Below are positions 1 through 64,000 of a stretch of 64,000 bases of DNA, one piece after another. A program made the translations under genes and the position numbers. Positions within the stretch are counted from its first letter, which is position 1; every line of letters begins with the position of its first letter. The notes under the pieces were generated by a model, which was given only the letters and a program-made list of their open reading frames with translations, was not told the origin of the DNA and did no database searches. The stretch is from Comamonas testosteroni ATCC 11996 (GTDB lineage: Bacteria > Pseudomonadota > Gammaproteobacteria > Burkholderiales > Burkholderiaceae_C). The DNA is taken from positions 62,001 through 126,000 of the forward strand of contig NZ_AHIL01000029.1 in the NCBI RefSeq assembly GCF_000241525.1. The letters are read 5' to 3'.

Positions 1-561
1 CAGCATGTCGCCGGGCTCCAGAACGAACTCTTCCTCGGGCTCGAAATTGGAGAGGATTTTCAGTGGCTTGCCCTGCTGCAAAGACAGGTCTTTTTGACGA
101 CCGATGCGCCAGCGGCGCTTGCCCTGGGCCTGCAGCAGAAACACGTCATAGCTGTCGAAATGCGGGCCTACGCCGCCCTGATCGGTGGCAAAGCTGATCA
201 TCAGATCGTCAAGGCGCGCCTCGGGCACAAAACGGAATTGCTGCAGCAACTCATGCGCCTTGGCGTCATGCATGTCCACGCCCTGCACCAGCACGGTCCA
301 GCCCGGCTTGGTCAATGCAGGCAGACTGCGACGGGACAGCGGACCATGGCTGAGCTTCCAGTTGTCACCTTCGAGCTGTTGAATCAGGCGCGACTCCACG
401 CCATCCTCGCCCGCCATGGCCAGCAGGCGAGCACGCGGAATCGGGGCCTTGAAGCCGGGGATGGCCTGGCGCACCAGCAAGGGCTTTTTGTGCCAGTGGC
501 GGCGCATGAATTGAGAGGCTGTGAGCCCACCCAGCAGGGTGAGCGGCGTATTGATGTCCAT
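1..561 (-). CDS. JmjC/cupin-domain ribosomal-protein hydroxylase, C-terminus cut by window edge
   Basis: Only the first 187 codons are present; the reading frame is still open at base 1. The visible part matches the cupin_4/JmjC family of 2-oxoglutarate- and Fe(II)-dependent oxygenases that hydroxylate an arginine of ribosomal protein uL16 (YcfD/RoxA type). The Fe-binding HxD pair is visible as His134-x-Asp136 in GPHFDSYDVF, followed by the QGKRRWRIG strand and a LEPGDML turn typical of the cupin barrel. The start ATG at 559-561 gives MDINTPLTLLGG. The third Fe ligand lies beyond the window, so activity cannot be judged. The family call is firm; the exact ribosomal target is inference from the family. 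Confidence 0.85.
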   Translation of the reverse strand, partial: MDINTPLTLLGGLTASQFMRRHWHKKPLLVRQAIPGFKAPIPRARLLAMAGEDGVESRLIQQLEGDNWKLSHGPLSRRSLPALTKPGWTVLVQGVDMHDAKAHELLQQFRFVPEARLDDLMISFATDQGGVGPHFDSYDVFLLQAQGKRRWRIGRQKDLSLQQGKPLKILSNFEPEEEFVLEPGDML

Positions 562-632
562 GAATACAGTCCTGCTTTCTAAGCAACGGACTGCATTGTC
601 CTATAGGCCTCGAAAACGCTGGTCAGCACAGA

Positions 633-1583
633 TCAATGACCAAGCGCTCTGAACTCGGACGGCGACATACCGGCATAGGCCTTGAAGGCACGGCTGAAGT
701 GCGCGCTGTTGCCAAAACCGCAGCCCATGGCAATTTCTGTAATGGTGCGGTGCGCGAGCGCCGGTGAATGCAGCTCCCGCATGCACAGCTCCAGCCGGCT
801 TTGCTGGATGAAGCCGCCCAGCGACTGGTCTCGCCCCGCAAAGGCATTGTGCAGATGCCGACGGCTGCAATTGAGTGCTTCGGCCACCTGATCGACCGAC
901 AACCCGGGGTCGCGCACATGGCAGGCCACATGCTCGCAGATGCGGTCGTACAGGGCCTGCTTTTGTGTCACCGCCGTGGCCTGCCCGCCAAGTGCCTGCA
1001 GGGACAGATGCACCATGTCCACCAGCAACTCCCCGGCGCGGCGCGCCAGCGGTGCCGCCATATTGTCCAGTTCCTGGTAAGTGCTGCGCATGGTCTGCAG
1101 AGCAATGCGCGCAATGCCGGCGCTGCCTCCCACCGAGCGTCCCATGAGGTTTTCCAGACGCAGGCCTCGCTCGGCAATGCTCTGTTTGGGCACCATCATG
1201 ATCAGGTGCTCCGTGTGCTGGGGATTGGCCACCACATAGGGCTGCGAGGTGTCATAGATGGCCCAGCTGCCATTGCTCACGCAGGCCTTGCTGCCGTGCT
1301 GCTCCACCTCGGCATGGCCGCTCCAGGGGGCCACGATCTTGAGATAGGCCGCTTCGCTGTCGCGCAGACGGTGGCTGTCGCGTATGACGCGGTGGCGCCC
1401 GGCATCCAGCTTGGTGAGCATCACATCGCCTGCGTATGCCACGCTCAGATGCCCGTCAAAACAGGTGTCGCCATACAGATCCGTATCCAGACCCGAGAAC
1501 AGCTGCGCCATCCAGTCCTGCCAGGCTGGTGCAGTTTCCTTCTCGGGAAGACCATCGGTACTCAGTACCACGGGCGCGGTCAT
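633..1583 (-). CDS. AraC-family regulator, probable activator of the divergent pch operon
   Basis: A 317-aa regulator with an N-terminal ligand-binding half of the AraC_binding_2 type and a C-terminal AraC HTH domain from about residue 215. The second HTH region ends in CGFGNSAHFSRAFKAYAG, the usual AraC signature. I chose the ATG at 1581-1583 because GAGGAG lies 8-9 nt upstream; an upstream in-frame start would add 18 residues without a good ribosome site. It is transcribed away from pchACXF across a 354-bp gap that holds a repeated TGCAC element, so it most likely activates that operon in response to a phenolic ligand. It is clearly paralogous to the regulator at 6239-7219, sharing APW, LMGR and VGG blocks. 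The ligand is not determinable from sequence. Confidence 0.9.
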   Translation of the reverse strand: MTAPVVLSTDGLPEKETAPAWQDWMAQLFSGLDTDLYGDTCFDGHLSVAYAGDVMLTKLDAGRHRVIRDSHRLRDSEAAYLKIVAPWSGHAEVEQHGSKACVSNGSWAIYDTSQPYVVANPQHTEHLIMMVPKQSIAERGLRLENLMGRSVGGSAGIARIALQTMRSTYQELDNMAAPLARRAGELLVDMVHLSLQALGGQATAVTQKQALYDRICEHVACHVRDPGLSVDQVAEALNCSRRHLHNAFAGRDQSLGGFIQQSRLELCMRELHSPALAHRTITEIAMGCGFGNSAHFSRAFKAYAGMSPSEFRALGH

Positions 1584-1937
1584 GGGCCTTGACTCCTCGT
1601 TGTATCTATCTCTGCCTGTGCCGACAAAGTACAGCAATTATCGGGAAGTGAGCACTTTCGCGCTCAGGCCGGCAAGAATCTCCCACGCTGTATTAAAACT
1701 AGTGCAAACCCTAGGCTGCGTGCACGATTCGTCAAACGGTTTGTGCACATTGCGCACAGCATCTTGCCAAGGCTTTTCCTACGATCACTCACACGCCAGT
1801 CTCAGGCGAAACACCACAAAAGGTGGAGACAAGCCCGGTGACGCAAGCCTTGCGCAACGACACCAGCTCCCACTTTTCAACGTGCATCAACAAGCAGTGA
1901 CCGAGGTCACGCGCCCTTGGTAGTGAAGGAAGCGAAG
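1584..1937. promoter_or_regulatory. Divergent promoter region between AraC regulator and pchA
   Basis: This 354-bp gap holds no credible gene. It contains the TGCAC/CTTGC/TTTCCTACGAT element described separately, then a leader of roughly 145 bases before the pchA start. The leader has no obvious hairpin of note. Confidence 0.6.
1721..1785 (+). promoter_or_regulatory. Predicted AraC-type operator and promoter of pchACXF
   Basis: Two TGCAC half-sites lie at 1721-1725 and 1744-1748. The second is followed by CTTGC and then TTTCCTACGAT ending at 1785. The distance from the second TGCAC to the end of TACGAT is 42 bp, exactly as in the promoter region at 7351-7392 upstream of the ABC transporter. 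TACGAT is a plausible -10 box. That both sites belong to paralogous AraC regulators is inference. Confidence 0.55.
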
Positions 1938-3389
1938 ATGATTGAACAAAGCATGCTCATCGGCGGTCAGACCGCACAGGCCAGCAATGGTGCCACTTTC
2001 GAGCGCAGGAACCCTCTGGACGGATCGGTCGCCACGCGTGCCCCGGCCGCCACAACAGCCGATGCAGTGCGTGCCGTGGAAGCCGCTCAAGCGGCCTTCC
2101 CGGCCTGGGCAGCCCTGGGCCCCACAGAACGCAGGCTGATGCTGATGAAGGCCTCCCAGGCACTGGAAGCAAAGGCCGAGGCCTTTGCCGCAGCCATGGC
2201 GGCAGAAACCGGCGCCTCCGGCATCTGGGCCGGCTTCAATGTGCATCTGGCGGCCAATATGTTTCTCGAAGCCGCATCGCTGACCACCCAGATCAACGGT
2301 CAGCTGATTCCTTCGGACATTCCCGGCAGCATGGCCATGGCCGTGCGCCAGCCTGCCGGCGTGGTGCTCGGCATCGCCCCCTGGAATGCCCCCATCATCT
2401 TGGCCGTGCGCGCCATTGCCACGCCGCTGGCCTGCGGCAATACCGTGATCCTCAAGGGCTCTGAGCTGTGCCCTGCCACGCACGGCCTGATCATCGAAGC
2501 GCTGCAGGAAGGCGGCTTGCCGCCAGGCGTGGTGAACTTTGTGACCAATGCGCCCGAAGATGCCGGCGCCGTGGTCGAGGCCATGGTGGCTCACCCCGCC
2601 GTGCGCCGCGTGAACTTCACGGGCTCGACGCGCGTGGGCCGCATCATCGGCCAGACCTGCGCCAAATACCTCAAGCCGGTCATTCTGGAGCTGGGCGGCA
2701 AGGCCCCATTCCTGGTTCTGGACGATGCCGACATCGACGCCGCCGTGGCCGGCTGCACCTTTGGCGCTTTCGCCAACTCGGGCCAGATCTGCATGTCCAC
2801 CGAACGCATCATCGTGGACGAGGCCGTGGCCGAGGAATTCATCGGAAAACTGGTGGCCCGCGCCACAACCCTGCCTCTGGGCGACCCCCGCAAAGGCCCT
2901 GTGGTGCTGGGCTCCGTCGTGGACATGAACACCGTGCACCGTGTCAACGAACTCATTGACGATGCCGTGAGCAAGGGCGCCAGGATTCTGTGCGGTGGCA
3001 AGGCCAGCGACACCTTGATGGCCGCCACGCTGATCGACGGTGTGACTCCCGAGATGCGAATCTTCCGTGAAGAGACCTTTGCCCCGGTAAAAGCCATCGT
3101 GCGCGTGCGTGGCGAAGAGCAGGCCATTTCCATGGCCAACGACAACGAGTTCGGCCTGTCTTCCGCCGTCTACACCAGGGACACAGCGCGCGGCTGGCGC
3201 GTGGCCGGCCGCATCGAGGCGGGCATCTGCCATGTCAACGGCCCCACCGTGCACGACGAAGCACAGATGCCTTTCGGCGGCGTGAAGAACTCGGGCTACG
3301 GTCACTTTGGCGGCCAGGCCGGTATCGATGCCTTCACAGACACCCGCTGGATCACCATGCAGACCACCGCACGTCACTACCCCTTCTAA
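1938..3389 (+). CDS. pchA: Aldehyde dehydrogenase (4-hydroxybenzaldehyde dehydrogenase type)
   Basis: A 483-aa NAD(P)-dependent aldehyde dehydrogenase. Visible family landmarks are the PWN oxyanion motif (Asn150), the FTGSTRVG cofactor loop, the general base Glu251 in LELGGKAPF and the nucleophile Cys285 in GQICMSTER. The ATG at 1938 was preferred over an upstream start at 1917 because GAAGGA precedes it. It is the first gene of pchA-pchC-pchX-pchF, the gene order known for p-cresol catabolism in Pseudomonas putida. There this enzyme converts 4-hydroxybenzaldehyde to 4-hydroxybenzoate. The sequence class also resembles salicylaldehyde, benzaldehyde and vanillin dehydrogenases, so substrate assignment rests on context. 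A close paralogue of the same length lies at 12370-13821. Confidence 0.85.
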   Translation: MIEQSMLIGGQTAQASNGATFERRNPLDGSVATRAPAATTADAVRAVEAAQAAFPAWAALGPTERRLMLMKASQALEAKAEAFAAAMAAETGASGIWAGFNVHLAANMFLEAASLTTQINGQLIPSDIPGSMAMAVRQPAGVVLGIAPWNAPIILAVRAIATPLACGNTVILKGSELCPATHGLIIEALQEGGLPPGVVNFVTNAPEDAGAVVEAMVAHPAVRRVNFTGSTRVGRIIGQTCAKYLKPVILELGGKAPFLVLDDADIDAAVAGCTFGAFANSGQICMSTERIIVDEAVAEEFIGKLVARATTLPLGDPRKGPVVLGSVVDMNTVHRVNELIDDAVSKGARILCGGKASDTLMAATLIDGVTPEMRIFREETFAPVKAIVRVRGEEQAISMANDNEFGLSSAVYTRDTARGWRVAGRIEAGICHVNGPTVHDEAQMPFGGVKNSGYGHFGGQAGIDAFTDTRWITMQTTARHYPF

Positions 3390-3565
3390 AGCACCCAGGA
3401 CAGCAGTCATAGCCGGCAGGCGTGACTGCTGTCTTCGCTTGAAACCTCCATCGCGGGCACTGGGCCATGAGGCAAAGACCTCAGGTGCAGCGCCCGCATG
3501 GGCAAGGCGCGAACCCCAACCCGCGCCTTGTGTCTGCCGACCCACAGAACCACCGGAGACCCACG

Positions 3566-3886
3566 TTGAAACATGCCTCCCAACTGGCCCTGGCAGCCCT
3601 GCTGTCCGGCCTCAGCCTCGCTGCCTCGGCTGCGGACTCTCACGGCACTGGCCCCGGCCAGCGCTTTTACGAAAAGACCTGCGCCAAATGCCATGAAGCC
3701 GGCATAGGCCCCGTCATCAAGGGACGCGGCTTTCCGCCCGCGACCTACGTGATCATTGCGCGCAACGGCATGAACGCCATGCCATCCTTTCGCGTGACCG
3801 ATATCGACGATGCCACGCTGGAAGACTTGGCAAACTACCTGTCCAAGACAGAGGCCCCCAAGGCTGTCGAGCCAGCCAAGAAATAA
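3566..3886 (+). CDS. pchC: Cytochrome c subunit of 4-cresol dehydrogenase
   Basis: A 106-aa protein with a Sec signal peptide (about residues 1-22, ending ASAAD) and a single c-type haem site CAKCH (Cys39, Cys42, His43); Met72 in MNAMPSF is the likely axial ligand. In the PchCF flavocytochrome this subunit accepts electrons from the flavin subunit in the periplasm and passes them on. The reading frame is open further upstream, but TTG at 3566 with GGAGAC just before it gives a clean signal peptide, so I chose that start. It sits between pchA and pchX with short gaps. If the flavoprotein acts on another 4-alkylphenol, this would be the matching cytochrome. Confidence 0.87.
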   Translation: MKHASQLALAALLSGLSLAASAADSHGTGPGQRFYEKTCAKCHEAGIGPVIKGRGFPPATYVIIARNGMNAMPSFRVTDIDDATLEDLANYLSKTEAPKAVEPAKK

Positions 3887-3899
3887 GAAGGACGATGTA

Positions 3900-4415
3900 A
3901 TGCAATCCGATCGTCGCTCCCTTCTCAAAGCTCTGACCGCAACAGGTCTGGCTGTCTCCGGCATAGGCTGGGCACAGGCTGCCACCTCCGCCGCAGGTCG
4001 CACCGCCAGCGCAGCCACGCGCTCTGCCGAGGTGCTGGCCGTGACATCCTCCATGCACGCCAGCGCACTGGACAAGGCCTTTGTGGCCGGTGTTCAGAGC
4101 ACATCCCGCAATGCGCTGCACACCGGCCTTCAAGGCCTGGACAGCGCCGCATTCAACCAACTGGGCGAGCTGCTGACCGACAGTCAGGAAACCCTGTTGG
4201 TGGGTCTGCTCGACGACGCCTCGGCCACGCTGGTGCTGGATCTGGTTCGCTCCAGCGGTGGCCGCGTGCTGACCGTGGAACACCATCGCGTGGACGGCAC
4301 CGCCGCCGACTGGGCCCAGGCGCTGGGTCGGTCGCTGGCGTCCAGTCAAGTCATGAACACCACCACGGCGGCAGCAGGCAAGGAAGCCCGCGTGTCCTTT
4401 AGCTGCGTAATCTAA
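3900..4415 (+). CDS. pchX: Small Tat-exported protein PchX of unknown function
   Basis: A 171-aa protein with a twin-arginine signal (SDRRSLLKAL, then a hydrophobic stretch ending WAQA). The mature part is rich in Ala, Ser and Thr and shows no enzyme motif that I recognise. The start ATG at 3900 overlaps no neighbour and follows pchC by 13 bases. Its position between the cytochrome and flavoprotein genes matches the pchX reading frame described in P. putida p-cresol operons, and the name rests on that synteny. Tat export suggests folding in the cytoplasm or passage with a cofactor-bearing partner, possibly PchF, which has no visible signal of its own. That partnership is inference. Confidence 0.65.
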   Translation: MQSDRRSLLKALTATGLAVSGIGWAQAATSAAGRTASAATRSAEVLAVTSSMHASALDKAFVAGVQSTSRNALHTGLQGLDSAAFNQLGELLTDSQETLLVGLLDDASATLVLDLVRSSGGRVLTVEHHRVDGTAADWAQALGRSLASSQVMNTTTAAAGKEARVSFSCVI

Positions 4416-4434
4416 GAAACAAGGAAAGCAGAGC

Positions 4435-5985
4435 ATGACAAGCAAATACATGGCCCTGCCCAAGGGCATGAGCGAGAGCAGCTTTGATGCGGCCATCGCC
4501 CAGTTCAAGAAAGCCCTGGGCGAAGACAATGTGATGATCAAGGACGAGCTGGTTCGTCCCTACACCAAGGTGATGATGGCTGTGCCTACCGAAGAGCACA
4601 CGCCATCGGCCGTGGTGACTGCCACCACCGTGGAGCAGGTGCAAGAGGTGCTCAAGATCTGCAACGCGCACAAGGTGCCCGTGTGGACCATCTCCACCGG
4701 CCGCAACTTCGGCTACGGCTCGGCCGCACCGGGCCAGCGCGGCCAGGTGGTGCTGGACCTGCGCAAGATGAACAAGATCATCCACGTGGACCCCGAACTG
4801 TGCACGGCCCTGGTCGAGCCTGGCGTGACCTACCAGATGCTCTACGACTACCTCGAAGAGAACAAGATTCCCTTGATGCTGTCGTTCTCGGCACCTTCTG
4901 CCATTGCCGGTCCTCTGGGCAACACCATGGACCGCGGCGTAGGCTACACCCCCTATGGCGAACACTTCATGATGCAGTGCGGCATGGAAGTGGTGATGGC
5001 CAACGGCGATGTGCTGCGCACCGGCATGGGAGGCGTCAAGGGCGACAAGGCCTGGCAGGTTTTCAAGTGGGGCTACGGCCCGACACTGGACGGCATGTTC
5101 ACCCAGTCCAACTATGGCATCTGCACCAAGATGGGTTTCTGGCTGATGCCCAAGCCCCCGGTCTTCAAGCCGCTGGAAATCCAGTTCGACGAAGACAGCG
5201 ATATCTCCGAGATCGTGGAATTCATCCGCCCCCTGCGCATCGCCCAGGTCATCCCCAATTCGGTGGTGATTGCCGGCGTGCTGTGGGAAGCGTCCACCTG
5301 CAACACCCGCCGCTCGGACTACACCACTGAGCCCGGCCATACGCCTGACGCCATCCTCAAGCAGATCCAGAAAGACAAGCATCTGGGCGCCTGGAATGTC
5401 TACGCTGCGCTGTACGGCACCAGGGAGCAGGTCGACGTCAACTTCAAGATCGTGCAGGACGCGCTCAGGAAACTGGGCAAGGGCCGCCTGATCACCGAGG
5501 AGATGGCCGGAGACACCCAGCCCTTCAAGTACCGTGCCCAGCTCATGTCAGGCGTGCCAAACCTGCAGGAATTCGGCCTCTACAACTGGCGCGGAGGTGG
5601 CGGCTCGATGTGGTTTGCCCCTGTGTCGCAGGCACGCGGCAGCGAGTGCGACAAGCAAAAGTCGCTGGCCAAGAAGATCCTCAACAAGCATGGCCTGGAC
5701 TATGTGGGCGAGTTCATCGTCGGCTGGCGCGATATGCACCATGTCATCGACGTGCTGTACGACCGCAGCAACGAAGAGGAAACCAAGCGTGCCAACGCCT
5801 GCTTTGCCGAGCTGCTGGACGAGTTCGAAAAGGAAGGCTATGCCGTGTACCGCGTGAACACCGCCTTCCAGGAGCGCGTGGCGCAGAGCTACGGTCCGGT
5901 CAAGCGCGATATCGAGCGCAAGATCAAGCGTGCTCTGGACCCCAACGGCATTCTGGCTCCGGGAAAGTGCGGGATTGATATCTGA
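4435..5985 (+). CDS. pchF: 4-cresol dehydrogenase (hydroxylating), flavoprotein subunit
   Basis: A 516-aa member of the vanillyl-alcohol oxidase / p-cresol methylhydroxylase family. The N-terminal half is the FAD-binding PCMH domain (ISTGRNFGYGSAAPGQRGQV). The C-terminal half carries the cap domain and ends PNGILAPGKCGID. Tyr383 in GLYNWRGGGG aligns, from memory, with the tyrosine that binds FAD covalently in P. putida PchF. The enzyme oxidises p-cresol to 4-hydroxybenzyl alcohol and then to the aldehyde, with electrons going to PchC. No signal peptide is visible. Related flavoproteins acting on 4-ethylphenol or eugenol share the fold and similar operons, so the exact substrate is uncertain. 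A GC-rich repeat begins 3 bases after its stop. Confidence 0.87.
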   Translation: MTSKYMALPKGMSESSFDAAIAQFKKALGEDNVMIKDELVRPYTKVMMAVPTEEHTPSAVVTATTVEQVQEVLKICNAHKVPVWTISTGRNFGYGSAAPGQRGQVVLDLRKMNKIIHVDPELCTALVEPGVTYQMLYDYLEENKIPLMLSFSAPSAIAGPLGNTMDRGVGYTPYGEHFMMQCGMEVVMANGDVLRTGMGGVKGDKAWQVFKWGYGPTLDGMFTQSNYGICTKMGFWLMPKPPVFKPLEIQFDEDSDISEIVEFIRPLRIAQVIPNSVVIAGVLWEASTCNTRRSDYTTEPGHTPDAILKQIQKDKHLGAWNVYAALYGTREQVDVNFKIVQDALRKLGKGRLITEEMAGDTQPFKYRAQLMSGVPNLQEFGLYNWRGGGGSMWFAPVSQARGSECDKQKSLAKKILNKHGLDYVGEFIVGWRDMHHVIDVLYDRSNEEETKRANACFAELLDEFEKEGYAVYRVNTAFQERVAQSYGPVKRDIERKIKRALDPNGILAPGKCGIDI

Positions 5986-5987
5986 GG

Positions 5988-6080
5988 CTCCCCCTGAGCG
6001 GCTTTGCCGCTTCCCCCTCTCTCGCTGCGCGGGAGGGGGACAATACCTTCGCTGCGGGGCGGCCCTTGCTCGGTATTCCT
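5988..6080 (+). repeat. GC-rich gene-end repeat, copy 1 (family A)
   Basis: Begins CTCCCCCTGAGCGGC just after the pchF stop. It contains the GCGGCTTTGCCGC arm, a C-tract paired with GGGAGGGGG, and the CTTCGCTGCGGGGCGGC block ending CCTTGCTCGG. It is the same layout as the copies at 8650, 12180, 13824, 15636, 27614 and 28510. Confidence 0.85.
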
Positions 6081-6128
6081 GAGTTAGAGCATGCTCAATC
6101 CAACGCTCTTGGTCGCAGCCAAGCACGC

Positions 6129-6170
6129 AAAAAAGCCACCCGATTTGAAAACGCCGGGTGGCTTTTTTGT
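6129..6170 (+). terminator. Bidirectional Rho-independent terminator after pchF
   Basis: Stem GCCACCCG (6135-6142) pairs with CGGGTGGC (6155-6162) around a 12-base loop, flanked by A6 and T6 tracts, so it can work for pchACXF and for the convergent AraC gene. The same loop and stem recur at 13977-14020 with one compensatory pair change. Confidence 0.9.
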
Positions 6171-6173
6171 TTT

Positions 6174-6226
6174 TAGCTTGCTATTTTATTGATAGCTTAC
6201 AGCGTATTTAGTATCTGGACTTTAGG
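6174..6226. repeat. Short AT-richer dispersed repeat, copy 1 (family B, degenerate)
   Basis: Contains TAGCTTGCTATTTTATTGATAGCTTACAGCG and a trailing AGGCTTG. It resembles the AGCTGCTAGCGCTTGATG type of sequence seen better preserved at 14030 and 40466. It abuts the preceding terminator. Confidence 0.5.
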
Positions 6227-6238
6227 CTTGTTTAACTC

Positions 6239-7219
6239 TTAATTGAGCAATTTGGAGCCAAACATGCCTGCCCTGAACTGCGCGGGCGTCTGCCCCGTGT
6301 GCTGCTTGAACAGGCGGCTCAGATGCGCGCCGCTGGCAAAGCCGCTGGCCAGTGCCAGCTCCGTCAAGGTGCAGTGGCGATTGGCAGGACTGAGCAGTTC
6401 GCGCTGGAACAGGGCCACGCGCTCGGCCCAGATATGCTGGCTGATGGACAGCCGCTCATCGGCAAAGGCGTTGTAGAGATGCCGCTTGCTGCAGTTGAGC
6501 GCTGCGGCCACGGCATCGACGCTCAGGGCCGGATCGCGCAGGTGCTGGCGCACATAGGCCTTGATGCGGCCCAGCAGCAGCTCGCTGGCGCTCAGCGAGG
6601 CCGCACGGCCGCAGGCATCGAGCAGGGACAGCTGGATCAGCTGCAGCAGCGAATCCGTCACATGCTGGGCCAGTCCCTGGCCCATGGCCCGGCATTCGGC
6701 AAAGGTGCCGCGCATCATGTCCAGCGCAATGCGGGACACGCCTTCGCCGCCGCCCACATAGCGTCCCATGAGGGCATCGATGGCGCGGCCATGGTCTTCG
6801 AAACGGCTTTTGGGCAAGGTGATGATCAGATGCTCGCACCACTCGGGGTTGAGCACCTCGTACTCCTGCGTGGTGTCGTAGATCAGCCACTGGCCGCTGC
6901 GCGCCACGGCTTCGCGCCCGTTCTGGCAGACGCGGGCCTCGCCATGCCAGGGGGCCACGATCTTGAGAAAGTCGGTGCTGCGGCGCGCCATGCTGGCCGA
7001 AGTGCGTCGCACGCGATGGCGGCTGGCCTCGATCCGGGTCATGCCCACAGGTCCCAGCTCGAAGGTGCCCAGTCGCGCCGAGAAATGCTGGTCGCCATAG
7101 ACATCGCTCTCCAGTCCATAGAGCGTGGACATCCAGTGCTGCCAGGCGCCCACGGCTTGAGCGCCTTGCATCTCGGTCATCTTCTCGGTCACTTGGTAGG
7201 CAGGAATGTCTGGCCGCAT
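6239..7219 (-). CDS. AraC-family regulator, probable activator of the divergent ABC transporter operon
   Basis: A 326-aa AraC-type regulator with the same layout as the one at 633-1583: an AraC_binding_2-like N-terminal half, with LKIVAPWHGEARV and ALMGRYVGGGEG blocks, and a C-terminal AraC HTH ending ASGFASGAHLSRLFKQHTG. The ATG at 7217-7219 is preceded by AGGAG about 6 bases upstream, better than two earlier in-frame starts. It is divergent from the binding-protein gene and its promoter carries the same spaced element as the pch promoter. It therefore probably responds to the same or a related aromatic compound, which is inference from paralogy and shared sites. Confidence 0.9.
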   Translation of the reverse strand: MRPDIPAYQVTEKMTEMQGAQAVGAWQHWMSTLYGLESDVYGDQHFSARLGTFELGPVGMTRIEASRHRVRRTSASMARRSTDFLKIVAPWHGEARVCQNGREAVARSGQWLIYDTTQEYEVLNPEWCEHLIITLPKSRFEDHGRAIDALMGRYVGGGEGVSRIALDMMRGTFAECRAMGQGLAQHVTDSLLQLIQLSLLDACGRAASLSASELLLGRIKAYVRQHLRDPALSVDAVAAALNCSKRHLYNAFADERLSISQHIWAERVALFQRELLSPANRHCTLTELALASGFASGAHLSRLFKQHTGQTPAQFRAGMFGSKLLN

Positions 7220-7332
7220 CTGGGCTCCTGAAGAAGTAACAGGATGCTTCATTATCCATAGCGACCCAGACCCGGAGCCGGGCAAAACCGGCACCTCGCA
7301 GGGAAATCAGTGTTTACCCACAGACACTTGCA

Positions 7333-7392
7333 TGCACAGACAAGACGCAGTGCACGCCCAGACAAGCCCCTTGCGCCGCGATTTCCTACGAT
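7333..7392 (+). promoter_or_regulatory. Predicted AraC-type operator and promoter of the ABC transporter operon
   Basis: TGCAC half-sites lie at 7333-7337 and 7351-7355, followed by CTTGC and TTTCCTACGAT ending at 7392. The second TGCAC and TACGAT are 42 bp end to end, the same as upstream of pchA, although the sequence between them differs. The repeated units here are also extended as GCACAGACAAG and GCACGCCCAGACAAG. Confidence 0.55.
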
Positions 7393-7435
7393 GGCCGAAG
7401 AACCCGGACACCCGTCCATCAAAAAGGAGACAAGC

Positions 7436-8659
7436 ATGACATTCGCCGACAAGCGTTTTGTTCTCAAGAGTCTGGTCGCAGCCACCGCCCTGGCCGGTCT
7501 GTGCGGCCAGGCCCTGGCCCAGGAAGCGCCAAAGTCCATCCGCATCGGCTGGGCCATTGCCAAGACCGGGGTCAACGCGGGCGGCACCTCCGTGACCACG
7601 GCGCCCAACTACAAGCTCTGGGTCAAGGAGATCAACGACGCCGGCGGCATCATGCTCAAGACCTACAACAAGCGCGTGCCCATCGAGGTCATCGAATACG
7701 ACGACCGCTCCAGCACCGAAGAGGCCGTGCGCGCCACCGAGCGCCTGATCACCCAGGACAAGGTCGACTTCGTGCTGCCGCCCTGGGGCACGGGCTCAAA
7801 CCTGGCTGTGGGGCCGACCTACGAAAAGCACAAATACCCGCTGCTGGCCGCCACCTCGGTGACCGACAAGGCCCCGGATCTGGCCAAGCGCTGGAAGCAT
7901 GCCTTCTTCTTCCTGGGCACGGGCGGCGAATATGCCGAGGGCCTGGTCGCCATGCTGGAAAAGGCCAAGAAGGACGGCAAGATCAACAACAAGATCGCCA
8001 TGATCAACATCGCCGACGGCTTTGGCGTGGAGCTGGCCAATGCCACGCGCAAGGCCGCCAAGCAGCATGGCTTCGAGCTGGTCTACGACAAGAGCTATCC
8101 GATCGGCACGCAGGACATGACGCCCATCATCAACGAGGCCAAGGGCAAGGGTGCCGACACCTTCGTGGCCTACTCCTACCCGCCCGACACCATGCTGATC
8201 AACGAGCAGGCCAGGACGCTGGGCCTGACTTCCAAGGTGCTGTTCACCGGTGTGGGAACGCAATTCCCCATGTTCAAGGGCAAGTTCGGCGCAGCGGCTG
8301 AAGGCGTGATGGCGCCGGGCGGCATCGATGCCGGCAACCCGCAGATGCAGGCCTATCTGAAGCGCTTCAAGGAGGTGACCGGCCAGGAATCGGACCGCTT
8401 TGCCAGCCCCATCGTCTACACCTCGCTGCAGATGCTGCAGCAGGCCATCGAGCGTGTGGGCAAGATCGACCGCGCCGCCGTAACCCAGGAGCTCAAGAGC
8501 GGCAGCTTCGAGACCGTGCTCGGCCCCGTCAAACTCGAAGGCCAGATGCTGACCAAGCTCTGGCATGTGGGCCAGTGGCAGAACGGCGAGTTCAATGCGA
8601 TTGCGCCGACGAACCGGGCGGGGGTTAAGCCTGCGGTTATCCCCCGCAGCTCCCCCTGA
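7436..8659 (+). CDS. ABC transporter periplasmic binding protein, branched-chain amino acid/aromatic type
   Basis: A 407-aa member of the Leu/Ile/Val-type binding proteins (Peripla_BP_6) with a signal peptide (KRFVLKSLVAATALAG to ALAQ). The mature domain opens IRIGWAIAKTGVNAGG and has the family VDFVLPPWGTGSNL segment. The ATG at 7436 has AAGGAGA upstream. It leads an operon with two permeases, two ATPases and an aldehyde dehydrogenase, so an aromatic acid, aldehyde or phenol is a more likely ligand than an amino acid. This is inference from context. The last codons and the TGA stop (8657-8659) lie inside a family-A repeat, so the C-terminal tail PRSSP is repeat-encoded. Confidence 0.85.
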   Translation: MTFADKRFVLKSLVAATALAGLCGQALAQEAPKSIRIGWAIAKTGVNAGGTSVTTAPNYKLWVKEINDAGGIMLKTYNKRVPIEVIEYDDRSSTEEAVRATERLITQDKVDFVLPPWGTGSNLAVGPTYEKHKYPLLAATSVTDKAPDLAKRWKHAFFFLGTGGEYAEGLVAMLEKAKKDGKINNKIAMINIADGFGVELANATRKAAKQHGFELVYDKSYPIGTQDMTPIINEAKGKGADTFVAYSYPPDTMLINEQARTLGLTSKVLFTGVGTQFPMFKGKFGAAAEGVMAPGGIDAGNPQMQAYLKRFKEVTGQESDRFASPIVYTSLQMLQQAIERVGKIDRAAVTQELKSGSFETVLGPVKLEGQMLTKLWHVGQWQNGEFNAIAPTNRAGVKPAVIPRSSP

Positions 8660-8767
8660 GGCGCTACGCGCCTTCCCCCTCTCTCTACGCGCTTCGCGCT
8701 ATGGGAGGGGGACAACACCTTCGCTGCGGGGCGGCGGGGCCGCCTAGGCCCTTGCTCGATGTTTCTC
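8650..8767 (+). repeat. GC-rich gene-end repeat, copy 2 (family A), supplies the stop codon
   Basis: Begins CTCCCCCTGAGGCG. The TGA in that sequence is the stop of the preceding binding-protein gene. It has a GCGCTACGCGC arm, a GCGCTTCGCGC hairpin, GGGAGGGGG, CTTCGCTGCGGGGCGGCGG and GGCCGCCTAGGCCCTTGCTCG. Confidence 0.85.
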
Positions 8768-8899
8768 GCTTGAGTCATGCCTATTCAAAGATTTCGTCCA
8801 GCTTCTATAAGAATCAAAACAAGAGCTGCTCACGCTTGTCCTCCAAGCACTTTGCATTGATTTCATAACAAGAACAATGAATCACCAGCGGTATACGCT

Positions 8900-9775
8900 A
8901 TGAATTTAATAGACATCCTTCTCGCTGGCGCCATGCTGGGCGGGCTCTATGGCCTGGTGGCCATGGGGCTGACGCTGCAGTATGGCGTGGCGCGCATCAT
9001 GAATCTCTCGTATGGGGAGTTTCTGATTGCACCGGCCTTCCTGGCCTTTTTTGCGGTCAGCAGCTGGGGTATTTCACCGCTGCTTCTGGTGCTGCTGGTG
9101 GTGCCGCTGGGCTTTGCCATCCAGTGGCTGATCTATCAGCTGCTGCTGACGCCGCTGGTGCGCCGCGCCAAGGGCGGACCGGCGCTGGAGGTGGATTCGA
9201 TTCTGGCCACCTTTGGCATGCTTTTCGTCGTCCAGGGCGTCATGCTGGTGATGTTCGGCGGCGACTATCACAGCTACAGCTATCTGTCCGAACCCGTGGA
9301 GATCCTGGGCAGCAAGGTCGCGGCCAACCGTCTGCTGGTGCTGGGCTTTGCGGTCGTGCTGGGCGGCGGCCTGTACCTGCTGCTGACGCGCACCCGCGCC
9401 GGCGCCGTAGTGCGCGCCGTGTCCGTGGCACCGCAGTTCGCACATCTGGTCGGCATCAATGTGCGCAGCACGGCGGCACTGGCCTATGGTCTGGGCGGTG
9501 CGCTGGTGGCGATCTGTGGCGTGCTGGTCAGCATGTTTCTGCCCTTCTCGGCCGGCATGGGCACCATGTTTGCCATGAAGGCGCTGATCGTCGTCATCAT
9601 GGGCGGCGTGGGCAATCTCATGGGCTGCCTGGTCGCCGGCATGCTTCTGGGCTTTGCCGAAACGCTGGTCGCCTCCTTTGTCGACCCCGGCCTGACGCTG
9701 GCCGTCAATTACGCGGTGTTCCTGCTGGTGCTGCTGTTCAAGCCCACCGGTTTGTTCGGGAGGACTGCACGATGA
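8900..9775 (+). CDS. ABC transporter permease, LivH type
   Basis: A 291-aa inner-membrane permease of the branched-chain amino acid transporter family, almost wholly hydrophobic, opening MNLIDILLAGAMLGGLYGLV with the family GLTLQYGVARIMNLSYGE motif. Its stop overlaps the LivM-type start (ATGA), so the two are translationally coupled. About 240 bp separate it from the binding-protein gene, filled mainly by a family-A repeat. Membrane genes may therefore be expressed below the binding protein, as is usual in importers. Substrate is probably the ligand of the upstream binding protein. Confidence 0.9.
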   Translation: MNLIDILLAGAMLGGLYGLVAMGLTLQYGVARIMNLSYGEFLIAPAFLAFFAVSSWGISPLLLVLLVVPLGFAIQWLIYQLLLTPLVRRAKGGPALEVDSILATFGMLFVVQGVMLVMFGGDYHSYSYLSEPVEILGSKVAANRLLVLGFAVVLGGGLYLLLTRTRAGAVVRAVSVAPQFAHLVGINVRSTAALAYGLGGALVAICGVLVSMFLPFSAGMGTMFAMKALIVVIMGGVGNLMGCLVAGMLLGFAETLVASFVDPGLTLAVNYAVFLLVLLFKPTGLFGRTAR

Positions 9776-10701
9776 GCCGCAAAGAAATTCTGATCTGGGC
9801 CGTCAGCGCCGCCGCCCTGCTGAGCCTGGCCCTGCTGCCGCGCTGGCTGACGGACGAGTACTACCTCTCGCTCATGATCAGCATCCTGATGTACTGCGTG
9901 CTGGCCACGGCCTGGGCGCTGTTCTCTGGACCGACGCGCTATATCTCGCTGGCCACCGTCGCCTTCTTCGGCATGGGCGCCTATGTCACCGCCGTGTTCG
10001 GCGAGTCCCTGCCCTGGGGCGCCGTGCTGGGGATTGCGGCCGGCGTGGGCCTGGTCATGGCCTTGATCGTGGGGCTGTCCACGCTGCGGCTGTCGGGCGT
10101 GTACTTTGTGATCTTCAGCTTCGGCCTGGCCGAGCTGGTCAAGCAGCTCGTCACCTGGTGGGAAGTCAACATCACCAAAGATCTGGGCCGCTATGTTTTC
10201 GTGGAGATCACCCAGCTCGATATCTACTGGCAGCTGCTGGCCATGCTGGCCCTGGTGCTGGCGCTGCGCGCCCTCATCAACCGCTCGCGCCTGGGTCTGG
10301 CGCTGCGCGTGATCGGCGAGGACGAGACCGTGGCCACCCATGTGGGCATCAACACCACCACGGCCAAGCTGCTGCTGTTCGCCGTCAGCGCCGTGTTCAT
10401 CACCGTCACCGGCGCCATCATGGCTCCGCGCTGGACCTATATCGACCCCAGCATTGCCTTTGCTCCCGCCGTCTCGTTCCAGACGCTGATCATGGCCTTG
10501 CTCGGTGGTGCCGGCGCGCTGTTCGGCCCGATCCTGGGGGCCGTGCCGCTGGTGCTGCTGTTCGAGTACCTGGGTGCCAACTTCCCCAACCATTTCTCGA
10601 TTCTGCTGGGCCTGGTGTTCATCGTGATCGTGTACTTCATTCCCCAGGGCCTGTCGGGCGTGCTGGCCAAGTTGTTCCACAAAAAGGGAGGCCAGCCATG
10701 A
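9772..10701 (+). CDS. ABC transporter permease, LivM type
   Basis: A 309-aa second permease of the importer. It has about ten hydrophobic segments and the family signature for the loop that contacts the ATPases (LGLALRVIGEDETVATHVGI). The ATG at 9772 overlaps the stop of the LivH-type gene by four bases and its own stop overlaps the LivG-type start in the same way. The four transporter genes therefore form a tightly coupled unit. Nothing in the sequence is truncated or unusual. Confidence 0.9.
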   Translation: MSRKEILIWAVSAAALLSLALLPRWLTDEYYLSLMISILMYCVLATAWALFSGPTRYISLATVAFFGMGAYVTAVFGESLPWGAVLGIAAGVGLVMALIVGLSTLRLSGVYFVIFSFGLAELVKQLVTWWEVNITKDLGRYVFVEITQLDIYWQLLAMLALVLALRALINRSRLGLALRVIGEDETVATHVGINTTTAKLLLFAVSAVFITVTGAIMAPRWTYIDPSIAFAPAVSFQTLIMALLGGAGALFGPILGAVPLVLLFEYLGANFPNHFSILLGLVFIVIVYFIPQGLSGVLAKLFHKKGGQP

Positions 10702-11468
10702 AGACCGCCACCCTGCTTTCCGTGCGCGGCGCCACCAAGCGCTTCGGCGGCCTGGTGGCCGTCAACGAACTGAGCTTTGATGTCTACCCGGGCGAGGTCG
10801 TGGGTCTGCTCGGCCCCAATGGCTCGGGCAAGACCACGGCAATGAACCTGATCTCGGGCGCCCTGCCCGTCAACGGCGGCGAGATCGTATTCAACGGCAA
10901 GCCCATCCACCCGCTCAAAAGCCACCAGATCGCCCGCCTGGGCGTGGCGCGCACCTTCCAGCTGGTCAAGGTGCTGGGCTCCATGACCTGCACCGACAAC
11001 GTCATTGCCGGCATGGCCTTCAAGCCGAGGCCACTGTTTGGCAAACCTGCCGCTGCGCGTGCCCTGCAACTGCTGGAGCAGGTGGGTCTGGCCGAATTTG
11101 CGAATACTCCCGCAGGCGAGCTCACCTATATCAACCAGAAGCGCCTGGAGCTGGCCCGCGCGCTGGCGCTGGAGCCGCAGATCCTGCTGCTCGACGAATG
11201 GCTGGCAGGCCTGAACCCCACGGAGCTGCAGCAGGGCATTGCACTGATCCGGCAGCTGCAGGCCACGGGGCTGACGATTCTCATGGTCGAACATGTGATG
11301 GACGCCGTGCACGCGCTGTGCAGCCGCTGCGTGGTGATGAACGCGGGCACAAAAATAGCCGACGGCCCCACGGCCCTGGTGCTCAAGGAGCCCGAGGTGG
11401 TGCGCGCCTATCTGGGGGAAGAAGTGAGTGCAGATGAAGACCGGTCGGCGGAGGCAAGCCATGCTTGA
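10698..11468 (+). CDS. ABC transporter ATPase, LivG type
   Basis: A 256-aa nucleotide-binding subunit. Walker A is GPNGSGKTT and Walker B is ILLLDEWLAG. The family tail VMNAGTKIADGP is present. The ABC signature is atypical: TYINQKRLELARAL replaces the usual LSGGQ-type sequence, as often seen in LivG subunits, which carry a weaker form. Start and stop overlap those of the neighbouring genes. It should pair with the LivF-type subunit to power import. Confidence 0.88.
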   Translation: MKTATLLSVRGATKRFGGLVAVNELSFDVYPGEVVGLLGPNGSGKTTAMNLISGALPVNGGEIVFNGKPIHPLKSHQIARLGVARTFQLVKVLGSMTCTDNVIAGMAFKPRPLFGKPAAARALQLLEQVGLAEFANTPAGELTYINQKRLELARALALEPQILLLDEWLAGLNPTELQQGIALIRQLQATGLTILMVEHVMDAVHALCSRCVVMNAGTKIADGPTALVLKEPEVVRAYLGEEVSADEDRSAEASHA

Positions 11469-12174
11469 AGTGCGCAATATCTCGGTGAGCTACGGCAAGC
11501 ATGAGGCGCTGCACCAGGTCAGCCTCCAGGTGCAGCCCGGCGAGCTGGTCGTCATGCTGGGCGCCAACGGAGCGGGCAAGTCCAGCCTGCTCAAGGCGCT
11601 GGGCGGCATGGTCACGCCGCAGGCCGGTGCCAGCGCGCAACTGGCCGGGCAGGAGCTGATGCAGCTGCCGCCGCATGCCATCGTGCAATCGGGCCTGGCC
11701 CTGGTGCCCGAGGGGCGCGGTGTGTTCGGCGATCTCAGCGTCAAGGAAAACCTGCTGCTGGGTGCACAGCCCCGGCGCGCACGCGCCAACGAGGCCCGGA
11801 ATCTGGAGCAGGTCTTCGCCCTCTTTCCCAAGCTGCGTGATCGCCTGCCGCAAGTCGTTCGCACCATGAGCGGCGGCGAGCAGCAGATGGTGGCCGTGGG
11901 CCGCGCTCTCATGAGCCAGCCCGACATCCTGCTGCTGGACGAGCCTTCGCTGGGCCTGTCGCCGCTGATGTGCAAAGAGCTGTTCGCAGCCCTGGCGCGC
12001 ATCAAGACACTGGGCATGGGCGTGCTGCTGGTGGAGCAGAACGCGCGCCAAAGCCTGGCCATTGCCGACCGTGGCTACTTGCTGGAAACCGGGCGCATCG
12101 TGGGCGAAGGCTCGGCACAAGAACTTAGCAGCAGTGCTGCTGTCAGACGCGCCTACTTGGGCGGCGAACATTGA
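11461..12174 (+). CDS. ABC transporter ATPase, LivF type
   Basis: A 237-aa nucleotide-binding subunit with Walker A GANGAGKSS, a canonical signature MSGGEQQMVAVGRAL and Walker B ILLLDEPSLGLSP. The ATG at 11461 overlaps the end of the LivG-type gene. It is the last transporter gene; a family-A repeat follows 5 bases after the stop. The aldehyde dehydrogenase gene about 195 bp downstream may still be read through from this operon. Confidence 0.9.
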   Translation: MLEVRNISVSYGKHEALHQVSLQVQPGELVVMLGANGAGKSSLLKALGGMVTPQAGASAQLAGQELMQLPPHAIVQSGLALVPEGRGVFGDLSVKENLLLGAQPRRARANEARNLEQVFALFPKLRDRLPQVVRTMSGGEQQMVAVGRALMSQPDILLLDEPSLGLSPLMCKELFAALARIKTLGMGVLLVEQNARQSLAIADRGYLLETGRIVGEGSAQELSSSAAVRRAYLGGEH

Positions 12175-12179
12175 GATGA

Positions 12180-12290
12180 CTCCCCCTGAGCGGCTTCGCC
12201 GCTTCCCCCGGAGGGGGACGGTGCCATCGCTGGGGCAGCCCATCGCTGCGGGGCGGCGGGGCCGCCTAGGCCCTTGCTCGACACCTCTGT
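12180..12290 (+). repeat. GC-rich gene-end repeat, copy 3 (family A)
   Basis: Begins CTCCCCCTGAGCGGCTTCGCCGC five bases after the LivF-type stop. It carries GGAGGGGGAC and, at 12253-12271, GCGGCGGGGCCGCCTAGGC, identical to the block at 8731-8749. Confidence 0.85.
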
Positions 12291-12369
12291 GCCGGGCCGC
12301 GTCTAATTTCAACGATATGAACAACAGGCAGCTTTGATGACTGCTTTCACGTCAAAAAGGAGATGAAAA

Positions 12370-13821
12370 ATGATCGAACAAAAAATGCTGATCGCCGGCC
12401 AGGAATGTGCAGCCGGCAATGGCGCAACGTTTGAGCGCAAGAATCCGCTGGATGGATCCGTCGCCACACGCGCCCCGGCAGCCACGACCGAGGATGCGAT
12501 TCGCGCCTGCGACGCTGCTGCAGCCGCCTTCCCCGCCTGGTCGCAACTGGGGCCGAACGCCCGCCGCGCCATGCTGATGAAGGCCTCGCAGGCACTGGAA
12601 GCCAAGGGCGAAGCGATTGCTGCGGCCATGGCTGCCGAGACCGGCGCCTCGGGCATCTGGGCCGGCTTCAACGTGCATCTGGCCGCCAGCATGCTGCTGG
12701 AGGCGGCTTCGCTGACCACGCAGATCAATGGCGAGATCATTCCCTCCGACGTACCCGGCAGCGTGGCCATGGCCGTGCGCCAGCCCGCCGGCGTGGTACT
12801 CGGTATCGCGCCCTGGAATGCTCCCGTGATCCTGGCCGTGCGCAGCATCTCCACGGCCCTGGCCTGCGGCAACACCGTGATTCTCAAGGGCTCGGAACTC
12901 TGCCCCGCCACCCACGGCCTGATCATCGAGGCACTGCAGGACGCAGGCCTGCCCGCCGGCGTGGTGAACTTTGTGACCAATGCGCCCGCCGATGCGGGCA
13001 GCGTGGTCGAAGCCATCGTGGCCCACCCGGCCGTGCGCCGCGTGAGCTTTACCGGCTCCACCAAGGTGGGCCGCATCATCGGCCAGACCTGCGCCAGGCA
13101 CTTGAAGCCTGCGCTGCTGGAGCTTGGCGGCAAGGCCCCCTTCCTGGTGCTCGACGATGCCGATATCGATGCGGCCGTGAACGCCGCCACCTTTGGCGCG
13201 TTTGCCAACTCGGGCCAGATCTGCATGTCTACCGAGCGCTTTGTGGTGGATAACAAGGTGGCCGACGAGTTCATCGCCAAGTTTGCCGCCAAGGCCAGCA
13301 GCCTGCCGCTGGGCGACCCGCGCAAGGGCCCCGTGGTGCTGGGCTCGGTCGTCGATCTGGCTACGGTGGAGCGCTGCAATGCCATGATCGACGACGCGCT
13401 GGCCAAGGGCGCAAAAATCGTCTGCGGCGGCAAGGCCGAGAGCACGCTGATGCCCGCCACGCTGATCGACCATGTGACGCCGGCGATGCGCATATTCCAC
13501 GAGGAGACCTTTGGCCCGGTCAAAGGCATCGTGCGCGTGAACGGCGAGGAAGAAGCCATTGCCACGGCCAATGACAACGAGTTCGGTCTGTCCTCCGCAG
13601 TCTTCACCCGGGACACGGCCCGCGGCTGGCGTGTGGCGGCACGCATCGAGGCCGGCATCTGCCACATCAACGGCCCCACGGTGCATGACGAAGCCCAGAT
13701 GCCGTTTGGTGGCGTCAAGGCCTCGGGCTATGGCCATTTCGGGGGCCAGCAGGGCATCAATGCCTTTACCGAAACCCGCTGGGTGACCATGCAGACCGCA
13801 GAACGCCACTATCCGTTCTAA
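12370..13821 (+). CDS. Aldehyde dehydrogenase, paralogue of PchA
   Basis: A 483-aa aldehyde dehydrogenase of exactly the same length as the enzyme at 1938-3389 and nearly identical over long stretches. It has the same PWN, FTGSTKVG, LELGGKAPF and GQICMSTER active-site motifs. A strong AAAAAGGAGATG site precedes the start. It stands at the end of the transporter operon, followed by a tail (repeat, terminator, repeat) like that after pchF. It probably oxidises an aromatic aldehyde taken up or formed by the linked system. Whether it differs from PchA in substrate or only in regulation cannot be told from sequence. Confidence 0.85.
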   Translation: MIEQKMLIAGQECAAGNGATFERKNPLDGSVATRAPAATTEDAIRACDAAAAAFPAWSQLGPNARRAMLMKASQALEAKGEAIAAAMAAETGASGIWAGFNVHLAASMLLEAASLTTQINGEIIPSDVPGSVAMAVRQPAGVVLGIAPWNAPVILAVRSISTALACGNTVILKGSELCPATHGLIIEALQDAGLPAGVVNFVTNAPADAGSVVEAIVAHPAVRRVSFTGSTKVGRIIGQTCARHLKPALLELGGKAPFLVLDDADIDAAVNAATFGAFANSGQICMSTERFVVDNKVADEFIAKFAAKASSLPLGDPRKGPVVLGSVVDLATVERCNAMIDDALAKGAKIVCGGKAESTLMPATLIDHVTPAMRIFHEETFGPVKGIVRVNGEEEAIATANDNEFGLSSAVFTRDTARGWRVAARIEAGICHINGPTVHDEAQMPFGGVKASGYGHFGGQQGINAFTETRWVTMQTAERHYPF

Positions 13822-13823
13822 AG

Positions 13824-13930
13824 ACCCCCTGAGCGGCTTTGCCTAGGCGGCCCCGCCGCTTCCCCCTCTCTGCTACGCAGAGGGGGACGACAGCTTTGCT
13901 GCGCGGCGGCGCTTGCTTGCTGTCCCACAC
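13824..13930 (+). repeat. GC-rich gene-end repeat, copy 4 (family A) with an inverted arm
   Basis: Begins CCCCCTGAGCGGC two to three bases after the stop. Bases 13841-13859 are the exact reverse complement of the 19-base block at 8731-8749 and 12253-12271, so one arm of the element is inverted relative to the other copies. Confidence 0.8.
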
Positions 13931-13976
13931 TTAGGTCGCGCCCTAGTTAAAGCTCGCGCCCATCGCTACTGAAATT

Positions 13977-14020
13977 AAAAAAGCCACCTGATTTGAAAAC
14001 GCCAGGTGGCTTTCTTTTTT
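13977..14020 (+). terminator. Bidirectional Rho-independent terminator after the second aldehyde dehydrogenase
   Basis: Stem GCCACCTG (13983-13990) pairs with CAGGTGGC (14003-14010). The 12-base loop is identical to that of the terminator at 6129-6170. A and T tracts flank it, and it sits between convergent genes. Confidence 0.9.
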
Positions 14021-14029
14021 CCTTCTCAC

Positions 14030-14085
14030 TATCTAATCCATAGCTGCTAGCGTTTGATGGAAAAGGGCTTGAGCCTCAAAAATCT
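14030..14085. repeat. Short dispersed repeat, copy 2 (family B)
   Basis: Contains ATAGCTGCTAGCGTTTGATG and GGGCTTGAGCCTCAAAA. It follows the terminator directly, as copy 1 does after pchF. Confidence 0.55.
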
Positions 14086-14097
14086 CAAAGCATGTAA

Positions 14098-14877
14098 TCA
14101 GGCAAAGTCATCGTCAAAGAAGCCACCGCCATCGTCCCAACTGCCGCTGTCAAAGCTGGCTGAGTTGTCTATGCTGCCAAGGCCCGCGTCGTTGGCAAGG
14201 CTGGCGGTATTGCCGCTGTCGCCATGCAGGCCCTGGCTGCTGCTGTCCTGCGCCAGCGACTTGCTTTCGCTGCCCCCGCTCTGGCTGCCCGAGCTAGCGT
14301 GATGGCCGCCCATCAGATTCTCCAGTCCGTTGAACAGAAACATGCCGCCCGCCACGCCGGCCGCAGCCGCTGCGGCATTGCCCAGGAAGCTGCTGCCAGT
14401 CGGGGCAGCTGGCTGGCCGTAGGCCTGCGGCGCTGCAGCGCGCGGCGCCGAGCCACCGCCAAAGAAACGGTCGCGCCAGCTGGAGGGCTGAGGCGCGGCT
14501 TGCGGCTGATACTGGGGCTGGTTCTGAGGCTGATAGGGTGGCTGGGCACTGGCAGCGTAGCCGCCGTCCTCGGCATAACGCTCGGGAGCGCGACCGAAGT
14601 GCGTGCCCAGGCCTCCCGAGAGAAAGCTGCCTGCGCCCTGGCTCTGGCTTTGCTGCGCCTGCTTCACCTGCTGCTGCAGCTCGCCGATCTGCTGCTGGGC
14701 CTGCTCAATGGCTTGCTCCAGCATCAAGGTGCGCTGGGCCAGCCAGTAGACCGCATCGGGCGCATTGCTCAATCCACGGCGCAGCTCGGCATCGGCCTGC
14801 GCGTCCTTGGGCTGGCCCTGGGTCAGCGTCAGCCTGGCGCACAGGTCTTGCAGCAGTTGTTGTTCCTGAGAGGTCAT
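14098..14877 (-). CDS. DUF2076 family protein
   Basis: A 259-aa protein of the DUF2076 family, whose function is unknown. The N-terminal third is a Gln-rich coiled-coil segment (about residues 45-75, LEQAIEQAQQQIGELQQQV). The middle is rich in Pro, Gln, Tyr and Gly (repeated YQPQ units). A short Ala/Gly hydrophobic stretch follows, and the C-terminus is Ser/Gly/Asp-rich, ending DDGGGFFDDDF. No signal peptide is visible. The composition suggests a largely disordered scaffold or envelope-associated protein. The start at 14877 has a purine-rich site upstream. It faces the terminator shared with the aldehyde dehydrogenase operon. Confidence 0.75.
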   Translation of the reverse strand: MTSQEQQLLQDLCARLTLTQGQPKDAQADAELRRGLSNAPDAVYWLAQRTLMLEQAIEQAQQQIGELQQQVKQAQQSQSQGAGSFLSGGLGTHFGRAPERYAEDGGYAASAQPPYQPQNQPQYQPQAAPQPSSWRDRFFGGGSAPRAAAPQAYGQPAAPTGSSFLGNAAAAAAGVAGGMFLFNGLENLMGGHHASSGSQSGGSESKSLAQDSSSQGLHGDSGNTASLANDAGLGSIDNSASFDSGSWDDGGGFFDDDFA

Positions 14878-15112
14878 GGTGCCTTCCTTTAATCCCGCAA
14901 ATTACTTACAGCAGAGATGGGGTCAGTATGCAGGCCTGCAAGAGCGCCAATGTGAAGGCCGTGCAAGTGCTTTTTGCAGGGTGTAACAAAAGGCCTGTGC
15001 TGCAGTTCCGGGCAGCGCGTGGGACAATGCCTGCCATTGCGCCACGGTCGTGGCGGCGTTTCAATTTCGGCTGCGGGACTGGCCCGCGGCCCACCAACTG
15101 CATACACACACC

Positions 15113-15634
15113 ATGGAAGTTACCCAACAATGCGTGGTCGCCCTGACCTGGACACTGAAAGACACCCTGGGCGAGGAGCTGGACGTGCTGGACGAGCCCG
15201 TGGAATTTCTCGTCGGCGGCGATGACCTGTTCAAGCGCATCGAAGAGGCTCTGCAAGGCCACGGCGTAGGCACCACGCTGGACCTGCACCTGGAGCCCGA
15301 AGAGGCATTCGGCGACTATGACGAGAGCCTGATCTTTCTGGAAAAGCGCGAGCTGTTTCCCGAAGAGATCGAGGAAGGCATGAGCTTCGAGAGCAGCGCC
15401 ATGCCCAAGGGCACCAACCCCGTACCTGCCGATCTGCTCTACACGGTCACGGAAATCTATCCCGAGCACGTGGTGCTGGACGGCAACCACCCGCTGGCCG
15501 GAATCGCCATCCGCCTGCACCTCAAGATCGAAGCCGTGCGCGAGGCTACCGAGGAAGAAATCGGTCGCGGCACGGCCGGTACGGGTTTTTTCCGTATCGA
15601 GCCCATGGCCCCGGGCAATGAAACACTGCATTGA
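15113..15634 (+). CDS. SlyD-like FKBP-type peptidyl-prolyl isomerase
   Basis: A 173-aa isomerase of the SlyD/FkpB class. The order is a split FKBP domain with an inserted IF chaperone flap; HLEPEEAFGDYDESL is the family loop, and the second FKBP strand includes DGNHPLAG. Unlike E. coli SlyD there is no His/Cys-rich metal-binding tail. The ATG at 15113 was chosen because upstream codons lack family similarity; no strong Shine-Dalgarno site is visible. The protein should act in the cytoplasm on proline-limited folding. A family-A repeat follows the stop and a shared terminator separates it from the convergent lipoprotein gene. Confidence 0.88.
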   Translation: MEVTQQCVVALTWTLKDTLGEELDVLDEPVEFLVGGDDLFKRIEEALQGHGVGTTLDLHLEPEEAFGDYDESLIFLEKRELFPEEIEEGMSFESSAMPKGTNPVPADLLYTVTEIYPEHVVLDGNHPLAGIAIRLHLKIEAVREATEEEIGRGTAGTGFFRIEPMAPGNETLH

Positions 15635-15635
15635 C

Positions 15636-15724
15636 ACCGCCTGAGGCGCTTTGCGCCTTCCCCCAATGAGGGACGACAGCTTCGCTGCGAGGCGGCGGGG
15701 CCGCCCAGGCTCTGCTTGCTGTCA
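15636..15724 (+). repeat. GC-rich gene-end repeat, copy 5 (family A)
   Basis: Begins ACCGCCTGAGGCGC just after the FKBP stop, continues GCGCCTTCCCCCAATGAGGGAC (shortened C/G tract) and ends with the CTTCGCTGCGAGGCGGCGG and GGCCGCCCAGGC blocks. Confidence 0.8.
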
Positions 15725-15781
15725 CTGAGTGACGCTGCGCCACAGGTTCAAGCATTACTCATCGCTTCAGGCAAAGAAATA

Positions 15782-15807
15782 AAAAGGGACTCCTCGGAGT
15801 CCCTTTT
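15782..15807. terminator. Bidirectional terminator between convergent genes
   Basis: Perfect stem AAAAGGGACTC / GAGTCCCTTTT around a CTCG loop, with A and T ends suited to both directions. Confidence 0.9.
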
Positions 15808-15826
15808 GTCATGCGCGCTTGTCTGC

Positions 15827-16432
15827 TCAGCGACGGAAGATCTGGTTGCCTTCCACACGCACGTATTCGCCGATGCTCAGCTGCGGAGGCTGCTGGTAGT
15901 CCAGAGCACGCACGCTGCCGTCCTGCAGCTGCACGGTGACGCGGTAGATATCGCGCACGCTGCCGCCGCCCATGTTGTTTTGCACGGCGTTGCCGGCGAA
16001 AGCGCCTGCAGCCACACCGGCGATGGTTGCCAGCGTACGGCCGGAGCCCTTGCCCACCTGGTTGCCCAGCACGCCGCCGATCACGCCACCGGCAATCGCG
16101 CCGCCCGCGCCAATGCCGCTGCCGTCCTGCACGCGCACGGTCTCGATATTCATCACACGGCCCTGCTGGGCGTATTGCTGGGGCTGCTGCGAGTAGCAGT
16201 TGGGGTTGTTGTAGCCGCAGTTATTGGCGGGATAGGTCTGGACCTGGTTGTTGCCCACGGGGTAGGCCTGTGTGCTGCCAGGGTAGCCAGAGCCCGAATA
16301 AGCACCCTGGGAGTAGCCTCCCTGGTAGCCGCCGCTCTGGTAGCCACCCTGGGGATAGGCCGCGCAGGCCGACAGAGCCGCAACGATTGCGCTCACCATG
16401 GCCAACCGGCCCCAGCGTTGATTGATTTGCAT
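15827..16432 (-). CDS. Glycine-zipper 2TM-domain outer-membrane lipoprotein
   Basis: A 201-aa predicted lipoprotein. The lipobox is LSAC at about residue 27. A Gly/Tyr/Gln-rich repetitive segment follows (YQSGGYQGGYSQGAYSG), then a glycine-zipper hairpin (AGGVIGGVLGNQVGKGSG) and a C-terminal SlyB-like domain ending NQIFRR. The start ATG at 16430-16432 has AGGAG upstream, better than the earlier in-frame ATG. Family members sit in the outer membrane and help maintain envelope integrity; the exact role is unknown. The Tyr/Gly repeats between lipobox and zipper are unusual and low in complexity. Confidence 0.82.
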   Translation of the reverse strand: MQINQRWGRLAMVSAIVAALSACAAYPQGGYQSGGYQGGYSQGAYSGSGYPGSTQAYPVGNNQVQTYPANNCGYNNPNCYSQQPQQYAQQGRVMNIETVRVQDGSGIGAGGAIAGGVIGGVLGNQVGKGSGRTLATIAGVAAGAFAGNAVQNNMGGGSVRDIYRVTVQLQDGSVRALDYQQPPQLSIGEYVRVEGNQIFRR

Positions 16433-16667
16433 GGAAATCTCCTGATTGGCGCATGCACATTCCATGCGCCGCAGTCCCTGTTATGAGTTGCTCTGCAAAC
16501 CTTGCTCGGTCTGCCTTTCCATTGCAACGCAGCACCGGCTCGCCAGGACGACAGGTTTCACATTTGCTCACAATACTTTGAGCAAAGCACAGCCGTTTAC
16601 AACTCTTCAAACCATAGCGCCTTGCCCTGTCCAGCACTCATTTTCGATACAGATATCATTTGAAACC

Positions 16668-16703
16668 GCCATCACAAAGCGCTGGAAGCTATCAAACATA
16701 TAG
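16668..16703. repeat. Short dispersed repeat, fragment (family B, copy 3)
   Basis: AAAGCGCTGGAAGCTATCAAA resembles the AAGCGCTAGCAGCT arm of the family seen at 24898 and 40466. Only one arm is recognisable. Confidence 0.4.
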
Positions 16704-16708
16704 CAATC

Positions 16709-17089
16709 TCAGCCTTTGGTGCGTACGCGCAGTACTTCGCCGCTGCGGCCGTCGACATAGAGCTTCACAAAGCGCCCATCGCTGGCCGTGGCCTTGACCT
16801 TGTAGAGGCCGTCGTCCCATTCCACTTCCTGAAATTCGCGATAGCCGGCCTTCTCCAGCCGGTCGCAGACATCGCGGATGGACAGGGTAGGCCCGAGCGC
16901 CATGCCGCGCACGGCGGCCACCGAGGCCGAGGCACGGTCCGCCAGGGAGTTTTCTGCGGCCAGGCAGGTGCCCGCGGACAGCAGCGCGGCGCCCCCAAGC
17001 AGGGCAATGCCGCCGCCGCGCTGCATGGACCGGTATAGCGACAGGGCGCGAGCGGACATAGCAAAGACGGGGGTTTGGAGACGAGACAT
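16709..17089 (-). CDS. PepSY-domain protein (exported)
   Basis: A 126-aa protein with an N-terminal hydrophobic segment (GGGIALLGGAALLSAGTCLA) and a C-terminal PepSY domain (REFQEVEWDDGLYKVKATAS, then KLYVDGRSGEVL). PepSY proteins in the periplasm often inhibit proteases or act as sensory accessories. It diverges from another PepSY gene at 17302 that leads into a two-component system, so the two are probably components or targets of that system. The hydrophobic segment is preceded by about 24 mostly polar residues, so the real start could be an internal ATG. Confidence 0.8.
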   Translation of the reverse strand: MSRLQTPVFAMSARALSLYRSMQRGGGIALLGGAALLSAGTCLAAENSLADRASASVAAVRGMALGPTLSIRDVCDRLEKAGYREFQEVEWDDGLYKVKATASDGRFVKLYVDGRSGEVLRVRTKG

Positions 17090-17301
17090 GAAAACTCCTG
17101 AGGTCGGTTGGTGAACGATGGGTACAAGAAGACGGCCCGCCGGGCGAGAGGTGCTCTGTTACGGGTTGCAGCCAATTGTTCGCCTTCCCTTCTGAACCGT
17201 TTCTGAAGCCGCCATTCAGCTTTCATTCATCGATGCAGGCCTATAACCTTGGCTGCAGCACGCAACCAGACCTCATCACCTCCCACTCCAGCCCGCTCGC
17301 C

Positions 17302-17679
17302 ATGTCTTTTTTCAACGCTTCGAATGACCCGCAATCTGCGCACCGCCCACGCCGGCGCGCCCTTCATGCCGTGCTGGCCATGCTGCTGGCAACGGCAGGC
17401 TTTGCCGCGCTGAGCCTGTGGCCCGCCACCTCGGATGCCGGCGACAACGATCACGAACTCGCCCGCCAGGCCTTGCGCCAGGGGCAGGTGCTGCCGCTGC
17501 GCACCGTTCTGGATCAGGTCGAGCAGCAATACCAGGGCCAGGTCATCAAGGTGGAGTTCGACCGCGAGGACGGCCGCTTTGTCTACGAGATCCGGCTGCT
17601 GCAAAGCGATGGCAAGGTGGTCAAGCTGGAGATCGATGCCAGCAACGGCAGCCTCATCAGCATGAAGCGCAAGAAGTGA
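17302..17679 (+). CDS. PepSY-domain membrane-anchored protein
   Basis: A 125-aa protein with one membrane segment near residues 22-44 (LHAVLAMLLATAGFAALSLW) and a PepSY domain at the C-terminus (KVEFDREDGRFVYEIRLLQ, then LEIDASNGSLISMKRKK). It is 28 bases upstream of an OmpR-type response regulator and the sensor kinase after it. Such PepSY-regulator-kinase operons are common in betaproteobacteria and suggest that the small protein tunes or reports on the system. The ATG at 17302 lacks a strong Shine-Dalgarno site; the frame is open upstream. Confidence 0.82.
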   Translation: MSFFNASNDPQSAHRPRRRALHAVLAMLLATAGFAALSLWPATSDAGDNDHELARQALRQGQVLPLRTVLDQVEQQYQGQVIKVEFDREDGRFVYEIRLLQSDGKVVKLEIDASNGSLISMKRKK

Positions 17680-17707
17680 ATCCCGGCACTCAGGAAGGCT
17701 GTAGAGC

Positions 17708-18379
17708 ATGCGAATTCTGCTGATTGAAGACGAACCCACGCTGCGTGAGCAGTTGCATCAGGCCCTGCTGCAGGCCGGCCACACCGTGGAAACGGCCGCC
17801 GATGGCGAGACGGCGCAATACCTGGGCGAGGTGGAGAGCTTCGACGCCGCGGTGCTGGACCTGGGCCTGCCGATGCGCGACGGGCTGAGCGTGCTGCGCG
17901 CCTGGCGCGCTCAGGGCCGCACCATGCCGGTGCTGATCCTTACCGCCAGAGCCGCCTGGCATGAAAAAGTCGCGGGCATGGATGCCGGAGCCGACGACTA
18001 TCTGGCCAAACCCTTCCACATGGAAGAGTTGCTGGCGCGTCTGCGCGCCCTGCTGCGACGTCTGAGCCCGCATGCCAGCGCGCTGTGGCAATGCGGCTCC
18101 ATCACCCTGGACTCGCGCCAGGCCCGTGTCACCGTCGAAGGTCAGGCGCTGACGCTGACCAGCCATGAATTCAAGGTACTGACCATGCTGATGCAGCGCA
18201 TGGGCGCCGTGGTCTCGCGCACCGAGCTGTCCGAGCATATCTATCCGCAGGACAGCGACCGCGACTCCAACACCATCGAGGTCTTTGTCGGGCGGCTGCG
18301 GAAAAAACTGCCTGCAGGCTCGATCGAAACCGTGCGCGGCCTGGGCTATCGCCTGGTTGCGCCATCCAACCAAGAATAA
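17708..18379 (+). CDS. OmpR-family response regulator
   Basis: A 223-aa response regulator. The receiver domain has the acidic pair in IEDEP, phospho-acceptor Asp51 in LDLGLPMRDG and Lys in LAKPFHMEEL. The C-terminal winged helix (from about residue 125) ends TVRGLGYRLV, the OmpR/QseB signature. It is encoded 5 bases before its sensor kinase and just after a PepSY gene. By family and context it resembles QseB/PmrA-type regulators; the signal is unknown. Confidence 0.92.
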   Translation: MRILLIEDEPTLREQLHQALLQAGHTVETAADGETAQYLGEVESFDAAVLDLGLPMRDGLSVLRAWRAQGRTMPVLILTARAAWHEKVAGMDAGADDYLAKPFHMEELLARLRALLRRLSPHASALWQCGSITLDSRQARVTVEGQALTLTSHEFKVLTMLMQRMGAVVSRTELSEHIYPQDSDRDSNTIEVFVGRLRKKLPAGSIETVRGLGYRLVAPSNQE

Positions 18380-18384
18380 AGCCT

Positions 18385-19872
18385 ATGTCCGAGCACACCC
18401 TGAACTCCCCCATGACCCAGCAGCCGCCACCGCTGAGCGCGGGCTCCTGGAAGAACTCGCTGCGCCTGCGACTGCTGGCCGGCGCCCTGATATGGGTGCT
18501 GGCAGCACTGCTGCTCACGGGATGGGGCCTGCGCACGCTGTTTGCCGAGCATCTGACTCAGCAACTACGCGGCCAACTGGTGGCCAAGCTCGACCGCCTC
18601 AGCGGCGCCGTCAACTACCAGCCCGATCAGGCCGTCCCGGTCACGGTCTCCCCCTTCTCCGGCGACCCCTTGCTGCAGCAGCCGCTGTCGGGCATGTACT
18701 GGCAGGTGGACCAGCTTGACGCTGCCGGCCAACAGACCGTGCAGGCCGGCATCCAGCGTTCGCGCTCGCTCTGGGATCAGACCCTGGACTGGCCTTTCTT
18801 CAAGGCCGACAAGGTCTGGGAGCCCACACTGCCCCTGCATGCACCGGCAAGCTACGGCCATATGTCGGACGGCAATGGCAACACCCTGGTGATCGTGACG
18901 CGTACCGTACAGCTGCCCGAGGCCGATGCCCCGCCGCTGCGCCTGATGATTGCTGCCGACGCGGCCATGCTGGCCACGCCGCTGCAGCGCTTTACCAAGA
19001 TGCTGGTGGCCGCGCTGTGCATGCTAGCAGCGGGGCTGATCGCCGCCGTGGTCGTGCAGCTGCAGCTGGCACTGGCTCCGCTGGCCGCCCTGCGCCGTCA
19101 GCTGGCCTCCGTGAGCCAGGGCGAAGCTTCTGAAATCAGGGGGGAACACCCGGCAGAAATCATGCCCCTGGTTCAGGAGTTCAACCATGTGCTGCGCATG
19201 AATGCCGAGATGGTGGAGCGGGCCCGCACCCAGGCGGGCAATCTGGCCCATGCAGTCAACACCCCGCTGAGCATCATGGGCAACGCGGCGGCGCAGCAGG
19301 ACAGCCCGCTGGCGACCCTGGTGCGCGAGCAGGTCGCCAGTGCCAGCCGCCAGGTCGAATATCACCTGGCCCGTGCCCGTGCCGCCGCAGCAGCGGCGCA
19401 GCAGGGTCATGGCCTGCGCACCGCGCTGGCCGGCCCGCTGCACTCCCTGGTGCACACCATGGACAAGCTGCATGCGGCGCGCAGCATACGCTTTGAGCTG
19501 CAGGGGGATGCCACCCAATGGGACTTCAAGGGTGACTCCCAGGACCTGATGGAGATGCTGGGCAATCTGCTGGACAACGCCGGCAAATGGGCCAGGTCGA
19601 AGGTTGTGCTCAAGGTTCAGCCGGCAAGCGAGGACAGCCAGCGCCTGACGCTATGCATAGACGACGATGGCCCGGGCATTGCACCCGAGTTGCGCGAGCG
19701 CATCTTTGCGCGCGGCGAGCGGCTTGACGAACAGCGACCCGGCGCCGGCCTGGGCCTGGACATCGTGCGCGATCTGGTTCAGACCTATGGCGGCAGCATC
19801 CAGGCGCTGCCGTCGCCGCTGGGCGGGCTGCGCATGCAACTGCAACTGCCTGGCGCCAGGCACCAGGACTGA
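18385..19872 (+). CDS. Sensor histidine kinase (PhoQ/QseC-like)
   Basis: A 495-aa inner-membrane kinase: transmembrane segment about residues 28-50, a periplasmic sensor region to about 200, a second membrane segment about 206-230, a HAMP-like linker, a HisKA domain with His289 in NLAHAVNTPLSI, and a HATPase_c domain with LLDNAGKWA, DDDGPGI and GAGLGLDIV boxes. The H-box AHAVNTPL deviates from the common HELRTPL, as in PhoQ-like kinases. It follows its response regulator with a 5-base gap. Envelope stress, divalent cations or peptides would fit the PepSY context, but the signal is not visible in the sequence. Confidence 0.92.
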   Translation: MSEHTLNSPMTQQPPPLSAGSWKNSLRLRLLAGALIWVLAALLLTGWGLRTLFAEHLTQQLRGQLVAKLDRLSGAVNYQPDQAVPVTVSPFSGDPLLQQPLSGMYWQVDQLDAAGQQTVQAGIQRSRSLWDQTLDWPFFKADKVWEPTLPLHAPASYGHMSDGNGNTLVIVTRTVQLPEADAPPLRLMIAADAAMLATPLQRFTKMLVAALCMLAAGLIAAVVVQLQLALAPLAALRRQLASVSQGEASEIRGEHPAEIMPLVQEFNHVLRMNAEMVERARTQAGNLAHAVNTPLSIMGNAAAQQDSPLATLVREQVASASRQVEYHLARARAAAAAAQQGHGLRTALAGPLHSLVHTMDKLHAARSIRFELQGDATQWDFKGDSQDLMEMLGNLLDNAGKWARSKVVLKVQPASEDSQRLTLCIDDDGPGIAPELRERIFARGERLDEQRPGAGLGLDIVRDLVQTYGGSIQALPSPLGGLRMQLQLPGARHQD

Positions 19873-19878
19873 AGTCGA

Positions 19879-20706
19879 TCAAAGACTGCGCAGCACCTGC
19901 GCCAGGGTATCGGTCTGGGGAAACAGCCAATCGGCGAGCAGCCCCAGCGCCACGGCCGCGACCAGGGCGCCCAGCACGGGCTTCCAGCTGATGCGCAAGG
20001 CTGCCAGCAGCCAGCCTTCGCGCTCCACCACATAGAGGGTTCGGGTCATCAGCAGCGCAAACGCCACCTCTACCGCCACGGTCAGAAACAGATCGGCACC
20101 GAACACCAGCCACACCAGCGAGCCCATGCCCGTGACCGCCACCAGCAGGACGGCAAACACCAGCAGTACCGGCACGAGCACCACGGCGCCTTCGTCGAGT
20201 CCGTCCAGCCCCGACACATCGACATCGGGCAGCTTCAGGCCCGATGACGCAGGCGCGATATCAGGCACGGCCGCACCATCGTCCCAGTGACCGCCCGCAC
20301 CGCCGCCGCCGTAGGAGCCTCCCTGCCCGCTTTCAAGGCCCGCAGTATTCGCAGTATCGGCACCGCCTGATTTGCCACTGGAGCCGGGGACATCGGACCC
20401 GGCATCGCCCGTATCCCAGTCGCGGCGCAGCATGCAGCCGGCCCACAGGCGCACCAGCAACAGATAAAGCAGATAGCCGCAGGCCAGCGCCAGCCCATAG
20501 CGCAGCCCCATGCTGTGCACACCGGCATGCAGCAGGCACAGACTGATCAGGGACATGGCAGCCAGACTCAGGCCGCCGGTCAAAGCGGCATGCAGATGCA
20601 GCCAGTGGCGTTTTTGCAGGCGCCGCCGCATATGCTGGTCGCGGCCCAGCTGCACCTGGGTCCAGGAGGCAGAGCGACGGCGGCTCTGACGGCTCTGGCG
20701 ACTCAT
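19879..20706 (-). CDS. Membrane protein of unknown function
   Basis: A 275-aa protein that I do not recognise. A basic N-terminus rich in Arg and Ser (SRQSRQSRRRSAS) is followed by two membrane segments (about 35-57 and 68-88). A Gly/Ser/Asp-rich low-complexity loop (GQGGSYGGGGAGGHWDDG) comes next, then about three more hydrophobic segments (about 180-265). It lies downstream of dut in the same direction, 30 bases after it, so it may be cotranscribed with dut. Its end is 6 bases from the convergent kinase gene, leaving no room for a terminator. Confidence 0.65.
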   Translation of the reverse strand: MSRQSRQSRRRSASWTQVQLGRDQHMRRRLQKRHWLHLHAALTGGLSLAAMSLISLCLLHAGVHSMGLRYGLALACGYLLYLLLVRLWAGCMLRRDWDTGDAGSDVPGSSGKSGGADTANTAGLESGQGGSYGGGGAGGHWDDGAAVPDIAPASSGLKLPDVDVSGLDGLDEGAVVLVPVLLVFAVLLVAVTGMGSLVWLVFGADLFLTVAVEVAFALLMTRTLYVVEREGWLLAALRISWKPVLGALVAAVALGLLADWLFPQTDTLAQVLRSL

Positions 20707-20736
20707 GGGGCGCGAGGTACAGGCCTTTGGACAGGC

Positions 20737-21186
20737 TTACTGCTTGCCGGTGGAGCCGTAGCCGCCTTCGCCACGCTCGCTGGCGTCGGCAAAGTCATCC
20801 ACCAGATTGAACTGTGCCTGCACCACGGGCACGATGACCAGCTGGGCCAGACGGTCCATGGGCTGCAGCGTGAAGGCGGTCTGCGAACGGTTCCAGGCGC
20901 TGACCATGAGCTGGCCCTGGTAGTCGGAGTCGATCAGGCCGACCAGATTGCCCAGCACGATGCCGTGCTTGTGGCCCATGCCCGAGCGCGGCAAGATGAG
21001 CGCCGCGTAATTGGGATCCTTGAGGTGCATGGCCATGCCGGTGGGGATCAGCTGCCACTGGCCGGGCTCCAGCGTCACGGGGGCATCGATGCAGGCGCGC
21101 AGGTCCAGGCCGGCGCTGCCGGCAGTGGCGTAGGCGGGCAGGTTGTCGCGCAGGCGCGCATCGAGAATCTTTACATCAACGTTCAT
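20737..21186 (-). CDS. dut: Deoxyuridine 5'-triphosphate nucleotidohydrolase (dUTPase)
   Basis: A 149-aa trimeric dUTPase that hydrolyses dUTP to dUMP and pyrophosphate, keeping uracil out of DNA and supplying dTMP synthesis. The five conserved motifs are visible: [35 protein letters not shown] and the C-terminal [10 protein letters not shown]. The ATG at 21184-21186 gives the normal length; 19 upstream codons in frame are not conserved. It lies downstream of coaBC and a small gene, separated from them by a hairpin that could be a terminator. Confidence 0.95.
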
Positions 21187-21217
21187 AAGTATCTGGCCAG
21201 TCTTGTCTGTATTGAAA

Positions 21218-21240
21218 CAAGGCCCGTGAGCCGGGCCTTG
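21218..21240 (-). terminator. Hairpin upstream of dut
   Basis: Perfect 9-bp stem CAAGGCCCG / CGGGCCTTG with loop TGAGC. On the minus strand it is followed by only a short T stretch, so it may be a weak terminator of the upstream genes or part of the dut leader. Confidence 0.5.
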
Positions 21241-21334
21241 CATTCATTGCGGCAGCTGCCGTGCAGCCGCCAGCGGTTTTCCTGAAGGGCGCCATTGTGC
21301 CCTGTGCAGGGCAAGCGTCGGCGCCTGGCGCCTG

Positions 21335-21853
21335 TCAGCGGCCTTGCAGGCGCTTGAGCACACCGCCCACCAGCGACATCAGGCCCATGATGGCGAGCAG
21401 CACGCCAAAGCCCTGGATGAACTGGGAGAGGATCATCCCGCCCACGATCAGCGCCAGCGAGCCCGGAGACACCCAGGGCTTGCGACCGTTCTGGGCCTTC
21501 TGTCCCTCGATCTCGCGCTCCATGGCCTTGAAGCGCTGCTGCGCCTCCTGCTTGGTCACGGCCGTATTGGGGCGCCGTGCAGCGGCCGTGCGCTGGGCCG
21601 CTTGACCGGCCGCCGTGGTTCGCGCTCCCTGCACCTGCTGCGCCTGCTCGGCCATGTCGCGCGCCTTCTGCAAGGTGCTGCGCAGCTGCGACATGGGTGA
21701 GGCGGCTTGCGAGCCGGGCGTGACGACCGCGGTCTGAATCGCTCCGTCGATGCTGCGCAGCGTGCGGCGGTACTCGGGACTGGCTCGCATCAGCTGATCC
21801 ACATACGCCACATAGTCGCCATTGCGCGGGCCTTCATAGCTGGAGAGATTCAT
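21335..21853 (-). CDS. Hypothetical protein with C-terminal membrane hairpin
   Basis: A 172-aa protein that I do not recognise. The N-terminal 110 residues are polar and Ala/Gln/Arg-rich with coiled-coil character. Two hydrophobic segments lie near residues 130-165 (LALIVGGMILSQFIQGFG, then LLAIMGLMSLVGGVL). No signal peptide. It starts 23 bases after the coaBC stop in the same direction, so it is probably in an operon with it. The start at 21853 has GGAGTCC about 10 bases upstream. Confidence 0.65.
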   Translation of the reverse strand: MNLSSYEGPRNGDYVAYVDQLMRASPEYRRTLRSIDGAIQTAVVTPGSQAASPMSQLRSTLQKARDMAEQAQQVQGARTTAAGQAAQRTAAARRPNTAVTKQEAQQRFKAMEREIEGQKAQNGRKPWVSPGSLALIVGGMILSQFIQGFGVLLAIMGLMSLVGGVLKRLQGR

Positions 21854-21876
21854 GTTCGGACTCCTGGGATCACGGG

Positions 21877-23103
21877 TCAGGGACGCTTGGCGCTCAGGCG
21901 CTGCGCAATTTCATCGACCAGCTGGCGCGCCAGCACGTCCTTGCTGGCATGGGGCAGCTCCTTGGAGCCCTGATCGTCGATCAGCAGCAGGGCATTGTCG
22001 TCCTTGCCGAAGGTGGCGGGGCCGATATTGCCCACCAGCAGCGGCACGCTCTTGCGCAGGCGCTTGGCACTGGCGTGCTTGAGCAGATCATGACTTTCGG
22101 CAGCAAAGCCCACGCAATACAGCTTGCCGGACCGGGCCTGATCGGACTGGGCCACGCCGGCAAGAATGTCGGGGTTCTCGACAAAATCCATGGCCGGTAC
22201 ATCGCCCGAGCCATCCTTCTTGATCTTCTGATCGGAAAACTCGGCCGGACGCCAGTCGGCAACAGCGGCCGTGGCAATGAAGATCGAGGCCCCCGCCACC
22301 AGGGACTGCACGGCAGTCTGCATCTGGCGCGCCGACTGCACGTCGACACGGGTCACTCCGCGCGGCGTGGGCAGATGCACCGGGCCGGCCACCAGCGTGA
22401 CCTGGGCACCGGCCTCGCGCGCTGCACGGGCAATCGCGAAGCCCATCTTGCCACTGGACAGGTTGGTGATGCCGCGCACCGGATCGATCGCCTCGAAGGT
22501 CGGGCCTGCCGTCACCAGCAGATGCTGGCCCTGCAGGCTCTTGGCCGTGAAGTGCGCCGCCAGCTCCTCCATGATTTCCTCGGGCTCCAGCATGCGGCCA
22601 TCGCCAGTCTCGCCGCAGGCCTGGCTGCCGTTGCCCACGCCCAGCACCTGGGCACCGTCGGCTTGCACCTGAGCCAGATTGCGCTGGGTCGCGGGGTGGG
22701 CCCACATCTCGCGGTTCATGGCCGGGGCCAGCAGCAGGGGGACGCTCTCCATGGGGCGGGCCAGGCACATCAGGCTGAGCAACTCGTCCGAGCGACCCTG
22801 CACCAGGCGCGCGATGAAGTCCGCGCTGCAGGGCGCGATGAGGATGGCATCGGCGTCCCGGCTCAGATTGATGTGGGGCATGTTGTTGGGTTCGCGCACA
22901 TCCCACTGGGAGGTGTAGACTGCGCGCCCAGAAAGCGCCTGCATGGTGACGGCCGTCATGAACTGCTCGGCAGCCTCCGTCATGACCACTTGCACCGTGG
23001 CACCGGCCTGGACCAGCAAGCGGCACAGCATGGCCGATTTGTAACAAGCCACGCCTCCGGAGAGACCCAGCACCAGATGTTTGCCTGCGAACACGTCATT
23101 CAT
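21877..23103 (-). CDS. coaBC: Bifunctional phosphopantothenoylcysteine decarboxylase / phosphopantothenate-cysteine ligase
   Basis: A 408-aa two-domain enzyme of coenzyme A synthesis. The N-terminal flavoprotein domain (CoaC) has [10 protein letters not shown] and the PAMNREMW motif; the C-terminal ligase (CoaB) has [18 protein letters not shown] and the later KIKKDG and KEL segments. It couples 4'-phosphopantothenate with cysteine and then decarboxylates the product. The ATG at 23101-23103 matches the family start; the frame is open 35 codons further up. It diverges from pyrG across about 113 bp. Confidence 0.95.
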
Positions 23104-23121
23104 GCTGCGCAATTTATCAGA

Positions 23122-24878
<1,757 letters not shown>

Positions 24879-24897
24879 TTCCCTTCCTTCGGAATCA

Positions 24898-24995
24898 ATC
24901 CTGAAATAGGAGCTGCCAGCGCTTGAAAATCAATGACTTCAGCATCAAATGATGTTGAAACCATTCAATGTAGAGCGCTGGCAGCTTCAGTTTTT
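24898..24995. repeat. Expanded palindromic repeat between pyrG and kdsA (family B, copy 4)
   Basis: A perfect 13-bp inverted repeat, AGCTGCCAGCGCT (24911-24923) and AGCGCTGGCAGCT (24974-24986), encloses a 50-base interior. The interior has its own palindrome, TTCAGCATCA / TGATGTTGAA, with one mismatch around an AA loop. The result is a long nested hairpin in the leader region of kdsA. Confidence 0.8.
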
Positions 24996-25028
24996 GAAGC
25001 ATGCGCGGCGTGCAAAAAGGAACCCACC

Positions 25029-25886
25029 ATGAAACTCTGCGGCTTTGATATTGGTCTGGACAAGCGCTTCTTTCTGATCGCCGGCCCTTGCGTGGTCGAA
25101 TCCGAACAGCTGCAGATGGACGTGGCCGGGCAACTCAAGGAAATTACTGCCTCTCTGGGCATCCACTTCATCTTCAAGAGCAGCTTCGACAAGGCCAACC
25201 GCTCCTCGGGCACCAGCTTTCGCGGCCCCGGCATGGAAAAAGGCCTGGAGATCCTCGCCAAGGTGAAGAAGGAATTGAACGTGCCCATCCTCACCGATGT
25301 GCACACCGAAGCCGAAGTGCCTTACGTGGCGTCTGTCGTCGACATGCTGCAGACCCCCGCCTTCCTGTGCCGCCAGACGGACTTCATCCGCGCCGTGGCC
25401 CAGTCGGGCAAGCCCGTGAACATCAAGAAGGGCCAGTTCCTGGCCCCGCATGACATGAAGAATGTCATCGACAAGGCCCGTGCTGCAGCGGTGGAAGCGG
25501 GCCTGCCCGCAGACAGCTTCACGGCCTGCGAACGCGGCGCCAGCTTTGGCTACAACAACCTGGTCAGCGACATGCGCTCGCTGGCCATCATGCGCGAGAC
25601 CGGCGCCCCTGTCGTGTTCGACGCCACCCACAGCGTGCAGCTGCCCGGCGGCAACGGCACATCCAGCGGCGGCATGCGCGAGATGGTGCCCGTGCTCTCG
25701 CGTGCGGCCGTGGCCGTGGGCGTGGCAGGCCTGTTCATGGAAACCCACCCCGATCCCTGCAACGCCCTGTCGGACGGCCCCAATGCCGTGCCGCTCAAGC
25801 ACATGAAGGCACTGCTCGAAACCCTGGTGGCGCTGGACGATGTGACCAAACGCAACGGCTTCCTGGAAGACCACTTCCAGGCCTGA
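25029..25886 (+). CDS. kdsA: 3-deoxy-8-phosphooctulonate synthase (KDO-8-phosphate synthase)
   Basis: A 285-aa enzyme that joins phosphoenolpyruvate and arabinose-5-phosphate to make KDO-8-phosphate for lipopolysaccharide. Family motifs are [24 protein letters not shown], the QTDFI region, [11 protein letters not shown] and ETHPDP. Cys is present at the metal-type position (IAGPC). The ATG at 25029 gives the normal start [11 protein letters not shown] large hairpin repeat lies just upstream and a terminator-like hairpin about 115 bases downstream. Confidence 0.96.
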
Positions 25887-26000
25887 GCATGCATACACAG
25901 CGCATCAGCAGCGACATGACGGCCTTGCAGCAGGCCTGCACGTCCATACGCCCCGGCCGCCCCAGGACGGGCACCGGCGCCTGAGCAGATGATGCCCCCC

Positions 26001-26042
26001 GGCATGACCGACACGATAAAGCGTGGCGTCATGCCTTTTTTG
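26001..26042 (+). terminator. Terminator after kdsA
   Basis: GGCATGAC (26001-26008) pairs with GTCATGCC (26028-26035), followed by a run of T. The intervening bases can extend the stem partly. Confidence 0.7.
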
Positions 26043-26221
26043 TATCCGCTTTTGTGTCCGAATGCTTGCACAGAAACGTCTTGCGCAAGAAATTCGACTG
26101 CTGCAACACGTCAAGGCAAAAGCGGCCCACCAAATTTGTGCACAATAGCCGCCGCAGCCTCTTCCATACTCGTCGCGTGCACGGCGCGCGCGCAGCATGT
26201 GGAGAAGAGTCGGCTTCACAA

Positions 26222-26262
26222 TTTTGATAGCAGCTTGCGCTTAATGCACAAGCGCTTGGGCG
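26222..26262. repeat. Short dispersed repeat upstream of eno (family B, copy 5)
   Basis: TTGATAGCAGCTTGCGCTTAATGCACAAGCGCTTGGGC shows the AGCTTGCGCTT...AAGCGCT arms of this family with a short loop. Confidence 0.65.
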
Positions 26263-26273
26263 TGATTTCATGA

Positions 26274-27608
<1,335 letters not shown>

Positions 27609-27613
27609 ACAAG

Positions 27614-27696
27614 AGCCCCCCCTGAGCCGCTTCGCACCTTCCCCCTTTAGGGGGGACGACACCCTTGCTGCGGGGCGGCCCTTGCCCGGTGTCTCT
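27614..27696 (+). repeat. GC-rich gene-end repeat, copy 6 (family A)
   Basis: Begins CCCCCCCTGAGCCGCTTCGC just after eno. It has CCTTCCCCCTTTAGGGGGGAC (a compact stem) and CCTTGCTGCGGGGCGGC ending CTTGCCCGGTGTC. Confidence 0.85.
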
Positions 27697-27728
27697 TGCT
27701 AACAAGCTACTTTTAAGCCACCTTTTCT

Positions 27729-28007
27729 ATGGTCAACCGCGTCGTCTGCGTCACTTTACTGGTCTTGCTGACCGCCATTCATGCCCAGCTCTGGCTGGGC
27801 AATGGCAGCATGGCCTATGTGCACGAGCTGCAGCAGCAGATCAATGATCAGTACGCGGCCAACGCCCTCGAAAAATCGGAAAACGACAGACTGCAGTCCG
27901 AGGTCAACGACCTCAAGGACGGCCTGTCCACCGTGGAAGAAAAGGCCCGTTACGAGCTGGGCATGGTCAAACCCAATGAAATCTATATTCAGGTTTCCAA
28001 GCGCTGA
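27729..28007 (+). CDS. ftsB: Cell division protein FtsB
   Basis: A 92-aa divisome protein with one membrane segment at residues 5-24 (VVCVTLLVLLTAIHAQLWLG), then a periplasmic coiled coil (about 28-72, ENDRLQSEVNDLKDGL) and the family end ARYELGMVKPNEIYIQV. It bridges FtsQ and FtsL in the periplasm. Its position after eno matches other proteobacteria. The next frame begins before its stop. Confidence 0.93.
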   Translation: MVNRVVCVTLLVLLTAIHAQLWLGNGSMAYVHELQQQINDQYAANALEKSENDRLQSEVNDLKDGLSTVEEKARYELGMVKPNEIYIQVSKR

Positions 28008-28518
28008 GCCGGCGCCCGCTCTGCCTCAAAGCCAGCCCCGAGCTGGCTTTGCTGTTCCTGCACCCACTCTGGTGCTGCTGGGTGCACCTCATGCCCTGGC
28101 ACGCGGCATGGCGCATGGCCTGTTGCAGGCCCGCCTGGATGCGGGTCATGCCACGCCCTGGCAATGCAGTGCACCTGCAGCCGGCGACGAATGGCCGGCC
28201 GACGCCCTGGTCTATGTGCTGGGCCAGGACTGGCGCGATGCCGACCCGGACCTCGCCATCGCTGAGCAGATCAGCCGATGGCGTGCGCTGCTGCAAGCAC
28301 GCTCGCAGAGCTATGTGATGCTGTACGGCAGACCTTCTGCCCAATGGCAGCAACTGGCTGCCTCTTTGAAATTCATAGAACCGGCCGCAGACTGGGACTG
28401 GATTTCAAGCCAGAACCCCTGGAGTTCCAGCCAGAAAATACGCCGCAAAGCCTGCGAGCAATGCGGCGACCCCGAGTGCGAACTGGCGCTGTTCGAGGCC
28501 TTGAAAAGCGCCCCTTGA
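27976..28518 (+). CDS. Hypothetical protein overlapping the end of ftsB
   Basis: A frame of 180 codons from an ATG inside ftsB. I do not recognise the product. From about residue 30 it reads like a real protein (LVLLGAPHALARGMAHGLLQ, later LKFIEPAADWDWISSQN) and ends with a Cys cluster, CEQCGDPECE, that might bind metal. The start is uncertain: ATG 27976 overlaps ftsB by 32 bases with no clear ribosome site, and GTG 28072 is the main alternative. The TGA stop lies inside a family-A repeat. Codon pattern and frame length after ftsB favour a real gene. Confidence 0.55.
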   Translation: MKSIFRFPSAEPAPALPQSQPRAGFAVPAPTLVLLGAPHALARGMAHGLLQARLDAGHATPWQCSAPAAGDEWPADALVYVLGQDWRDADPDLAIAEQISRWRALLQARSQSYVMLYGRPSAQWQQLAASLKFIEPAADWDWISSQNPWSSSQKIRRKACEQCGDPECELALFEALKSAP

Positions 28519-28600
28519 GGCGCCTCGCGCCCTATCACCTATCTCTTCTGAGCTGAAAGACAGCTGCGCTGCCCCGACCTGAGCCCTTGCTGGGTGTCTC
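28510..28600 (+). repeat. GC-rich gene-end repeat, copy 7 (family A, degenerate)
   Basis: GCCCCTTGAGGCGCCTCGCGCC opens the copy; the TGA in it is the stop of the upstream gene. The C/G tracts are eroded, but CAGCTGCGCTGCCCCG and GAGCCCTTGCTGGGTGTCTCC keep the 3' layout. Confidence 0.6.
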
Positions 28601-28641
28601 CACCACAATCACAGATCAATAGCCGCAAGCACAATGCCCAG

Positions 28642-29649
28642 TTACTGCACCGAGCTGGAGCTGGGCGGCTGCTTTTGCACTTCGGTGAACAGACGCGCCG
28701 CATCGATGGCGTCGAACTGGTATTGCTGACCGCAGAAGTCGCAGCCCACTTCGATCTTGCCGCGCTCGGCCACGATGGAGTCAACCTCCTCCTCGCCCAG
28801 CGACGTCAGCATGGCGGCCACTCGGTCACGGCTGCAGGTGCAGGCGAAACGCGGGGCCTGCTCGTCGGCCTGAGGAGCAAAGCGCAGCAGCTTCTCCTCC
28901 CAGAACAGGCGCCGCAAAATGGTCTCCACATCCAGCGTCAGCAGCTCTTGCTGCGTCAGGCTGGAGGCCAGCGTGGCAACGCGGTTGTATTCCTCGTTCA
29001 GGCCCTGGGCATCGTGCTCGGCCTCGCCGCTTTCGGTGGCTGCAGCCAGATTCGCCTCGCCCTTCACAGGCATGCGCTGCAGCATCAGGCCGGCAGCGAT
29101 CTGGTCATTGGCGGCAAGCACCATCACGGTGTCGAGCTGCTCGGACTGCATCATGTAGAACTGCAGCGCATCCGACAGGCGCTCGAAGCGACCGCCGGCT
29201 CCATCGTTGAGCGGCACCACGCCCTGATAGGGGTTCTGGCCGGGCTGGCGGTCCTTGGGATCCAGCGTGACGGCGCAGCGGCCCGCGCCATGGGCATTGA
29301 CCAGCTCCGCCAGCGGGGCCAGCTGGCCGCGCAGGGGCAGATTGGCCTCTCCCACCAGCGTTGCCGTGGCACGCAGGCTCAGATCCGACTGCACTTCTGC
29401 CACGGCCAGTTTGACCGGGCCGTCACCCATGACCTGAAACACCAGCGCGCCATTGAACTTGATGTTGGACTGCATGAGCACGCCAGCCGCCGTCATCTCG
29501 CCGAGCAAGGTGCTGACGGCCTCGGGGTAGGCGCCGGTATCCTTGTTGCCGGCACGGCGCTGCAGGATTTCCTGCCAGGAGTCAGTCAGGCGAACAATGG
29601 CACCACGCACGGGCAGGCCGTCAAAAATGAATTTATGCAGTTCAGACAC
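28642..29649 (-). CDS. hslO: Hsp33 redox-regulated chaperone
   Basis: A 335-aa cytoplasmic holdase activated by oxidation. The C-terminal zinc switch is visible as CTCSRDR followed about 30 residues later by CDFC. The N-terminal domain has the typical RGAIVRLTDSWQEIL start. Length is slightly above the usual 290 because of a longer linker (about residues 190-205, rich in Glu and Ala). Its start is 30 bases from the end of the gene at 29680, so the two may be cotranscribed. Confidence 0.94.
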   Translation of the reverse strand: MSELHKFIFDGLPVRGAIVRLTDSWQEILQRRAGNKDTGAYPEAVSTLLGEMTAAGVLMQSNIKFNGALVFQVMGDGPVKLAVAEVQSDLSLRATATLVGEANLPLRGQLAPLAELVNAHGAGRCAVTLDPKDRQPGQNPYQGVVPLNDGAGGRFERLSDALQFYMMQSEQLDTVMVLAANDQIAAGLMLQRMPVKGEANLAAATESGEAEHDAQGLNEEYNRVATLASSLTQQELLTLDVETILRRLFWEEKLLRFAPQADEQAPRFACTCSRDRVAAMLTSLGEEEVDSIVAERGKIEVGCDFCGQQYQFDAIDAARLFTEVQKQPPSSSSVQ

Positions 29650-29679
29650 GCTAATCGATTCCGGTAAAAAGCTGGGCCC

Positions 29680-30204
29680 TCAGCCCAGCTTGCGCAAGCC
29701 GCGCTTGAAGCGGCGAGCATTTTCAACATAGTTCCTGGCGCTCTGGCGCAGACCTTCGATCTGCTCGGGCGAGAGCTGGCGCACGACCTTGGCGGGGCTG
29801 CCGAGGATCATGGAGCCGTCGGGGAATTCCTTGCCCTCGGTCACCAGCGAGCCTGCGCCCACCAGGCAGTTCCTGCCTATCCTGGCGCCGTTGAGCACCA
29901 CAGCACCGATGCCGATAAGCGAGCCATCGCCAATCGAGCAGCCATGCAGCATTACTTGGTGGCCAACCGTCACATTGCAACCCACCGTCAGCGGCTTGCC
30001 GAAATCGGCATGCAGCACGCTGGCATCCTGGATGTTGGAGCCCGCGCCGATGCTGATGTTTTCGGTGTCCCCGCGGATGACGACTCCGAACCAGACGCTG
30101 GCGTCCTTGTCCAGCTTGACGCGGCCCATGACCTCGGCGCTGTCGGCCACCCAGGCGGTCTCGTCGATCTGCGGCGCAACGCCGTCGAGTTCGTAAATTG
30201 CCAT
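29680..30204 (-). CDS. Gamma-carbonic-anhydrase-like hexapeptide-repeat protein (YrdA family)
   Basis: A 174-aa left-handed beta-helix protein. Hexapeptide repeats run from about residue 35 to 130 ([45 protein letters not shown]). The His ligands expected for zinc are present in LHADFG and VGHQVMLHG. Members bind zinc but many lack measurable carbonic anhydrase activity, so I keep the family name. It lies just upstream of hslO in the same direction. Confidence 0.9.
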
Positions 30205-30254
30205 CTGCTTGTCTCCCTGTGGGTTGCCTCTTTATAGAACCTAGAATTGTAGGG

Positions 30255-31061
30255 ATGGAGTTACGTCATCGCGCGCTAGAGGTCTTGTGCCTTACAGACC
30301 CAGAGGAAAAAGCTGCTGCAGCCATTGATTTGCATGCACAAAAAGCTCTCTATTCGATAGCAGAAACAGCACCGACACTGCACATCCCCGAATCCGAGCT
30401 TCCCGGCCGACCGACCCGGCCCGAGCTCAAGCACCACACAGCCGTGGCGCGCCGCTCGCCTGCCACCCTCGAAGGCCGGGCCGTGCTCATCCATGCCATT
30501 GCGCATATCGAGTTCAATGCCATCAACCTCGCACTGGACGCCGTCTGGCGCTTCGACGGCATGCCCGGGCAGTACTACCACGACTGGCTGCAGGTGGCCG
30601 CCGAGGAAGCCAAGCATTTCCGCCTGCTGCGCGACCACCTGCGCCAGCACCATGGACAGGACTATGGCGACCACCCGGCCCACCAGGGACTGTGGACCAT
30701 GTGTGAAAAAACGGCAGGCGACATCGTGGCCCGCATGGCTCTGGTTCCAAGAACGCTGGAGGCGCGCGGCCTGGACGCCACGCCGCAAATCCAGAACAAG
30801 CTGCGCAACACCCATGCGCCCGATGCGCTGGCGGCCTGCGACATTCTGGACATCATCCTGCGCGAAGAAGTGGGCCATGTGGCCATAGGCAACCACTGGT
30901 ATCGCTGGCTGTGCGAGAAGAACAGCCTGGAGCCCGAGTCGTTGTACCTGGAGCTGACAAAGCGCCATGAAGCGCCACGCCTGCGCCCGCCCTTCAATGA
31001 GAAGGCACGCCGAGCCGCAGGCTTCACCGCAACCGAGATCGCCTGGCTGCAACAGATCTAG
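30255..31061 (+). CDS. DUF455 family ferritin-like protein
   Basis: A 268-aa protein of the DUF455 family (COG2833). The helical bundle carries possible di-iron ligands: Glu and His in IAHIEFNAINLALD, EEAKHF and REEVGHVAIGNHW. The function is unproven; related ferritin-like folds act as oxygenases or iron proteins. The ATG at 30255 follows a short purine tract. It diverges from the YrdA-like gene with about 50 bp between starts, so the two may share a promoter region. Confidence 0.85.
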   Translation: MELRHRALEVLCLTDPEEKAAAAIDLHAQKALYSIAETAPTLHIPESELPGRPTRPELKHHTAVARRSPATLEGRAVLIHAIAHIEFNAINLALDAVWRFDGMPGQYYHDWLQVAAEEAKHFRLLRDHLRQHHGQDYGDHPAHQGLWTMCEKTAGDIVARMALVPRTLEARGLDATPQIQNKLRNTHAPDALAACDILDIILREEVGHVAIGNHWYRWLCEKNSLEPESLYLELTKRHEAPRLRPPFNEKARRAAGFTATEIAWLQQI

Positions 31062-31222
31062 GTATTTTTTCTTGACTCGAATCAAGAACCATCGGCAAGC
31101 AAGGCCTGCGAGCCGAAGTTGTTGGCACAAACGATCTGAACGCACGAAGCTGACACTATGATCGGCTCGTTCTTACAATAACCGGCACAGCCAACCATTT
31201 CTCACACAGACGTCATGCAGCA

Positions 31223-32482
31223 ATGAGTGAACAAACCATAGAGGACACGGCATTCGCCTCGCCGCGCAACCTGTCCAAAGGCATGATTGCACGCCAGCCC
31301 ATCGTCAACGGGCTGCAGCAAATCATTGGTTACGAGCTGTTCAACCGCTCGCGCTCGCCTTATGGTCACACCATGGCCTCAGACGCGACGCTGATCTTTG
31401 CGGCCCTCACGCATGCAGGAGAGGAAGATCTGGTCGGCACCAAGCTCATGTTCGTGAATTGCACTCACGAAGGCCTGACCGGCGAGCACCTGGAACTGCT
31501 GCCGGCCGACAAGGTAGTGCTGGAGATCCCCCCTCTGGGCCATGCCGCCGTGCATGAGGTGGCAGCCCGCCTGCCCACGCTGCTGGCACTCAAGGACCAG
31601 GGCTTTCATCTGGCCTTCAACCACACGGTGCTGGAGTCTGTGTATTCGGCCTGGCTGCCGCTGGCCGACTACATCAAGCTCGATCTTTCCACGCTGGCAC
31701 CGGACCAGCTCACGGTGCTGGTCAAGTTTGCCAACCGCCACACCCGCGCCGAGCTGATTGCCGAAAAAGTCGAAAGTGCCCACCAGCATGAGCTGGGGCA
31801 GCGCCTGGGCATCGAGCTTTTCCAGGGTTTCTGGTTTGCCCGCCCCACGGTGATGCAGACCCGCCTTCTGACCCCGACGCAGCAAAGCATCATCCAGTTG
31901 CTGACGCTGGTGCGCGAGCAGGCCAGCACCGATGCGATCGAGGAAGTTCTCAAGAAGGACGCCGCCCTGGCCTTCAACCTGCTGCGCCTCATCAATTCGG
32001 CCAGCTTTGGCGCCCATCGCAAGATCACCTCGTTCAAGCAGGCCGTGATGCTGCTCGGCCTGAACAAGCTGTTCCGCTGGGCGGCCATGCTGCTGACGGC
32101 GGCCCGTGAAGGCGGCCCGCCACCAGCCGTGGGCCAGACCGCCGTGATTCGCGGTCGTCTGATGGAGCTGCTGGCCAAGCACTCGCTGACGGAAACCGAC
32201 GCCGATCTGGCCTTTATCTGCGGCATGTTCTCCATGCTGGACCGCATGCTGGGCATGCCTTTGCCTGCAGCGCTGGCGCTGATACCGGTGTCCGAGTCGG
32301 TCTCTGCCGCGCTGCTGCATCATGAAGGCATTCTGGGCGAGCTGCTGATGCTCACCAAGGCCTGCGAGAGTCATGACCAGGAACAATTCGATCGCAGCGC
32401 CTGCAGCCTGGAGCTGGAGCACGGGGACATCAATCACGCTCATCTGCAGGCTCTGAGATGGACGGAGTGTCTGTCCGACTGA
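31223..32482 (+). CDS. EAL-like/HDOD signalling protein, first of a tandem pair
   Basis: A 419-aa protein of the YuxH type: an N-terminal degenerate EAL domain (about 20-210, IARQPIVNGLQQIIGYELF) and a C-terminal HDOD domain (about 215-400, EEVLKKDAALAFNLLRLINS). The EAL motif itself is replaced by ELF and the metal ligands are incomplete, so phosphodiesterase activity is unlikely. Such proteins usually act as c-di-GMP-related adaptors. The next gene, 34 bases on, is a paralogue with the same layout. Confidence 0.87.
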   Translation: MSEQTIEDTAFASPRNLSKGMIARQPIVNGLQQIIGYELFNRSRSPYGHTMASDATLIFAALTHAGEEDLVGTKLMFVNCTHEGLTGEHLELLPADKVVLEIPPLGHAAVHEVAARLPTLLALKDQGFHLAFNHTVLESVYSAWLPLADYIKLDLSTLAPDQLTVLVKFANRHTRAELIAEKVESAHQHELGQRLGIELFQGFWFARPTVMQTRLLTPTQQSIIQLLTLVREQASTDAIEEVLKKDAALAFNLLRLINSASFGAHRKITSFKQAVMLLGLNKLFRWAAMLLTAAREGGPPPAVGQTAVIRGRLMELLAKHSLTETDADLAFICGMFSMLDRMLGMPLPAALALIPVSESVSAALLHHEGILGELLMLTKACESHDQEQFDRSACSLELEHGDINHAHLQALRWTECLSD

Positions 32483-32516
32483 CAGCGCTTTTGCCCCACA
32501 CCCAAGCGATAACTAC

Positions 32517-33800
32517 ATGGATACCTCTGACACCAACTCTTCTTCGCCGACCGCCAGCCCCGTTGCAGACAAGGACGAGGCCAATATGGCCAGCATTGCG
32601 CGCCAGGCAATCGTCGATGAAAAACGGGATGTGTATGGCTACGAGCTGTTTGACCGCTCGGTTGCACATAACGCACACACCGCTGCATCTGACGCGGCGC
32701 TGCTGTTCAATGCCCTGTCCTATGCCGGTGCCGAAGCGCTGGTGGGCAAAAAGACGGTTTTCATCAACTGCACCCATGACAGCCTGAGCGGCGGCCACCT
32801 GGAGCTGATTCACCCCGACCGCGTGGTACTGGAGGTCCCGGCCCTGCCCGCCGATGCCACCCAGGAAAACATCGAAGCCTGCCTGCCCACATTTGCGACC
32901 CTGCGCCAGCGTGGCTTTCGTCTGGCTTTTGACCAGAACCTGCTGCGCCGCAACTATGCGTCATGGCTGCCCATGGCCTCCTTCGTCAAGCTGGACATGC
33001 AGAGCTTCGGCATCGAGCATGCCGAAAAGCTGGTGAAGTTTGCCCAGACCTACACACGCGCCCAGATCGTGGCCGAGAAGGTTGAAACGGCCGAGCAGTT
33101 CGAGCATATGCGGAGCCTTGGCGTGAAACTGTTCCAGGGCTACTGGTTCGCCCAGCCCCAGCTTGTGCAGGCGCGTACCATTCGCCCCACCCAGACCACC
33201 ATCATCCAGCTCATCAACCTGGTGCGCCAGCAGGCCAGCACGGAGGAGATCGAAGAGCTGCTCAAGAAGGACCCCACGCTGTCCTTCAACCTGCTGCGCT
33301 TCATCAACAGCTCGGGCTTTGGTCTGTCCTGCGAGATCACCTCCTTCCGCCATGCAGTGATGATTCTGGGACTCAAGAAGCTGTTCCGCTGGGCGGCCCT
33401 GCTGCTGACCACCTCACGCGCCGGCGGCACACCGCCGGCTGTGGGCCAGACGGCCGTGGTGCGCGGCCGCCTGATGGAGCTGCTGACCGCCGAGCTGCTG
33501 CCGCCCGAGGAATGCGACCACGCTTTCGTCGTGGGCGTTTTCTCGCTGCTCGATGTGATGCTGGGCCTGCCCATGGCCAAGGCCCTTGAATCCGTGGCGC
33601 TGCCCCAGTCCGTGGTCGATGCACTGGTACACAACCAAGGCGTTTTTGCGCCCTTCCTGGATCTGACGCGCGCCTGCGAGTCGGGCGACGAAGCGGCTTT
33701 TGCCCGCGCTGCCAATGCGCTGCAGCTGTCCAACCACCAGGTCAACTGGGCTCACCTGCAGGCACTGAGCTGGGCAGACAACCTGGCCAGCGAAGTGTGA
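32517..33800 (+). CDS. EAL-like/HDOD signalling protein, second of a tandem pair
   Basis: A 427-aa paralogue of the preceding gene with the same domain order and many shared blocks (YGYELFDRS, VFINCTHDSLSGGHLEL, EIEELLKKDPTLSFNLLRF, GLKKLFRWAALLL). It differs most in the first 25 residues, which are Ser/Thr/Pro-rich. EAL catalytic residues are again missing. The pair looks like a tandem duplication followed by divergence, and they could form a heteromer. A strong terminator follows. Confidence 0.87.
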   Translation: MDTSDTNSSSPTASPVADKDEANMASIARQAIVDEKRDVYGYELFDRSVAHNAHTAASDAALLFNALSYAGAEALVGKKTVFINCTHDSLSGGHLELIHPDRVVLEVPALPADATQENIEACLPTFATLRQRGFRLAFDQNLLRRNYASWLPMASFVKLDMQSFGIEHAEKLVKFAQTYTRAQIVAEKVETAEQFEHMRSLGVKLFQGYWFAQPQLVQARTIRPTQTTIIQLINLVRQQASTEEIEELLKKDPTLSFNLLRFINSSGFGLSCEITSFRHAVMILGLKKLFRWAALLLTTSRAGGTPPAVGQTAVVRGRLMELLTAELLPPEECDHAFVVGVFSLLDVMLGLPMAKALESVALPQSVVDALVHNQGVFAPFLDLTRACESGDEAAFARAANALQLSNHQVNWAHLQALSWADNLASEV

Positions 33801-33850
33801 TCTGAACCAATCCGCTTCGCGAGAAGTCAGTGCGCTTGCTGCGCACAGCG

Positions 33851-33891
33851 AAAAAAGGGCTTGCGGCCGATGTGACCGCAAGCCCTTTTTT
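33851..33891. terminator. Strong bidirectional terminator
   Basis: A perfect 16-bp stem, AAAAAAGGGCTTGCGG (33851-33866) with CCGCAAGCCCTTTTTT (33876-33891), loop CCGATGTGA. It lies between convergent genes. Confidence 0.95.
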
Positions 33892-33909
33892 CATGCGAGA
33901 CAGTCCCGA

Positions 33910-34914
33910 TCAGTTGGTCTGGATGCCTGCAGCCTTGATGATCTGGGCGTTGGACCTGGACTCGGCCTCGATCTGCCTGGCGAAGTCCGCAGCCTTGCCG
34001 CCGGTAGGCACATTGTCCGTGGCTTCCAGACGCTGACGGATCTCGGGTAGCGCCAGCGCCTTGTTCACCTCGGCATTGAGGCGAGCCAGCACGGGGGCAG
34101 GCACACCGGCGGGAGCAAAGATGCCGAAGACCGATGTGGTGTTGGCGTTCTTGTAACCCAGCTCGGCCAGCGTAGGCACCTGGGGCAGCGAATCCAGACG
34201 CGCCGGAGCACCCACGGCCAGGGCCTTGAACTTGCCGGCCTTGATGTGCTGCATCACGGCGGGGCCGGCATTCGTGGACAACACCTCGAACTGTGCACTC
34301 AGGCCGTCATTGAGCTGCTGGCCGCCGCCCTTGTAGGGCACATGGGTGATCTGAACCTTGCCCTGGTCGGCAATCTGCTCGAGCATGATGTGGCCCAGCG
34401 ACGCCAGACCGGCCGTGGCCCAGCGCACATCGCCGGGGTGGGCCTTGGCCTGGGTCATCAGCTCGGGAAAGCTCTTGGCAGTCAGGCGGGTCGTGCCCAG
34501 CAGCAGCACGGGCGAGTACATCACGCTGACCACGGGAACGATATCCTTGTGCGGGTCGAACAGCGGCTTGCCCAGATGGGGGCTCAGCGTCAGCGGGCTG
34601 ATGGACGAAAAGCCCAGCGTATAGCCATCGGGGTTGGACTTGGCGACCTGGTCCAGGCCAATCGCGCCACCCGCGCCGGCCTTGTTGTCGATCACCACCG
34701 ACTGACCCAGCGACTGCGACAGCTTTTCACCCAGCGCACGGGCCACCACATCGCTCACACCGCCGGCAGGGTAAGACACCACCAGACGAATGGGACGGCT
34801 GGGCCAGCCAGCCGCGTCGGCTTTGTCGGCCGCCTGGACATTCAGGGACAAGGTGGCAGGCAGCACGGCTGCCAGGGCACAGGTCAGCATGCTGCGACGC
34901 AGAAAGTTAGTCAT
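33910..34914 (-). CDS. Tripartite tricarboxylate transporter (Bug/TctC) binding protein
   Basis: A 334-aa periplasmic binding protein with a signal peptide (FLRRSMLTCALAAVLPATLS to VQAAD). The family signatures are WPSRPIRLVVSYPAGGVSDVVAR, VVIDNKAGAGGAIG and ITHVPYKGGG. The ATG at 34912-34914 was chosen over two upstream in-frame starts because it gives a normal signal peptide. No membrane TctA/TctB genes are adjacent, which is typical of the many solitary Bug proteins in this group of bacteria. The ligand is probably an organic acid and cannot be named. Confidence 0.9.
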   Translation of the reverse strand: MTNFLRRSMLTCALAAVLPATLSLNVQAADKADAAGWPSRPIRLVVSYPAGGVSDVVARALGEKLSQSLGQSVVIDNKAGAGGAIGLDQVAKSNPDGYTLGFSSISPLTLSPHLGKPLFDPHKDIVPVVSVMYSPVLLLGTTRLTAKSFPELMTQAKAHPGDVRWATAGLASLGHIMLEQIADQGKVQITHVPYKGGGQQLNDGLSAQFEVLSTNAGPAVMQHIKAGKFKALAVGAPARLDSLPQVPTLAELGYKNANTTSVFGIFAPAGVPAPVLARLNAEVNKALALPEIRQRLEATDNVPTGGKAADFARQIEAESRSNAQIIKAAGIQTN

Positions 34915-35138
34915 CACTCGAAATCCAAAAATCAAGACCTGCATTTTTGACCAAAGTGAATTCCCAGGTTGATTTGAACGACGATTCGTCAATTCATTGG
35001 ACAGAAAACATCAAAATAAAACTTCAAACACTCAAATAGACCAACACTCCAGTCGGCCAGCGCCTTCATCGACGTATCGCAATGACGCCCTCAAGGCTTG
35101 CCGCTAGACTGCAGCAATCTCCACAAAGAAAGCGCCCC

Positions 35139-35795
35139 ATGGCAGAAAAACAATCTCTATCGCGTCGCGCCATGCTGCTGCAAGGCGGTGCTGCGGGCGC
35201 TGCACTGGGCGCCATGGCCCTGCCCGCCGGGGCCACGACCACGCGCAAGGCCTCCCGCACCTGCGTGCTCGATGGTCTGCAACCCGCAGTGCTTACCATC
35301 AGCGGCCCCGGTGTGCAGGCCAATCGCGGTAAGCCGCAGGCCGTGGCGGACCGCATGCTGATCATCTATGGCTATCTGTTCGATGCAGCCTGGTCCTGCG
35401 GCATGGATGCGCTCAACAGCCTGGAGCAGCAGACGCTCAGGACCACGCTTGAATACGACGAAGCCGAGCACAGCCTGCAAGGCCCGCTGCTGGAGCAGGT
35501 GCTGCAGGCCGCCGGCGTGGATGTAGGCCAGGCCATGGCGCGCGGCCTGCAACTGACCTTGCAGGGCATAGACGGCTACCGCAGCCAGATACCGCTGGCC
35601 CAGGCCGTGCGCTGGCGCATGCTGATCGCCACCCAGCTGGACGGCGTGCCGTTGGCCATGGGCGGCGTGGGCCCGCTCTGGGCCATTTTTGCAGCCCATC
35701 AGATTCCGGAGCTCAGCCAGTTGCCCGTCAAGCAACGCTTTGCCGCCGCCGTCTGGGGGCTCTACCACCTGCAGTTGGGCAGCCCGGCTGCCTAG
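35139..35795 (+). CDS. Tat-exported protein resembling the sulfite-oxidase-type molybdopterin domain
   Basis: A 218-aa protein with a twin-arginine signal (LSRRAMLLQGGAAGAALG to PAGA). The mature part has a short stretch near residue 165 (MLIATQLDGVPLAMGGVGPLWAIF region, residues 160-183) that looks like the end of the oxidoreductase molybdopterin-binding fold. I do not see a clear cofactor cysteine, so a catalytic role is doubtful. The start ATG at 35139 was chosen because the Tat motif begins directly after it. It stands alone between a Bug protein and xerD. Confidence 0.6.
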   Translation: MAEKQSLSRRAMLLQGGAAGAALGAMALPAGATTTRKASRTCVLDGLQPAVLTISGPGVQANRGKPQAVADRMLIIYGYLFDAAWSCGMDALNSLEQQTLRTTLEYDEAEHSLQGPLLEQVLQAAGVDVGQAMARGLQLTLQGIDGYRSQIPLAQAVRWRMLIATQLDGVPLAMGGVGPLWAIFAAHQIPELSQLPVKQRFAAAVWGLYHLQLGSPAA

Positions 35796-35801
35796 ACCTC
35801 C

Positions 35802-36758
35802 TCAGCCTCGCGGGTGATGCTCAGCATGCAGGGCCTTGAGCCGCTCGCGCGCCACATGGGTGTAGATGGTGGTGGTGGAGATATCGGCATGCCCCAGCAG
35901 CATCTGCACCACGCGCAGATCGGCGCCATGATTGAGCAAATGGGTGGCAAACGCATGGCGCAGCGTATGTGGCGACAGCGGCGAGTTCACACCAGCAATC
36001 TGCGCGCATTTCTTGACGATGACCCAGAACATCACGCGACTCATGCCCGCGCCGCGCTGGGTCACGAACACTTCCTCGGTCTGCTGTCCTCCCAGAATCG
36101 CGGCACGCGCATGCTTCAGATAGCGCTCCAGCCAGTGCTGCGCCTCCTGGCCGAACGGTACCAGCCGCTCCTTGCGCCCCTTGCCGGTCACGCGCAGCAC
36201 GCCCGAGCGCAAGTCCAGCTCATGCATGCGCACGCTCACCAGTTCGCTGACGCGCAGACCGCTGGCATACATGAGCTCCAGCATGGCGCGATCGCGCAGA
36301 CCCAGTGCAGTGTCCACATCTGGCGCATCGAGCAGGGCCTCTACCTGCTCCTGGGTCAGGGTCTTGGGCATGCGCGGCGGCTGCTTGGCTGCCAGCATGC
36401 GCACCGTGGGATCGGCAGCGATGCGCTTTTCACGCAGCGCCCAGTGAAAGTAGCGACGCAATACCGTCAGCCTACGGTTAGAGGATGTGGCCTTTGTACC
36501 CTCCACACGGGCCGTGAAATAGCCCTGCAGATCGGCTTCCAGCGCAGCATCCAGCGCCTTGGGCGGCTGCAGCCGCGCCAGCCAGCGCGCAGTCGCCGTC
36601 AGGTCGCGCCGGTAAGCGGACAAGGTATTTCGCGAAAGCCCGTCCTCCAGCAGCAGGGCATCGATGAACTGATCGAGCGCATCCTGACTCTGCGGCAAAG
36701 GCTGCGGCCAGTCATCGGGAATCTGCGGTTTGCGGGAGTTTTGAGGAGTGTCGGACAT
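35802..36758 (-). CDS. xerD: Tyrosine recombinase XerD
   Basis: A 318-aa site-specific recombinase that resolves chromosome dimers at dif with XerC and FtsK. An N-terminal SAM-like DNA-binding domain (about 25-110) precedes the catalytic domain. The catalytic residues are visible: Arg in ASGLRVSEL, Lys in GKGRKERLVPFG, His-x-x-Arg in SPHTLRHAFATHLL, His in LLGHADIST and Tyr in TIYTH. The ATG at 36756-36758 gives the expected length. Its stop is 6 bases from the convergent Tat-protein gene. Confidence 0.93.
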   Translation of the reverse strand: MSDTPQNSRKPQIPDDWPQPLPQSQDALDQFIDALLLEDGLSRNTLSAYRRDLTATARWLARLQPPKALDAALEADLQGYFTARVEGTKATSSNRRLTVLRRYFHWALREKRIAADPTVRMLAAKQPPRMPKTLTQEQVEALLDAPDVDTALGLRDRAMLELMYASGLRVSELVSVRMHELDLRSGVLRVTGKGRKERLVPFGQEAQHWLERYLKHARAAILGGQQTEEVFVTQRGAGMSRVMFWVIVKKCAQIAGVNSPLSPHTLRHAFATHLLNHGADLRVVQMLLGHADISTTTIYTHVARERLKALHAEHHPRG

Positions 36759-36921
36759 GGGGCTAGCGTACACGCTGGTGAAGGGTCCGCAGGTTTGAAA
36801 CCGAGCCCGTAGCGATACGGAGCTACCGGTCAGATCGCGGGTTCGAGGCAAGCCATGTTTGAAGTTCGCCGTGGAGTAAGCTCAGGCAGGACAAGCTCTG
36901 ACTGAAGACGGATCGGAAGAC

Positions 36922-37167
36922 ATGGGACGAGAGTACAAAATCAAATGTGTCGTACCAGACAATTACGACCCCACTGCGCTGCTTAGAAGGTTGCCAAATC
37001 CGAGCAATCCAGAAGTGCTGGGCGAGGTCTACAACTACGCGATAGAGCCGGACGGTTTCTATTTCATCGACCACCTAGCGGATCGCACTGTCGCGGCCGT
37101 AGCGTTGCAAAGCCTTCTTGATGAGGCGCTTCGGTTCAACGATGCGGTCGAGCTCATCCAGCTTTAG
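36922..37167 (+). CDS. Small hypothetical protein
   Basis: An 81-aa protein that I do not recognise. It is hydrophilic with a short hydrophobic core near its end and no membrane segment (GFYFIDHLADRTVAAVALQS). GGAAGAC just before the ATG is a reasonable ribosome site. It lies next to xerD in a 1.4-kb patch of short, unplaced genes whose base composition looks lower in GC than the flanks. Confidence 0.6.
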   Translation: MGREYKIKCVVPDNYDPTALLRRLPNPSNPEVLGEVYNYAIEPDGFYFIDHLADRTVAAVALQSLLDEALRFNDAVELIQL

Positions 37168-37236
37168 CCCATCCACTCCGCCTGCCGTGGCGCAAGCGGC
37201 CATGAGCCGCCGCCTGAGCCGACCAGAACCGGGGAC

Positions 37237-37668
37237 TCAATGCTCAAGCCGAGCCACAAGCGACAGCTTGCCGATGTGAACCTGCTTGAGAGACTGCCTG
37301 GATCCCGACCGGGTCTCTAGTTCACGCCTATATGCGCGCAGCATCTGACGTGGGTAGTGACTGCCGCTGGCGAACAGGCTCTCCTGGTACTTCTGGCGCA
37401 GATACCTCATATCGAGATCCGATTTTGCAATCCAGCCTCGGCCCGCTTTGAAGCTCGTGACCGCATCTTTGTGCAAGGCGCAGAAGAGCGCCCAGACCAT
37501 CAACTGATGCGCCTCACTCCAAGCCTGGGCATGAGCTTGTGAAACCTCCAGCTGTCCGGACAGTTGCGGAAACAGACCTCCGCCACCAGCCACGAGCTTC
37601 CCATCGGAAATCGCTATCCGTGATGGCCAGAACCGCAACGCTTCACGCAGAACCTTCTTGAATTTCAT
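37237..37668 (-). CDS. Hypothetical protein
   Basis: A 143-aa basic protein that I do not recognise. No signal peptide; a short hydrophobic stretch (LMVWALFCALH) lies mid-protein. The C-terminal third is rich in Arg and Ser. It faces the small gene at 36922 and is part of the same unplaced patch beside xerD. Confidence 0.5.
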   Translation of the reverse strand: MKFKKVLREALRFWPSRIAISDGKLVAGGGGLFPQLSGQLEVSQAHAQAWSEAHQLMVWALFCALHKDAVTSFKAGRGWIAKSDLDMRYLRQKYQESLFASGSHYPRQMLRAYRRELETRSGSRQSLKQVHIGKLSLVARLEH

Positions 37669-37849
37669 TGCTCAGATGGATATGGAAATCTCATGCCATG
37701 CAGACGGCAGCGGTACTCAGTCCGCATCAGGCGCGTGCAGTCCAGATGGGCACCCAAAGTAACGGCAGACAGGGCTGGAAGCCCGGTTTTCGATATATGC
37801 ACTGCATGGCCATACGACACGCCAATGAAGCGGCATCGGCCTGAATCAT

Positions 37850-38068
37850 CTAACAAGCGCCGGGCTGTGCCCTATGGTATGCAACAAGCGCGTTCGCATG
37901 TCCATGACCGATGCCGTGCTCGAGCTTGAGATGTGCGACCTGCTCCATATGTTTTTTATCGTGCAGCTCATCGAGGATCTTGAGCCAGTGCGCGATCGGC
38001 TTTCCATAGGCCTTCTCGATTGAAGGGAAGTAGGACGCGGGTCCTTTGATCTTTTGTTCACTTGCCAT
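37850..38068 (-). CDS. DUF4287 family protein
   Basis: A 72-aa protein of the DUF4287 type: KGPASYFPSIEKAYGKPIAHW and then LKLEHGIGHGHANALV are the family landmarks. The ATG at 38066-38068 is preceded by GGAGGTG, a strong ribosome site, so I discarded 27 upstream codons in the same frame. DUF4287 proteins are small, sometimes fused to a domain of unknown function, and have no assigned role. The 180 bp downstream of it hold nothing I can support. Confidence 0.8.
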   Translation of the reverse strand: MASEQKIKGPASYFPSIEKAYGKPIAHWLKILDELHDKKHMEQVAHLKLEHGIGHGHANALVAYHRAQPGAC

Positions 38069-38264
38069 GCACACCTCCGATGAATGGATAAAGGATCTGA
38101 CGCAAAGCATCCGACAAACCTTGCTCAACGCCTTGGACAATGAGCACATTGACGCTTCTTGGGTTGACTTCCCCTCGGCCGGCCCTGTTTTTGTGTATCG
38201 ATTGGCTGCTCAGGGCCGAAATCAGCCCACCTCATCGCCCTGTCCCGGACCTCGCATATAAAAA

Positions 38265-38299
38265 AAAGCCCGAATGGCCTCAAAGGCAATTCGGGCTTG
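38265..38299 (-). terminator. Terminator of the Bug gene at 38336
   Basis: AAGCCCGAAT (38266-38275) pairs with ATTCGGGCTT (38289-38298). Read on the minus strand it is followed by a long T run (38260-38267 complement). Confidence 0.88.
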
Positions 38300-38335
38300 C
38301 GGTATCCGCTACTGCATCGGCAGCAGATCAGCAGC

Positions 38336-39316
38336 TTAGTCCAGTGTCAGCTTCTGCTTGGCCACGACCTGCTTGTAGGTTTCGTACTCTTCCTTCAGTT
38401 CCTTGGCGAATTCCTGAGGAGAGTTGCCCACCACCAGCGAGCCGGTGTCTTCGATGCGCTTCTTGACCGCTGGGTCCTGCAGCACCTTCTTCACAGCGGC
38501 ATTGATCTTGTCGACCATGGCCTTGTCCATGCCCTTGGGACCCAGAATGCCGTAGGAAGCCATGCGATTGACCTGGGGCAGACCCACTTCCTTGAAGGTG
38601 GGCACGTCAGGCAGCACGGCCAGACGCTGGGGAGCGGCCACGGCGATGGCCTTGAGGCGGTTGTCCTTGATGAAGGGCAGTGCCGAAGGCAGGTTGTCCA
38701 GAATCATGGGGATCTGGCCGGCAACCGCGTCGTTCAGCGCCGGGCCCGCGCCGCGGTAAGGCACGTGGGTCATCTGGATGCCGGTCAGCGACTTGTACAG
38801 CTCCATCAGCATGTGCTGGATGCCGCCCGTGCCGGACGAGCCATAGGAGTACTTGCCGGGATTGGCCTTGAGCTCAGCCTCGAAAGCCTTGTAGCTGGCC
38901 GCGCCGGGGAACTTGGGGTTCACGGCGATCACATTGGGCGTGGCCGCAATGTTGATGATGGGCGTGAAGTCCGTCAGCGGGTTGTAGGGAGTCTTGGGGT
39001 TGATGGCCGGATTGGTGGCCATGGTCGACAGGGTGGAAATACCCAGGTTGTAGCCGTCGGGCTTCTGACGCGCGGTTTCCTGCGCACCGATGACGCCGCC
39101 ACCGCCGCCCTTGTTGTCCACCACCACGGACTGACCCAGCTCCCGGCTCAGCGGCTCGGCGATCACACGCGCAATGATGTCGGTCGTGCCGCCTGCGGCA
39201 AAGGGCACCAGCAGCTTGATGGGCTTGGTGGGGTAGTTGGCCTCTGCCAACACACCAGTCGAGAAACCTACAGTTGCCAGAGCCATTGTCAGGCCCACGC
39301 ACATACGACGATTCAT
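38336..39316 (-). CDS. Tripartite tricarboxylate transporter (Bug/TctC) binding protein
   Basis: A 326-aa periplasmic binding protein. The signal peptide ends near GVLAEA. Family blocks are YPTKPIKLLVPFAAGGTTDI, VVVDNKGGGGGVIG and MTHVPYRGAGPALND. AGGAGA lies 9 bases before the start at 39314-39316. It is again solitary, with no TctA or TctB beside it. It lies divergent from an AEC transporter across about 236 bp; a link between them is possible but unproven. Confidence 0.9.
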   Translation of the reverse strand: MNRRMCVGLTMALATVGFSTGVLAEANYPTKPIKLLVPFAAGGTTDIIARVIAEPLSRELGQSVVVDNKGGGGGVIGAQETARQKPDGYNLGISTLSTMATNPAINPKTPYNPLTDFTPIINIAATPNVIAVNPKFPGAASYKAFEAELKANPGKYSYGSSGTGGIQHMLMELYKSLTGIQMTHVPYRGAGPALNDAVAGQIPMILDNLPSALPFIKDNRLKAIAVAAPQRLAVLPDVPTFKEVGLPQVNRMASYGILGPKGMDKAMVDKINAAVKKVLQDPAVKKRIEDTGSLVVGNSPQEFAKELKEEYETYKQVVAKQKLTLD

Positions 39317-39552
39317 GAAGGGGTCTCCTTATGAGTTCTGAAATTAACGGCTGATGGTACGTGCCGCAAAAAACCCGACACATTCTTGTTAGCCCTGATT
39401 TCTCAGTAATTACCCTAGATTCACACCATTTCCTTGAAGCGCATCAACGTTCAGCGCGAATGAACCGAGCGACGCCAGTAAGTATTACTACATAGAAACT
39501 TGGCGACAGCTTTCTCTCAGCAAACCGATGCCCGGCCCTATGCTTACAGGCC

Positions 39553-40461
39553 GTGAACTATCTAGAACTGCTTTTCCCCGATTTCGCGCTCATCGTGCTG
39601 GGCTATGTGCTGTGCCGTTTCACGCCCATCAACCGCAGCGTCTGGCGAGCCGTGGAGCAGCTCGTCTACTACCTGCTGTTTCCGGTGCTGCTGTTTCACT
39701 CCATCACGCGCAACCCGATCCAGTGGGGCGATGCCAGCCAGTTGCTGGCCGCCGGTGTGCTGGGAGGGCTGCTGGGCATTGCGCTGACCTACAGCCTTCC
39801 GCACCTGCCTCTTCTGGGCCGGCGCATCGATGCACGCAGCTATGCGGGGGCAGCGCAAGTGGCGTTTCGCTTCAACTCCTTTATCGCGCTGGCGCTGGTT
39901 TCGCGCCTGGCTGGGCCGGACGGGCTGCTCTATGTCTCGGTGCTGATTGGCGTGTCCGTGCCGCTATTCAATGTGGCCGCGGTCTGGCCCATGACGCGTG
40001 GCAGTGACCAGCATTTTGTCGGGCATCTGATGCGCAACCCGCTGATCATCGCCACCGTCAGCGCCCTGCTGTTCAATGCCGCCGGACTGAAGATTCCTGC
40101 CCTGCTGGAAGCTCCCGTGGCCCGTATCGGCGCTGCCTCGATCGCACTGGGCCTGATGGCCGCTGGCGCGGGCCTCAAGCTCAGTGCACTGGCCACCAAC
40201 AAGCTGCTGGCCAGCGAGCTGCTGCTGATACGCCACGCCATCCAGCCGCTGATCGCCTTTGCCATGGTTCAGCTGTTCCACCTCAACCAGCCGCAGGCGA
40301 TTGCGCTGATGGCGTTCTCCAGCCTGCCTACTGCCTCGTCCTGCTATGTGCTGGCTGTGCGCATGGGCTATGAGGGCTCGTTTGTGGCCAGTCTGGTGTC
40401 GCTGTCCACGATGCTTGGCGTGCTCAGCCTGCCCTTCGGGCTCTGGCTGATCGGTATTTGA
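39553..40461 (+). CDS. AEC-family transporter (auxin efflux carrier type)
   Basis: A 302-aa membrane protein with about ten hydrophobic segments, of the AEC family that also contains malonate and organic-anion carriers. Features are the N-terminal FPDFALIVLGYVLCRF, the central PLFNVAAVWPM and the C-terminal FSSLPTASSCYVLAVRMGY. It starts with GTG at 39553, preceded by ACAGG; no better start is visible. Substrate unknown. Confidence 0.85.
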   Translation: MNYLELLFPDFALIVLGYVLCRFTPINRSVWRAVEQLVYYLLFPVLLFHSITRNPIQWGDASQLLAAGVLGGLLGIALTYSLPHLPLLGRRIDARSYAGAAQVAFRFNSFIALALVSRLAGPDGLLYVSVLIGVSVPLFNVAAVWPMTRGSDQHFVGHLMRNPLIIATVSALLFNAAGLKIPALLEAPVARIGAASIALGLMAAGAGLKLSALATNKLLASELLLIRHAIQPLIAFAMVQLFHLNQPQAIALMAFSSLPTASSCYVLAVRMGYEGSFVASLVSLSTMLGVLSLPFGLWLIGI

Positions 40462-40465
40462 ATCT

Positions 40466-40511
40466 GATAGCTTCTTGCGCTTACTTGGTAAGCGATAGAG
40501 GCCAATTTCAC
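40466..40511. repeat. Short dispersed repeat between convergent genes (family B, copy 6)
   Basis: CTGATAGCTTCTTGCGCTTACTTGGTAAGCGATAGAGGCC keeps both arms, AGCTTCTTGCGCTTA and TAAGCGATAGAGGCC, of this family. It occupies most of the gap between the AEC and queG genes. Confidence 0.65.
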
Positions 40512-40517
40512 TCAAAA

Positions 40518-41588
40518 TCAGGCGCGCTGCGCCAGCGCCCAGGCCACATGCTCGGCCACCACAGGGTCGGGATGATCGGCCCGGCTCTGCAGCGCGGCCC
40601 TGAGTTCGGGCCTTCCGGTTTCGCGCCAGGCATTGCCCAGGGCCACAGCCACATTGCGCAGCCAGCGCGCATGTCCGATGCGGCGAATGGGGCTGCCCTC
40701 GGTCACGCGCAAAAACGTGGCTTCGTCCCAGGCCAGGAAATGCACCAGTTGCGTGCCCGCCAGTCCGGCGCGGGCGTCGAAGTCCGGCAAGACGCTGGGC
40801 TGGGCAAACTTGTTCCAGGGGCAGGCCAGCTGGCAGTCATCGCAGCCATAGATGCGGTTGGCCATCAAGGGCCGCAGTTCCTCGGGAATGCTGCCCGCAT
40901 GCTCGATGGTCAGATAGGAGATGCAGCGCCGCGCATCGACCTTGTGCGGCGCGATGATGGCGCCCGTGGGGCAGGCGTCGATGCAGGACGAGCAGCTGCC
41001 GCAGTGCGCCGTGACTGCTGCGGTGGGCTCGAGTGCAAAGTCCACATAGATTTCACCCAGAAAGAACATTGATCCGGCCTCGCGGCTCAGCACCAGGGTG
41101 TGCTTGCCGCGCCAGCCCTGGCCGCTGCGGCTGGCCAGCTCGGCCTCCAGCACCGGTGCGGAGTCGGTAAAGGCACGGTGGCCGAACGGACCTATTTCCT
41201 GTGCAATGCGCTCGGCCAGCTTCTGCAGGCGGTTGCGCAGCACCTTGTGATAGTCGCGGCCTCTGGCGTAGATGGAGACGATGCCCTCCTCCGGACGCTT
41301 GAGCCGATCCCATTCCACGGCCTGCCAGCCGTCCTCGGCCGTGCGCGGCAGATAATCCATGCGTGCGGTAATCACGCTCACCGTGCCGGGAACTAATTCT
41401 GCTGGCCGGGCTCGTTTCAAACCATGGGCCTGCATGTAATGCATCTCGCCATGCAACCCTTGCGCCAACCATTGCAGCAAACCGGGTTCTGCCGAGGACA
41501 AATCCACGCCCGCCACGCCGATTTGGGAAAATCCCAGCTCGCGAGCCCAGGCTTGCATCAAAGGAACCAATTGACTGCTGCTCAACAT
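40518..41588 (-). CDS. queG: Epoxyqueuosine reductase
   Basis: A 356-aa cobalamin-dependent iron-sulfur enzyme that completes queuosine synthesis in tRNA. The two [4Fe-4S] sites are visible: CGSCSSCIDACPTGAI and, further on, CDDCQLACPWN. The C-terminal HEAT-like region ends the protein. The ATG at 41586-41588 gives the usual start with HDVDLSSAEPG-like spacing in the N-terminus (GFSQIGVAGVDLSSAEPG). It is divergent from tsaE, and their start regions overlap. Confidence 0.94.
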   Translation of the reverse strand: MLSSSQLVPLMQAWARELGFSQIGVAGVDLSSAEPGLLQWLAQGLHGEMHYMQAHGLKRARPAELVPGTVSVITARMDYLPRTAEDGWQAVEWDRLKRPEEGIVSIYARGRDYHKVLRNRLQKLAERIAQEIGPFGHRAFTDSAPVLEAELASRSGQGWRGKHTLVLSREAGSMFFLGEIYVDFALEPTAAVTAHCGSCSSCIDACPTGAIIAPHKVDARRCISYLTIEHAGSIPEELRPLMANRIYGCDDCQLACPWNKFAQPSVLPDFDARAGLAGTQLVHFLAWDEATFLRVTEGSPIRRIGHARWLRNVAVALGNAWRETGRPELRAALQSRADHPDPVVAEHVAWALAQRA

Positions 41589-42092
41589 ACACCCCGAATT
41601 GTAGGAAGCGAGCCCGCATCGGCGCTGGCGCAGCGCCAGATACTCTGGCAAAGCGAACAAGATACCGAGCGCTTTGCCCGGCAACTGGCCGCCCTGCCAC
41701 AGCTGCGCAACGCCTATGTGACCCTGCATGGCGACCTGGGTGCGGGCAAGACCACGCTGGTGCGTCACTGGCTGCGCGCCCTGGGCGTGCAGGGCCGCAT
41801 CAAGAGCCCTACCTATGCAGTGGTGGAGCCGCATGAGGCCGGCGATCTCTCTATCTGGCACTTTGACTTCTACCGCTTCGACGACCCGCGTGAATGGGAA
41901 GATGCAGGTTTTCGTGACATTTTTGCCAGCGCCGGACTCAAGCTGGCAGAATGGCCCGAAAAGGCTGCAGCGGTTACACCTGTTGCGGATATAGCTATCC
42001 ATATCGAAGCAATTGACGATGTGCAGCGACAGGTGACGCTCAAGGCTGGCACCCCCGCAGGCTGCACCGTGCTTGAAGCATTGACGGCATGA
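41571..42092 (+). CDS. tsaE: tRNA threonylcarbamoyladenosine biosynthesis ATPase TsaE
   Basis: A 173-aa P-loop ATPase required for the t6A modification. The P-loop is GDLGAGKTTLVRHWL and the family motif KSPTYAVVEPHE, then IWHFDFYRFDDPREW, is clear. The start is uncertain. I chose TTG at 41571 because AAGGAACC lies just before it. That start overlaps the first 18 bases of queG on the other strand. The frame is open further upstream without similarity. It overlaps the amidase start by four bases (ATGA). Confidence 0.85.
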   Translation: MTAAQHTPRIVGSEPASALAQRQILWQSEQDTERFARQLAALPQLRNAYVTLHGDLGAGKTTLVRHWLRALGVQGRIKSPTYAVVEPHEAGDLSIWHFDFYRFDDPREWEDAGFRDIFASAGLKLAEWPEKAAAVTPVADIAIHIEAIDDVQRQVTLKAGTPAGCTVLEALTA

Positions 42093-43477
42093 GCAAAACA
42101 ACTTCCTCCACGGCTTTTCCGGACCTGCCCCGACCGGGCCCTTCCCTGCCGGGTCTTTCCCGACTGGGTCTTTCTCGCCGCAATCTGCTGCAGGCAGGCG
42201 GCGTGGTTCTGCTGCTGGGCCGCCAGCATATTGCGCAAGGCGCGAGCATCGTGGCCGTGCGCGTCTGGCCCGCACCCGACTACTCGCGCGTCACGCTGGA
42301 ATCCGATATTCCGCTGACGGCCAAGCCGGTCTTCGTGCCCAGCCCGCCGCGCTTGGCCGTCGACATCGAGGGCCTGGATCTGAACCCGGCGCTCAAGGAA
42401 CTGGTGGCCAAGGTCCGCTCCGACGACCCCAATATCGCCAGCATCCGCGTCGGCCAGTTTGCGCCCGGCGTGGTGCGCCTGGTGATCGACCTCAAGCAGG
42501 AAGCCAGGCCCCAGGTCTTTACGCTGGCCCCGATTGCTCCCTACAAGCACCGGCTGGTGCTGGACCTCTACCCCGCCAAGGCCGTCGATCCGCTGGAAGC
42601 CCTGATCAGCGAACGCTTGCGCGATGCCGGCAGCTCGGCTGCTGCCCCGGCACCGCACAATCCCGTGATCACGACACCGCCCCCTGCGGCGATTGCGACA
42701 GCGCCCCAGGCCGACCCTCTGGGGGACCTGATTGCCCAGCGCAACCAGCGCCCCAGCACTCCTGCACCAGCGCCTGCGGTGATTGCACAGGCACCGGCGC
42801 CCGTGCCGCCGCCACCGGCTCCCGCGCCACGCCCGGCTCCAGCACCCAGGCCTGCACCCAATATTGCCACCTCGCAAAGCACGGACCGCATCATCATCGT
42901 GGCGCTGGACCCCGGCCATGGCGGCGAGGACCCTGGTGCTACCGGTCCCAGCGGCCTGCGTGAAAAAGACGTGGTGCTCAAGGTCGCCCATCTGCTGCGC
43001 GAGCGCATCAACAACTCGCGCATCGGCGGCAGCCCCATGCGCGCCTTCATGACGCGCGATGCCGACTTTTTCGTACCCCTGGCCACACGCGTGGAAAAAG
43101 CCCGCCGCGTCCAGGCCGACCTGGTGGGGGGCCTGAACGTGGGCGGACTGCAGGACCAGCATGTGCAGCGCATGCTGCTGGATATGAGCACCACAGCCCA
43201 GATCAAGGACAGCCTCAAACTGGGTACTTCGCTGCTGGGCGAGATTGGCAGCATGGCCAAGCTGCACAAGGCCCGTGTGGAGCAGGCCGGCTTTGCCGTG
43301 CTGAAGGCGCCCGACATTCCCAGCGTGCTGGTGGAAACGGCCTTCATCAGCAACCCCGAGGAGGAAGCCAAGCTGGCCTCTGCCGCCTATCGCGAGCAAC
43401 TGGCCGATGCGCTGATGACGGGCATACGCAAGTACTTCGCCCACAACCCGCCCCTGGCACGCAGCCGATCGGTTTAA
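42089..43477 (+). CDS. amiC: N-acetylmuramoyl-L-alanine amidase (AmiC-like) with internal deletion
   Basis: A 462-aa Tat-exported amidase (SRRNLLQAGG signal) with an N-terminal AMIN domain (about 50-160), a Pro/Ala-rich linker (about 195-270) and a C-terminal Amidase_3 domain. The first zinc-binding motif ALDPGHGGEDPG and the final VETAFISNPEEE catalytic block are present. After RRVQADL (residue 345) the frame passes straight to VGGLNVGG. The usual FVSIHAD segment and the following loop, about 45 residues in relatives, are missing. That segment carries a zinc-ligand His. The deletion is in frame. The enzyme normally cleaves the septal cell wall; this form is probably inactive or altered. Confidence 0.85.
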   Translation: MSKTTSSTAFPDLPRPGPSLPGLSRLGLSRRNLLQAGGVVLLLGRQHIAQGASIVAVRVWPAPDYSRVTLESDIPLTAKPVFVPSPPRLAVDIEGLDLNPALKELVAKVRSDDPNIASIRVGQFAPGVVRLVIDLKQEARPQVFTLAPIAPYKHRLVLDLYPAKAVDPLEALISERLRDAGSSAAAPAPHNPVITTPPPAAIATAPQADPLGDLIAQRNQRPSTPAPAPAVIAQAPAPVPPPPAPAPRPAPAPRPAPNIATSQSTDRIIIVALDPGHGGEDPGATGPSGLREKDVVLKVAHLLRERINNSRIGGSPMRAFMTRDADFFVPLATRVEKARRVQADLVGGLNVGGLQDQHVQRMLLDMSTTAQIKDSLKLGTSLLGEIGSMAKLHKARVEQAGFAVLKAPDIPSVLVETAFISNPEEEAKLASAAYREQLADALMTGIRKYFAHNPPLARSRSV

Positions 43478-43661
43478 GTGCGCACTTGCACAAAACCGTC
43501 GTGCTGGCTGTCAGCCGGCAAGCCGGTTTGATGACAGTCGCCAAGCCTGAATGACACAGGCTTGGCCCTCTCTCCTACCTGAAAGCCAGGGCAAAAGGTT
43601 CAAGATCAAGACGTGTTCTTATGAAAGCTGGCCTCTACGGCAGCTGTACAGGAGAGACCTC

Positions 43662-43877
43662 ATGAAACTGCAAACTCTTGCCATCACCGTGTCTGCAGCC
43701 TTCACGCTTGCCATGGCAGGCTGCTCCACCTCGCCCACCAATGCCCAGATCGGCACCGGTGTCGGCGCCGTCGCCGGCGGCGTGGTCGGTGATGCACTGT
43801 TTGGTTCCACTTTGGGCACCGTAGGCGGCGCTGCAGCAGGAGCGCTGATCGGTAACGAGGTAGGCAAGCGCAAATAA
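43662..43877 (+). CDS. Small glycine-zipper lipoprotein
   Basis: A 71-aa lipoprotein with lipobox MAGC at Cys21 and a glycine-zipper hairpin (GAVAGGVVGDALFGSTLG, then GGAAAGALIGNEVG). AGGAGAG precedes the ATG at 43662. It is paralogous to the 81-aa protein at 49626 and shares the zipper with the larger lipoprotein at 15827. Its function is unknown; the family is tied to outer-membrane maintenance. Confidence 0.82.
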   Translation: MKLQTLAITVSAAFTLAMAGCSTSPTNAQIGTGVGAVAGGVVGDALFGSTLGTVGGAAAGALIGNEVGKRK

Positions 43878-44676
43878 GCACCTCGATCCGATCTGAATGT
43901 CCAACGAGAAAGCCCCGGCATAGTCGAGCGGATCTCACTTGCTCATGCTGCTGAGCTCAGGCAATGCCTTTGGCAGTTCACGAGATTTTTCAGACAGTTC
44001 TGATTTATCCCGGGCAATTTCTTATGGATACTCAAATTCAGCAGGCAAGTGAACCGCAGCAACGTTGATTTCTGACCTTTGCCAGAAGCGCTAGCTGCGT
44101 GTTTCTACGGTGATCCATCGGACTTTACCGAGTCCTTGAAAACTCGCGCTTTAGGAATACAGGCGCGGGCTTGGCCGAGCTGCGACAGGAGCCCTTCGTG
44201 GGCACGGGGTGTGAGCAGAAGGCATAACCATATCTACTAAGAAATGGGTAAATGCAGATCGCTCTGCGGGCACACAGATACAACAACATGCAAAACAGTT
44301 AAGCCAAGACGAAAAAATAGCAAACAGCATCATTTTTTGCCACAAATGACCACTCATTTGATTTGGCGTGAACAAACCCCAAAGAGTGTGTGCCCACCCT
44401 CAAATGAGCGACCTTTGCCACACGCATCGGCATCGCTCAAAAGTGCGCTGACCACTACCCAACAGCGCAAGAAAAAATCAAAAGGGGGTCTCCAACCCTG
44501 ATGGCGCAGCAACTGTGCCGTCTGGTCACAGGCCAGTGCACCCCCACTATTTGTCCATTACCAATCCGGTACCTCCTGCTCTGCTTGTCCTCGTGCGCCA
44601 GCGCTGCCGCTGCTGCATCTGGCACTCGCATATGTCATGCATGGGAGCCGGTTGGCGCACCGGAGAGTCAGGAAAG
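43878..44676. other. Gene-poor gap upstream of the peroxidase operon
   Basis: About 800 bp without a supported gene; short frames here have no ribosome site or motif. The base composition is more AT-rich than the flanks. A perfect palindrome lies at 44343-44360 and CTCAAATGAG, a related sequence, about 40 bases further on. The far end should contain the promoter of the peroxidase operon. Confidence 0.5.
44343..44360. promoter_or_regulatory. Possible operator palindrome upstream of the peroxidase operon
   Basis: CAAATGA CCAC TCATTTG is a perfect 7-bp inverted repeat; CTCAAATGAG follows at about 44398. Both share CAAATGA. A binding role is a guess. Confidence 0.3.
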
Positions 44677-45678
44677 ATGGACCACCAATCCACCACCATC
44701 AGCCTTCACCGCCAAATTCAATTCCTCGGTCTGCTTGCAGCCTTGGCCACATGTGGCTGGGCTACTGCCCAGGAGCCGATTACCCCGATTCCGGCCGGTA
44801 CGCAGGAAAACCCGCTCAAGGTGGATCTGGGACGCAAGCTGTTCAACGATACAAGGCTGTCATCCGACAACTCCATCTCCTGCGCCAGCTGCCACGAGGT
44901 GAAAAAGGGCGGAGCCGATCGTCAGGCGCTGTCCAGCGGCGTACAGGGACGGCAGGGCAAGGTCAACACGCCCACCGTGCTCAACAGCCGCTACAACTTT
45001 CGCCAGTTCTGGGACGGCCGCGCCGCGTCACTCGAAGAACAGGTGAAAGGCCCTCTGCATGACCCCAACGAAATGAACACCACCTGGGCGCAGGTGCTGG
45101 GCAAATTGTCCGCTGACGCAGCGCTGAGCGCCGAGTTCAAGGTGCTCTACCCGAACACCGGCATCAATGCCAGCAACATCGCCGATGCGCTGGCCAGCTA
45201 CCAAAGGGCACTCATCACTCCCAACGCGCGCTTTGACCGCCACCTGCGCGGCGACAAGAACGTACTCAGCCAGGACGAGCTGCGTGGCTACCAACTGTTC
45301 AAGTCCTATGGCTGCGTGGCCTGCCACCAGGGCGTCAATGTCGGCGGCAACATGTTCCAGACCTTTGGCGTCATGGGTGACTATTTCAGCCAGCGAGGCC
45401 AGCCGAGCGACGCCGACCTCGGGCGCTACAACGTCACCAAAAACCCGGATGACAAGCATGTGTTCAAGGTCCCCAGCCTGCGCAATGTCGCCTTGACGGC
45501 CCCCTACTTCCATGACGGCTCGGCCAAGACGCTTGAAGACGCAGTCGATGTGATGTTCCGCTACCAGCTCGGCCGCAGTGCCCCTGAGCTGGACAAGAAA
45601 TACATCATCAAGTTTCTTCACACCTTGACTGGCGAGCTCGATGGCCAGCCGCTGGAGCATTGGGCTCAGGAACCCTGA
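44677..45678 (+). CDS. Di-haem cytochrome c peroxidase (BCCP/MauG family)
   Basis: A 333-aa periplasmic protein with a signal peptide (FLGLLAALATCGWATAQ) and two c-haem sites, CASCH (about residue 70) and CVACH (about residue 215). The order and length match the bacterial di-haem peroxidases, which reduce H2O2 with electrons from small cytochromes. The ATG at 44677 was chosen because it gives a good signal; GGAGAG lies 9 bases upstream. The next gene, a histidine kinase, begins 7 bases after its stop, so the two are cotranscribed. Confidence 0.87.
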   Translation: MDHQSTTISLHRQIQFLGLLAALATCGWATAQEPITPIPAGTQENPLKVDLGRKLFNDTRLSSDNSISCASCHEVKKGGADRQALSSGVQGRQGKVNTPTVLNSRYNFRQFWDGRAASLEEQVKGPLHDPNEMNTTWAQVLGKLSADAALSAEFKVLYPNTGINASNIADALASYQRALITPNARFDRHLRGDKNVLSQDELRGYQLFKSYGCVACHQGVNVGGNMFQTFGVMGDYFSQRGQPSDADLGRYNVTKNPDDKHVFKVPSLRNVALTAPYFHDGSAKTLEDAVDVMFRYQLGRSAPELDKKYIIKFLHTLTGELDGQPLEHWAQEP

Positions 45679-45685
45679 ACACGCC

Positions 45686-47530
45686 ATGACAACAAAATCG
45701 ATACCCAGGCGTGGTTCGCTGCGCTGGGCCTATGCACTGGTCGCACTCCTGCTCATTGCCGTACTGGTGTTCCTGGTGCTGCAGACCCGCGCCATCAACC
45801 TCAACGCCAGCAATGAAATCATTAGCACGCTGCGTAACCTCAAACAGGTAGACGCGGATTGGAACGTGGACGTGCTACGCGCCAAGACCGGCCTGAGCAC
45901 CAACTACGATCAGGTGGCAAGCCCTTTGCCGCTGATCGCACAGCTGGAAAAGCAGTTGAGCGAAACCACCGCCGAATACTGGCTGGGCAGGCATGAGAGC
46001 GTCTCCCGCATGCGTCCGCTGCTCGATCACTTCAGCGAGCTGATGGAGCAAAAAATTGCGTCGATCGAGCACTTCAAATCGCAAAACGCGATCTTGCAGA
46101 ACTCATCACGCTTTCTCCCCCAGGCTGCCACCGAGCTGGCGCAGGCGCTGCGCAATGACTCGCAGGCCCCGGGCCAGCGACAGCACGCCGAAGAGCTGCT
46201 CAACCAGATACTGGCCAGCTCCATGAGCTACGCCCAAACGCCCGATCCGGAGCTGCGCGAGTTGATCAGCGACAACGCCACCGCCCTGCAAGCCCTGGCC
46301 CAAAGCCTGGATCTGCAGACGTTGGCCGACACCTTTGTCGCACATGTCCACACCATGCTGCGCCAGCAAGAACGTGGCAACCAATTGCTTCAGACGCTGG
46401 CAAACCTGCCGACCGCGAAGGCTATCGACGATCTGTCCGACACCCACACGCAAGAAAATGACCAATTGCTCACAGGCCTGCAAGGCTACCAGCGCGCGCT
46501 GGCCATTTACTCGACCTTGCTGTTGCTGCTGCTGGCTTTTGCAGGCTGGAAACTGTTTCGCAACTATCAGTTGCTCAACCAGACCAACAACACGCTGGCC
46601 CAGGCCAATACCGCGCTGGAACGCAGCCACCAGGAGCTCAAGGAATCGCAGGTCCAGCTGGTGCAATCCGAAAAGATGTCTGCCCTGGGCCAGATGGTGG
46701 CCGGCATCGCCCACGAGATCAACACGCCGCTGGCCTATGTCAAAAGCACTTTCAGCATCGTGCGCGACCAGCTGGGTCCCTTGGACGAGTTGAGCCAGCA
46801 CAGCAAGGCCTTTACCCAGGCCATGCGAGCGCCGCAGCGCGACCAACGGTTGCTCAACCAGTATTTCCAGCGCATCGAGCAGTTGGCTGCCGACCTCAGC
46901 GACCAGCAGGTGATGTTTGAAATGAATAAGCTGCTCGGTGATGGCGTGCACGGCATCGAACAGATTTCCGAGATCGTGCTGAATCTCAAAAACTTCAGCC
47001 GTCTGGACCGAGAACGCATCACCAATTTTTCGGTCGAGGCCGGTCTGGAAAGCACTTTGCTGCTGGCGCGCAACCTGCTCAAGAACCGTATCGAGATCCG
47101 CAGAGACTACGGCCAGGTCCCCGAGATCTCGGGCTCGCCGTCCCAGGTCAACCAGGTCTTCCTGAACCTGATCACCAATGCAGCCCATGCCATGCCCGAG
47201 CGCGATACGCCCAACGTCATCACGCTGCGCACCAGCGTAGCGCCCGAAGAGCATATGGTGCTGATCGAGATTCAGGACAACGGCAGCGGCATTCCCGAGG
47301 AGGTGCTGCCCCGCGTCTTCGACCCGTTCTACACCACCAAGCCCATTGGCCAAGGCTCGGGCATGGGCCTGCCGATTTCCTTCAAGATCATTCAAGAGCA
47401 CGGTGGTCGCATCTTGATAGACACCGTCAAGGATGTCGGCACCGTCTTCACCATCTTGCTCCCCCTGAGCAATGCCGCCACAACACCCGAAAAGGCAGCA
47501 AACAGTGCTGACGCATTGTTTTCAGACTGA
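45686..47530 (+). CDS. Sensor histidine kinase with large periplasmic domain, linked to a peroxidase
   Basis: A 614-aa kinase with an N-terminal membrane segment (about 13-35), a helical periplasmic domain (about 36-280, resembling DAHL sensor domains) and a second membrane segment (about 283-303). A coiled-coil linker, HisKA with His343 in VAGIAHEINTPLAYVKS, and HATPase_c with NAAHAMPERD, DNGSGI and GSGMGLPIS follow. It is cotranscribed with a di-haem peroxidase (7-base gap) and a double-receiver protein (39-base gap). A role in sensing peroxide or respiratory state is a context inference. Confidence 0.88.
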   Translation: MTTKSIPRRGSLRWAYALVALLLIAVLVFLVLQTRAINLNASNEIISTLRNLKQVDADWNVDVLRAKTGLSTNYDQVASPLPLIAQLEKQLSETTAEYWLGRHESVSRMRPLLDHFSELMEQKIASIEHFKSQNAILQNSSRFLPQAATELAQALRNDSQAPGQRQHAEELLNQILASSMSYAQTPDPELRELISDNATALQALAQSLDLQTLADTFVAHVHTMLRQQERGNQLLQTLANLPTAKAIDDLSDTHTQENDQLLTGLQGYQRALAIYSTLLLLLLAFAGWKLFRNYQLLNQTNNTLAQANTALERSHQELKESQVQLVQSEKMSALGQMVAGIAHEINTPLAYVKSTFSIVRDQLGPLDELSQHSKAFTQAMRAPQRDQRLLNQYFQRIEQLAADLSDQQVMFEMNKLLGDGVHGIEQISEIVLNLKNFSRLDRERITNFSVEAGLESTLLLARNLLKNRIEIRRDYGQVPEISGSPSQVNQVFLNLITNAAHAMPERDTPNVITLRTSVAPEEHMVLIEIQDNGSGIPEEVLPRVFDPFYTTKPIGQGSGMGLPISFKIIQEHGGRILIDTVKDVGTVFTILLPLSNAATTPEKAANSADALFSD

Positions 47531-47569
47531 GCGCGGCCCCAAGGAACCGAACCCAAGAGGAAATCCACT

Positions 47570-48511
47570 ATGGACATGCGTCCCTGCATTCTTTTTGTGG
47601 ACGACGAGGAGCGCGTAGTTAACCAGCTACGCATGATCTTTCGTCAGGACTACGAAGTCCACACAGCCACCTCAGGTGCCGCAGGTCTCCAGATCCTGCA
47701 GAGCACGCAGATCGATGTGGTCGTCAGCGATCAGCGCATGCCGGGTATGACTGGCATCGAGTTTCTGGCCCAGGTGCGAAGGCTGCAGCCGTCGGCCATG
47801 CGCTTGCTGCTTACCGGCTACTCGGACCTGGCGGCGATTGTCGGCTCGGTCAACGAGGGAGAGGTCTTTCGCTTTATCAACAAGCCCTGGGACCATGCGG
47901 AAATCCAGGCGATCATCGCCGCTGCCGTCCAGGCCGGCAGCGCGGCGCGAGTGGCTGCCGTCCCGACCGATCAGGCCGTGCAGGATTTCATGGCACAGGC
48001 TGCGCAACGCCCGCAGGTACTGATCATCGACGACCAGCGCTCGGATCTCGACGCCATAGCCCATTTGCTGCGCGAGGACCACGCCTGTCTGACGGCCGAA
48101 TCGGTGAAAGAGGCCATCGACCTGCTGTCCAGCCACGATGTGGGAGTGCTCGTCACCGAGGCACGTGTCGGCAATAGCGACGTGGGCCACTTTCTGCATC
48201 TGCTCAAGCGCCACTACCCGCTGATCAATACCGTCATGCTCACCCGCGCTAGCGATGCCGATCTGGTGATCCGTCTCATCAACACGAGCCAGATCTTTCG
48301 CTTTGCCACCAAGCCGCTGCGCAAGAGCGTTCTGCAACTGGCTGTGTCTGCGGCGATGAAGGAGCACGGACGCTTTCGCATATCGCCCGAACTGGCCCAC
48401 CGTCACCTTGTGGCCGAGGACAAGGAGGCCAGCAGCGACAGCGTGCTCCTTGGCAGCATCGTGCAAAGCCTCAAAAGCCTGCGCAAGCGCGTCACAAGCC
48501 TGTGGAAGTGA
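47570..48511 (+). CDS. Double-receiver response regulator without output domain
   Basis: A 313-aa protein made of two receiver domains. The first (about 5-122) is complete: Asp11-Asp12, phospho-acceptor Asp54 in VSDQRMPGMTG and Lys105 in NKPWD, closest to RpfG-type receivers. The second (about 148-275) keeps IIDDQ, but has Glu197 (VTEARVG) at the phospho-acceptor position, so it cannot be phosphorylated in the normal way and may mimic the active state. No HD-GYP or DNA-binding domain follows. It is the third gene of the peroxidase-kinase operon and is likely the kinase's partner. Confidence 0.85.
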   Translation: MDMRPCILFVDDEERVVNQLRMIFRQDYEVHTATSGAAGLQILQSTQIDVVVSDQRMPGMTGIEFLAQVRRLQPSAMRLLLTGYSDLAAIVGSVNEGEVFRFINKPWDHAEIQAIIAAAVQAGSAARVAAVPTDQAVQDFMAQAAQRPQVLIIDDQRSDLDAIAHLLREDHACLTAESVKEAIDLLSSHDVGVLVTEARVGNSDVGHFLHLLKRHYPLINTVMLTRASDADLVIRLINTSQIFRFATKPLRKSVLQLAVSAAMKEHGRFRISPELAHRHLVAEDKEASSDSVLLGSIVQSLKSLRKRVTSLWK

Positions 48512-48540
48512 GCGACTGAGCTGCCAGGCAGAGGGACAAA

Positions 48541-48567
48541 AAAAGGGGCGACTGCCGCGCCCCTTTG
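48541..48567. terminator. Terminator between the double receiver and DedA
   Basis: AAAGGGGCG (48542-48550) pairs with CGCCCCTTT (48558-48566); A run upstream and T run in the other direction make it bidirectional. Confidence 0.88.
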
Positions 48568-48587
48568 CTCCATGCCCGATCATTGAC

Positions 48588-49244
48588 TCAGGCAGGCTTG
48601 CCAGTCTTTTCCTGCCTGCCGGCGCGCCAGGCACCGAAGATGGCGATCAAACCGGGCACCAGGATCAGGCCCCAGATGATTTTCTCGAGATTGTTCTTCA
48701 CCCACTCCATATTGCCGAAGAAGTAGCCTGCGGCGCTGATGCCCACCACCCACAGCACGGCCCCCACGACATTGAACAGGCTGAACTTGGCACGGCTCAT
48801 ATGAGCCACACCGGCTACGAAAGGTGCAAAGGTGCGGATGAAAGGCATGAAGCGCGCCAAGATGATGGTCACGCCACCATAACGCTCATAGAAGTTGTGA
48901 GCCTGGTCAAAAGCCTTGCGGTTGAACCAGCGCGAATCCTCCCACTGGAACACCTTGGGCCCCAGGTAGCGGCCTATCGTGTAATTGCTCTGGTCGCCCA
49001 GGATGGCTGCTGCCAGCAGCACCACCACTGCCAGCGGGTAACTCATGTAGCCGGCACCGCACAGCGCGCCGACGATGAACATCAGCGAGTCACCGGGCAG
49101 GAAAGGCATGACCACCACACCGGTTTCGACAAACACGATGATGAACAGCAGGGCATACACCCAGGGCCCATAGGCCACGACAAAGGCTTCCAGATGCTTG
49201 TCGATATGCAGGATGAAGTCGATCAGAAACTGAATGATTTCCAA
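48588..49244 (-). CDS. DedA-family membrane protein
   Basis: A 218-aa inner-membrane protein of the DedA/SNARE-associated family, which includes polyprenyl-phosphate and phospholipid translocases. Landmarks are FVETGVVVMPFLPGDSLMF, GRYLGPK and RFMPFIRTFAPFVAG. The start is TTG at 49244 with GAGGA 7 bases upstream; ATGs further up would add a poorly conserved 53 residues. It converges on the double-receiver gene. Confidence 0.88.
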   Translation of the reverse strand: MEIIQFLIDFILHIDKHLEAFVVAYGPWVYALLFIIVFVETGVVVMPFLPGDSLMFIVGALCGAGYMSYPLAVVVLLAAAILGDQSNYTIGRYLGPKVFQWEDSRWFNRKAFDQAHNFYERYGGVTIILARFMPFIRTFAPFVAGVAHMSRAKFSLFNVVGAVLWVVGISAAGYFFGNMEWVKNNLEKIIWGLILVPGLIAIFGAWRAGRQEKTGKPA

Positions 49245-49625
49245 AACACGGTCCTCAAAAATGGATTGGCATACCGGCGTATGCCGGCCAGTAATGTACT
49301 GCGCCCCCAAAGCCCGCAGACGCTCCACCCCTTGCTCGAGCGCCATGTTTTTGAGAGCAAACTCACAGCTGCTTGCAGACTGCAACAAGGCCGGCCTTTT
49401 CAAGGTAGTTTGTTACAAGTTTTGATAAAACTAAACGTCAACAATACGTCAGCTTGCCATTTCTGCTGGCACAGTAGAGATGTGTCGCCGCAAGCCGTGC
49501 ATTGCAAATCACGACATCGGCCCCCCGGCCAACAAAGTCCGACGTCTCCAGCCTCCCGCATGTGCAGGAGTGGGCACAGAGACCAGACCGCTTTCCATAA
49601 CTAGCACGACGAGAGGAATACGAAC
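49245..49625. other. Gap between DedA and a lipoprotein gene
   Basis: About 380 bp with no supported gene. It should contain both promoters, for dedA leftward and for the lipoprotein gene rightward. Apart from an AT-rich stretch (49404-49440) I see nothing distinctive. Confidence 0.4.
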
Positions 49626-49871
49626 ATGAAGACATTCACCATGCGCTATGGCAAGGCCCTGACTCTGGCAGCCGCACTGACTGGCGCCCTGGCACTGGGC
49701 GGCTGCGCCCATGGCCCCAGCCGTCAGCAAGTCGGTATCGGCGCAGGTGCCGTAGCCGGCGGTGCCGTGGGCAACGTGCTGTTTGGCGGCCCTGTGGGCA
49801 CCATCGGCGGTGCAGCCGCCGGTGCGCTGATCGGTAACGAACTGACCAAGGGCGGCTACCGCCGCCGCTAA
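49626..49871 (+). CDS. Small glycine-zipper lipoprotein
   Basis: An 81-aa lipoprotein with lipobox LGGC and a glycine-zipper hairpin (GAVAGGAVGNVLFGGPVG, then GGAAAGALIGNEL). The start ATG follows a GAGAGGAAT ribosome site. It is the paralogue of the 71-aa gene at 43662; the end differs (TKGGYRRR). Terminator and mutL follow. Confidence 0.82.
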   Translation: MKTFTMRYGKALTLAAALTGALALGGCAHGPSRQQVGIGAGAVAGGAVGNVLFGGPVGTIGGAAAGALIGNELTKGGYRRR

Positions 49872-49897
49872 GCCCTGCGAGCGCTGCGGGCTGAACG

Positions 49898-49928
49898 AAG
49901 AGCTGCCAGAATTATTCCGGCAGCTCTT
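49898..49928 (+). terminator. Terminator after the lipoprotein gene
   Basis: AAGAGCTGCC (49898-49907) pairs with GGCAGCTCTT (49919-49928), followed by TTGTGTTTT. Confidence 0.8.
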
Positions 49929-49984
49929 TGTGTTTTCGCTCCCCAAAAAACTCACTTGCCGGCCGGTTTGTACAGCCGCCTAGA

Positions 49985-52252
49985 ATGGTTGCCGTGAACG
50001 CAACCAGCACCGAACTCTCCCCCTCCCCTACCGAAACCGCCGACCAGGCTGCCCCCGTGCGCCGGCCGATTCGCGACCTGCCCGACGAGCTGATCAGCCA
50101 GATCGCTGCCGGCGAGGTGGTCGAGCGCCCCGCCTCCGTGGTGCGCGAGCTGGTGGACAACGCTCTGGACTCGGGCGCCGGCCAGATCACCGTGCGCCTG
50201 CTGGCCGGCGGTGTGCGCCTGATCGCGGTGGAAGACGACGGCTGCGGCATTCCGCGCGACGAGCTTCCCGTAGCCCTGCGCCGCCATGCCACCAGCAAGA
50301 TCAGCGATCTGCACGATCTGGAAACCGTGGCCACCATGGGCTTTCGCGGCGAGGCACTGGCCGCCATTGCCTCGGTATCGGAAACCTCCATCTTCTCGCG
50401 CCCCGCAGGCCAGGACTCGGCCTATCTGCTGGACGCCCGCAGCGGCGAGCTGCGCCCCGCCGCACGCAACCAGGGCACGACCGTGGAGGTCAAGGAGCTG
50501 TTCTTCTCCACGCCCGCGCGCCGCAAATTCCTCAAGACCGATGCCACCGAGCTCGCGCATTGCATAGAGTCCGTGCGTCGCCATGCGCTGGCCCGGCCCG
50601 ATGTGAGCTTTGCCATCTGGCATGAAGGCAAGCTGGTCGAGCAATGGCGCGCTGCCGGCAGCACGCCCGACGAAGCCCTGTCGCGCCGCCTGGCCGATGT
50701 GCTCAACGACAAGTTTGTCGACAACTCGGTCGCCGTCGATCACTGGGCCGGCCCCGTCCACGTCACGGGCCGCGCCGGCATCCCGGACGCTGCGCGCTCG
50801 CGTCCCGACCAGCAGTTCTGCTACGTCAACGGCCGCTTTGTGCGCGACAAGGTATTGACGCATGCTGCCCGCTCTGCTTACGAGGACGTGCTGCATGGCA
50901 ACAAGCAGCCGGTCTACGCGCTCTACATAGAGATCGACCCCGCGCGCGTGGATGTGAACGTGCACCCCACCAAGATCGAGGTGCGCTTTCGCGACAGCCG
51001 TGAAGTCCACCAGGCGGTGCGCCACGCGATCGAGAACGCGCTGGCCACGCCGCGCGCTGCGGCCGTGGTCGAGGCGGCGGCACAGGAAGCCGCCCGCCAG
51101 CCCGGCCTGATCGACGACGGCGCTGCCACGCCTGTGGCAGCCAAATCGGCGAACAAGCCAGCAGCAGCCCCGGCCTGGCCGCAAACCCGCATGAGCTTTG
51201 GCGAACCCGCCGTCGGCAACCCCGTGCGCGACCTGGCCAAGCTCTGGGAGCCCATGCGCGAAGCCACTGCGCAAGCAGAGCCCGCGCCCCAGATGGCGAC
51301 TGCGGCAGCAGCCCCGGCGAGTGCTGCAGCTGCCACGCCTGTGTCAACGCCTGCGACATCCGCCACACCTGATTTGGCCACCGGCGCGACCACGATCACC
51401 AACACCACAGCCATGCCAAGCCCCGTGCCTCAGCCCGAGGACGAAGGCATCAGGCTGCGCCCTTCTGGCCAGTCCAGCTACTTTCAGCGCAAAGCGCCTG
51501 CTCCCCTGATGCAGGAAGCACCAGCCGCTACGCAGATCGCTGCCAAGGCTGCAGCTGCAGCCCCGCTCGAGCCGGCTGCGGCCATGCAAGCTGCCGAACA
51601 TGCCGCAGCGCCGGCAACTCAACCACCCGTAACGGCTGCGGCAGACAACACCCCGGTCTGGCCGCTGGGCCGGGCCGTGGCTCAGCTGCACGGCGTCTAT
51701 ATCCTGGCCGAAAACAGCCAGGGCATGGTCATCGTGGACATGCATGCCGCCCACGAGCGCATCGTCTATGAGCAGCTCAAGAATGCCGTGAATACGGAAG
51801 ATGGCGACCAGCAGATTCCCAGCCAGCCGCTGCTGATTCCCGCCACCTTTGCCGCAACGCCCGAGGAAGTCGCCACGGCCGAAGCCCATGTCGAGACCTT
51901 GCTGGCCCTGGGCATGGAGGTCTCTCCCTTCTCGCCCAAGACCCTGGCCGTGCGCGCCGTGCCGGCCACGCTGGCCCAGGGCGATGCCGTGGAGCTGGCG
52001 CGCAGCGTGCTGGCCGAACTGGCCCAGCATGACGCCAGCACCGTGGTGCAGCGCGCGCGCAACGAGATTCTGGCCACCATGGCCTGCCACGGCGCGGTGC
52101 GCGCCAACCGCAAGCTCACGCTGGACGAGATGAATGCACTGCTGCGTCAGATGGAGGTGACCGAGCGCTCCGACCAGTGCAATCACGGCCGCCCCACCTG
52201 GCGCCAGCTGAGCATGAAGGAGCTGGATGCGCTGTTTCTGCGCGGGCGCTGA
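49985..52252 (+). CDS. mutL: DNA mismatch repair protein MutL
   Basis: A 755-aa mismatch-repair ATPase. The N-terminal GHKL domain has ELVDNALDSG, EDDGCGI, ATSKI and GFRGEAL. A long linker (about residues 375-555) is rich in Ala, Pro and Thr. The C-terminal dimerisation domain has VDMHAAHERIVYE (matching the endonuclease motif DQHA(X)2E(X)4E except for Met in place of Gln), ACHGAVRAN and CNHGRPTW, so an endonuclease-type MutL is likely. The ATG at 49985 was chosen; a GTG at 49994 is an alternative. It is read on the same strand as the RpiR gene 98 bases on. Confidence 0.94.
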   Translation: MVAVNATSTELSPSPTETADQAAPVRRPIRDLPDELISQIAAGEVVERPASVVRELVDNALDSGAGQITVRLLAGGVRLIAVEDDGCGIPRDELPVALRRHATSKISDLHDLETVATMGFRGEALAAIASVSETSIFSRPAGQDSAYLLDARSGELRPAARNQGTTVEVKELFFSTPARRKFLKTDATELAHCIESVRRHALARPDVSFAIWHEGKLVEQWRAAGSTPDEALSRRLADVLNDKFVDNSVAVDHWAGPVHVTGRAGIPDAARSRPDQQFCYVNGRFVRDKVLTHAARSAYEDVLHGNKQPVYALYIEIDPARVDVNVHPTKIEVRFRDSREVHQAVRHAIENALATPRAAAVVEAAAQEAARQPGLIDDGAATPVAAKSANKPAAAPAWPQTRMSFGEPAVGNPVRDLAKLWEPMREATAQAEPAPQMATAAAAPASAAAATPVSTPATSATPDLATGATTITNTTAMPSPVPQPEDEGIRLRPSGQSSYFQRKAPAPLMQEAPAATQIAAKAAAAAPLEPAAAMQAAEHAAAPATQPPVTAAADNTPVWPLGRAVAQLHGVYILAENSQGMVIVDMHAAHERIVYEQLKNAVNTEDGDQQIPSQPLLIPATFAATPEEVATAEAHVETLLALGMEVSPFSPKTLAVRAVPATLAQGDAVELARSVLAELAQHDASTVVQRARNEILATMACHGAVRANRKLTLDEMNALLRQMEVTERSDQCNHGRPTWRQLSMKELDALFLRGR

Positions 52253-52350
52253 TGGCAGGGCTGCAATAGCCGCTAAATAGCCGCTACATTGCCGTTATCG
52301 ACCAAAACAGCGGGCCGGCAGATCAGCGGGCCCACCTGCCATTCGCAGTC

Positions 52351-53226
52351 ATGAACCCCAGCTCCTGCCCCCCGGAACCCGCCGAAGCCCATTCCTTCAT
52401 CGCCCGCGTGCGTGCGGCCCTGCCGCAGCTGCCGCCGTCGGAGCGGCGGCTGGCGGAATTCCTGCTGGACTTTCCCGGCAATCTGTCGAGCTACGCGGCG
52501 GCCGAGATGGCCAAGCTCACAGGGGTCTCGAATGCCACGGTCACGCGCTTCATACAGCGGCTGGGCTATGAGGGCTACGAGGATGCACGCCGCCATGCCC
52601 GCGCTCAGGGCGACAACGGCTCGCCACTGTTTCTGGCTGCCGCATCGGCCCAGGGCCGGCCCACGGCGGATGTGATCGCCACACATCTGCGCCAGGCCTC
52701 GGAGAATCTGGCCATCACCATCGGACAGATCTCGGCAGATCAGCTCGATGCCATCGCCATGGCCCTGATCGGCGCGCGCCAGCTGTTCTTTGTCGGCTAT
52801 CGCCAGAACCGCAACTTTGCCGCCTATCTGCGCTGGCAACTGCTGCAGGCACTGGAGATGCCCAGCCAGGTCATCCCCGGCGCTGGCGAGACCTTGGGTG
52901 AATATGCGGCCCAGATCGGCGAAAACGATGTGGTGGTGATCTTTGCCCTGCGCCGCAGCGTGCGCGTAGTCAGCGAGTTCGCGCGCCAGGCCAGACTGCT
53001 GGGCGCCCGCCTGATCTGCATCACCGACCATGCCAGCCCGGCCCCCGAGGCGGACTGGCTGCTGCGCGTGCAGACCTCGGCACCGGGACCGCTGGACAAT
53101 CACACGGCGCTTTTCATGCTCTGCCACCTGATTGCCACGGCCACCTTGCAGCAAAGCGGGCAGCCGGGGCGCAGACATATGGCGGCCATCGAGACCAGCC
53201 ACGATGCGCTGGACGAGATGCTATGA
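52351..53226 (+). CDS. RpiR/MurR-family transcriptional regulator
   Basis: A 291-aa regulator with an N-terminal HTH_6 domain (about 15-95, EMAKLTGVSNATVTRFIQRL) and a C-terminal SIS sugar-isomerase-like domain (about 130-260, ARQLFFVGYRQNRNFAAYL). Such proteins sense phosphosugars or related metabolites. The neighbours, in reverse orientation, are a racemase-family protein and an MFS transporter, so it probably controls them. The ATG at 52351 has no strong ribosome site. A family-B repeat begins at its stop. Confidence 0.9.
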   Translation: MNPSSCPPEPAEAHSFIARVRAALPQLPPSERRLAEFLLDFPGNLSSYAAAEMAKLTGVSNATVTRFIQRLGYEGYEDARRHARAQGDNGSPLFLAAASAQGRPTADVIATHLRQASENLAITIGQISADQLDAIAMALIGARQLFFVGYRQNRNFAAYLRWQLLQALEMPSQVIPGAGETLGEYAAQIGENDVVVIFALRRSVRVVSEFARQARLLGARLICITDHASPAPEADWLLRVQTSAPGPLDNHTALFMLCHLIATATLQQSGQPGRRHMAAIETSHDALDEML

Positions 53227-53316
53227 AATAGGAAGCTTATTGCGCTTGTTATTCATAGATTTCAGATACTTTTCTATCTGAAATCCATGAATGACTTGCG
53301 ATAAAAGCTCTTTAAT
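53221..53316. repeat. Expanded palindromic repeat (family B, copy 7)
   Basis: ATTCATAGATTTCAGATA (53251-53268) and TATCTGAAATCCATGAAT (53275-53292) form an 18-bp hairpin with one mismatch and a 6-base loop, flanked by AGCTTATTGCGCTTG and TTGCGATAAAAGCT. It lies between convergent genes. Confidence 0.75.
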
Positions 53317-53370
53317 CAATAGCAACCAATAGCAACCAAGCAATAACAATCAACAGCAACCAACAGCAAT
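53317..53370 (+). repeat. Tandem array of about five 10-bp units
   Basis: Units CAATAGCAAC, CAATAGCAAC, a 4-base spacer, CAATAACAAT, CAACAGCAAC and CAACAGCAAT follow one another. The array runs up to the stop codon of the racemase-family gene. Confidence 0.6.
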
Positions 53371-54074
53371 CAGTGGGCGGCGGCGAGCGCCAGGCCGGCC
53401 AGCGCCGCCTGCATCGCTGCCACCACGGGCGACAGCACCGGCACCTCGAAGCGCGGCGCCAGCCACAGCGCAGCTTCGGACAGCGGGCCGCCACCGATCA
53501 CCACGGCCTGCGCGCCATCGTGCTGCACGCATTGGGCCACGGCATCGCCCAGGCGCTCGCACTGCAAGGCCGGATCGGCCGCCAGCGCCAGCGGCTCACC
53601 GACAGCAATGCGTGTGCCGCAGAACCAGGGAGTCAGGCCCAGCGCTGCGACCGAGGCGGCAATCGAAGCCTCCAGCCCTGGCGTGGTCGTCGCAATACCG
53701 AAGCGGCGCGGCAGGCCCTGCTCGTCCCGCGCGGCCTGCCGCATGGCGGCTTCGCCGATGCCAAAGGCGGCAACTCCGGCCGGCAGGGCCGCTCTCAACA
53801 ACTCCAGCCCCGGATTGCCGAACGCGGCCACGATGATGGCCCGCCCAGCTTGGCTGTCATCTCCCCGGGCAAAGGCCAGGCCCAGGCGCTGCACTTCCTG
53901 CTCGGCGATCTTCAGCCCCGCCTCGTCGGTAATCATGGCTGCCCCCCGCTCAGCCGTCGCGCCGTGCAGCAGCGCGCCGGGCGGCAGACAGGCCCGCGCC
54001 TGTCTGAGCATCAGCGCCGTGGTCTGCTGCGAGGTATTGGGGTTGATCAGCAAAATATGCATGCCAGCCCTCAT
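53370..54074 (-). CDS. Asp/Glu/hydantoin racemase family protein without catalytic cysteines
   Basis: A 234-aa protein of the Asp/Glu/hydantoin racemase family, opening MHILLINPNTSQQTT. In active members one cysteine precedes FGDPG and a second lies in a GCAG-type loop. Here the first position is Ala84 (VAAFGNPGLE) and the second Gly195 (VIGGGPLSEAA). The protein therefore probably does not racemise by the two-cysteine mechanism. ATG at 54072-54074 overlaps the MFS stop by four bases, so the two are translationally coupled. A role in amide or purine-derived compound metabolism is possible from family and context but unproven. Confidence 0.8.
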   Translation of the reverse strand: MRAGMHILLINPNTSQQTTALMLRQARACLPPGALLHGATAERGAAMITDEAGLKIAEQEVQRLGLAFARGDDSQAGRAIIVAAFGNPGLELLRAALPAGVAAFGIGEAAMRQAARDEQGLPRRFGIATTTPGLEASIAASVAALGLTPWFCGTRIAVGEPLALAADPALQCERLGDAVAQCVQHDGAQAVVIGGGPLSEAALWLAPRFEVPVLSPVVAAMQAALAGLALAAAH

Positions 54075-55567
54075 GCCGTGCGCTCCTGAGCGCTTGAAGG
54101 TACGCCTGCAGCAGCGGCAGACTCCTGCCCGGCATGGGATTCCTCCCCCGCGCCTTCCTCGATGGAGCGGCCGAAGGTCTCGGGGGCAAACTGCACGGCA
54201 ATCGCAAAGATGAAATACATGGCCGCGATCATGCCGAACATTCCGGAGACGCCGTGCAGATCGAACATCTTGCCCGCCAGCACCTGGGACATGGCTCCGC
54301 CGATCGTGCCCAGCGCCAGCAGGAAGGAGGTACCCAGCGCACGAATGCGCGTGGGGTACAGCTCTGGCGCAAAGATCCAGATGGAGGTGTTGAGCGTCAG
54401 CACGCAGAACTGGAACAGCGCACCGCAGACCAGGATCATGGCCACGCTATCGGTGAAGTTGCCGAACGCCAGGCCTGCCAGACAGGCAGCAATCGCCCCT
54501 ACCGTCAGCACCCGCTTGCGCGGGAAGTAATAGCCCATGGTCGATGCCGCGATCGCGCCGGCCAGGCTGCCCATCTGCATGACGATGGTGAAGCTGAAGC
54601 TCTTGGTGATGGAGTAGCCCTGGGCGACCAGAATCGTCGGCATCAGCGTGAGCACCGAGAGCTGCGCGCCAAACGTCATCCACGAAGCCACACCCACGGC
54701 AATCGTGCGCCGCGCATAGCCGCCCCTGAAGATGTCGGTGAAAGAGCTGCGCTGCACGGTCTGCGTGGCAGCCGTCTGCGCCTGTGCACTGCCTGGGCTG
54801 ATGAACTCGCGCAGCTCATACTGCGCATTGGCCAGCTTGCCCGCCGCCAGCATGCTCAGCACCTGGTTGGCTTCCTCGACCCGTCCCTTGGAGAGCAGAA
54901 AGCGCGGCGTCTCCGGCACAAAGCGGCGGTAGAACACGATGAAGATGGCCGGCATGACCAGACAGCCGAACAGCCAGCGCCAGGAATCATCGCCCGGGAA
55001 CAGCGTGAACACGCCCAGCGCGAAGGCCGGCGCCAGCATATTGCCCAGACCGCCGCCGCCCACATTGATGAGACCGACTGCCGTGCCGCGAAAGCGCGCC
55101 GAGCAGAACTCGGCCAGCATGGTCACGGCCGTGGTGATTTCTCCGCCCAGACCAAAGCCCACGATGGCACGCGCCACGGCGAGGAAAGCGTAGTCGGGCG
55201 CCAGTGCGCAGCCGACGGCACCCAGCGTGAACAGCGCCAGGTTCACATTGAGCATGAAGCGCCGTCCCATGCGGTCGGCCAGGTAGCCCGACAGCAGTCG
55301 CCCCATGGCGGCGGCAAAGAAGGTGATGGTGTTCAGAAAGGCAATGTCCGTCGCGTCCAGCCCCCATTGCTGGCGCAGCAGGGGGCCGACCAGGCCGACT
55401 GCGTTCTGTTCGAACACATCGAAGAGCACGCCGCAGACCACCAGAAAGATGATGCTTTTGTGCGAGCGCGTCACACCGATCTGGTTGAGCGCATTTTCCA
55501 GCTGCTGCATCTGCGCCGCACTGGCCTTGCCTGACGCCGAGGGCGTCACGGGGATCTCACCTGCCAT
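54071..55567 (-). CDS. MFS transporter (aromatic acid/sugar symporter type)
   Basis: A 498-aa inner-membrane transporter with 12 predicted segments. Motif A is GYLADRMGRRFM in loop 2-3 and the family VPETPRFLLSKGR follows segment 6. The N-terminal and C-terminal tails are hydrophilic and poorly conserved. The ATG at 55565-55567 follows AGGAGGTGGAT, a strong site; GTG at 55573 is an alternative two codons up. It is coupled to the racemase-family gene. The substrate is not evident; carboxylates or hydantoin-like compounds would fit the neighbour. Confidence 0.87.
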   Translation of the reverse strand: MAGEIPVTPSASGKASAAQMQQLENALNQIGVTRSHKSIIFLVVCGVLFDVFEQNAVGLVGPLLRQQWGLDATDIAFLNTITFFAAAMGRLLSGYLADRMGRRFMLNVNLALFTLGAVGCALAPDYAFLAVARAIVGFGLGGEITTAVTMLAEFCSARFRGTAVGLINVGGGGLGNMLAPAFALGVFTLFPGDDSWRWLFGCLVMPAIFIVFYRRFVPETPRFLLSKGRVEEANQVLSMLAAGKLANAQYELREFISPGSAQAQTAATQTVQRSSFTDIFRGGYARRTIAVGVASWMTFGAQLSVLTLMPTILVAQGYSITKSFSFTIVMQMGSLAGAIAASTMGYYFPRKRVLTVGAIAACLAGLAFGNFTDSVAMILVCGALFQFCVLTLNTSIWIFAPELYPTRIRALGTSFLLALGTIGGAMSQVLAGKMFDLHGVSGMFGMIAAMYFIFAIAVQFAPETFGRSIEEGAGEESHAGQESAAAAGVPSSAQERTA

Positions 55568-56090
55568 ATCCACCTCCTGTGTGCTGATGACCGCCCAGGC
55601 ACTGGGCCGGCAAATCGAATTTGAAATTTATTTTTCATATTTGAAGTTATGAAAATGTCTTTTCAAATACATGTTTACCCAGCCCCGTTGATTGGTGAAA
55701 GAGGCCATCCCCAGGCTCATGTGACGGCCTTGATGAAAAAACAATTTCACAACAGCAGATTGCGTGCCTGAAATCTCATGCACCACATCGGTGCTATCAC
55801 AGAACGATGTCAGCGCAGGCATCGCACCGTTTTTTCTGTCGGACAACGCTGTGCCAAGCGGCTTCCGGACCATTTTTGCGACAGGACGATGAAAAATCCT
55901 TTACTTCAAATGCACCATCCAAGTGCCTGAAAACTAAGAATAAATATGGGATCAGTGTTCCAAATTCGGGCATCTACGCACCAGAATTGCGCCCTCATGC
56001 ACCGAATCTATGCATGACGGCATAACTTTTTGGCATAATTTTGGTTTCGCGAGTTTCAGCGCATTCCCTGTCCCTGTCAGAAAGTTCTCT
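55568..56090. promoter_or_regulatory. Divergent region between the MFS transporter and gdhA
   Basis: About 520 bp with no supported gene. TTTTCAT (55632-55638) and ATGAAAA (55649-55655) form an inverted repeat near the transporter start, a possible RpiR-type site. Near gdhA, GGCATAA occurs twice (56019-56025 and 56032-56038), and CATAAT within the second could be a -10 box. Confidence 0.45.
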
Positions 56091-57437
56091 ATGAAGTACG
56101 AGTCCGTAGGCCAATTCCTGGAAGAAGTGGCACAACGCAACCCCGGTCAGCCCGAATTCCTGCAAGCCGTCACCGAAGTGATGGAAAGCCTGTGGCCCTT
56201 CATCGAGAAGAATCCCAAGTACGCCGAACACGCTCTGCTGGAGCGCCTGGTCGAGCCCGAGCGCATCATCCAGTTCCGCGTGAGCTGGACTGACGACAAG
56301 GGCCAGGTGCAGGTAAACCGCGGCTTCCGCATCCAGCACAGCATGGCCATCGGCCCTTTCAAGGGCGGTCTGCGCTTCCACCCCTCGGTCAACCAGTCCG
56401 TGCTGAAGTTCCTGGCTTTCGAGCAGACCTTCAAGAACGCACTGACCACGCTGCCCATGGGCGGCGGCAAGGGCGGCTCCGACTTCGACCCCAAGGGCAA
56501 GAGCCCTGCCGAAGTCATGCGCTTTTGCCAGGCTTTCGTGTCCGAGCTGTTCCGCCACGTGGGTCCCGACACCGATGTGCCCGCAGGTGACATCGGCGTG
56601 GGCGGCCGTGAAGTGGGCTACATGGCCGGCATGTACAAGAAGCTGTCGAACACTGCAGCTTCCGTGTTCACGGGCAAGGGCCTGTCCTTCGGCGGCTCGC
56701 TGATCCGCCCCGAAGCCACTGGCTACGGCACCGTGTATTTCGCCCGTGAAATGCTGGCCACTCGCGGCCAGTCCTTTGAAGGCAAGACCGTGTCCGTGTC
56801 CGGTTCGGGCAACGTGGCTCAGTACGCCGTGGAAAAGGCCATGGAGCTGGGCGCCAAGGTCGTGACCGTGTCCGACTCCTCGGGCACCGTGTATGACGCC
56901 GCTGGTTTCACCACCGAAAAGCTGGCCATCCTGATGGATGTGAAGAACCACAAGTACGGCCGCGTCAGCGACTACGCCAAGCTGGTTTCCGGCGTGGAAT
57001 TCCTGGCCGGCAAGAGCCCCTGGTCCATCAAGGTGGACGTGGCCCTGCCTTGCGCCACCCAGAACGAGCTGGACGAAGCCGATGCCAAGACCCTGATCGC
57101 CAACGGCGTGCTGTGCGTGGCTGAAGGCGCCAACATGCCCTCCACCAACGAAGCCGCCCGCGCCTTCGAAGCTGCCGGCGTGCTGTACGCACCCGGCAAG
57201 GCATCCAACGCCGGTGGCGTGGCCACTTCGGGCCTGGAAATGTCGCAAAACTCGGCCCGCCTGTCCTGGCCTGCCGAAGAAGTGGATGCACGTCTGCTGC
57301 AAATCATGCAAAGCATCCACGCAGCTTGCGTGAAGCACGGCAAGCGCGAAGACGGCACCATCAGCTACATCGACGGCGCCAACATCGCCGGCTTTGTGAA
57401 GGTGGCCGACGCCATGCTGGCACAAGGCGTGATCTAA
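56091..57437 (+). CDS. gdhA: NADP-type glutamate dehydrogenase
   Basis: A 448-aa hexameric glutamate dehydrogenase that makes glutamate from 2-oxoglutarate and ammonia. Landmarks are GGLRFHPSVNQSVLKFL, catalytic Lys in LPMGGGKGG, VPAGDIGVGGREVGYM and the nucleotide-binding VSVSGSGNVAQYA. The length is that of the NADP-dependent type; cofactor choice is by family. The ATG at 56091 was chosen over upstream in-frame codons that lack similarity. A terminator follows. Confidence 0.94.
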   Translation: MKYESVGQFLEEVAQRNPGQPEFLQAVTEVMESLWPFIEKNPKYAEHALLERLVEPERIIQFRVSWTDDKGQVQVNRGFRIQHSMAIGPFKGGLRFHPSVNQSVLKFLAFEQTFKNALTTLPMGGGKGGSDFDPKGKSPAEVMRFCQAFVSELFRHVGPDTDVPAGDIGVGGREVGYMAGMYKKLSNTAASVFTGKGLSFGGSLIRPEATGYGTVYFAREMLATRGQSFEGKTVSVSGSGNVAQYAVEKAMELGAKVVTVSDSSGTVYDAAGFTTEKLAILMDVKNHKYGRVSDYAKLVSGVEFLAGKSPWSIKVDVALPCATQNELDEADAKTLIANGVLCVAEGANMPSTNEAARAFEAAGVLYAPGKASNAGGVATSGLEMSQNSARLSWPAEEVDARLLQIMQSIHAACVKHGKREDGTISYIDGANIAGFVKVADAMLAQGVI

Positions 57438-57462
57438 GCGCCAAGCGCTCAGCACTCGCAAG

Positions 57463-57485
57463 AAAGGCCCTTCGGGGCCTTTTTT
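57463..57485. terminator. Terminator after gdhA
   Basis: AAAGGCCC, loop TTCG, GGGCCTTTTTT: a short strong hairpin between convergent genes. Confidence 0.92.
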
Positions 57486-57541
57486 CATGCCCTCGGCCAG
57501 GCGGTGAAACGACGGCTTGAATGCCTTGCGTGCACAGTGCT

Positions 57542-60247
57542 CTAGGCCCTAACGCCCAGTCTCATCCAGCGTATCAGGAGCTTCTCGACCTCCAGCAACA
57601 GCAGCAGGGCAACCCCCAGCCCTATCGCCAGCAGTCCGGCCGCCAGATCGACAGGACGGCTGTCGAACAGCGCCTGCATGGGCGGGGTGTAGGTGAACAG
57701 CAGTTGCACCAGGGTGACGCCGGCCACGCCCAGCAGCACTGCCGGGGTGCCCAGGACGCCACGCAGGCTCAGCGAGGTTCCTTGCGTGTAGCGCACACTG
57801 AACAGATAGAAGATCTCCATGATCACCAGCGCATTGACCACGATGGTGCGAGCCAGTTCGACCGAGTCGCCGCGGCGCAGCGACCACTCGAACATGCCGA
57901 AGCAACCCAAGGCAAACAGCACCGAGACCAGGGCGACACGCCACAGCAGGTAGGGCTGCAGCAGTTGCTCGTCCGGCGAGCGCGGCTTGCGCTGCATCAG
58001 CGTGGCCTCGGGTGGTTCGAAGGCCAGCGTCAGGCCCAGGGCCACGGCAGTGACCAGATTGACCCAGAGAATCTGCACCGGAGTGACCGGCAGCGACAAG
58101 CCCAGCAGAATGGCAACGATGATGACAATGGCCTGGCCACCGTTGGTCGGCAAGGTCCAGGCAATGACCTTGCGCAGGTTTTCGTAGACGGTGCGCCCTT
58201 CCTTGACGGCGGCGACGATGGTGGCGAAGTTGTCGTCGGCCAGCACCATGCCTGCGGCCTCCTTGGCGGCAGCCGTGCCGGTAATGCCCATGGCCACGCC
58301 GATGTCGGCCCGCTTGAGCGCCGGCGCGTCGTTGACGCCGTCACCAGTCATGGCGATGACGCTGCGATCCGCCTGCAGGGCCTGCACCAGGCGCAGCTTG
58401 TGTTCCGGGCTGGTGCGGGCGAATACCGTGGAGGCTCGGGCCACATCGATCAGCTGGGCATCGTTGAGTCCGTCCAGCTCATGGCCCGAGGTGACGCGTA
58501 TGGTGTCGGCCAGCGCCAGTTCCCGGGCAATGGCGGCGGCCGTGGCAGCGTGGTCGCCGGTAATCATCTTCACCGCAATGCCGGCACTACGGCATTCGCG
58601 CACGGCCGTCTTCGCCGAGTCGCGCGGCGGATCTATCATGCCCAGCACGCCAAGCAAGGTCAGATCCTTGACGTCGGCCATGTCCACGCTGTCCTTGCCG
58701 TCTGCCGGGACACGGCTGGCCAGGCCCAGCACGCGATAGCCTTTGGCAGCCAGGGCATCGATCTGCTCCAGCCAATAGGCTGCATCCAGCGCCTGCACGC
58801 CCTCGGCACCCTGCTGGTCGCGGCACATGGCAAGAATCTGCTCCGGAGCCCCTTTGACGAAAACCACGGCTGGAGCATCAACCGGGCGGTGCAGAGTGGC
58901 CATGTAGCGGTGGACGGCATCAAAGGGAACTTCGTCGAGTCGGCGCCAGTCCTGGCGCAGTTGCTCCACATCGAGACCGGCGCGCGCCGCCAGCGTCACC
59001 AGAGCTCCCTCCATGGGGTCACCCTCGACCGCCCAGACCTTGCCTTCGGCATGTCTTACATGGGCGTCGTTGCAAAGTGCCGCGCCTGTGGCGAAGTGCA
59101 GCAACTGCGGATGCAGTGCAGGATCAATCTCCTCGCCCGCCAGGGTGAAACGCCCTTGGGGGGCATAACCTTCGCCCTCTATGTCGAAGCTGGCACCGGG
59201 CAGCACCACGGCGCGCACGCTCATTTCGTTGCGTGTCAATGTGCCGGTCTTGTCGGAGCAGATGACCGAGACGGCGCCCAGTGTTTCAACCGCCGGCAGA
59301 CTGCGCACGATGGCATAGCGTGCGGCCATGCGCTGCACGCCGATGGCCAGCGCAATCGTCATGACCACGGGCAGGCCTTCGGGGATGGCCGATACGGCAA
59401 TGCCCACCACGGCAATGAAGGCGTCGGCTGTGTCGTAATCGCGCACCCATAGTGCGAAGCAGAACATCAGTGCGGACAGGCTCAAAATGGTGATGGTGAG
59501 CTGGCGCGCGAAACGGTCCATCAGCCGCGTCAGCGGGGTGGCCAGTGTCTGCACCGAACCCAGCATGGTGCTGATCAGGCCCAACTCGGTACGAGGGCCT
59601 GTGGCCACCACCACGCCCAGACCTTGCCCCGCGGCAACCAGGGTGCCGGAGTAGGCCATGGAAAAGCGGTCGCCGAGAGCGGCATCGGCGGCCACCGGAT
59701 CGGCCGACTTGTCGACGGCAACCGATTCCCCGGTCAGCATGGCCTCGTCCAGCTTCAGGCTGCTGGCGCGCAGCAGGCGCAGATCGGCCGGGACGCGATC
59801 GCCAGCCTCGAGCAGCACACAGTCGCCGGCAACCAGCTCCTCAGCAGGCACCGCCATGCGCAATCCGTCGCGCAGCACATTGGCGCGGCTGGAAACCATG
59901 GCCTTCACTGCGTCCAGCGCCTTCTCGGCACGGCCTTCCTGCACGAATCCGAAGACCGCATTGATCAGCACCACCGCGAGGATCACCCCCGTATCGACCC
60001 AATGCTGCAGCAAGGCGGTGACCGCCGCCGAGCCCAGCAGCACATAGATCAGCAAATTGTTGAACTGCGACAGAAAGCGGGCCAGCATGCTGCGTGAAGC
60101 TGCGGCAGGCAGGGCATTGGGGCCCTGCTGCTGCAAGCGCTCGCGGGCCTCGCCGGAGCTCAGCCCAGCGGCAGTCGATTGCAATTGAGCGAGTACGGCA
60201 TCGGTCGACAACGCGTGCCAGGCGGCAACGCGACTCTGTTCCTGCAT
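57542..60247 (-). CDS. P2-type cation-transporting ATPase
   Basis: A 901-aa pump of the P2 (SERCA/PMCA-like) group. The order is an N-terminal cytoplasmic region, TM1-2, an actuator domain with LDEAMLTGESV, TM3-4 with VSAIPEGLPVVM, the phosphorylation site CSDKTGTLTRNE, the nucleotide-binding domain with FVKGAPEQIL, the hinge MTGDGVNDAPALK and TM5-10. In TM6 the segment VNLVTAVALGLTLAFEPPE has Ala where Ca2+ pumps keep the Asp of NLVTD, so the ion may not be calcium. The start at 60245-60247 has AGGGAG upstream. Confidence 0.9.
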   Translation of the reverse strand: MQEQSRVAAWHALSTDAVLAQLQSTAAGLSSGEARERLQQQGPNALPAAASRSMLARFLSQFNNLLIYVLLGSAAVTALLQHWVDTGVILAVVLINAVFGFVQEGRAEKALDAVKAMVSSRANVLRDGLRMAVPAEELVAGDCVLLEAGDRVPADLRLLRASSLKLDEAMLTGESVAVDKSADPVAADAALGDRFSMAYSGTLVAAGQGLGVVVATGPRTELGLISTMLGSVQTLATPLTRLMDRFARQLTITILSLSALMFCFALWVRDYDTADAFIAVVGIAVSAIPEGLPVVMTIALAIGVQRMAARYAIVRSLPAVETLGAVSVICSDKTGTLTRNEMSVRAVVLPGASFDIEGEGYAPQGRFTLAGEEIDPALHPQLLHFATGAALCNDAHVRHAEGKVWAVEGDPMEGALVTLAARAGLDVEQLRQDWRRLDEVPFDAVHRYMATLHRPVDAPAVVFVKGAPEQILAMCRDQQGAEGVQALDAAYWLEQIDALAAKGYRVLGLASRVPADGKDSVDMADVKDLTLLGVLGMIDPPRDSAKTAVRECRSAGIAVKMITGDHAATAAAIARELALADTIRVTSGHELDGLNDAQLIDVARASTVFARTSPEHKLRLVQALQADRSVIAMTGDGVNDAPALKRADIGVAMGITGTAAAKEAAGMVLADDNFATIVAAVKEGRTVYENLRKVIAWTLPTNGGQAIVIIVAILLGLSLPVTPVQILWVNLVTAVALGLTLAFEPPEATLMQRKPRSPDEQLLQPYLLWRVALVSVLFALGCFGMFEWSLRRGDSVELARTIVVNALVIMEIFYLFSVRYTQGTSLSLRGVLGTPAVLLGVAGVTLVQLLFTYTPPMQALFDSRPVDLAAGLLAIGLGVALLLLLEVEKLLIRWMRLGVRA

Positions 60248-60601
60248 CTGAGACTCCCTGACGATTCAACTGAAACGCTTGTGAGCCGGATCTGTGCCCG
60301 GTTGGCTGGCTACCGCGGAGAAGGCACCGTTGCATGGTATGCGCTCGGCAGGCCTTGCCACTGACTATAAGCAGGAATATCGATCATTGATTGACCGCTG
60401 CGGGCTGATTGCCTGCGCCAGCCAACGCTACCGCTGGTTCAGCCAGCTCTAGCTGCGCGCGGCACTGCCTAAAAATCAGTTGAACTGCTGGTTTTCATGG
60501 ATTCCTTCCCCTATGAAATTTCATGACAATCAATTAAGTTTTGTTGAGCAATTCAACGCCAATCACTGAATCAACCTTCACCACAAATCATTGTGGGACT
60601 T
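60248..60601. promoter_or_regulatory. Divergent gap between the P-type ATPase and a Bug gene
   Basis: About 350 bp without a gene. It contains the perfect 12-bp palindrome ATGAAATTTCAT at 60513-60524 and a GTTGAGCAATTCAAC hairpin further on, either of which could be an operator. Confidence 0.4.
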
Positions 60602-61594
60602 ATGAATCCAGACCGCGCCACTCTTTCCCGCCGACTTTGCATCGCCTGTGCCATGACCAGCCTGTTCGCAGGCGCGGTGCAGGCACAGGATGCCTATCCC
60701 AGCAAGCCCATCCGCATCGTGATTGGCTATGCCCCGGGCGGCTCCGTCGATATGGTCGGCCGCGTGGTCGGAGACATACTGGCCAGGCAGTTGAACGCCA
60801 CCGTCGTGGTCGAGAACGTGCCGGGCGCCGCAGGCGTGGTGGGAGCACAGCGCGTGGTATCGGCCAAGCCCGACGGCTACACCTTGCTGGCAGGCTCCAG
60901 CAACGAAATGGCGGGCACCAAGTTTGTGAATGCCGCGCAGAAGTACGATCCGGCTGTGGATCTGACCCCGGTGAGCCTGACCGCCCTGGCCCCCAATCTG
61001 TGGGTGGCCGGAGCGCATGTTCCTGCCAAAACCGTGGATGACTTCGTCAAACTGGCCAAGGCCAACCCTGGCAAATACAGCTACGGCAGCCCCGGCATTG
61101 GCTCAACACCGCATTTTTCGGGAGAGCTGATCAAGAAGACTGCGGGTGTCTACCTCGTGCACATCCCCTACAAGGGCTCTCCGGCCATGACCAGCGATCT
61201 GGGCGGCGGCAACCTGGACTTCGCCATCCTCTCGCCCATGGCCGCAGCGCCGCTGGCGCAGTCAGGAAAGATCAGGATTCTGGGCGCCACCACGGCCACC
61301 CGCATCGCCACGCTCAAGGAGGTTCCTGCGCTGGCGGAACATCCCGCGCTCAAGGGCTATGCCCTGAGCGGCTGGTTTGCCCTCGCGGCTCCCAAGGGCC
61401 TGCCCCCGGAAGTGCTGGCCAAGCTGCAAAAAGCGATACAGACAGGCCTTGCCGACCCGGCCATCCGCCAGAAGCTGGAAGCAGCTGGAACCCCGCCCGC
61501 CAAGGGCAATGAAAGCCTTGCCCAGGTAATGCGCACAGACATGGACAAATACGCCGAGCTGGTGAAGTTCGCCCGGATCACGGCCGACAACTAA
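60602..61594 (+). CDS. Tripartite tricarboxylate transporter (Bug/TctC) binding protein
   Basis: A 330-aa periplasmic binding protein, the third solitary one in the window. Signal peptide LSRRLCIACAMTSLFAGAVQAQ; family blocks YPSKPIRIVIGYAPGGSVDM, VVVENVPGAAGVVG and LVHIPYKGSPAM. ATG at 60602 was preferred over GTG at 60593. The ligand is not predictable. A cupin gene follows about 160 bases later on the same strand. Confidence 0.9.
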   Translation: MNPDRATLSRRLCIACAMTSLFAGAVQAQDAYPSKPIRIVIGYAPGGSVDMVGRVVGDILARQLNATVVVENVPGAAGVVGAQRVVSAKPDGYTLLAGSSNEMAGTKFVNAAQKYDPAVDLTPVSLTALAPNLWVAGAHVPAKTVDDFVKLAKANPGKYSYGSPGIGSTPHFSGELIKKTAGVYLVHIPYKGSPAMTSDLGGGNLDFAILSPMAAAPLAQSGKIRILGATTATRIATLKEVPALAEHPALKGYALSGWFALAAPKGLPPEVLAKLQKAIQTGLADPAIRQKLEAAGTPPAKGNESLAQVMRTDMDKYAELVKFARITADN

Positions 61595-61754
61595 GGCAGC
61601 AGCCTGCAGCGCCATATATCTCCTGCCCGCAGGGCCTTGCATCACCGCGCCCGGCGGTGTTCTCCGCGCCCCTGCGACTAGGGCTGCCCCCATGGCATGC
61701 CCGCGCTCCTTCCCGGTACAAGTGACAGGTTTCACACATCCGGAGGGATATCTG

Positions 61755-62207
61755 ATGATCTTGATTCGCCGCGCCAGCTTTTCGAGCCTGCTTTGCAGCA
61801 GCGCCTTCATGCTGTTCAGCCAGAATGCCCTGGCTCAGGCTGCATCACCCCAGCCGGGGGCGGCCCAGCCGGGTGCGGCCCAAACCGGAGGCCTGTCGCG
61901 GACCATGGTCGGCAAGGCCGATGTTTCGGTACCGGGTCGCGAAGCCGTGGTAGCCAAGGTGGAGGTCGCCCCAGGCTCGCGCGCGGGTCGCCACACCCAC
62001 CCTGGCGACGAGATCAGCTATATCAGCGAGGGTGAGGTCGATCTGCTGATCGACGGCCAGCCGCCGCGCACGCTCAAGGCCGGCGAGACCTTTGTCGTGC
62101 CCGCGGGTGTGATTCATGACGCACACAACGCCAGCAATGGCACGGTCAAGCTGATTGGCGTGTATGTCGTGGAGAAGGGCAAGCCTCTGGCCACACCGGC
62201 CCCTTGA
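61755..62207 (+). CDS. Exported cupin-domain protein
   Basis: A 150-aa protein with a signal peptide (SSLLCSSAFMLFSQNALA) and a short Pro/Gly/Ala/Gln repeat (PQPGAAQPGAAQT). A single cupin_2 domain follows with metal-ligand pattern GRHTHPGDEISY and VPAGVIHDAHN. Function unknown; small exported cupins often bind a metal or small ligand. GGAGGG lies before the ATG at 61755. A terminator follows the gene. Confidence 0.83.
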   Translation: MILIRRASFSSLLCSSAFMLFSQNALAQAASPQPGAAQPGAAQTGGLSRTMVGKADVSVPGREAVVAKVEVAPGSRAGRHTHPGDEISYISEGEVDLLIDGQPPRTLKAGETFVVPAGVIHDAHNASNGTVKLIGVYVVEKGKPLATPAP

Positions 62208-62235
62208 GCACCGCACAGCTTTGACCGACCAAGAC

Positions 62236-62268
62236 AAGGCCGCAGTCCATCGCTGCGGCCTTTGTTCC
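62236..62268 (+). terminator. Terminator after the cupin gene
   Basis: AAGGCCGCAG (62236-62245) pairs with CTGCGGCCTT (62253-62262), followed by TGTT. Confidence 0.78.
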
Positions 62269-62301
62269 TTGCTCGGCTCTTCTTCTGTAGGATCAACCCA
62301 C

Positions 62302-62667
62302 ATGAAGCACACCGTTACCGCCTTGCTGCTGGGTGCAGCCTGCAGCTTGAGCCTTGCCGCATCGCCCGCACCTGCGGCGACTCAGGAGATCGAGTACCTG
62401 ATCGGCCATCTCAAAGCCTCGGGCTGCGAGTTTGAGCGCAATGGCAGCTGGCATGACAGCGCCAAGGCCGCCGAGCATCTGCGCGGCAAATACGACTATC
62501 TGCTCAAAAAGGGCTTGGTGGCAACAGCCGAGGACTTCATTGCCCGCGCAGGCACGGAGAGCAGCATCAGCCACAAGCCCTACCAGGTGCGCTGCAGCGG
62601 CAAGCAGGCCGAAGCCAGCGCCAGCTGGCTGCAGGCCGAGCTCAAGCGCTACCGCAACCGCCAGTAG
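62302..62667 (+). CDS. DUF5329 family exported protein
   Basis: A 121-aa protein of the DUF5329 family with a signal peptide (TVTALLLGAACSLSLAAS). The mature domain has the family CEFERNGSWHDSAKAAEHL and later ESSISHKPYQVRC segments, with two Cys that could form a disulfide. Function unknown. It faces the convergent gene at 62684. Confidence 0.78.
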   Translation: MKHTVTALLLGAACSLSLAASPAPAATQEIEYLIGHLKASGCEFERNGSWHDSAKAAEHLRGKYDYLLKKGLVATAEDFIARAGTESSISHKPYQVRCSGKQAEASASWLQAELKRYRNRQ

Positions 62668-62683
62668 CGCTCAGCAACCCGCG

Positions 62684-63559
62684 TCAGCCCGCGCGCTTGA
62701 CGGCCGCATCGCACCAGCGCTGCGCCACCTGGGGCGAGGTACTGCAGACGGCATCGTGCGTGACCGTGGTCACGGCGCGCTCCAGCAGCTGGATATCGGC
62801 TTCGTGCTGACGTGCCACATGCGGGTCTTCAAAGAAAATGGCCCGGTGGCAGCGCTTTTCCAGCACCAGATCTGCAATCTGCGCATCGCCGCCCAGCGGC
62901 CCGCTGTTGTAGCGGTCCACCCAGGGCTTGTCGGCAGGCCAGCCCTTGCTCCAGGCCATCTCGTTGAGCTTCTGACCCGTGGTGCCCGTGCCCACGCGGC
63001 GGCGGTAGCGGCTGAGCAGCTCGAAGTTGCGCGCAGCAAAGTCCAGCATGGTGGGCTTCATGGCATCGTGGGCAATCAGCGCCAGCGTCTGGTTTTCGTA
63101 GTCATGAAAGCGGTCGGCATTGCGGTCACGCCCCAGGCCGGCGTGAATGCGCTCCATCTCGATCCAGTCGCGCGTGGAGGCGACCGTGGAAAGAAAAGGC
63201 TTGCCATGAATCACGCACTGGCGCTTCAAGGCCAGGGCTTCAGGGAAGATGGACGAGGGGTCCACCGGGTCCATCAGGTAGATGGCGCCATCGAGAGTGC
63301 GCTCGTCACCCTCCATGCCCACCACCTCGGCCACCAGCCTCATGAGACCGCCCTCGCGGCCATAGGGGTAGCGAACCAGGCCTCTGTAGCCCTGGAGCAT
63401 GCTGGCCGCCGTGATGGCGTCATAGGTGCGGCCCACGGTATGAAAGCCCAGCTTGAGCTCGCGAATTCCGGCCTCGCAGGCGCGCAGCAAGGCAAACAGC
63501 GCGGCGTCCTCGGTTTGGTGGTGGAGTTTGTTGGCGGCAAGACCCAGGCAGATCGACAT
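62684..63559 (-). CDS. Tandem methylglyoxal-synthase-like protein
   Basis: A 291-aa protein with two copies of the methylglyoxal synthase fold. The C-terminal copy (about 157-285) keeps the catalytic landmarks of MgsA: LIAHD (163-165), GTGTTG (190-195), SGPLGGD (219-225), IFFEDP (241-246) and His252. The N-terminal copy (about 1-135) follows the same strand order with divergent residues: HTVGRT (40-45) for GTGTTG, YGREGG (66-71) for GPLGGD and IYLMDP (93-98) for IFFEDP. The enzyme type converts dihydroxyacetone phosphate to methylglyoxal. The N-terminal copy looks non-catalytic and may regulate or stabilise. ATG at 63557-63559 has GAAGGA upstream. Confidence 0.72.
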   Translation of the reverse strand: MSICLGLAANKLHHQTEDAALFALLRACEAGIRELKLGFHTVGRTYDAITAASMLQGYRGLVRYPYGREGGLMRLVAEVVGMEGDERTLDGAIYLMDPVDPSSIFPEALALKRQCVIHGKPFLSTVASTRDWIEMERIHAGLGRDRNADRFHDYENQTLALIAHDAMKPTMLDFAARNFELLSRYRRRVGTGTTGQKLNEMAWSKGWPADKPWVDRYNSGPLGGDAQIADLVLEKRCHRAIFFEDPHVARQHEADIQLLERAVTTVTHDAVCSTSPQVAQRWCDAAVKRAG

Positions 63560-63742
63560 AGTGAACTAATCCTTCAAACAGGCTTCAAACGCTCGCAAAC
63601 TCTGCGCAACCAGCTATGTATTTGCGGTTTGAAACACCCGCAAGAATATCGCCAATTCATGCACTCCAGATGACTGGGGCCGGGTCAGACAGCCATACTT
63701 GCACAGCACTTGACAGCCGCCCTCTTCCGCCGCACTCCTTCC

Positions 63743-64000
63743 ATGCCCAAGACCTCACGCTTTTGCAGCCCCCGCCGCCTCGCGGCAGCACTCGGTCTGG
63801 CCTTGCTGCTGGCGCTCGCGATCTGGGGCATGCGCGAGATCGATGCCCGGCAGCGGGTCTGGATTTTTCAGCCCAGCGACCGCAGCTGGCCCGGCGCCAA
63901 CACGGCCGGCATGCAGGAGCAATGGATAGACTTTCACAGCCGCGACGGCAGCGCCGCCAGGCTGCACGCCCTGTGGATGCCGTCCAGCGATGCACGTGCC
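63743..64000 (+). CDS. Alpha/beta hydrolase, N-terminal part, cut by window edge
   Basis: The first 86 codons only. A signal anchor lies at about residues 13-31 (AAALGLALLLALAIWGM). A VWIFQPSDRSWPGA stretch resembles exported serine hydrolases of the alpha/beta fold, and LHALWMPSS should be the first core strand. The catalytic elements are beyond the window, so the call is tentative. Confidence 0.55.
   Translation, partial: MPKTSRFCSPRRLAAALGLALLLALAIWGMREIDARQRVWIFQPSDRSWPGANTAGMQEQWIDFHSRDGSAARLHALWMPSSDARA

Follow-up and report, generated by a model that had tools for sequence, protein, structure and literature searches.

A probable natural and inactivating in-frame deletion in the only AmiC-type amidase gene found in Comamonas testosteroni ATCC 11996

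Introduction

Septal amidases and their activators are best described in Escherichia coli. According to the part of PMC9966196 that was available, His196, Glu211, His265 and Glu373 of AmiC are strictly conserved and might serve catalysis. For AmiA, the excerpted text of PMC10268282 describes Asp135 as part of the zinc site in the resting enzyme, Glu167 as the latch that keeps the blocking helix on the zinc, and an interaction helix that binds the LytM domain of EnvC.

Mutants and evolution experiments in the laboratory have shown that such amidases or their activators can be lost, and the following cases are given as far as the excerpts of the cited papers go. E. coli is hardly affected when it loses one of its amidases or two, and in Neisseria gonorrhoeae AmiC is the single separation amidase, whose loss alone leads to clumps of cells sharing cell walls (PMC6365954). 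An amiC E382* mutation arose in the long-chain lineage among three size-sorted lineages of E. coli, and the authors point out that rescue has yet to be assayed (PMC9966196). In Pseudomonas fluorescens SBW25, one nlpD mutation was recovered in 137 independent instances from 153 replicate populations, with cell chaining, and its recurrence was ascribed to an extreme mutation rate (PMC11838912). In the same strain, an in-frame deletion between 6-bp repeats in awsX is a hotspot that contributes ∼28% to the rate of mutation toward the wrinkly type (PMC8370652).

The gene described here lies in a window of 64,000 nucleotides, the whole stretch of DNA that was analysed, from the genome of Comamonas testosteroni ATCC 11996 (G000; the other G and L handles denote compared genomes and loci). 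Its product resembles E. coli AmiC (PDB 4BIN) and betaproteobacterial AmiC in the AMIN domain, the Amidase_3 domain, the catalytic Glu and the activator helix, but lacks 44 residues including the equivalent of His265. With awsX it shares an in-frame deletion hotspot between short direct repeats, whereas that case concerns another gene in laboratory evolution and the amiC case lies between natural species. It is akin to the nlpD mutants in the recurrent loss within the NlpD-amidase pathway and in the chaining that would follow; those mutants carry a point mutation in the activator and come from laboratory microcosms. The E. coli amiC E382* lineage likewise combines loss of the AmiC catalytic domain with long chains, but by a stop mutation, under artificial selection and with other amidases present. 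As in N. gonorrhoeae, a single cell-separation amidase is affected, although the gonococcal cases are laboratory mutants of another genus.

Results

An AmiC-like protein with an open frame

The original prediction, made from the letters of the window, described an intact frame with a Tat signal and an AMIN domain; an open frame, a Tat-like signal and an AMIN domain are there (Table 1). The frame encodes 462 aa with neither stop nor frameshift, which rules out truncation by a frameshift, a stop or a contig edge. The AMIN domain matches its Pfam profile, and a Tat-like stretch is visible by eye in the translation; its twin-arginine motif is what we take to be the export signal. AmiC is the best match of the protein both in NCBIfam and in PDB, with an NCBIfam score for the deletion allele alone of 359.6 bits against a model cut-off of 700. 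The Amidase_3 domain spans residues 271–447 and scores 119.1 bits against a Pfam cut-off of 27; in the genome search it reached 121.8 bits, whereas intact amiC copies within the genus scored 155–167 bits. The Pro/Ala-rich linker between the AMIN and catalytic domains (window 42655–42880) differs in length among species, with several in-frame gaps.

Table 1. Features of the amiC locus in window coordinates.
Feature	Position	Strand	Basis
amiC-like gene, in-frame deletion allele, 462 aa	42089..43477	+	open frame, domain profiles
Tat-like signal peptide, RRNLLQAGG...	42176..42250 (bounds approximate)	+	read from translation
AMIN domain, residues 56–160	42254..42568	+	Pfam PF11741, 66.7 bits
His277, kept; equivalent of E. 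coli AmiC His196	42917..42919	+	alignment; residue list in available part of PMC9966196
Glu292, kept; equivalent of E. coli AmiC Glu211	42962..42964	+	alignment; residue list in available part of PMC9966196
12-bp direct repeat CAGGCCGACCTG, reduced to one copy where the 132 bp were deleted	43112..43123	+	alignment with relatives
Kept helix DQHVQRMLLDM; equivalent of the AmiA interaction (activator-binding) helix, residues 180–192	43154..43186	+	alignment; available part of PMC10268282
Glu416, kept; equivalent of E. coli AmiC Glu373	43334..43336	+	alignment; residue list in available part of PMC9966196

The missing segment is bounded by a direct repeat

About 45 residues had been thought absent from the catalytic domain. 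The alignment with 13 relatives, a check proposed at the same time, set the gap at exactly 132 bp or 44 codons. In the relatives, the lost piece runs from FISIHAD to NKENQADL or, equally, from QADLFISIHAD to NKEN; the exact breakpoint is ambiguous because the repeat hides it. The 9-mer first noticed at 43115–43123 is present and belongs to a repeat of 12 bp, which is perfect at both edges of the segment in three of the five closest relatives (L004, L006, L007), while the identical run measures 8 bp in the other two (L003, L005). The relatives thus carry the repeat at both ends and the window keeps one copy at the junction, the pattern of a direct-repeat-mediated deletion and the one foreseen for recombination between ADL-encoding repeats. 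A deletion of this type is the simplest explanation for the gap.

The spacing between the two ends amounts to 44 residues in each of the 80 loci that could be scored (both ends were located by pattern in 80 of 107 intact-gene loci, a few genomes contributing twice, and 27 stayed unscored). The repeat as such is not unusual, as an 80-kb stretch of G016 holds 18 pairs, that of amiC included, of at least 12 bp and 24–300 bp apart. A hairpin-driven deletion has little in its favor: in four relatives, the folding energy of the segment is only ∼0.3–2.3 SD lower than that of mononucleotide shuffles, and the DNA parameters may not have been in force in this calculation. Across the 64-kb window, the 132-bp gap is the sole deletion of at least 24 bp relative to all five close relatives (summed alignment lengths of 61–67 kb each); smaller ones, of 24–38 bp, appeared in the comparison with no more than one or two of them.

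Residues lost and predicted effect on the enzyme

We aligned the protein to solved structures, with residue numbers of the papers converted to PDB chain numbers by offsets of 14 and 33, which agreed with those residues that were checked. The lost piece holds the equivalents of E. coli AmiC His265, AmiA Asp135 and AmiA Glu167, as these residues are assigned in the available parts of the two papers. The catalytic set is therefore incomplete, with the counterparts of His196, Glu211 and Glu373 kept and that of His265 deleted; the latch Glu went with the deleted NKEN stretch, and the activator-interaction helix is kept in the sequence alignment. This agrees with the original prediction, which had noted both the absence of a SIHAD-type motif (FISIHAD in the relatives) and the loss of a zinc-ligand His with it.

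AlphaFold models, built from 34- and 33-row alignments, lack in the shortened domain the strands E86–91 and E103–108 of an intact control (L032) and show low confidence at the junction, with pLDDT under 50 at residues 73–88; in the control, the regulatory stretch is itself modelled with low confidence (pLDDT under 50 at 110–150). In Foldseek comparisons with 8c0j_C, the shortened domain gave an rmsd of 8.8 Å and a TMt of 0.69, against 3.0 Å and 0.90 for L032, and over the best five solved chains the rmsd was 9–12 Å for the shortened and 3–5 Å for the intact domain. The models support misfolding of the shortened domain but are not proof of it. Because the His265 equivalent, the zinc-site Asp, the latch Glu and two core β-strands are gone, the shortened enzyme should be inactive and is probably poorly folded.

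Shorter Amidase_3 enzymes, CwlV, LytH and AmiP, which lack the regulatory insert, appear among the structure matches, and a shortened domain might in the same way rebuild its zinc site and stay active. We regard this as extremely improbable: the SIHAD strand itself is deleted, its His corresponds to His265 of the catalytic list in the available part of PMC9966196 and is invariant in all 33 intact relatives aligned (taken from the 80 loci), and the genome holds no copy of the segment elsewhere. The window protein is AmiC by descent, yet without this zinc ligand it does not merit annotation as an active amidase.

No second Amidase_3 gene found in the genome

The G000 assembly is a draft of 5.41 Mb in 63 contigs and is 100% complete. 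Whether another amidase might cover for the shortened one had been raised from the start; a profile search of the genome for a second Amidase_3 gene returned the window's amiC as its only match. No copy of the lost segment was found in G000 (best match E = 0.6) or in G017, a second Comamonas species treated below (best match E = 0.04, 17 bits, 28 residues at 50%), and the same query recovered the segment in the intact controls G016 (4.7e-22) and G013 (5.6e-19). Compensation by extra M23 or Amidase_2 genes was not seen either: the search, which matched in 8/8 genomes, gave three M23 matches and one Amidase_2 match in G000, the same as in its four close relatives searched.

Second Amidase_3 matches do occur elsewhere in the genus. 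Weaker ones lie in G014 (G014:C567:11123-11749, L180) and G008 (G008:C3:1279-1776, L179); the former belongs to a 338-aa frame in which a pattern read found no S-I/L/V-H-A-D motif. G017 has a 171-aa Amidase_3 frame (L177, 9881–10396) that lacks a signal and adjoins phage-like genes, and none of its sisters G013, G031, G007 and G019 shows a second match. As a backup enzyme for G017 we rejected this frame, judging it by eye to be a prophage endolysin.

The same deletion in a second Comamonas species

Amidase_3 matches were obtained in 51 of 53 Comamonas genomes, the exceptions being G024 (59% complete) and G025. In the latter, the amiC sequence (L030, at the end of G025:C118) meets the contig end after the AMIN domain and there is no Amidase_3 match elsewhere in the 99% complete assembly; as loss and a missing contig look alike in this case, G025 was left out of the deletion count. 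Two of the 51 carry the deletion, G000 and G017, and their amiC matches span 531 and 537 bp compared with ∼660–669 bp in the others. G017 is a single contig of 5.2 Mb, and its short amiC (L024, G017:C1:2138346-2138882 plus flank) lacks the same 44 residues: G013, G031, G007, G019 and G008 have 132 bp more at the same place. This gap is the sole deletion of at least 24 bp shared against all five of these relatives, several larger ones being present against some of them. The original prediction had named relatives that naturally lack the segment yet retain activity as a case that would speak against it; the first half of that case has one example, G017.

The G017 junction reads CAGGCCGATATG. G031 and G007 have the same GAT in their first repeat copy (G013 has GAC there), and all three have the ATG in their second copy. 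A crossover within the repeat would produce this combination, as would a separate silent change. In an amiC tree of 34 rows, of which 32 are intact and 2 deleted and from which the lost segment was omitted, the deletions fall into separate groups and require two changes, and 0% of 200 bootstrap trees are compatible with one. The row L021 (G028) is identical there to Comamonas aquatica NBRC 14918, which anchors the group in this genus. On this tree, the deletion in G017 is independent of that in G000.

We also surveyed 399 genomes of the family (383 matched) and 399 of the order (369 matched) with the junction peptide, a search that detects junction-spanning matches rather than the intactness of each gene and for which the best ∼150 matches per survey were listed. 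Among the matches listed, only G000 matched across the junction, and none was seen in the 735 other Burkholderiales genomes with a match (378, i.e., 383 minus 5 Comamonas, plus 357, i.e., 369 minus 12 Comamonas or already counted). Twenty doubtful cases, in which the match extended beyond the junction or was in a single piece, were fetched, and all 20 hold the His motif; the S-I/L/V-H-A-D motif is present in 44/44 amiC loci read other than that of G000, and these loci include 36 distinct non-Comamonas genomes. The contrast of 2/51 Comamonas with 0/735 other genomes, among the matches listed, gives a Fisher p = 0.004, a value that exaggerates the contrast, since the window had been selected on account of its deletion; for G017 alone (1/50 versus 0/735, among the matches listed), p is ∼0.06 by hand calculation.

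These data also bear on whether a polymerase or an assembler might have jumped between the repeats while the chromosome keeps the full gene. The draft state of G000 with its 63 contigs and the slight hairpin potential of the segment would be compatible with such an artefact. A repeat of 12 bp is, however, far shorter than assembly k-mers, the 64-kb window shows no comparable deletion against all five relatives, and no stray copy of the segment turned up in G000. Moreover, the same deletion stands in the single-contig G017, and no match of this kind was seen in the 735 other genomes among the matches listed, which makes an artefact quite unlikely. A natural deletion is hence the reading we follow below.

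Age and constraint of the shortened gene

In the kept codons, the G000 lineage has 12 silent and no amino-acid changes of its own, against ∼26–34 amino-acid changes expected for 12 silent ones if the scored codons were unconstrained, an expectation based only on codons at which the comparison genomes agree and thus favoring constrained ones. Taken at face value, any period without constraint on amiC covers no more than roughly a tenth of the G000 branch, or the gene is still under constraint. Intact relatives gave silent/amino-acid counts of 10/0 (G016), 32/0 (G029), 13/1 (G027), 7/4 (G018) and 10/6 (G020); three of the five thus exceed G000 in amino-acid changes. G017 has 53/7, next to 22/7 in G013, 29/2 in G031 and 17/0 in G007. 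Decay of the kept part was seen by these counts in neither G000 nor G017, which suggests that either both deletions are young or the shortened protein is still selected.

If selected, the shortened protein might be retained as a pseudo-amidase that binds septal peptidoglycan through AMIN together with an NlpD/EnvC-type activator and acts as a brake or regulator. Its frame, signal, AMIN domain and activator-binding helix are all kept, amino-acid changes in the kept codons are few (none in G000, 7 versus 53 silent in G017), and identical in-frame ends arose twice. Each of these points, however, has a plainer counterpart: the frame is dictated by the repeat spacing, which is 44 codons in 80/80 scored relatives; lack of decay is equally expected of a young deletion; the G000 counts lie within the ordinary range of intact relatives; and core strands appear to be lost in the models. 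A retained regulator therefore seems improbable to us, and a recent loss of the enzyme is the reading we prefer.

Discussion

We consider it very likely that the window carries a natural and recent in-frame deletion allele of amiC, that the sole Amidase_3 gene has thereby been lost as an enzyme, and that G017 holds an independent twin of this allele. Replication slippage or recombination between two QADL-codon repeats 132 bp apart would have removed one repeat and everything between the two. A loss of 132 bp, a length divisible by three, does not shift the frame, and the export signal, the AMIN domain, the activator-binding helix and the counterparts of His196, Glu211 and Glu373 would all stay. 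The enzyme would be left inactive, having lost two core β-strands together with the counterparts of His265, of the second zinc-site Asp and of the latch Glu. As there is no second Amidase_3 gene, septal peptidoglycan would be split slowly and cells may chain or clump.

The separate occurrence of the same deletion in another Comamonas species suggests that the site is recurrently lost and that its loss is tolerated or favored. Since repeats of such size are common (18 pairs in 80 kb), the twofold fixation of an amiC loss may reflect selection or tolerance rather than mutation rate. One could go further and picture a one-step switch, in which the fixed 44-codon QADL spacing allows repeated advantageous excision of the zinc His and the latch, leaving an exported, activator-binding but dead enzyme and chained or aggregated populations; we hold this extension to be unlikely.

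Among the matches listed from the open-licence literature, none dealt with a comparable natural deletion of amiC in Comamonas. What is new relative to the laboratory cases is the same exact in-frame loss of the sole division-type Amidase_3 enzyme, arisen independently in two natural species of one genus. The deletion in the only AmiC-type amidase found is probably real and probably inactivating, judged from genome comparisons. If so, it would become testable whether chaining caused by the loss of an amidase brings an advantage outside laboratory culture, and whether a free-living rod manages without a working enzyme of the Amidase_3 division type.
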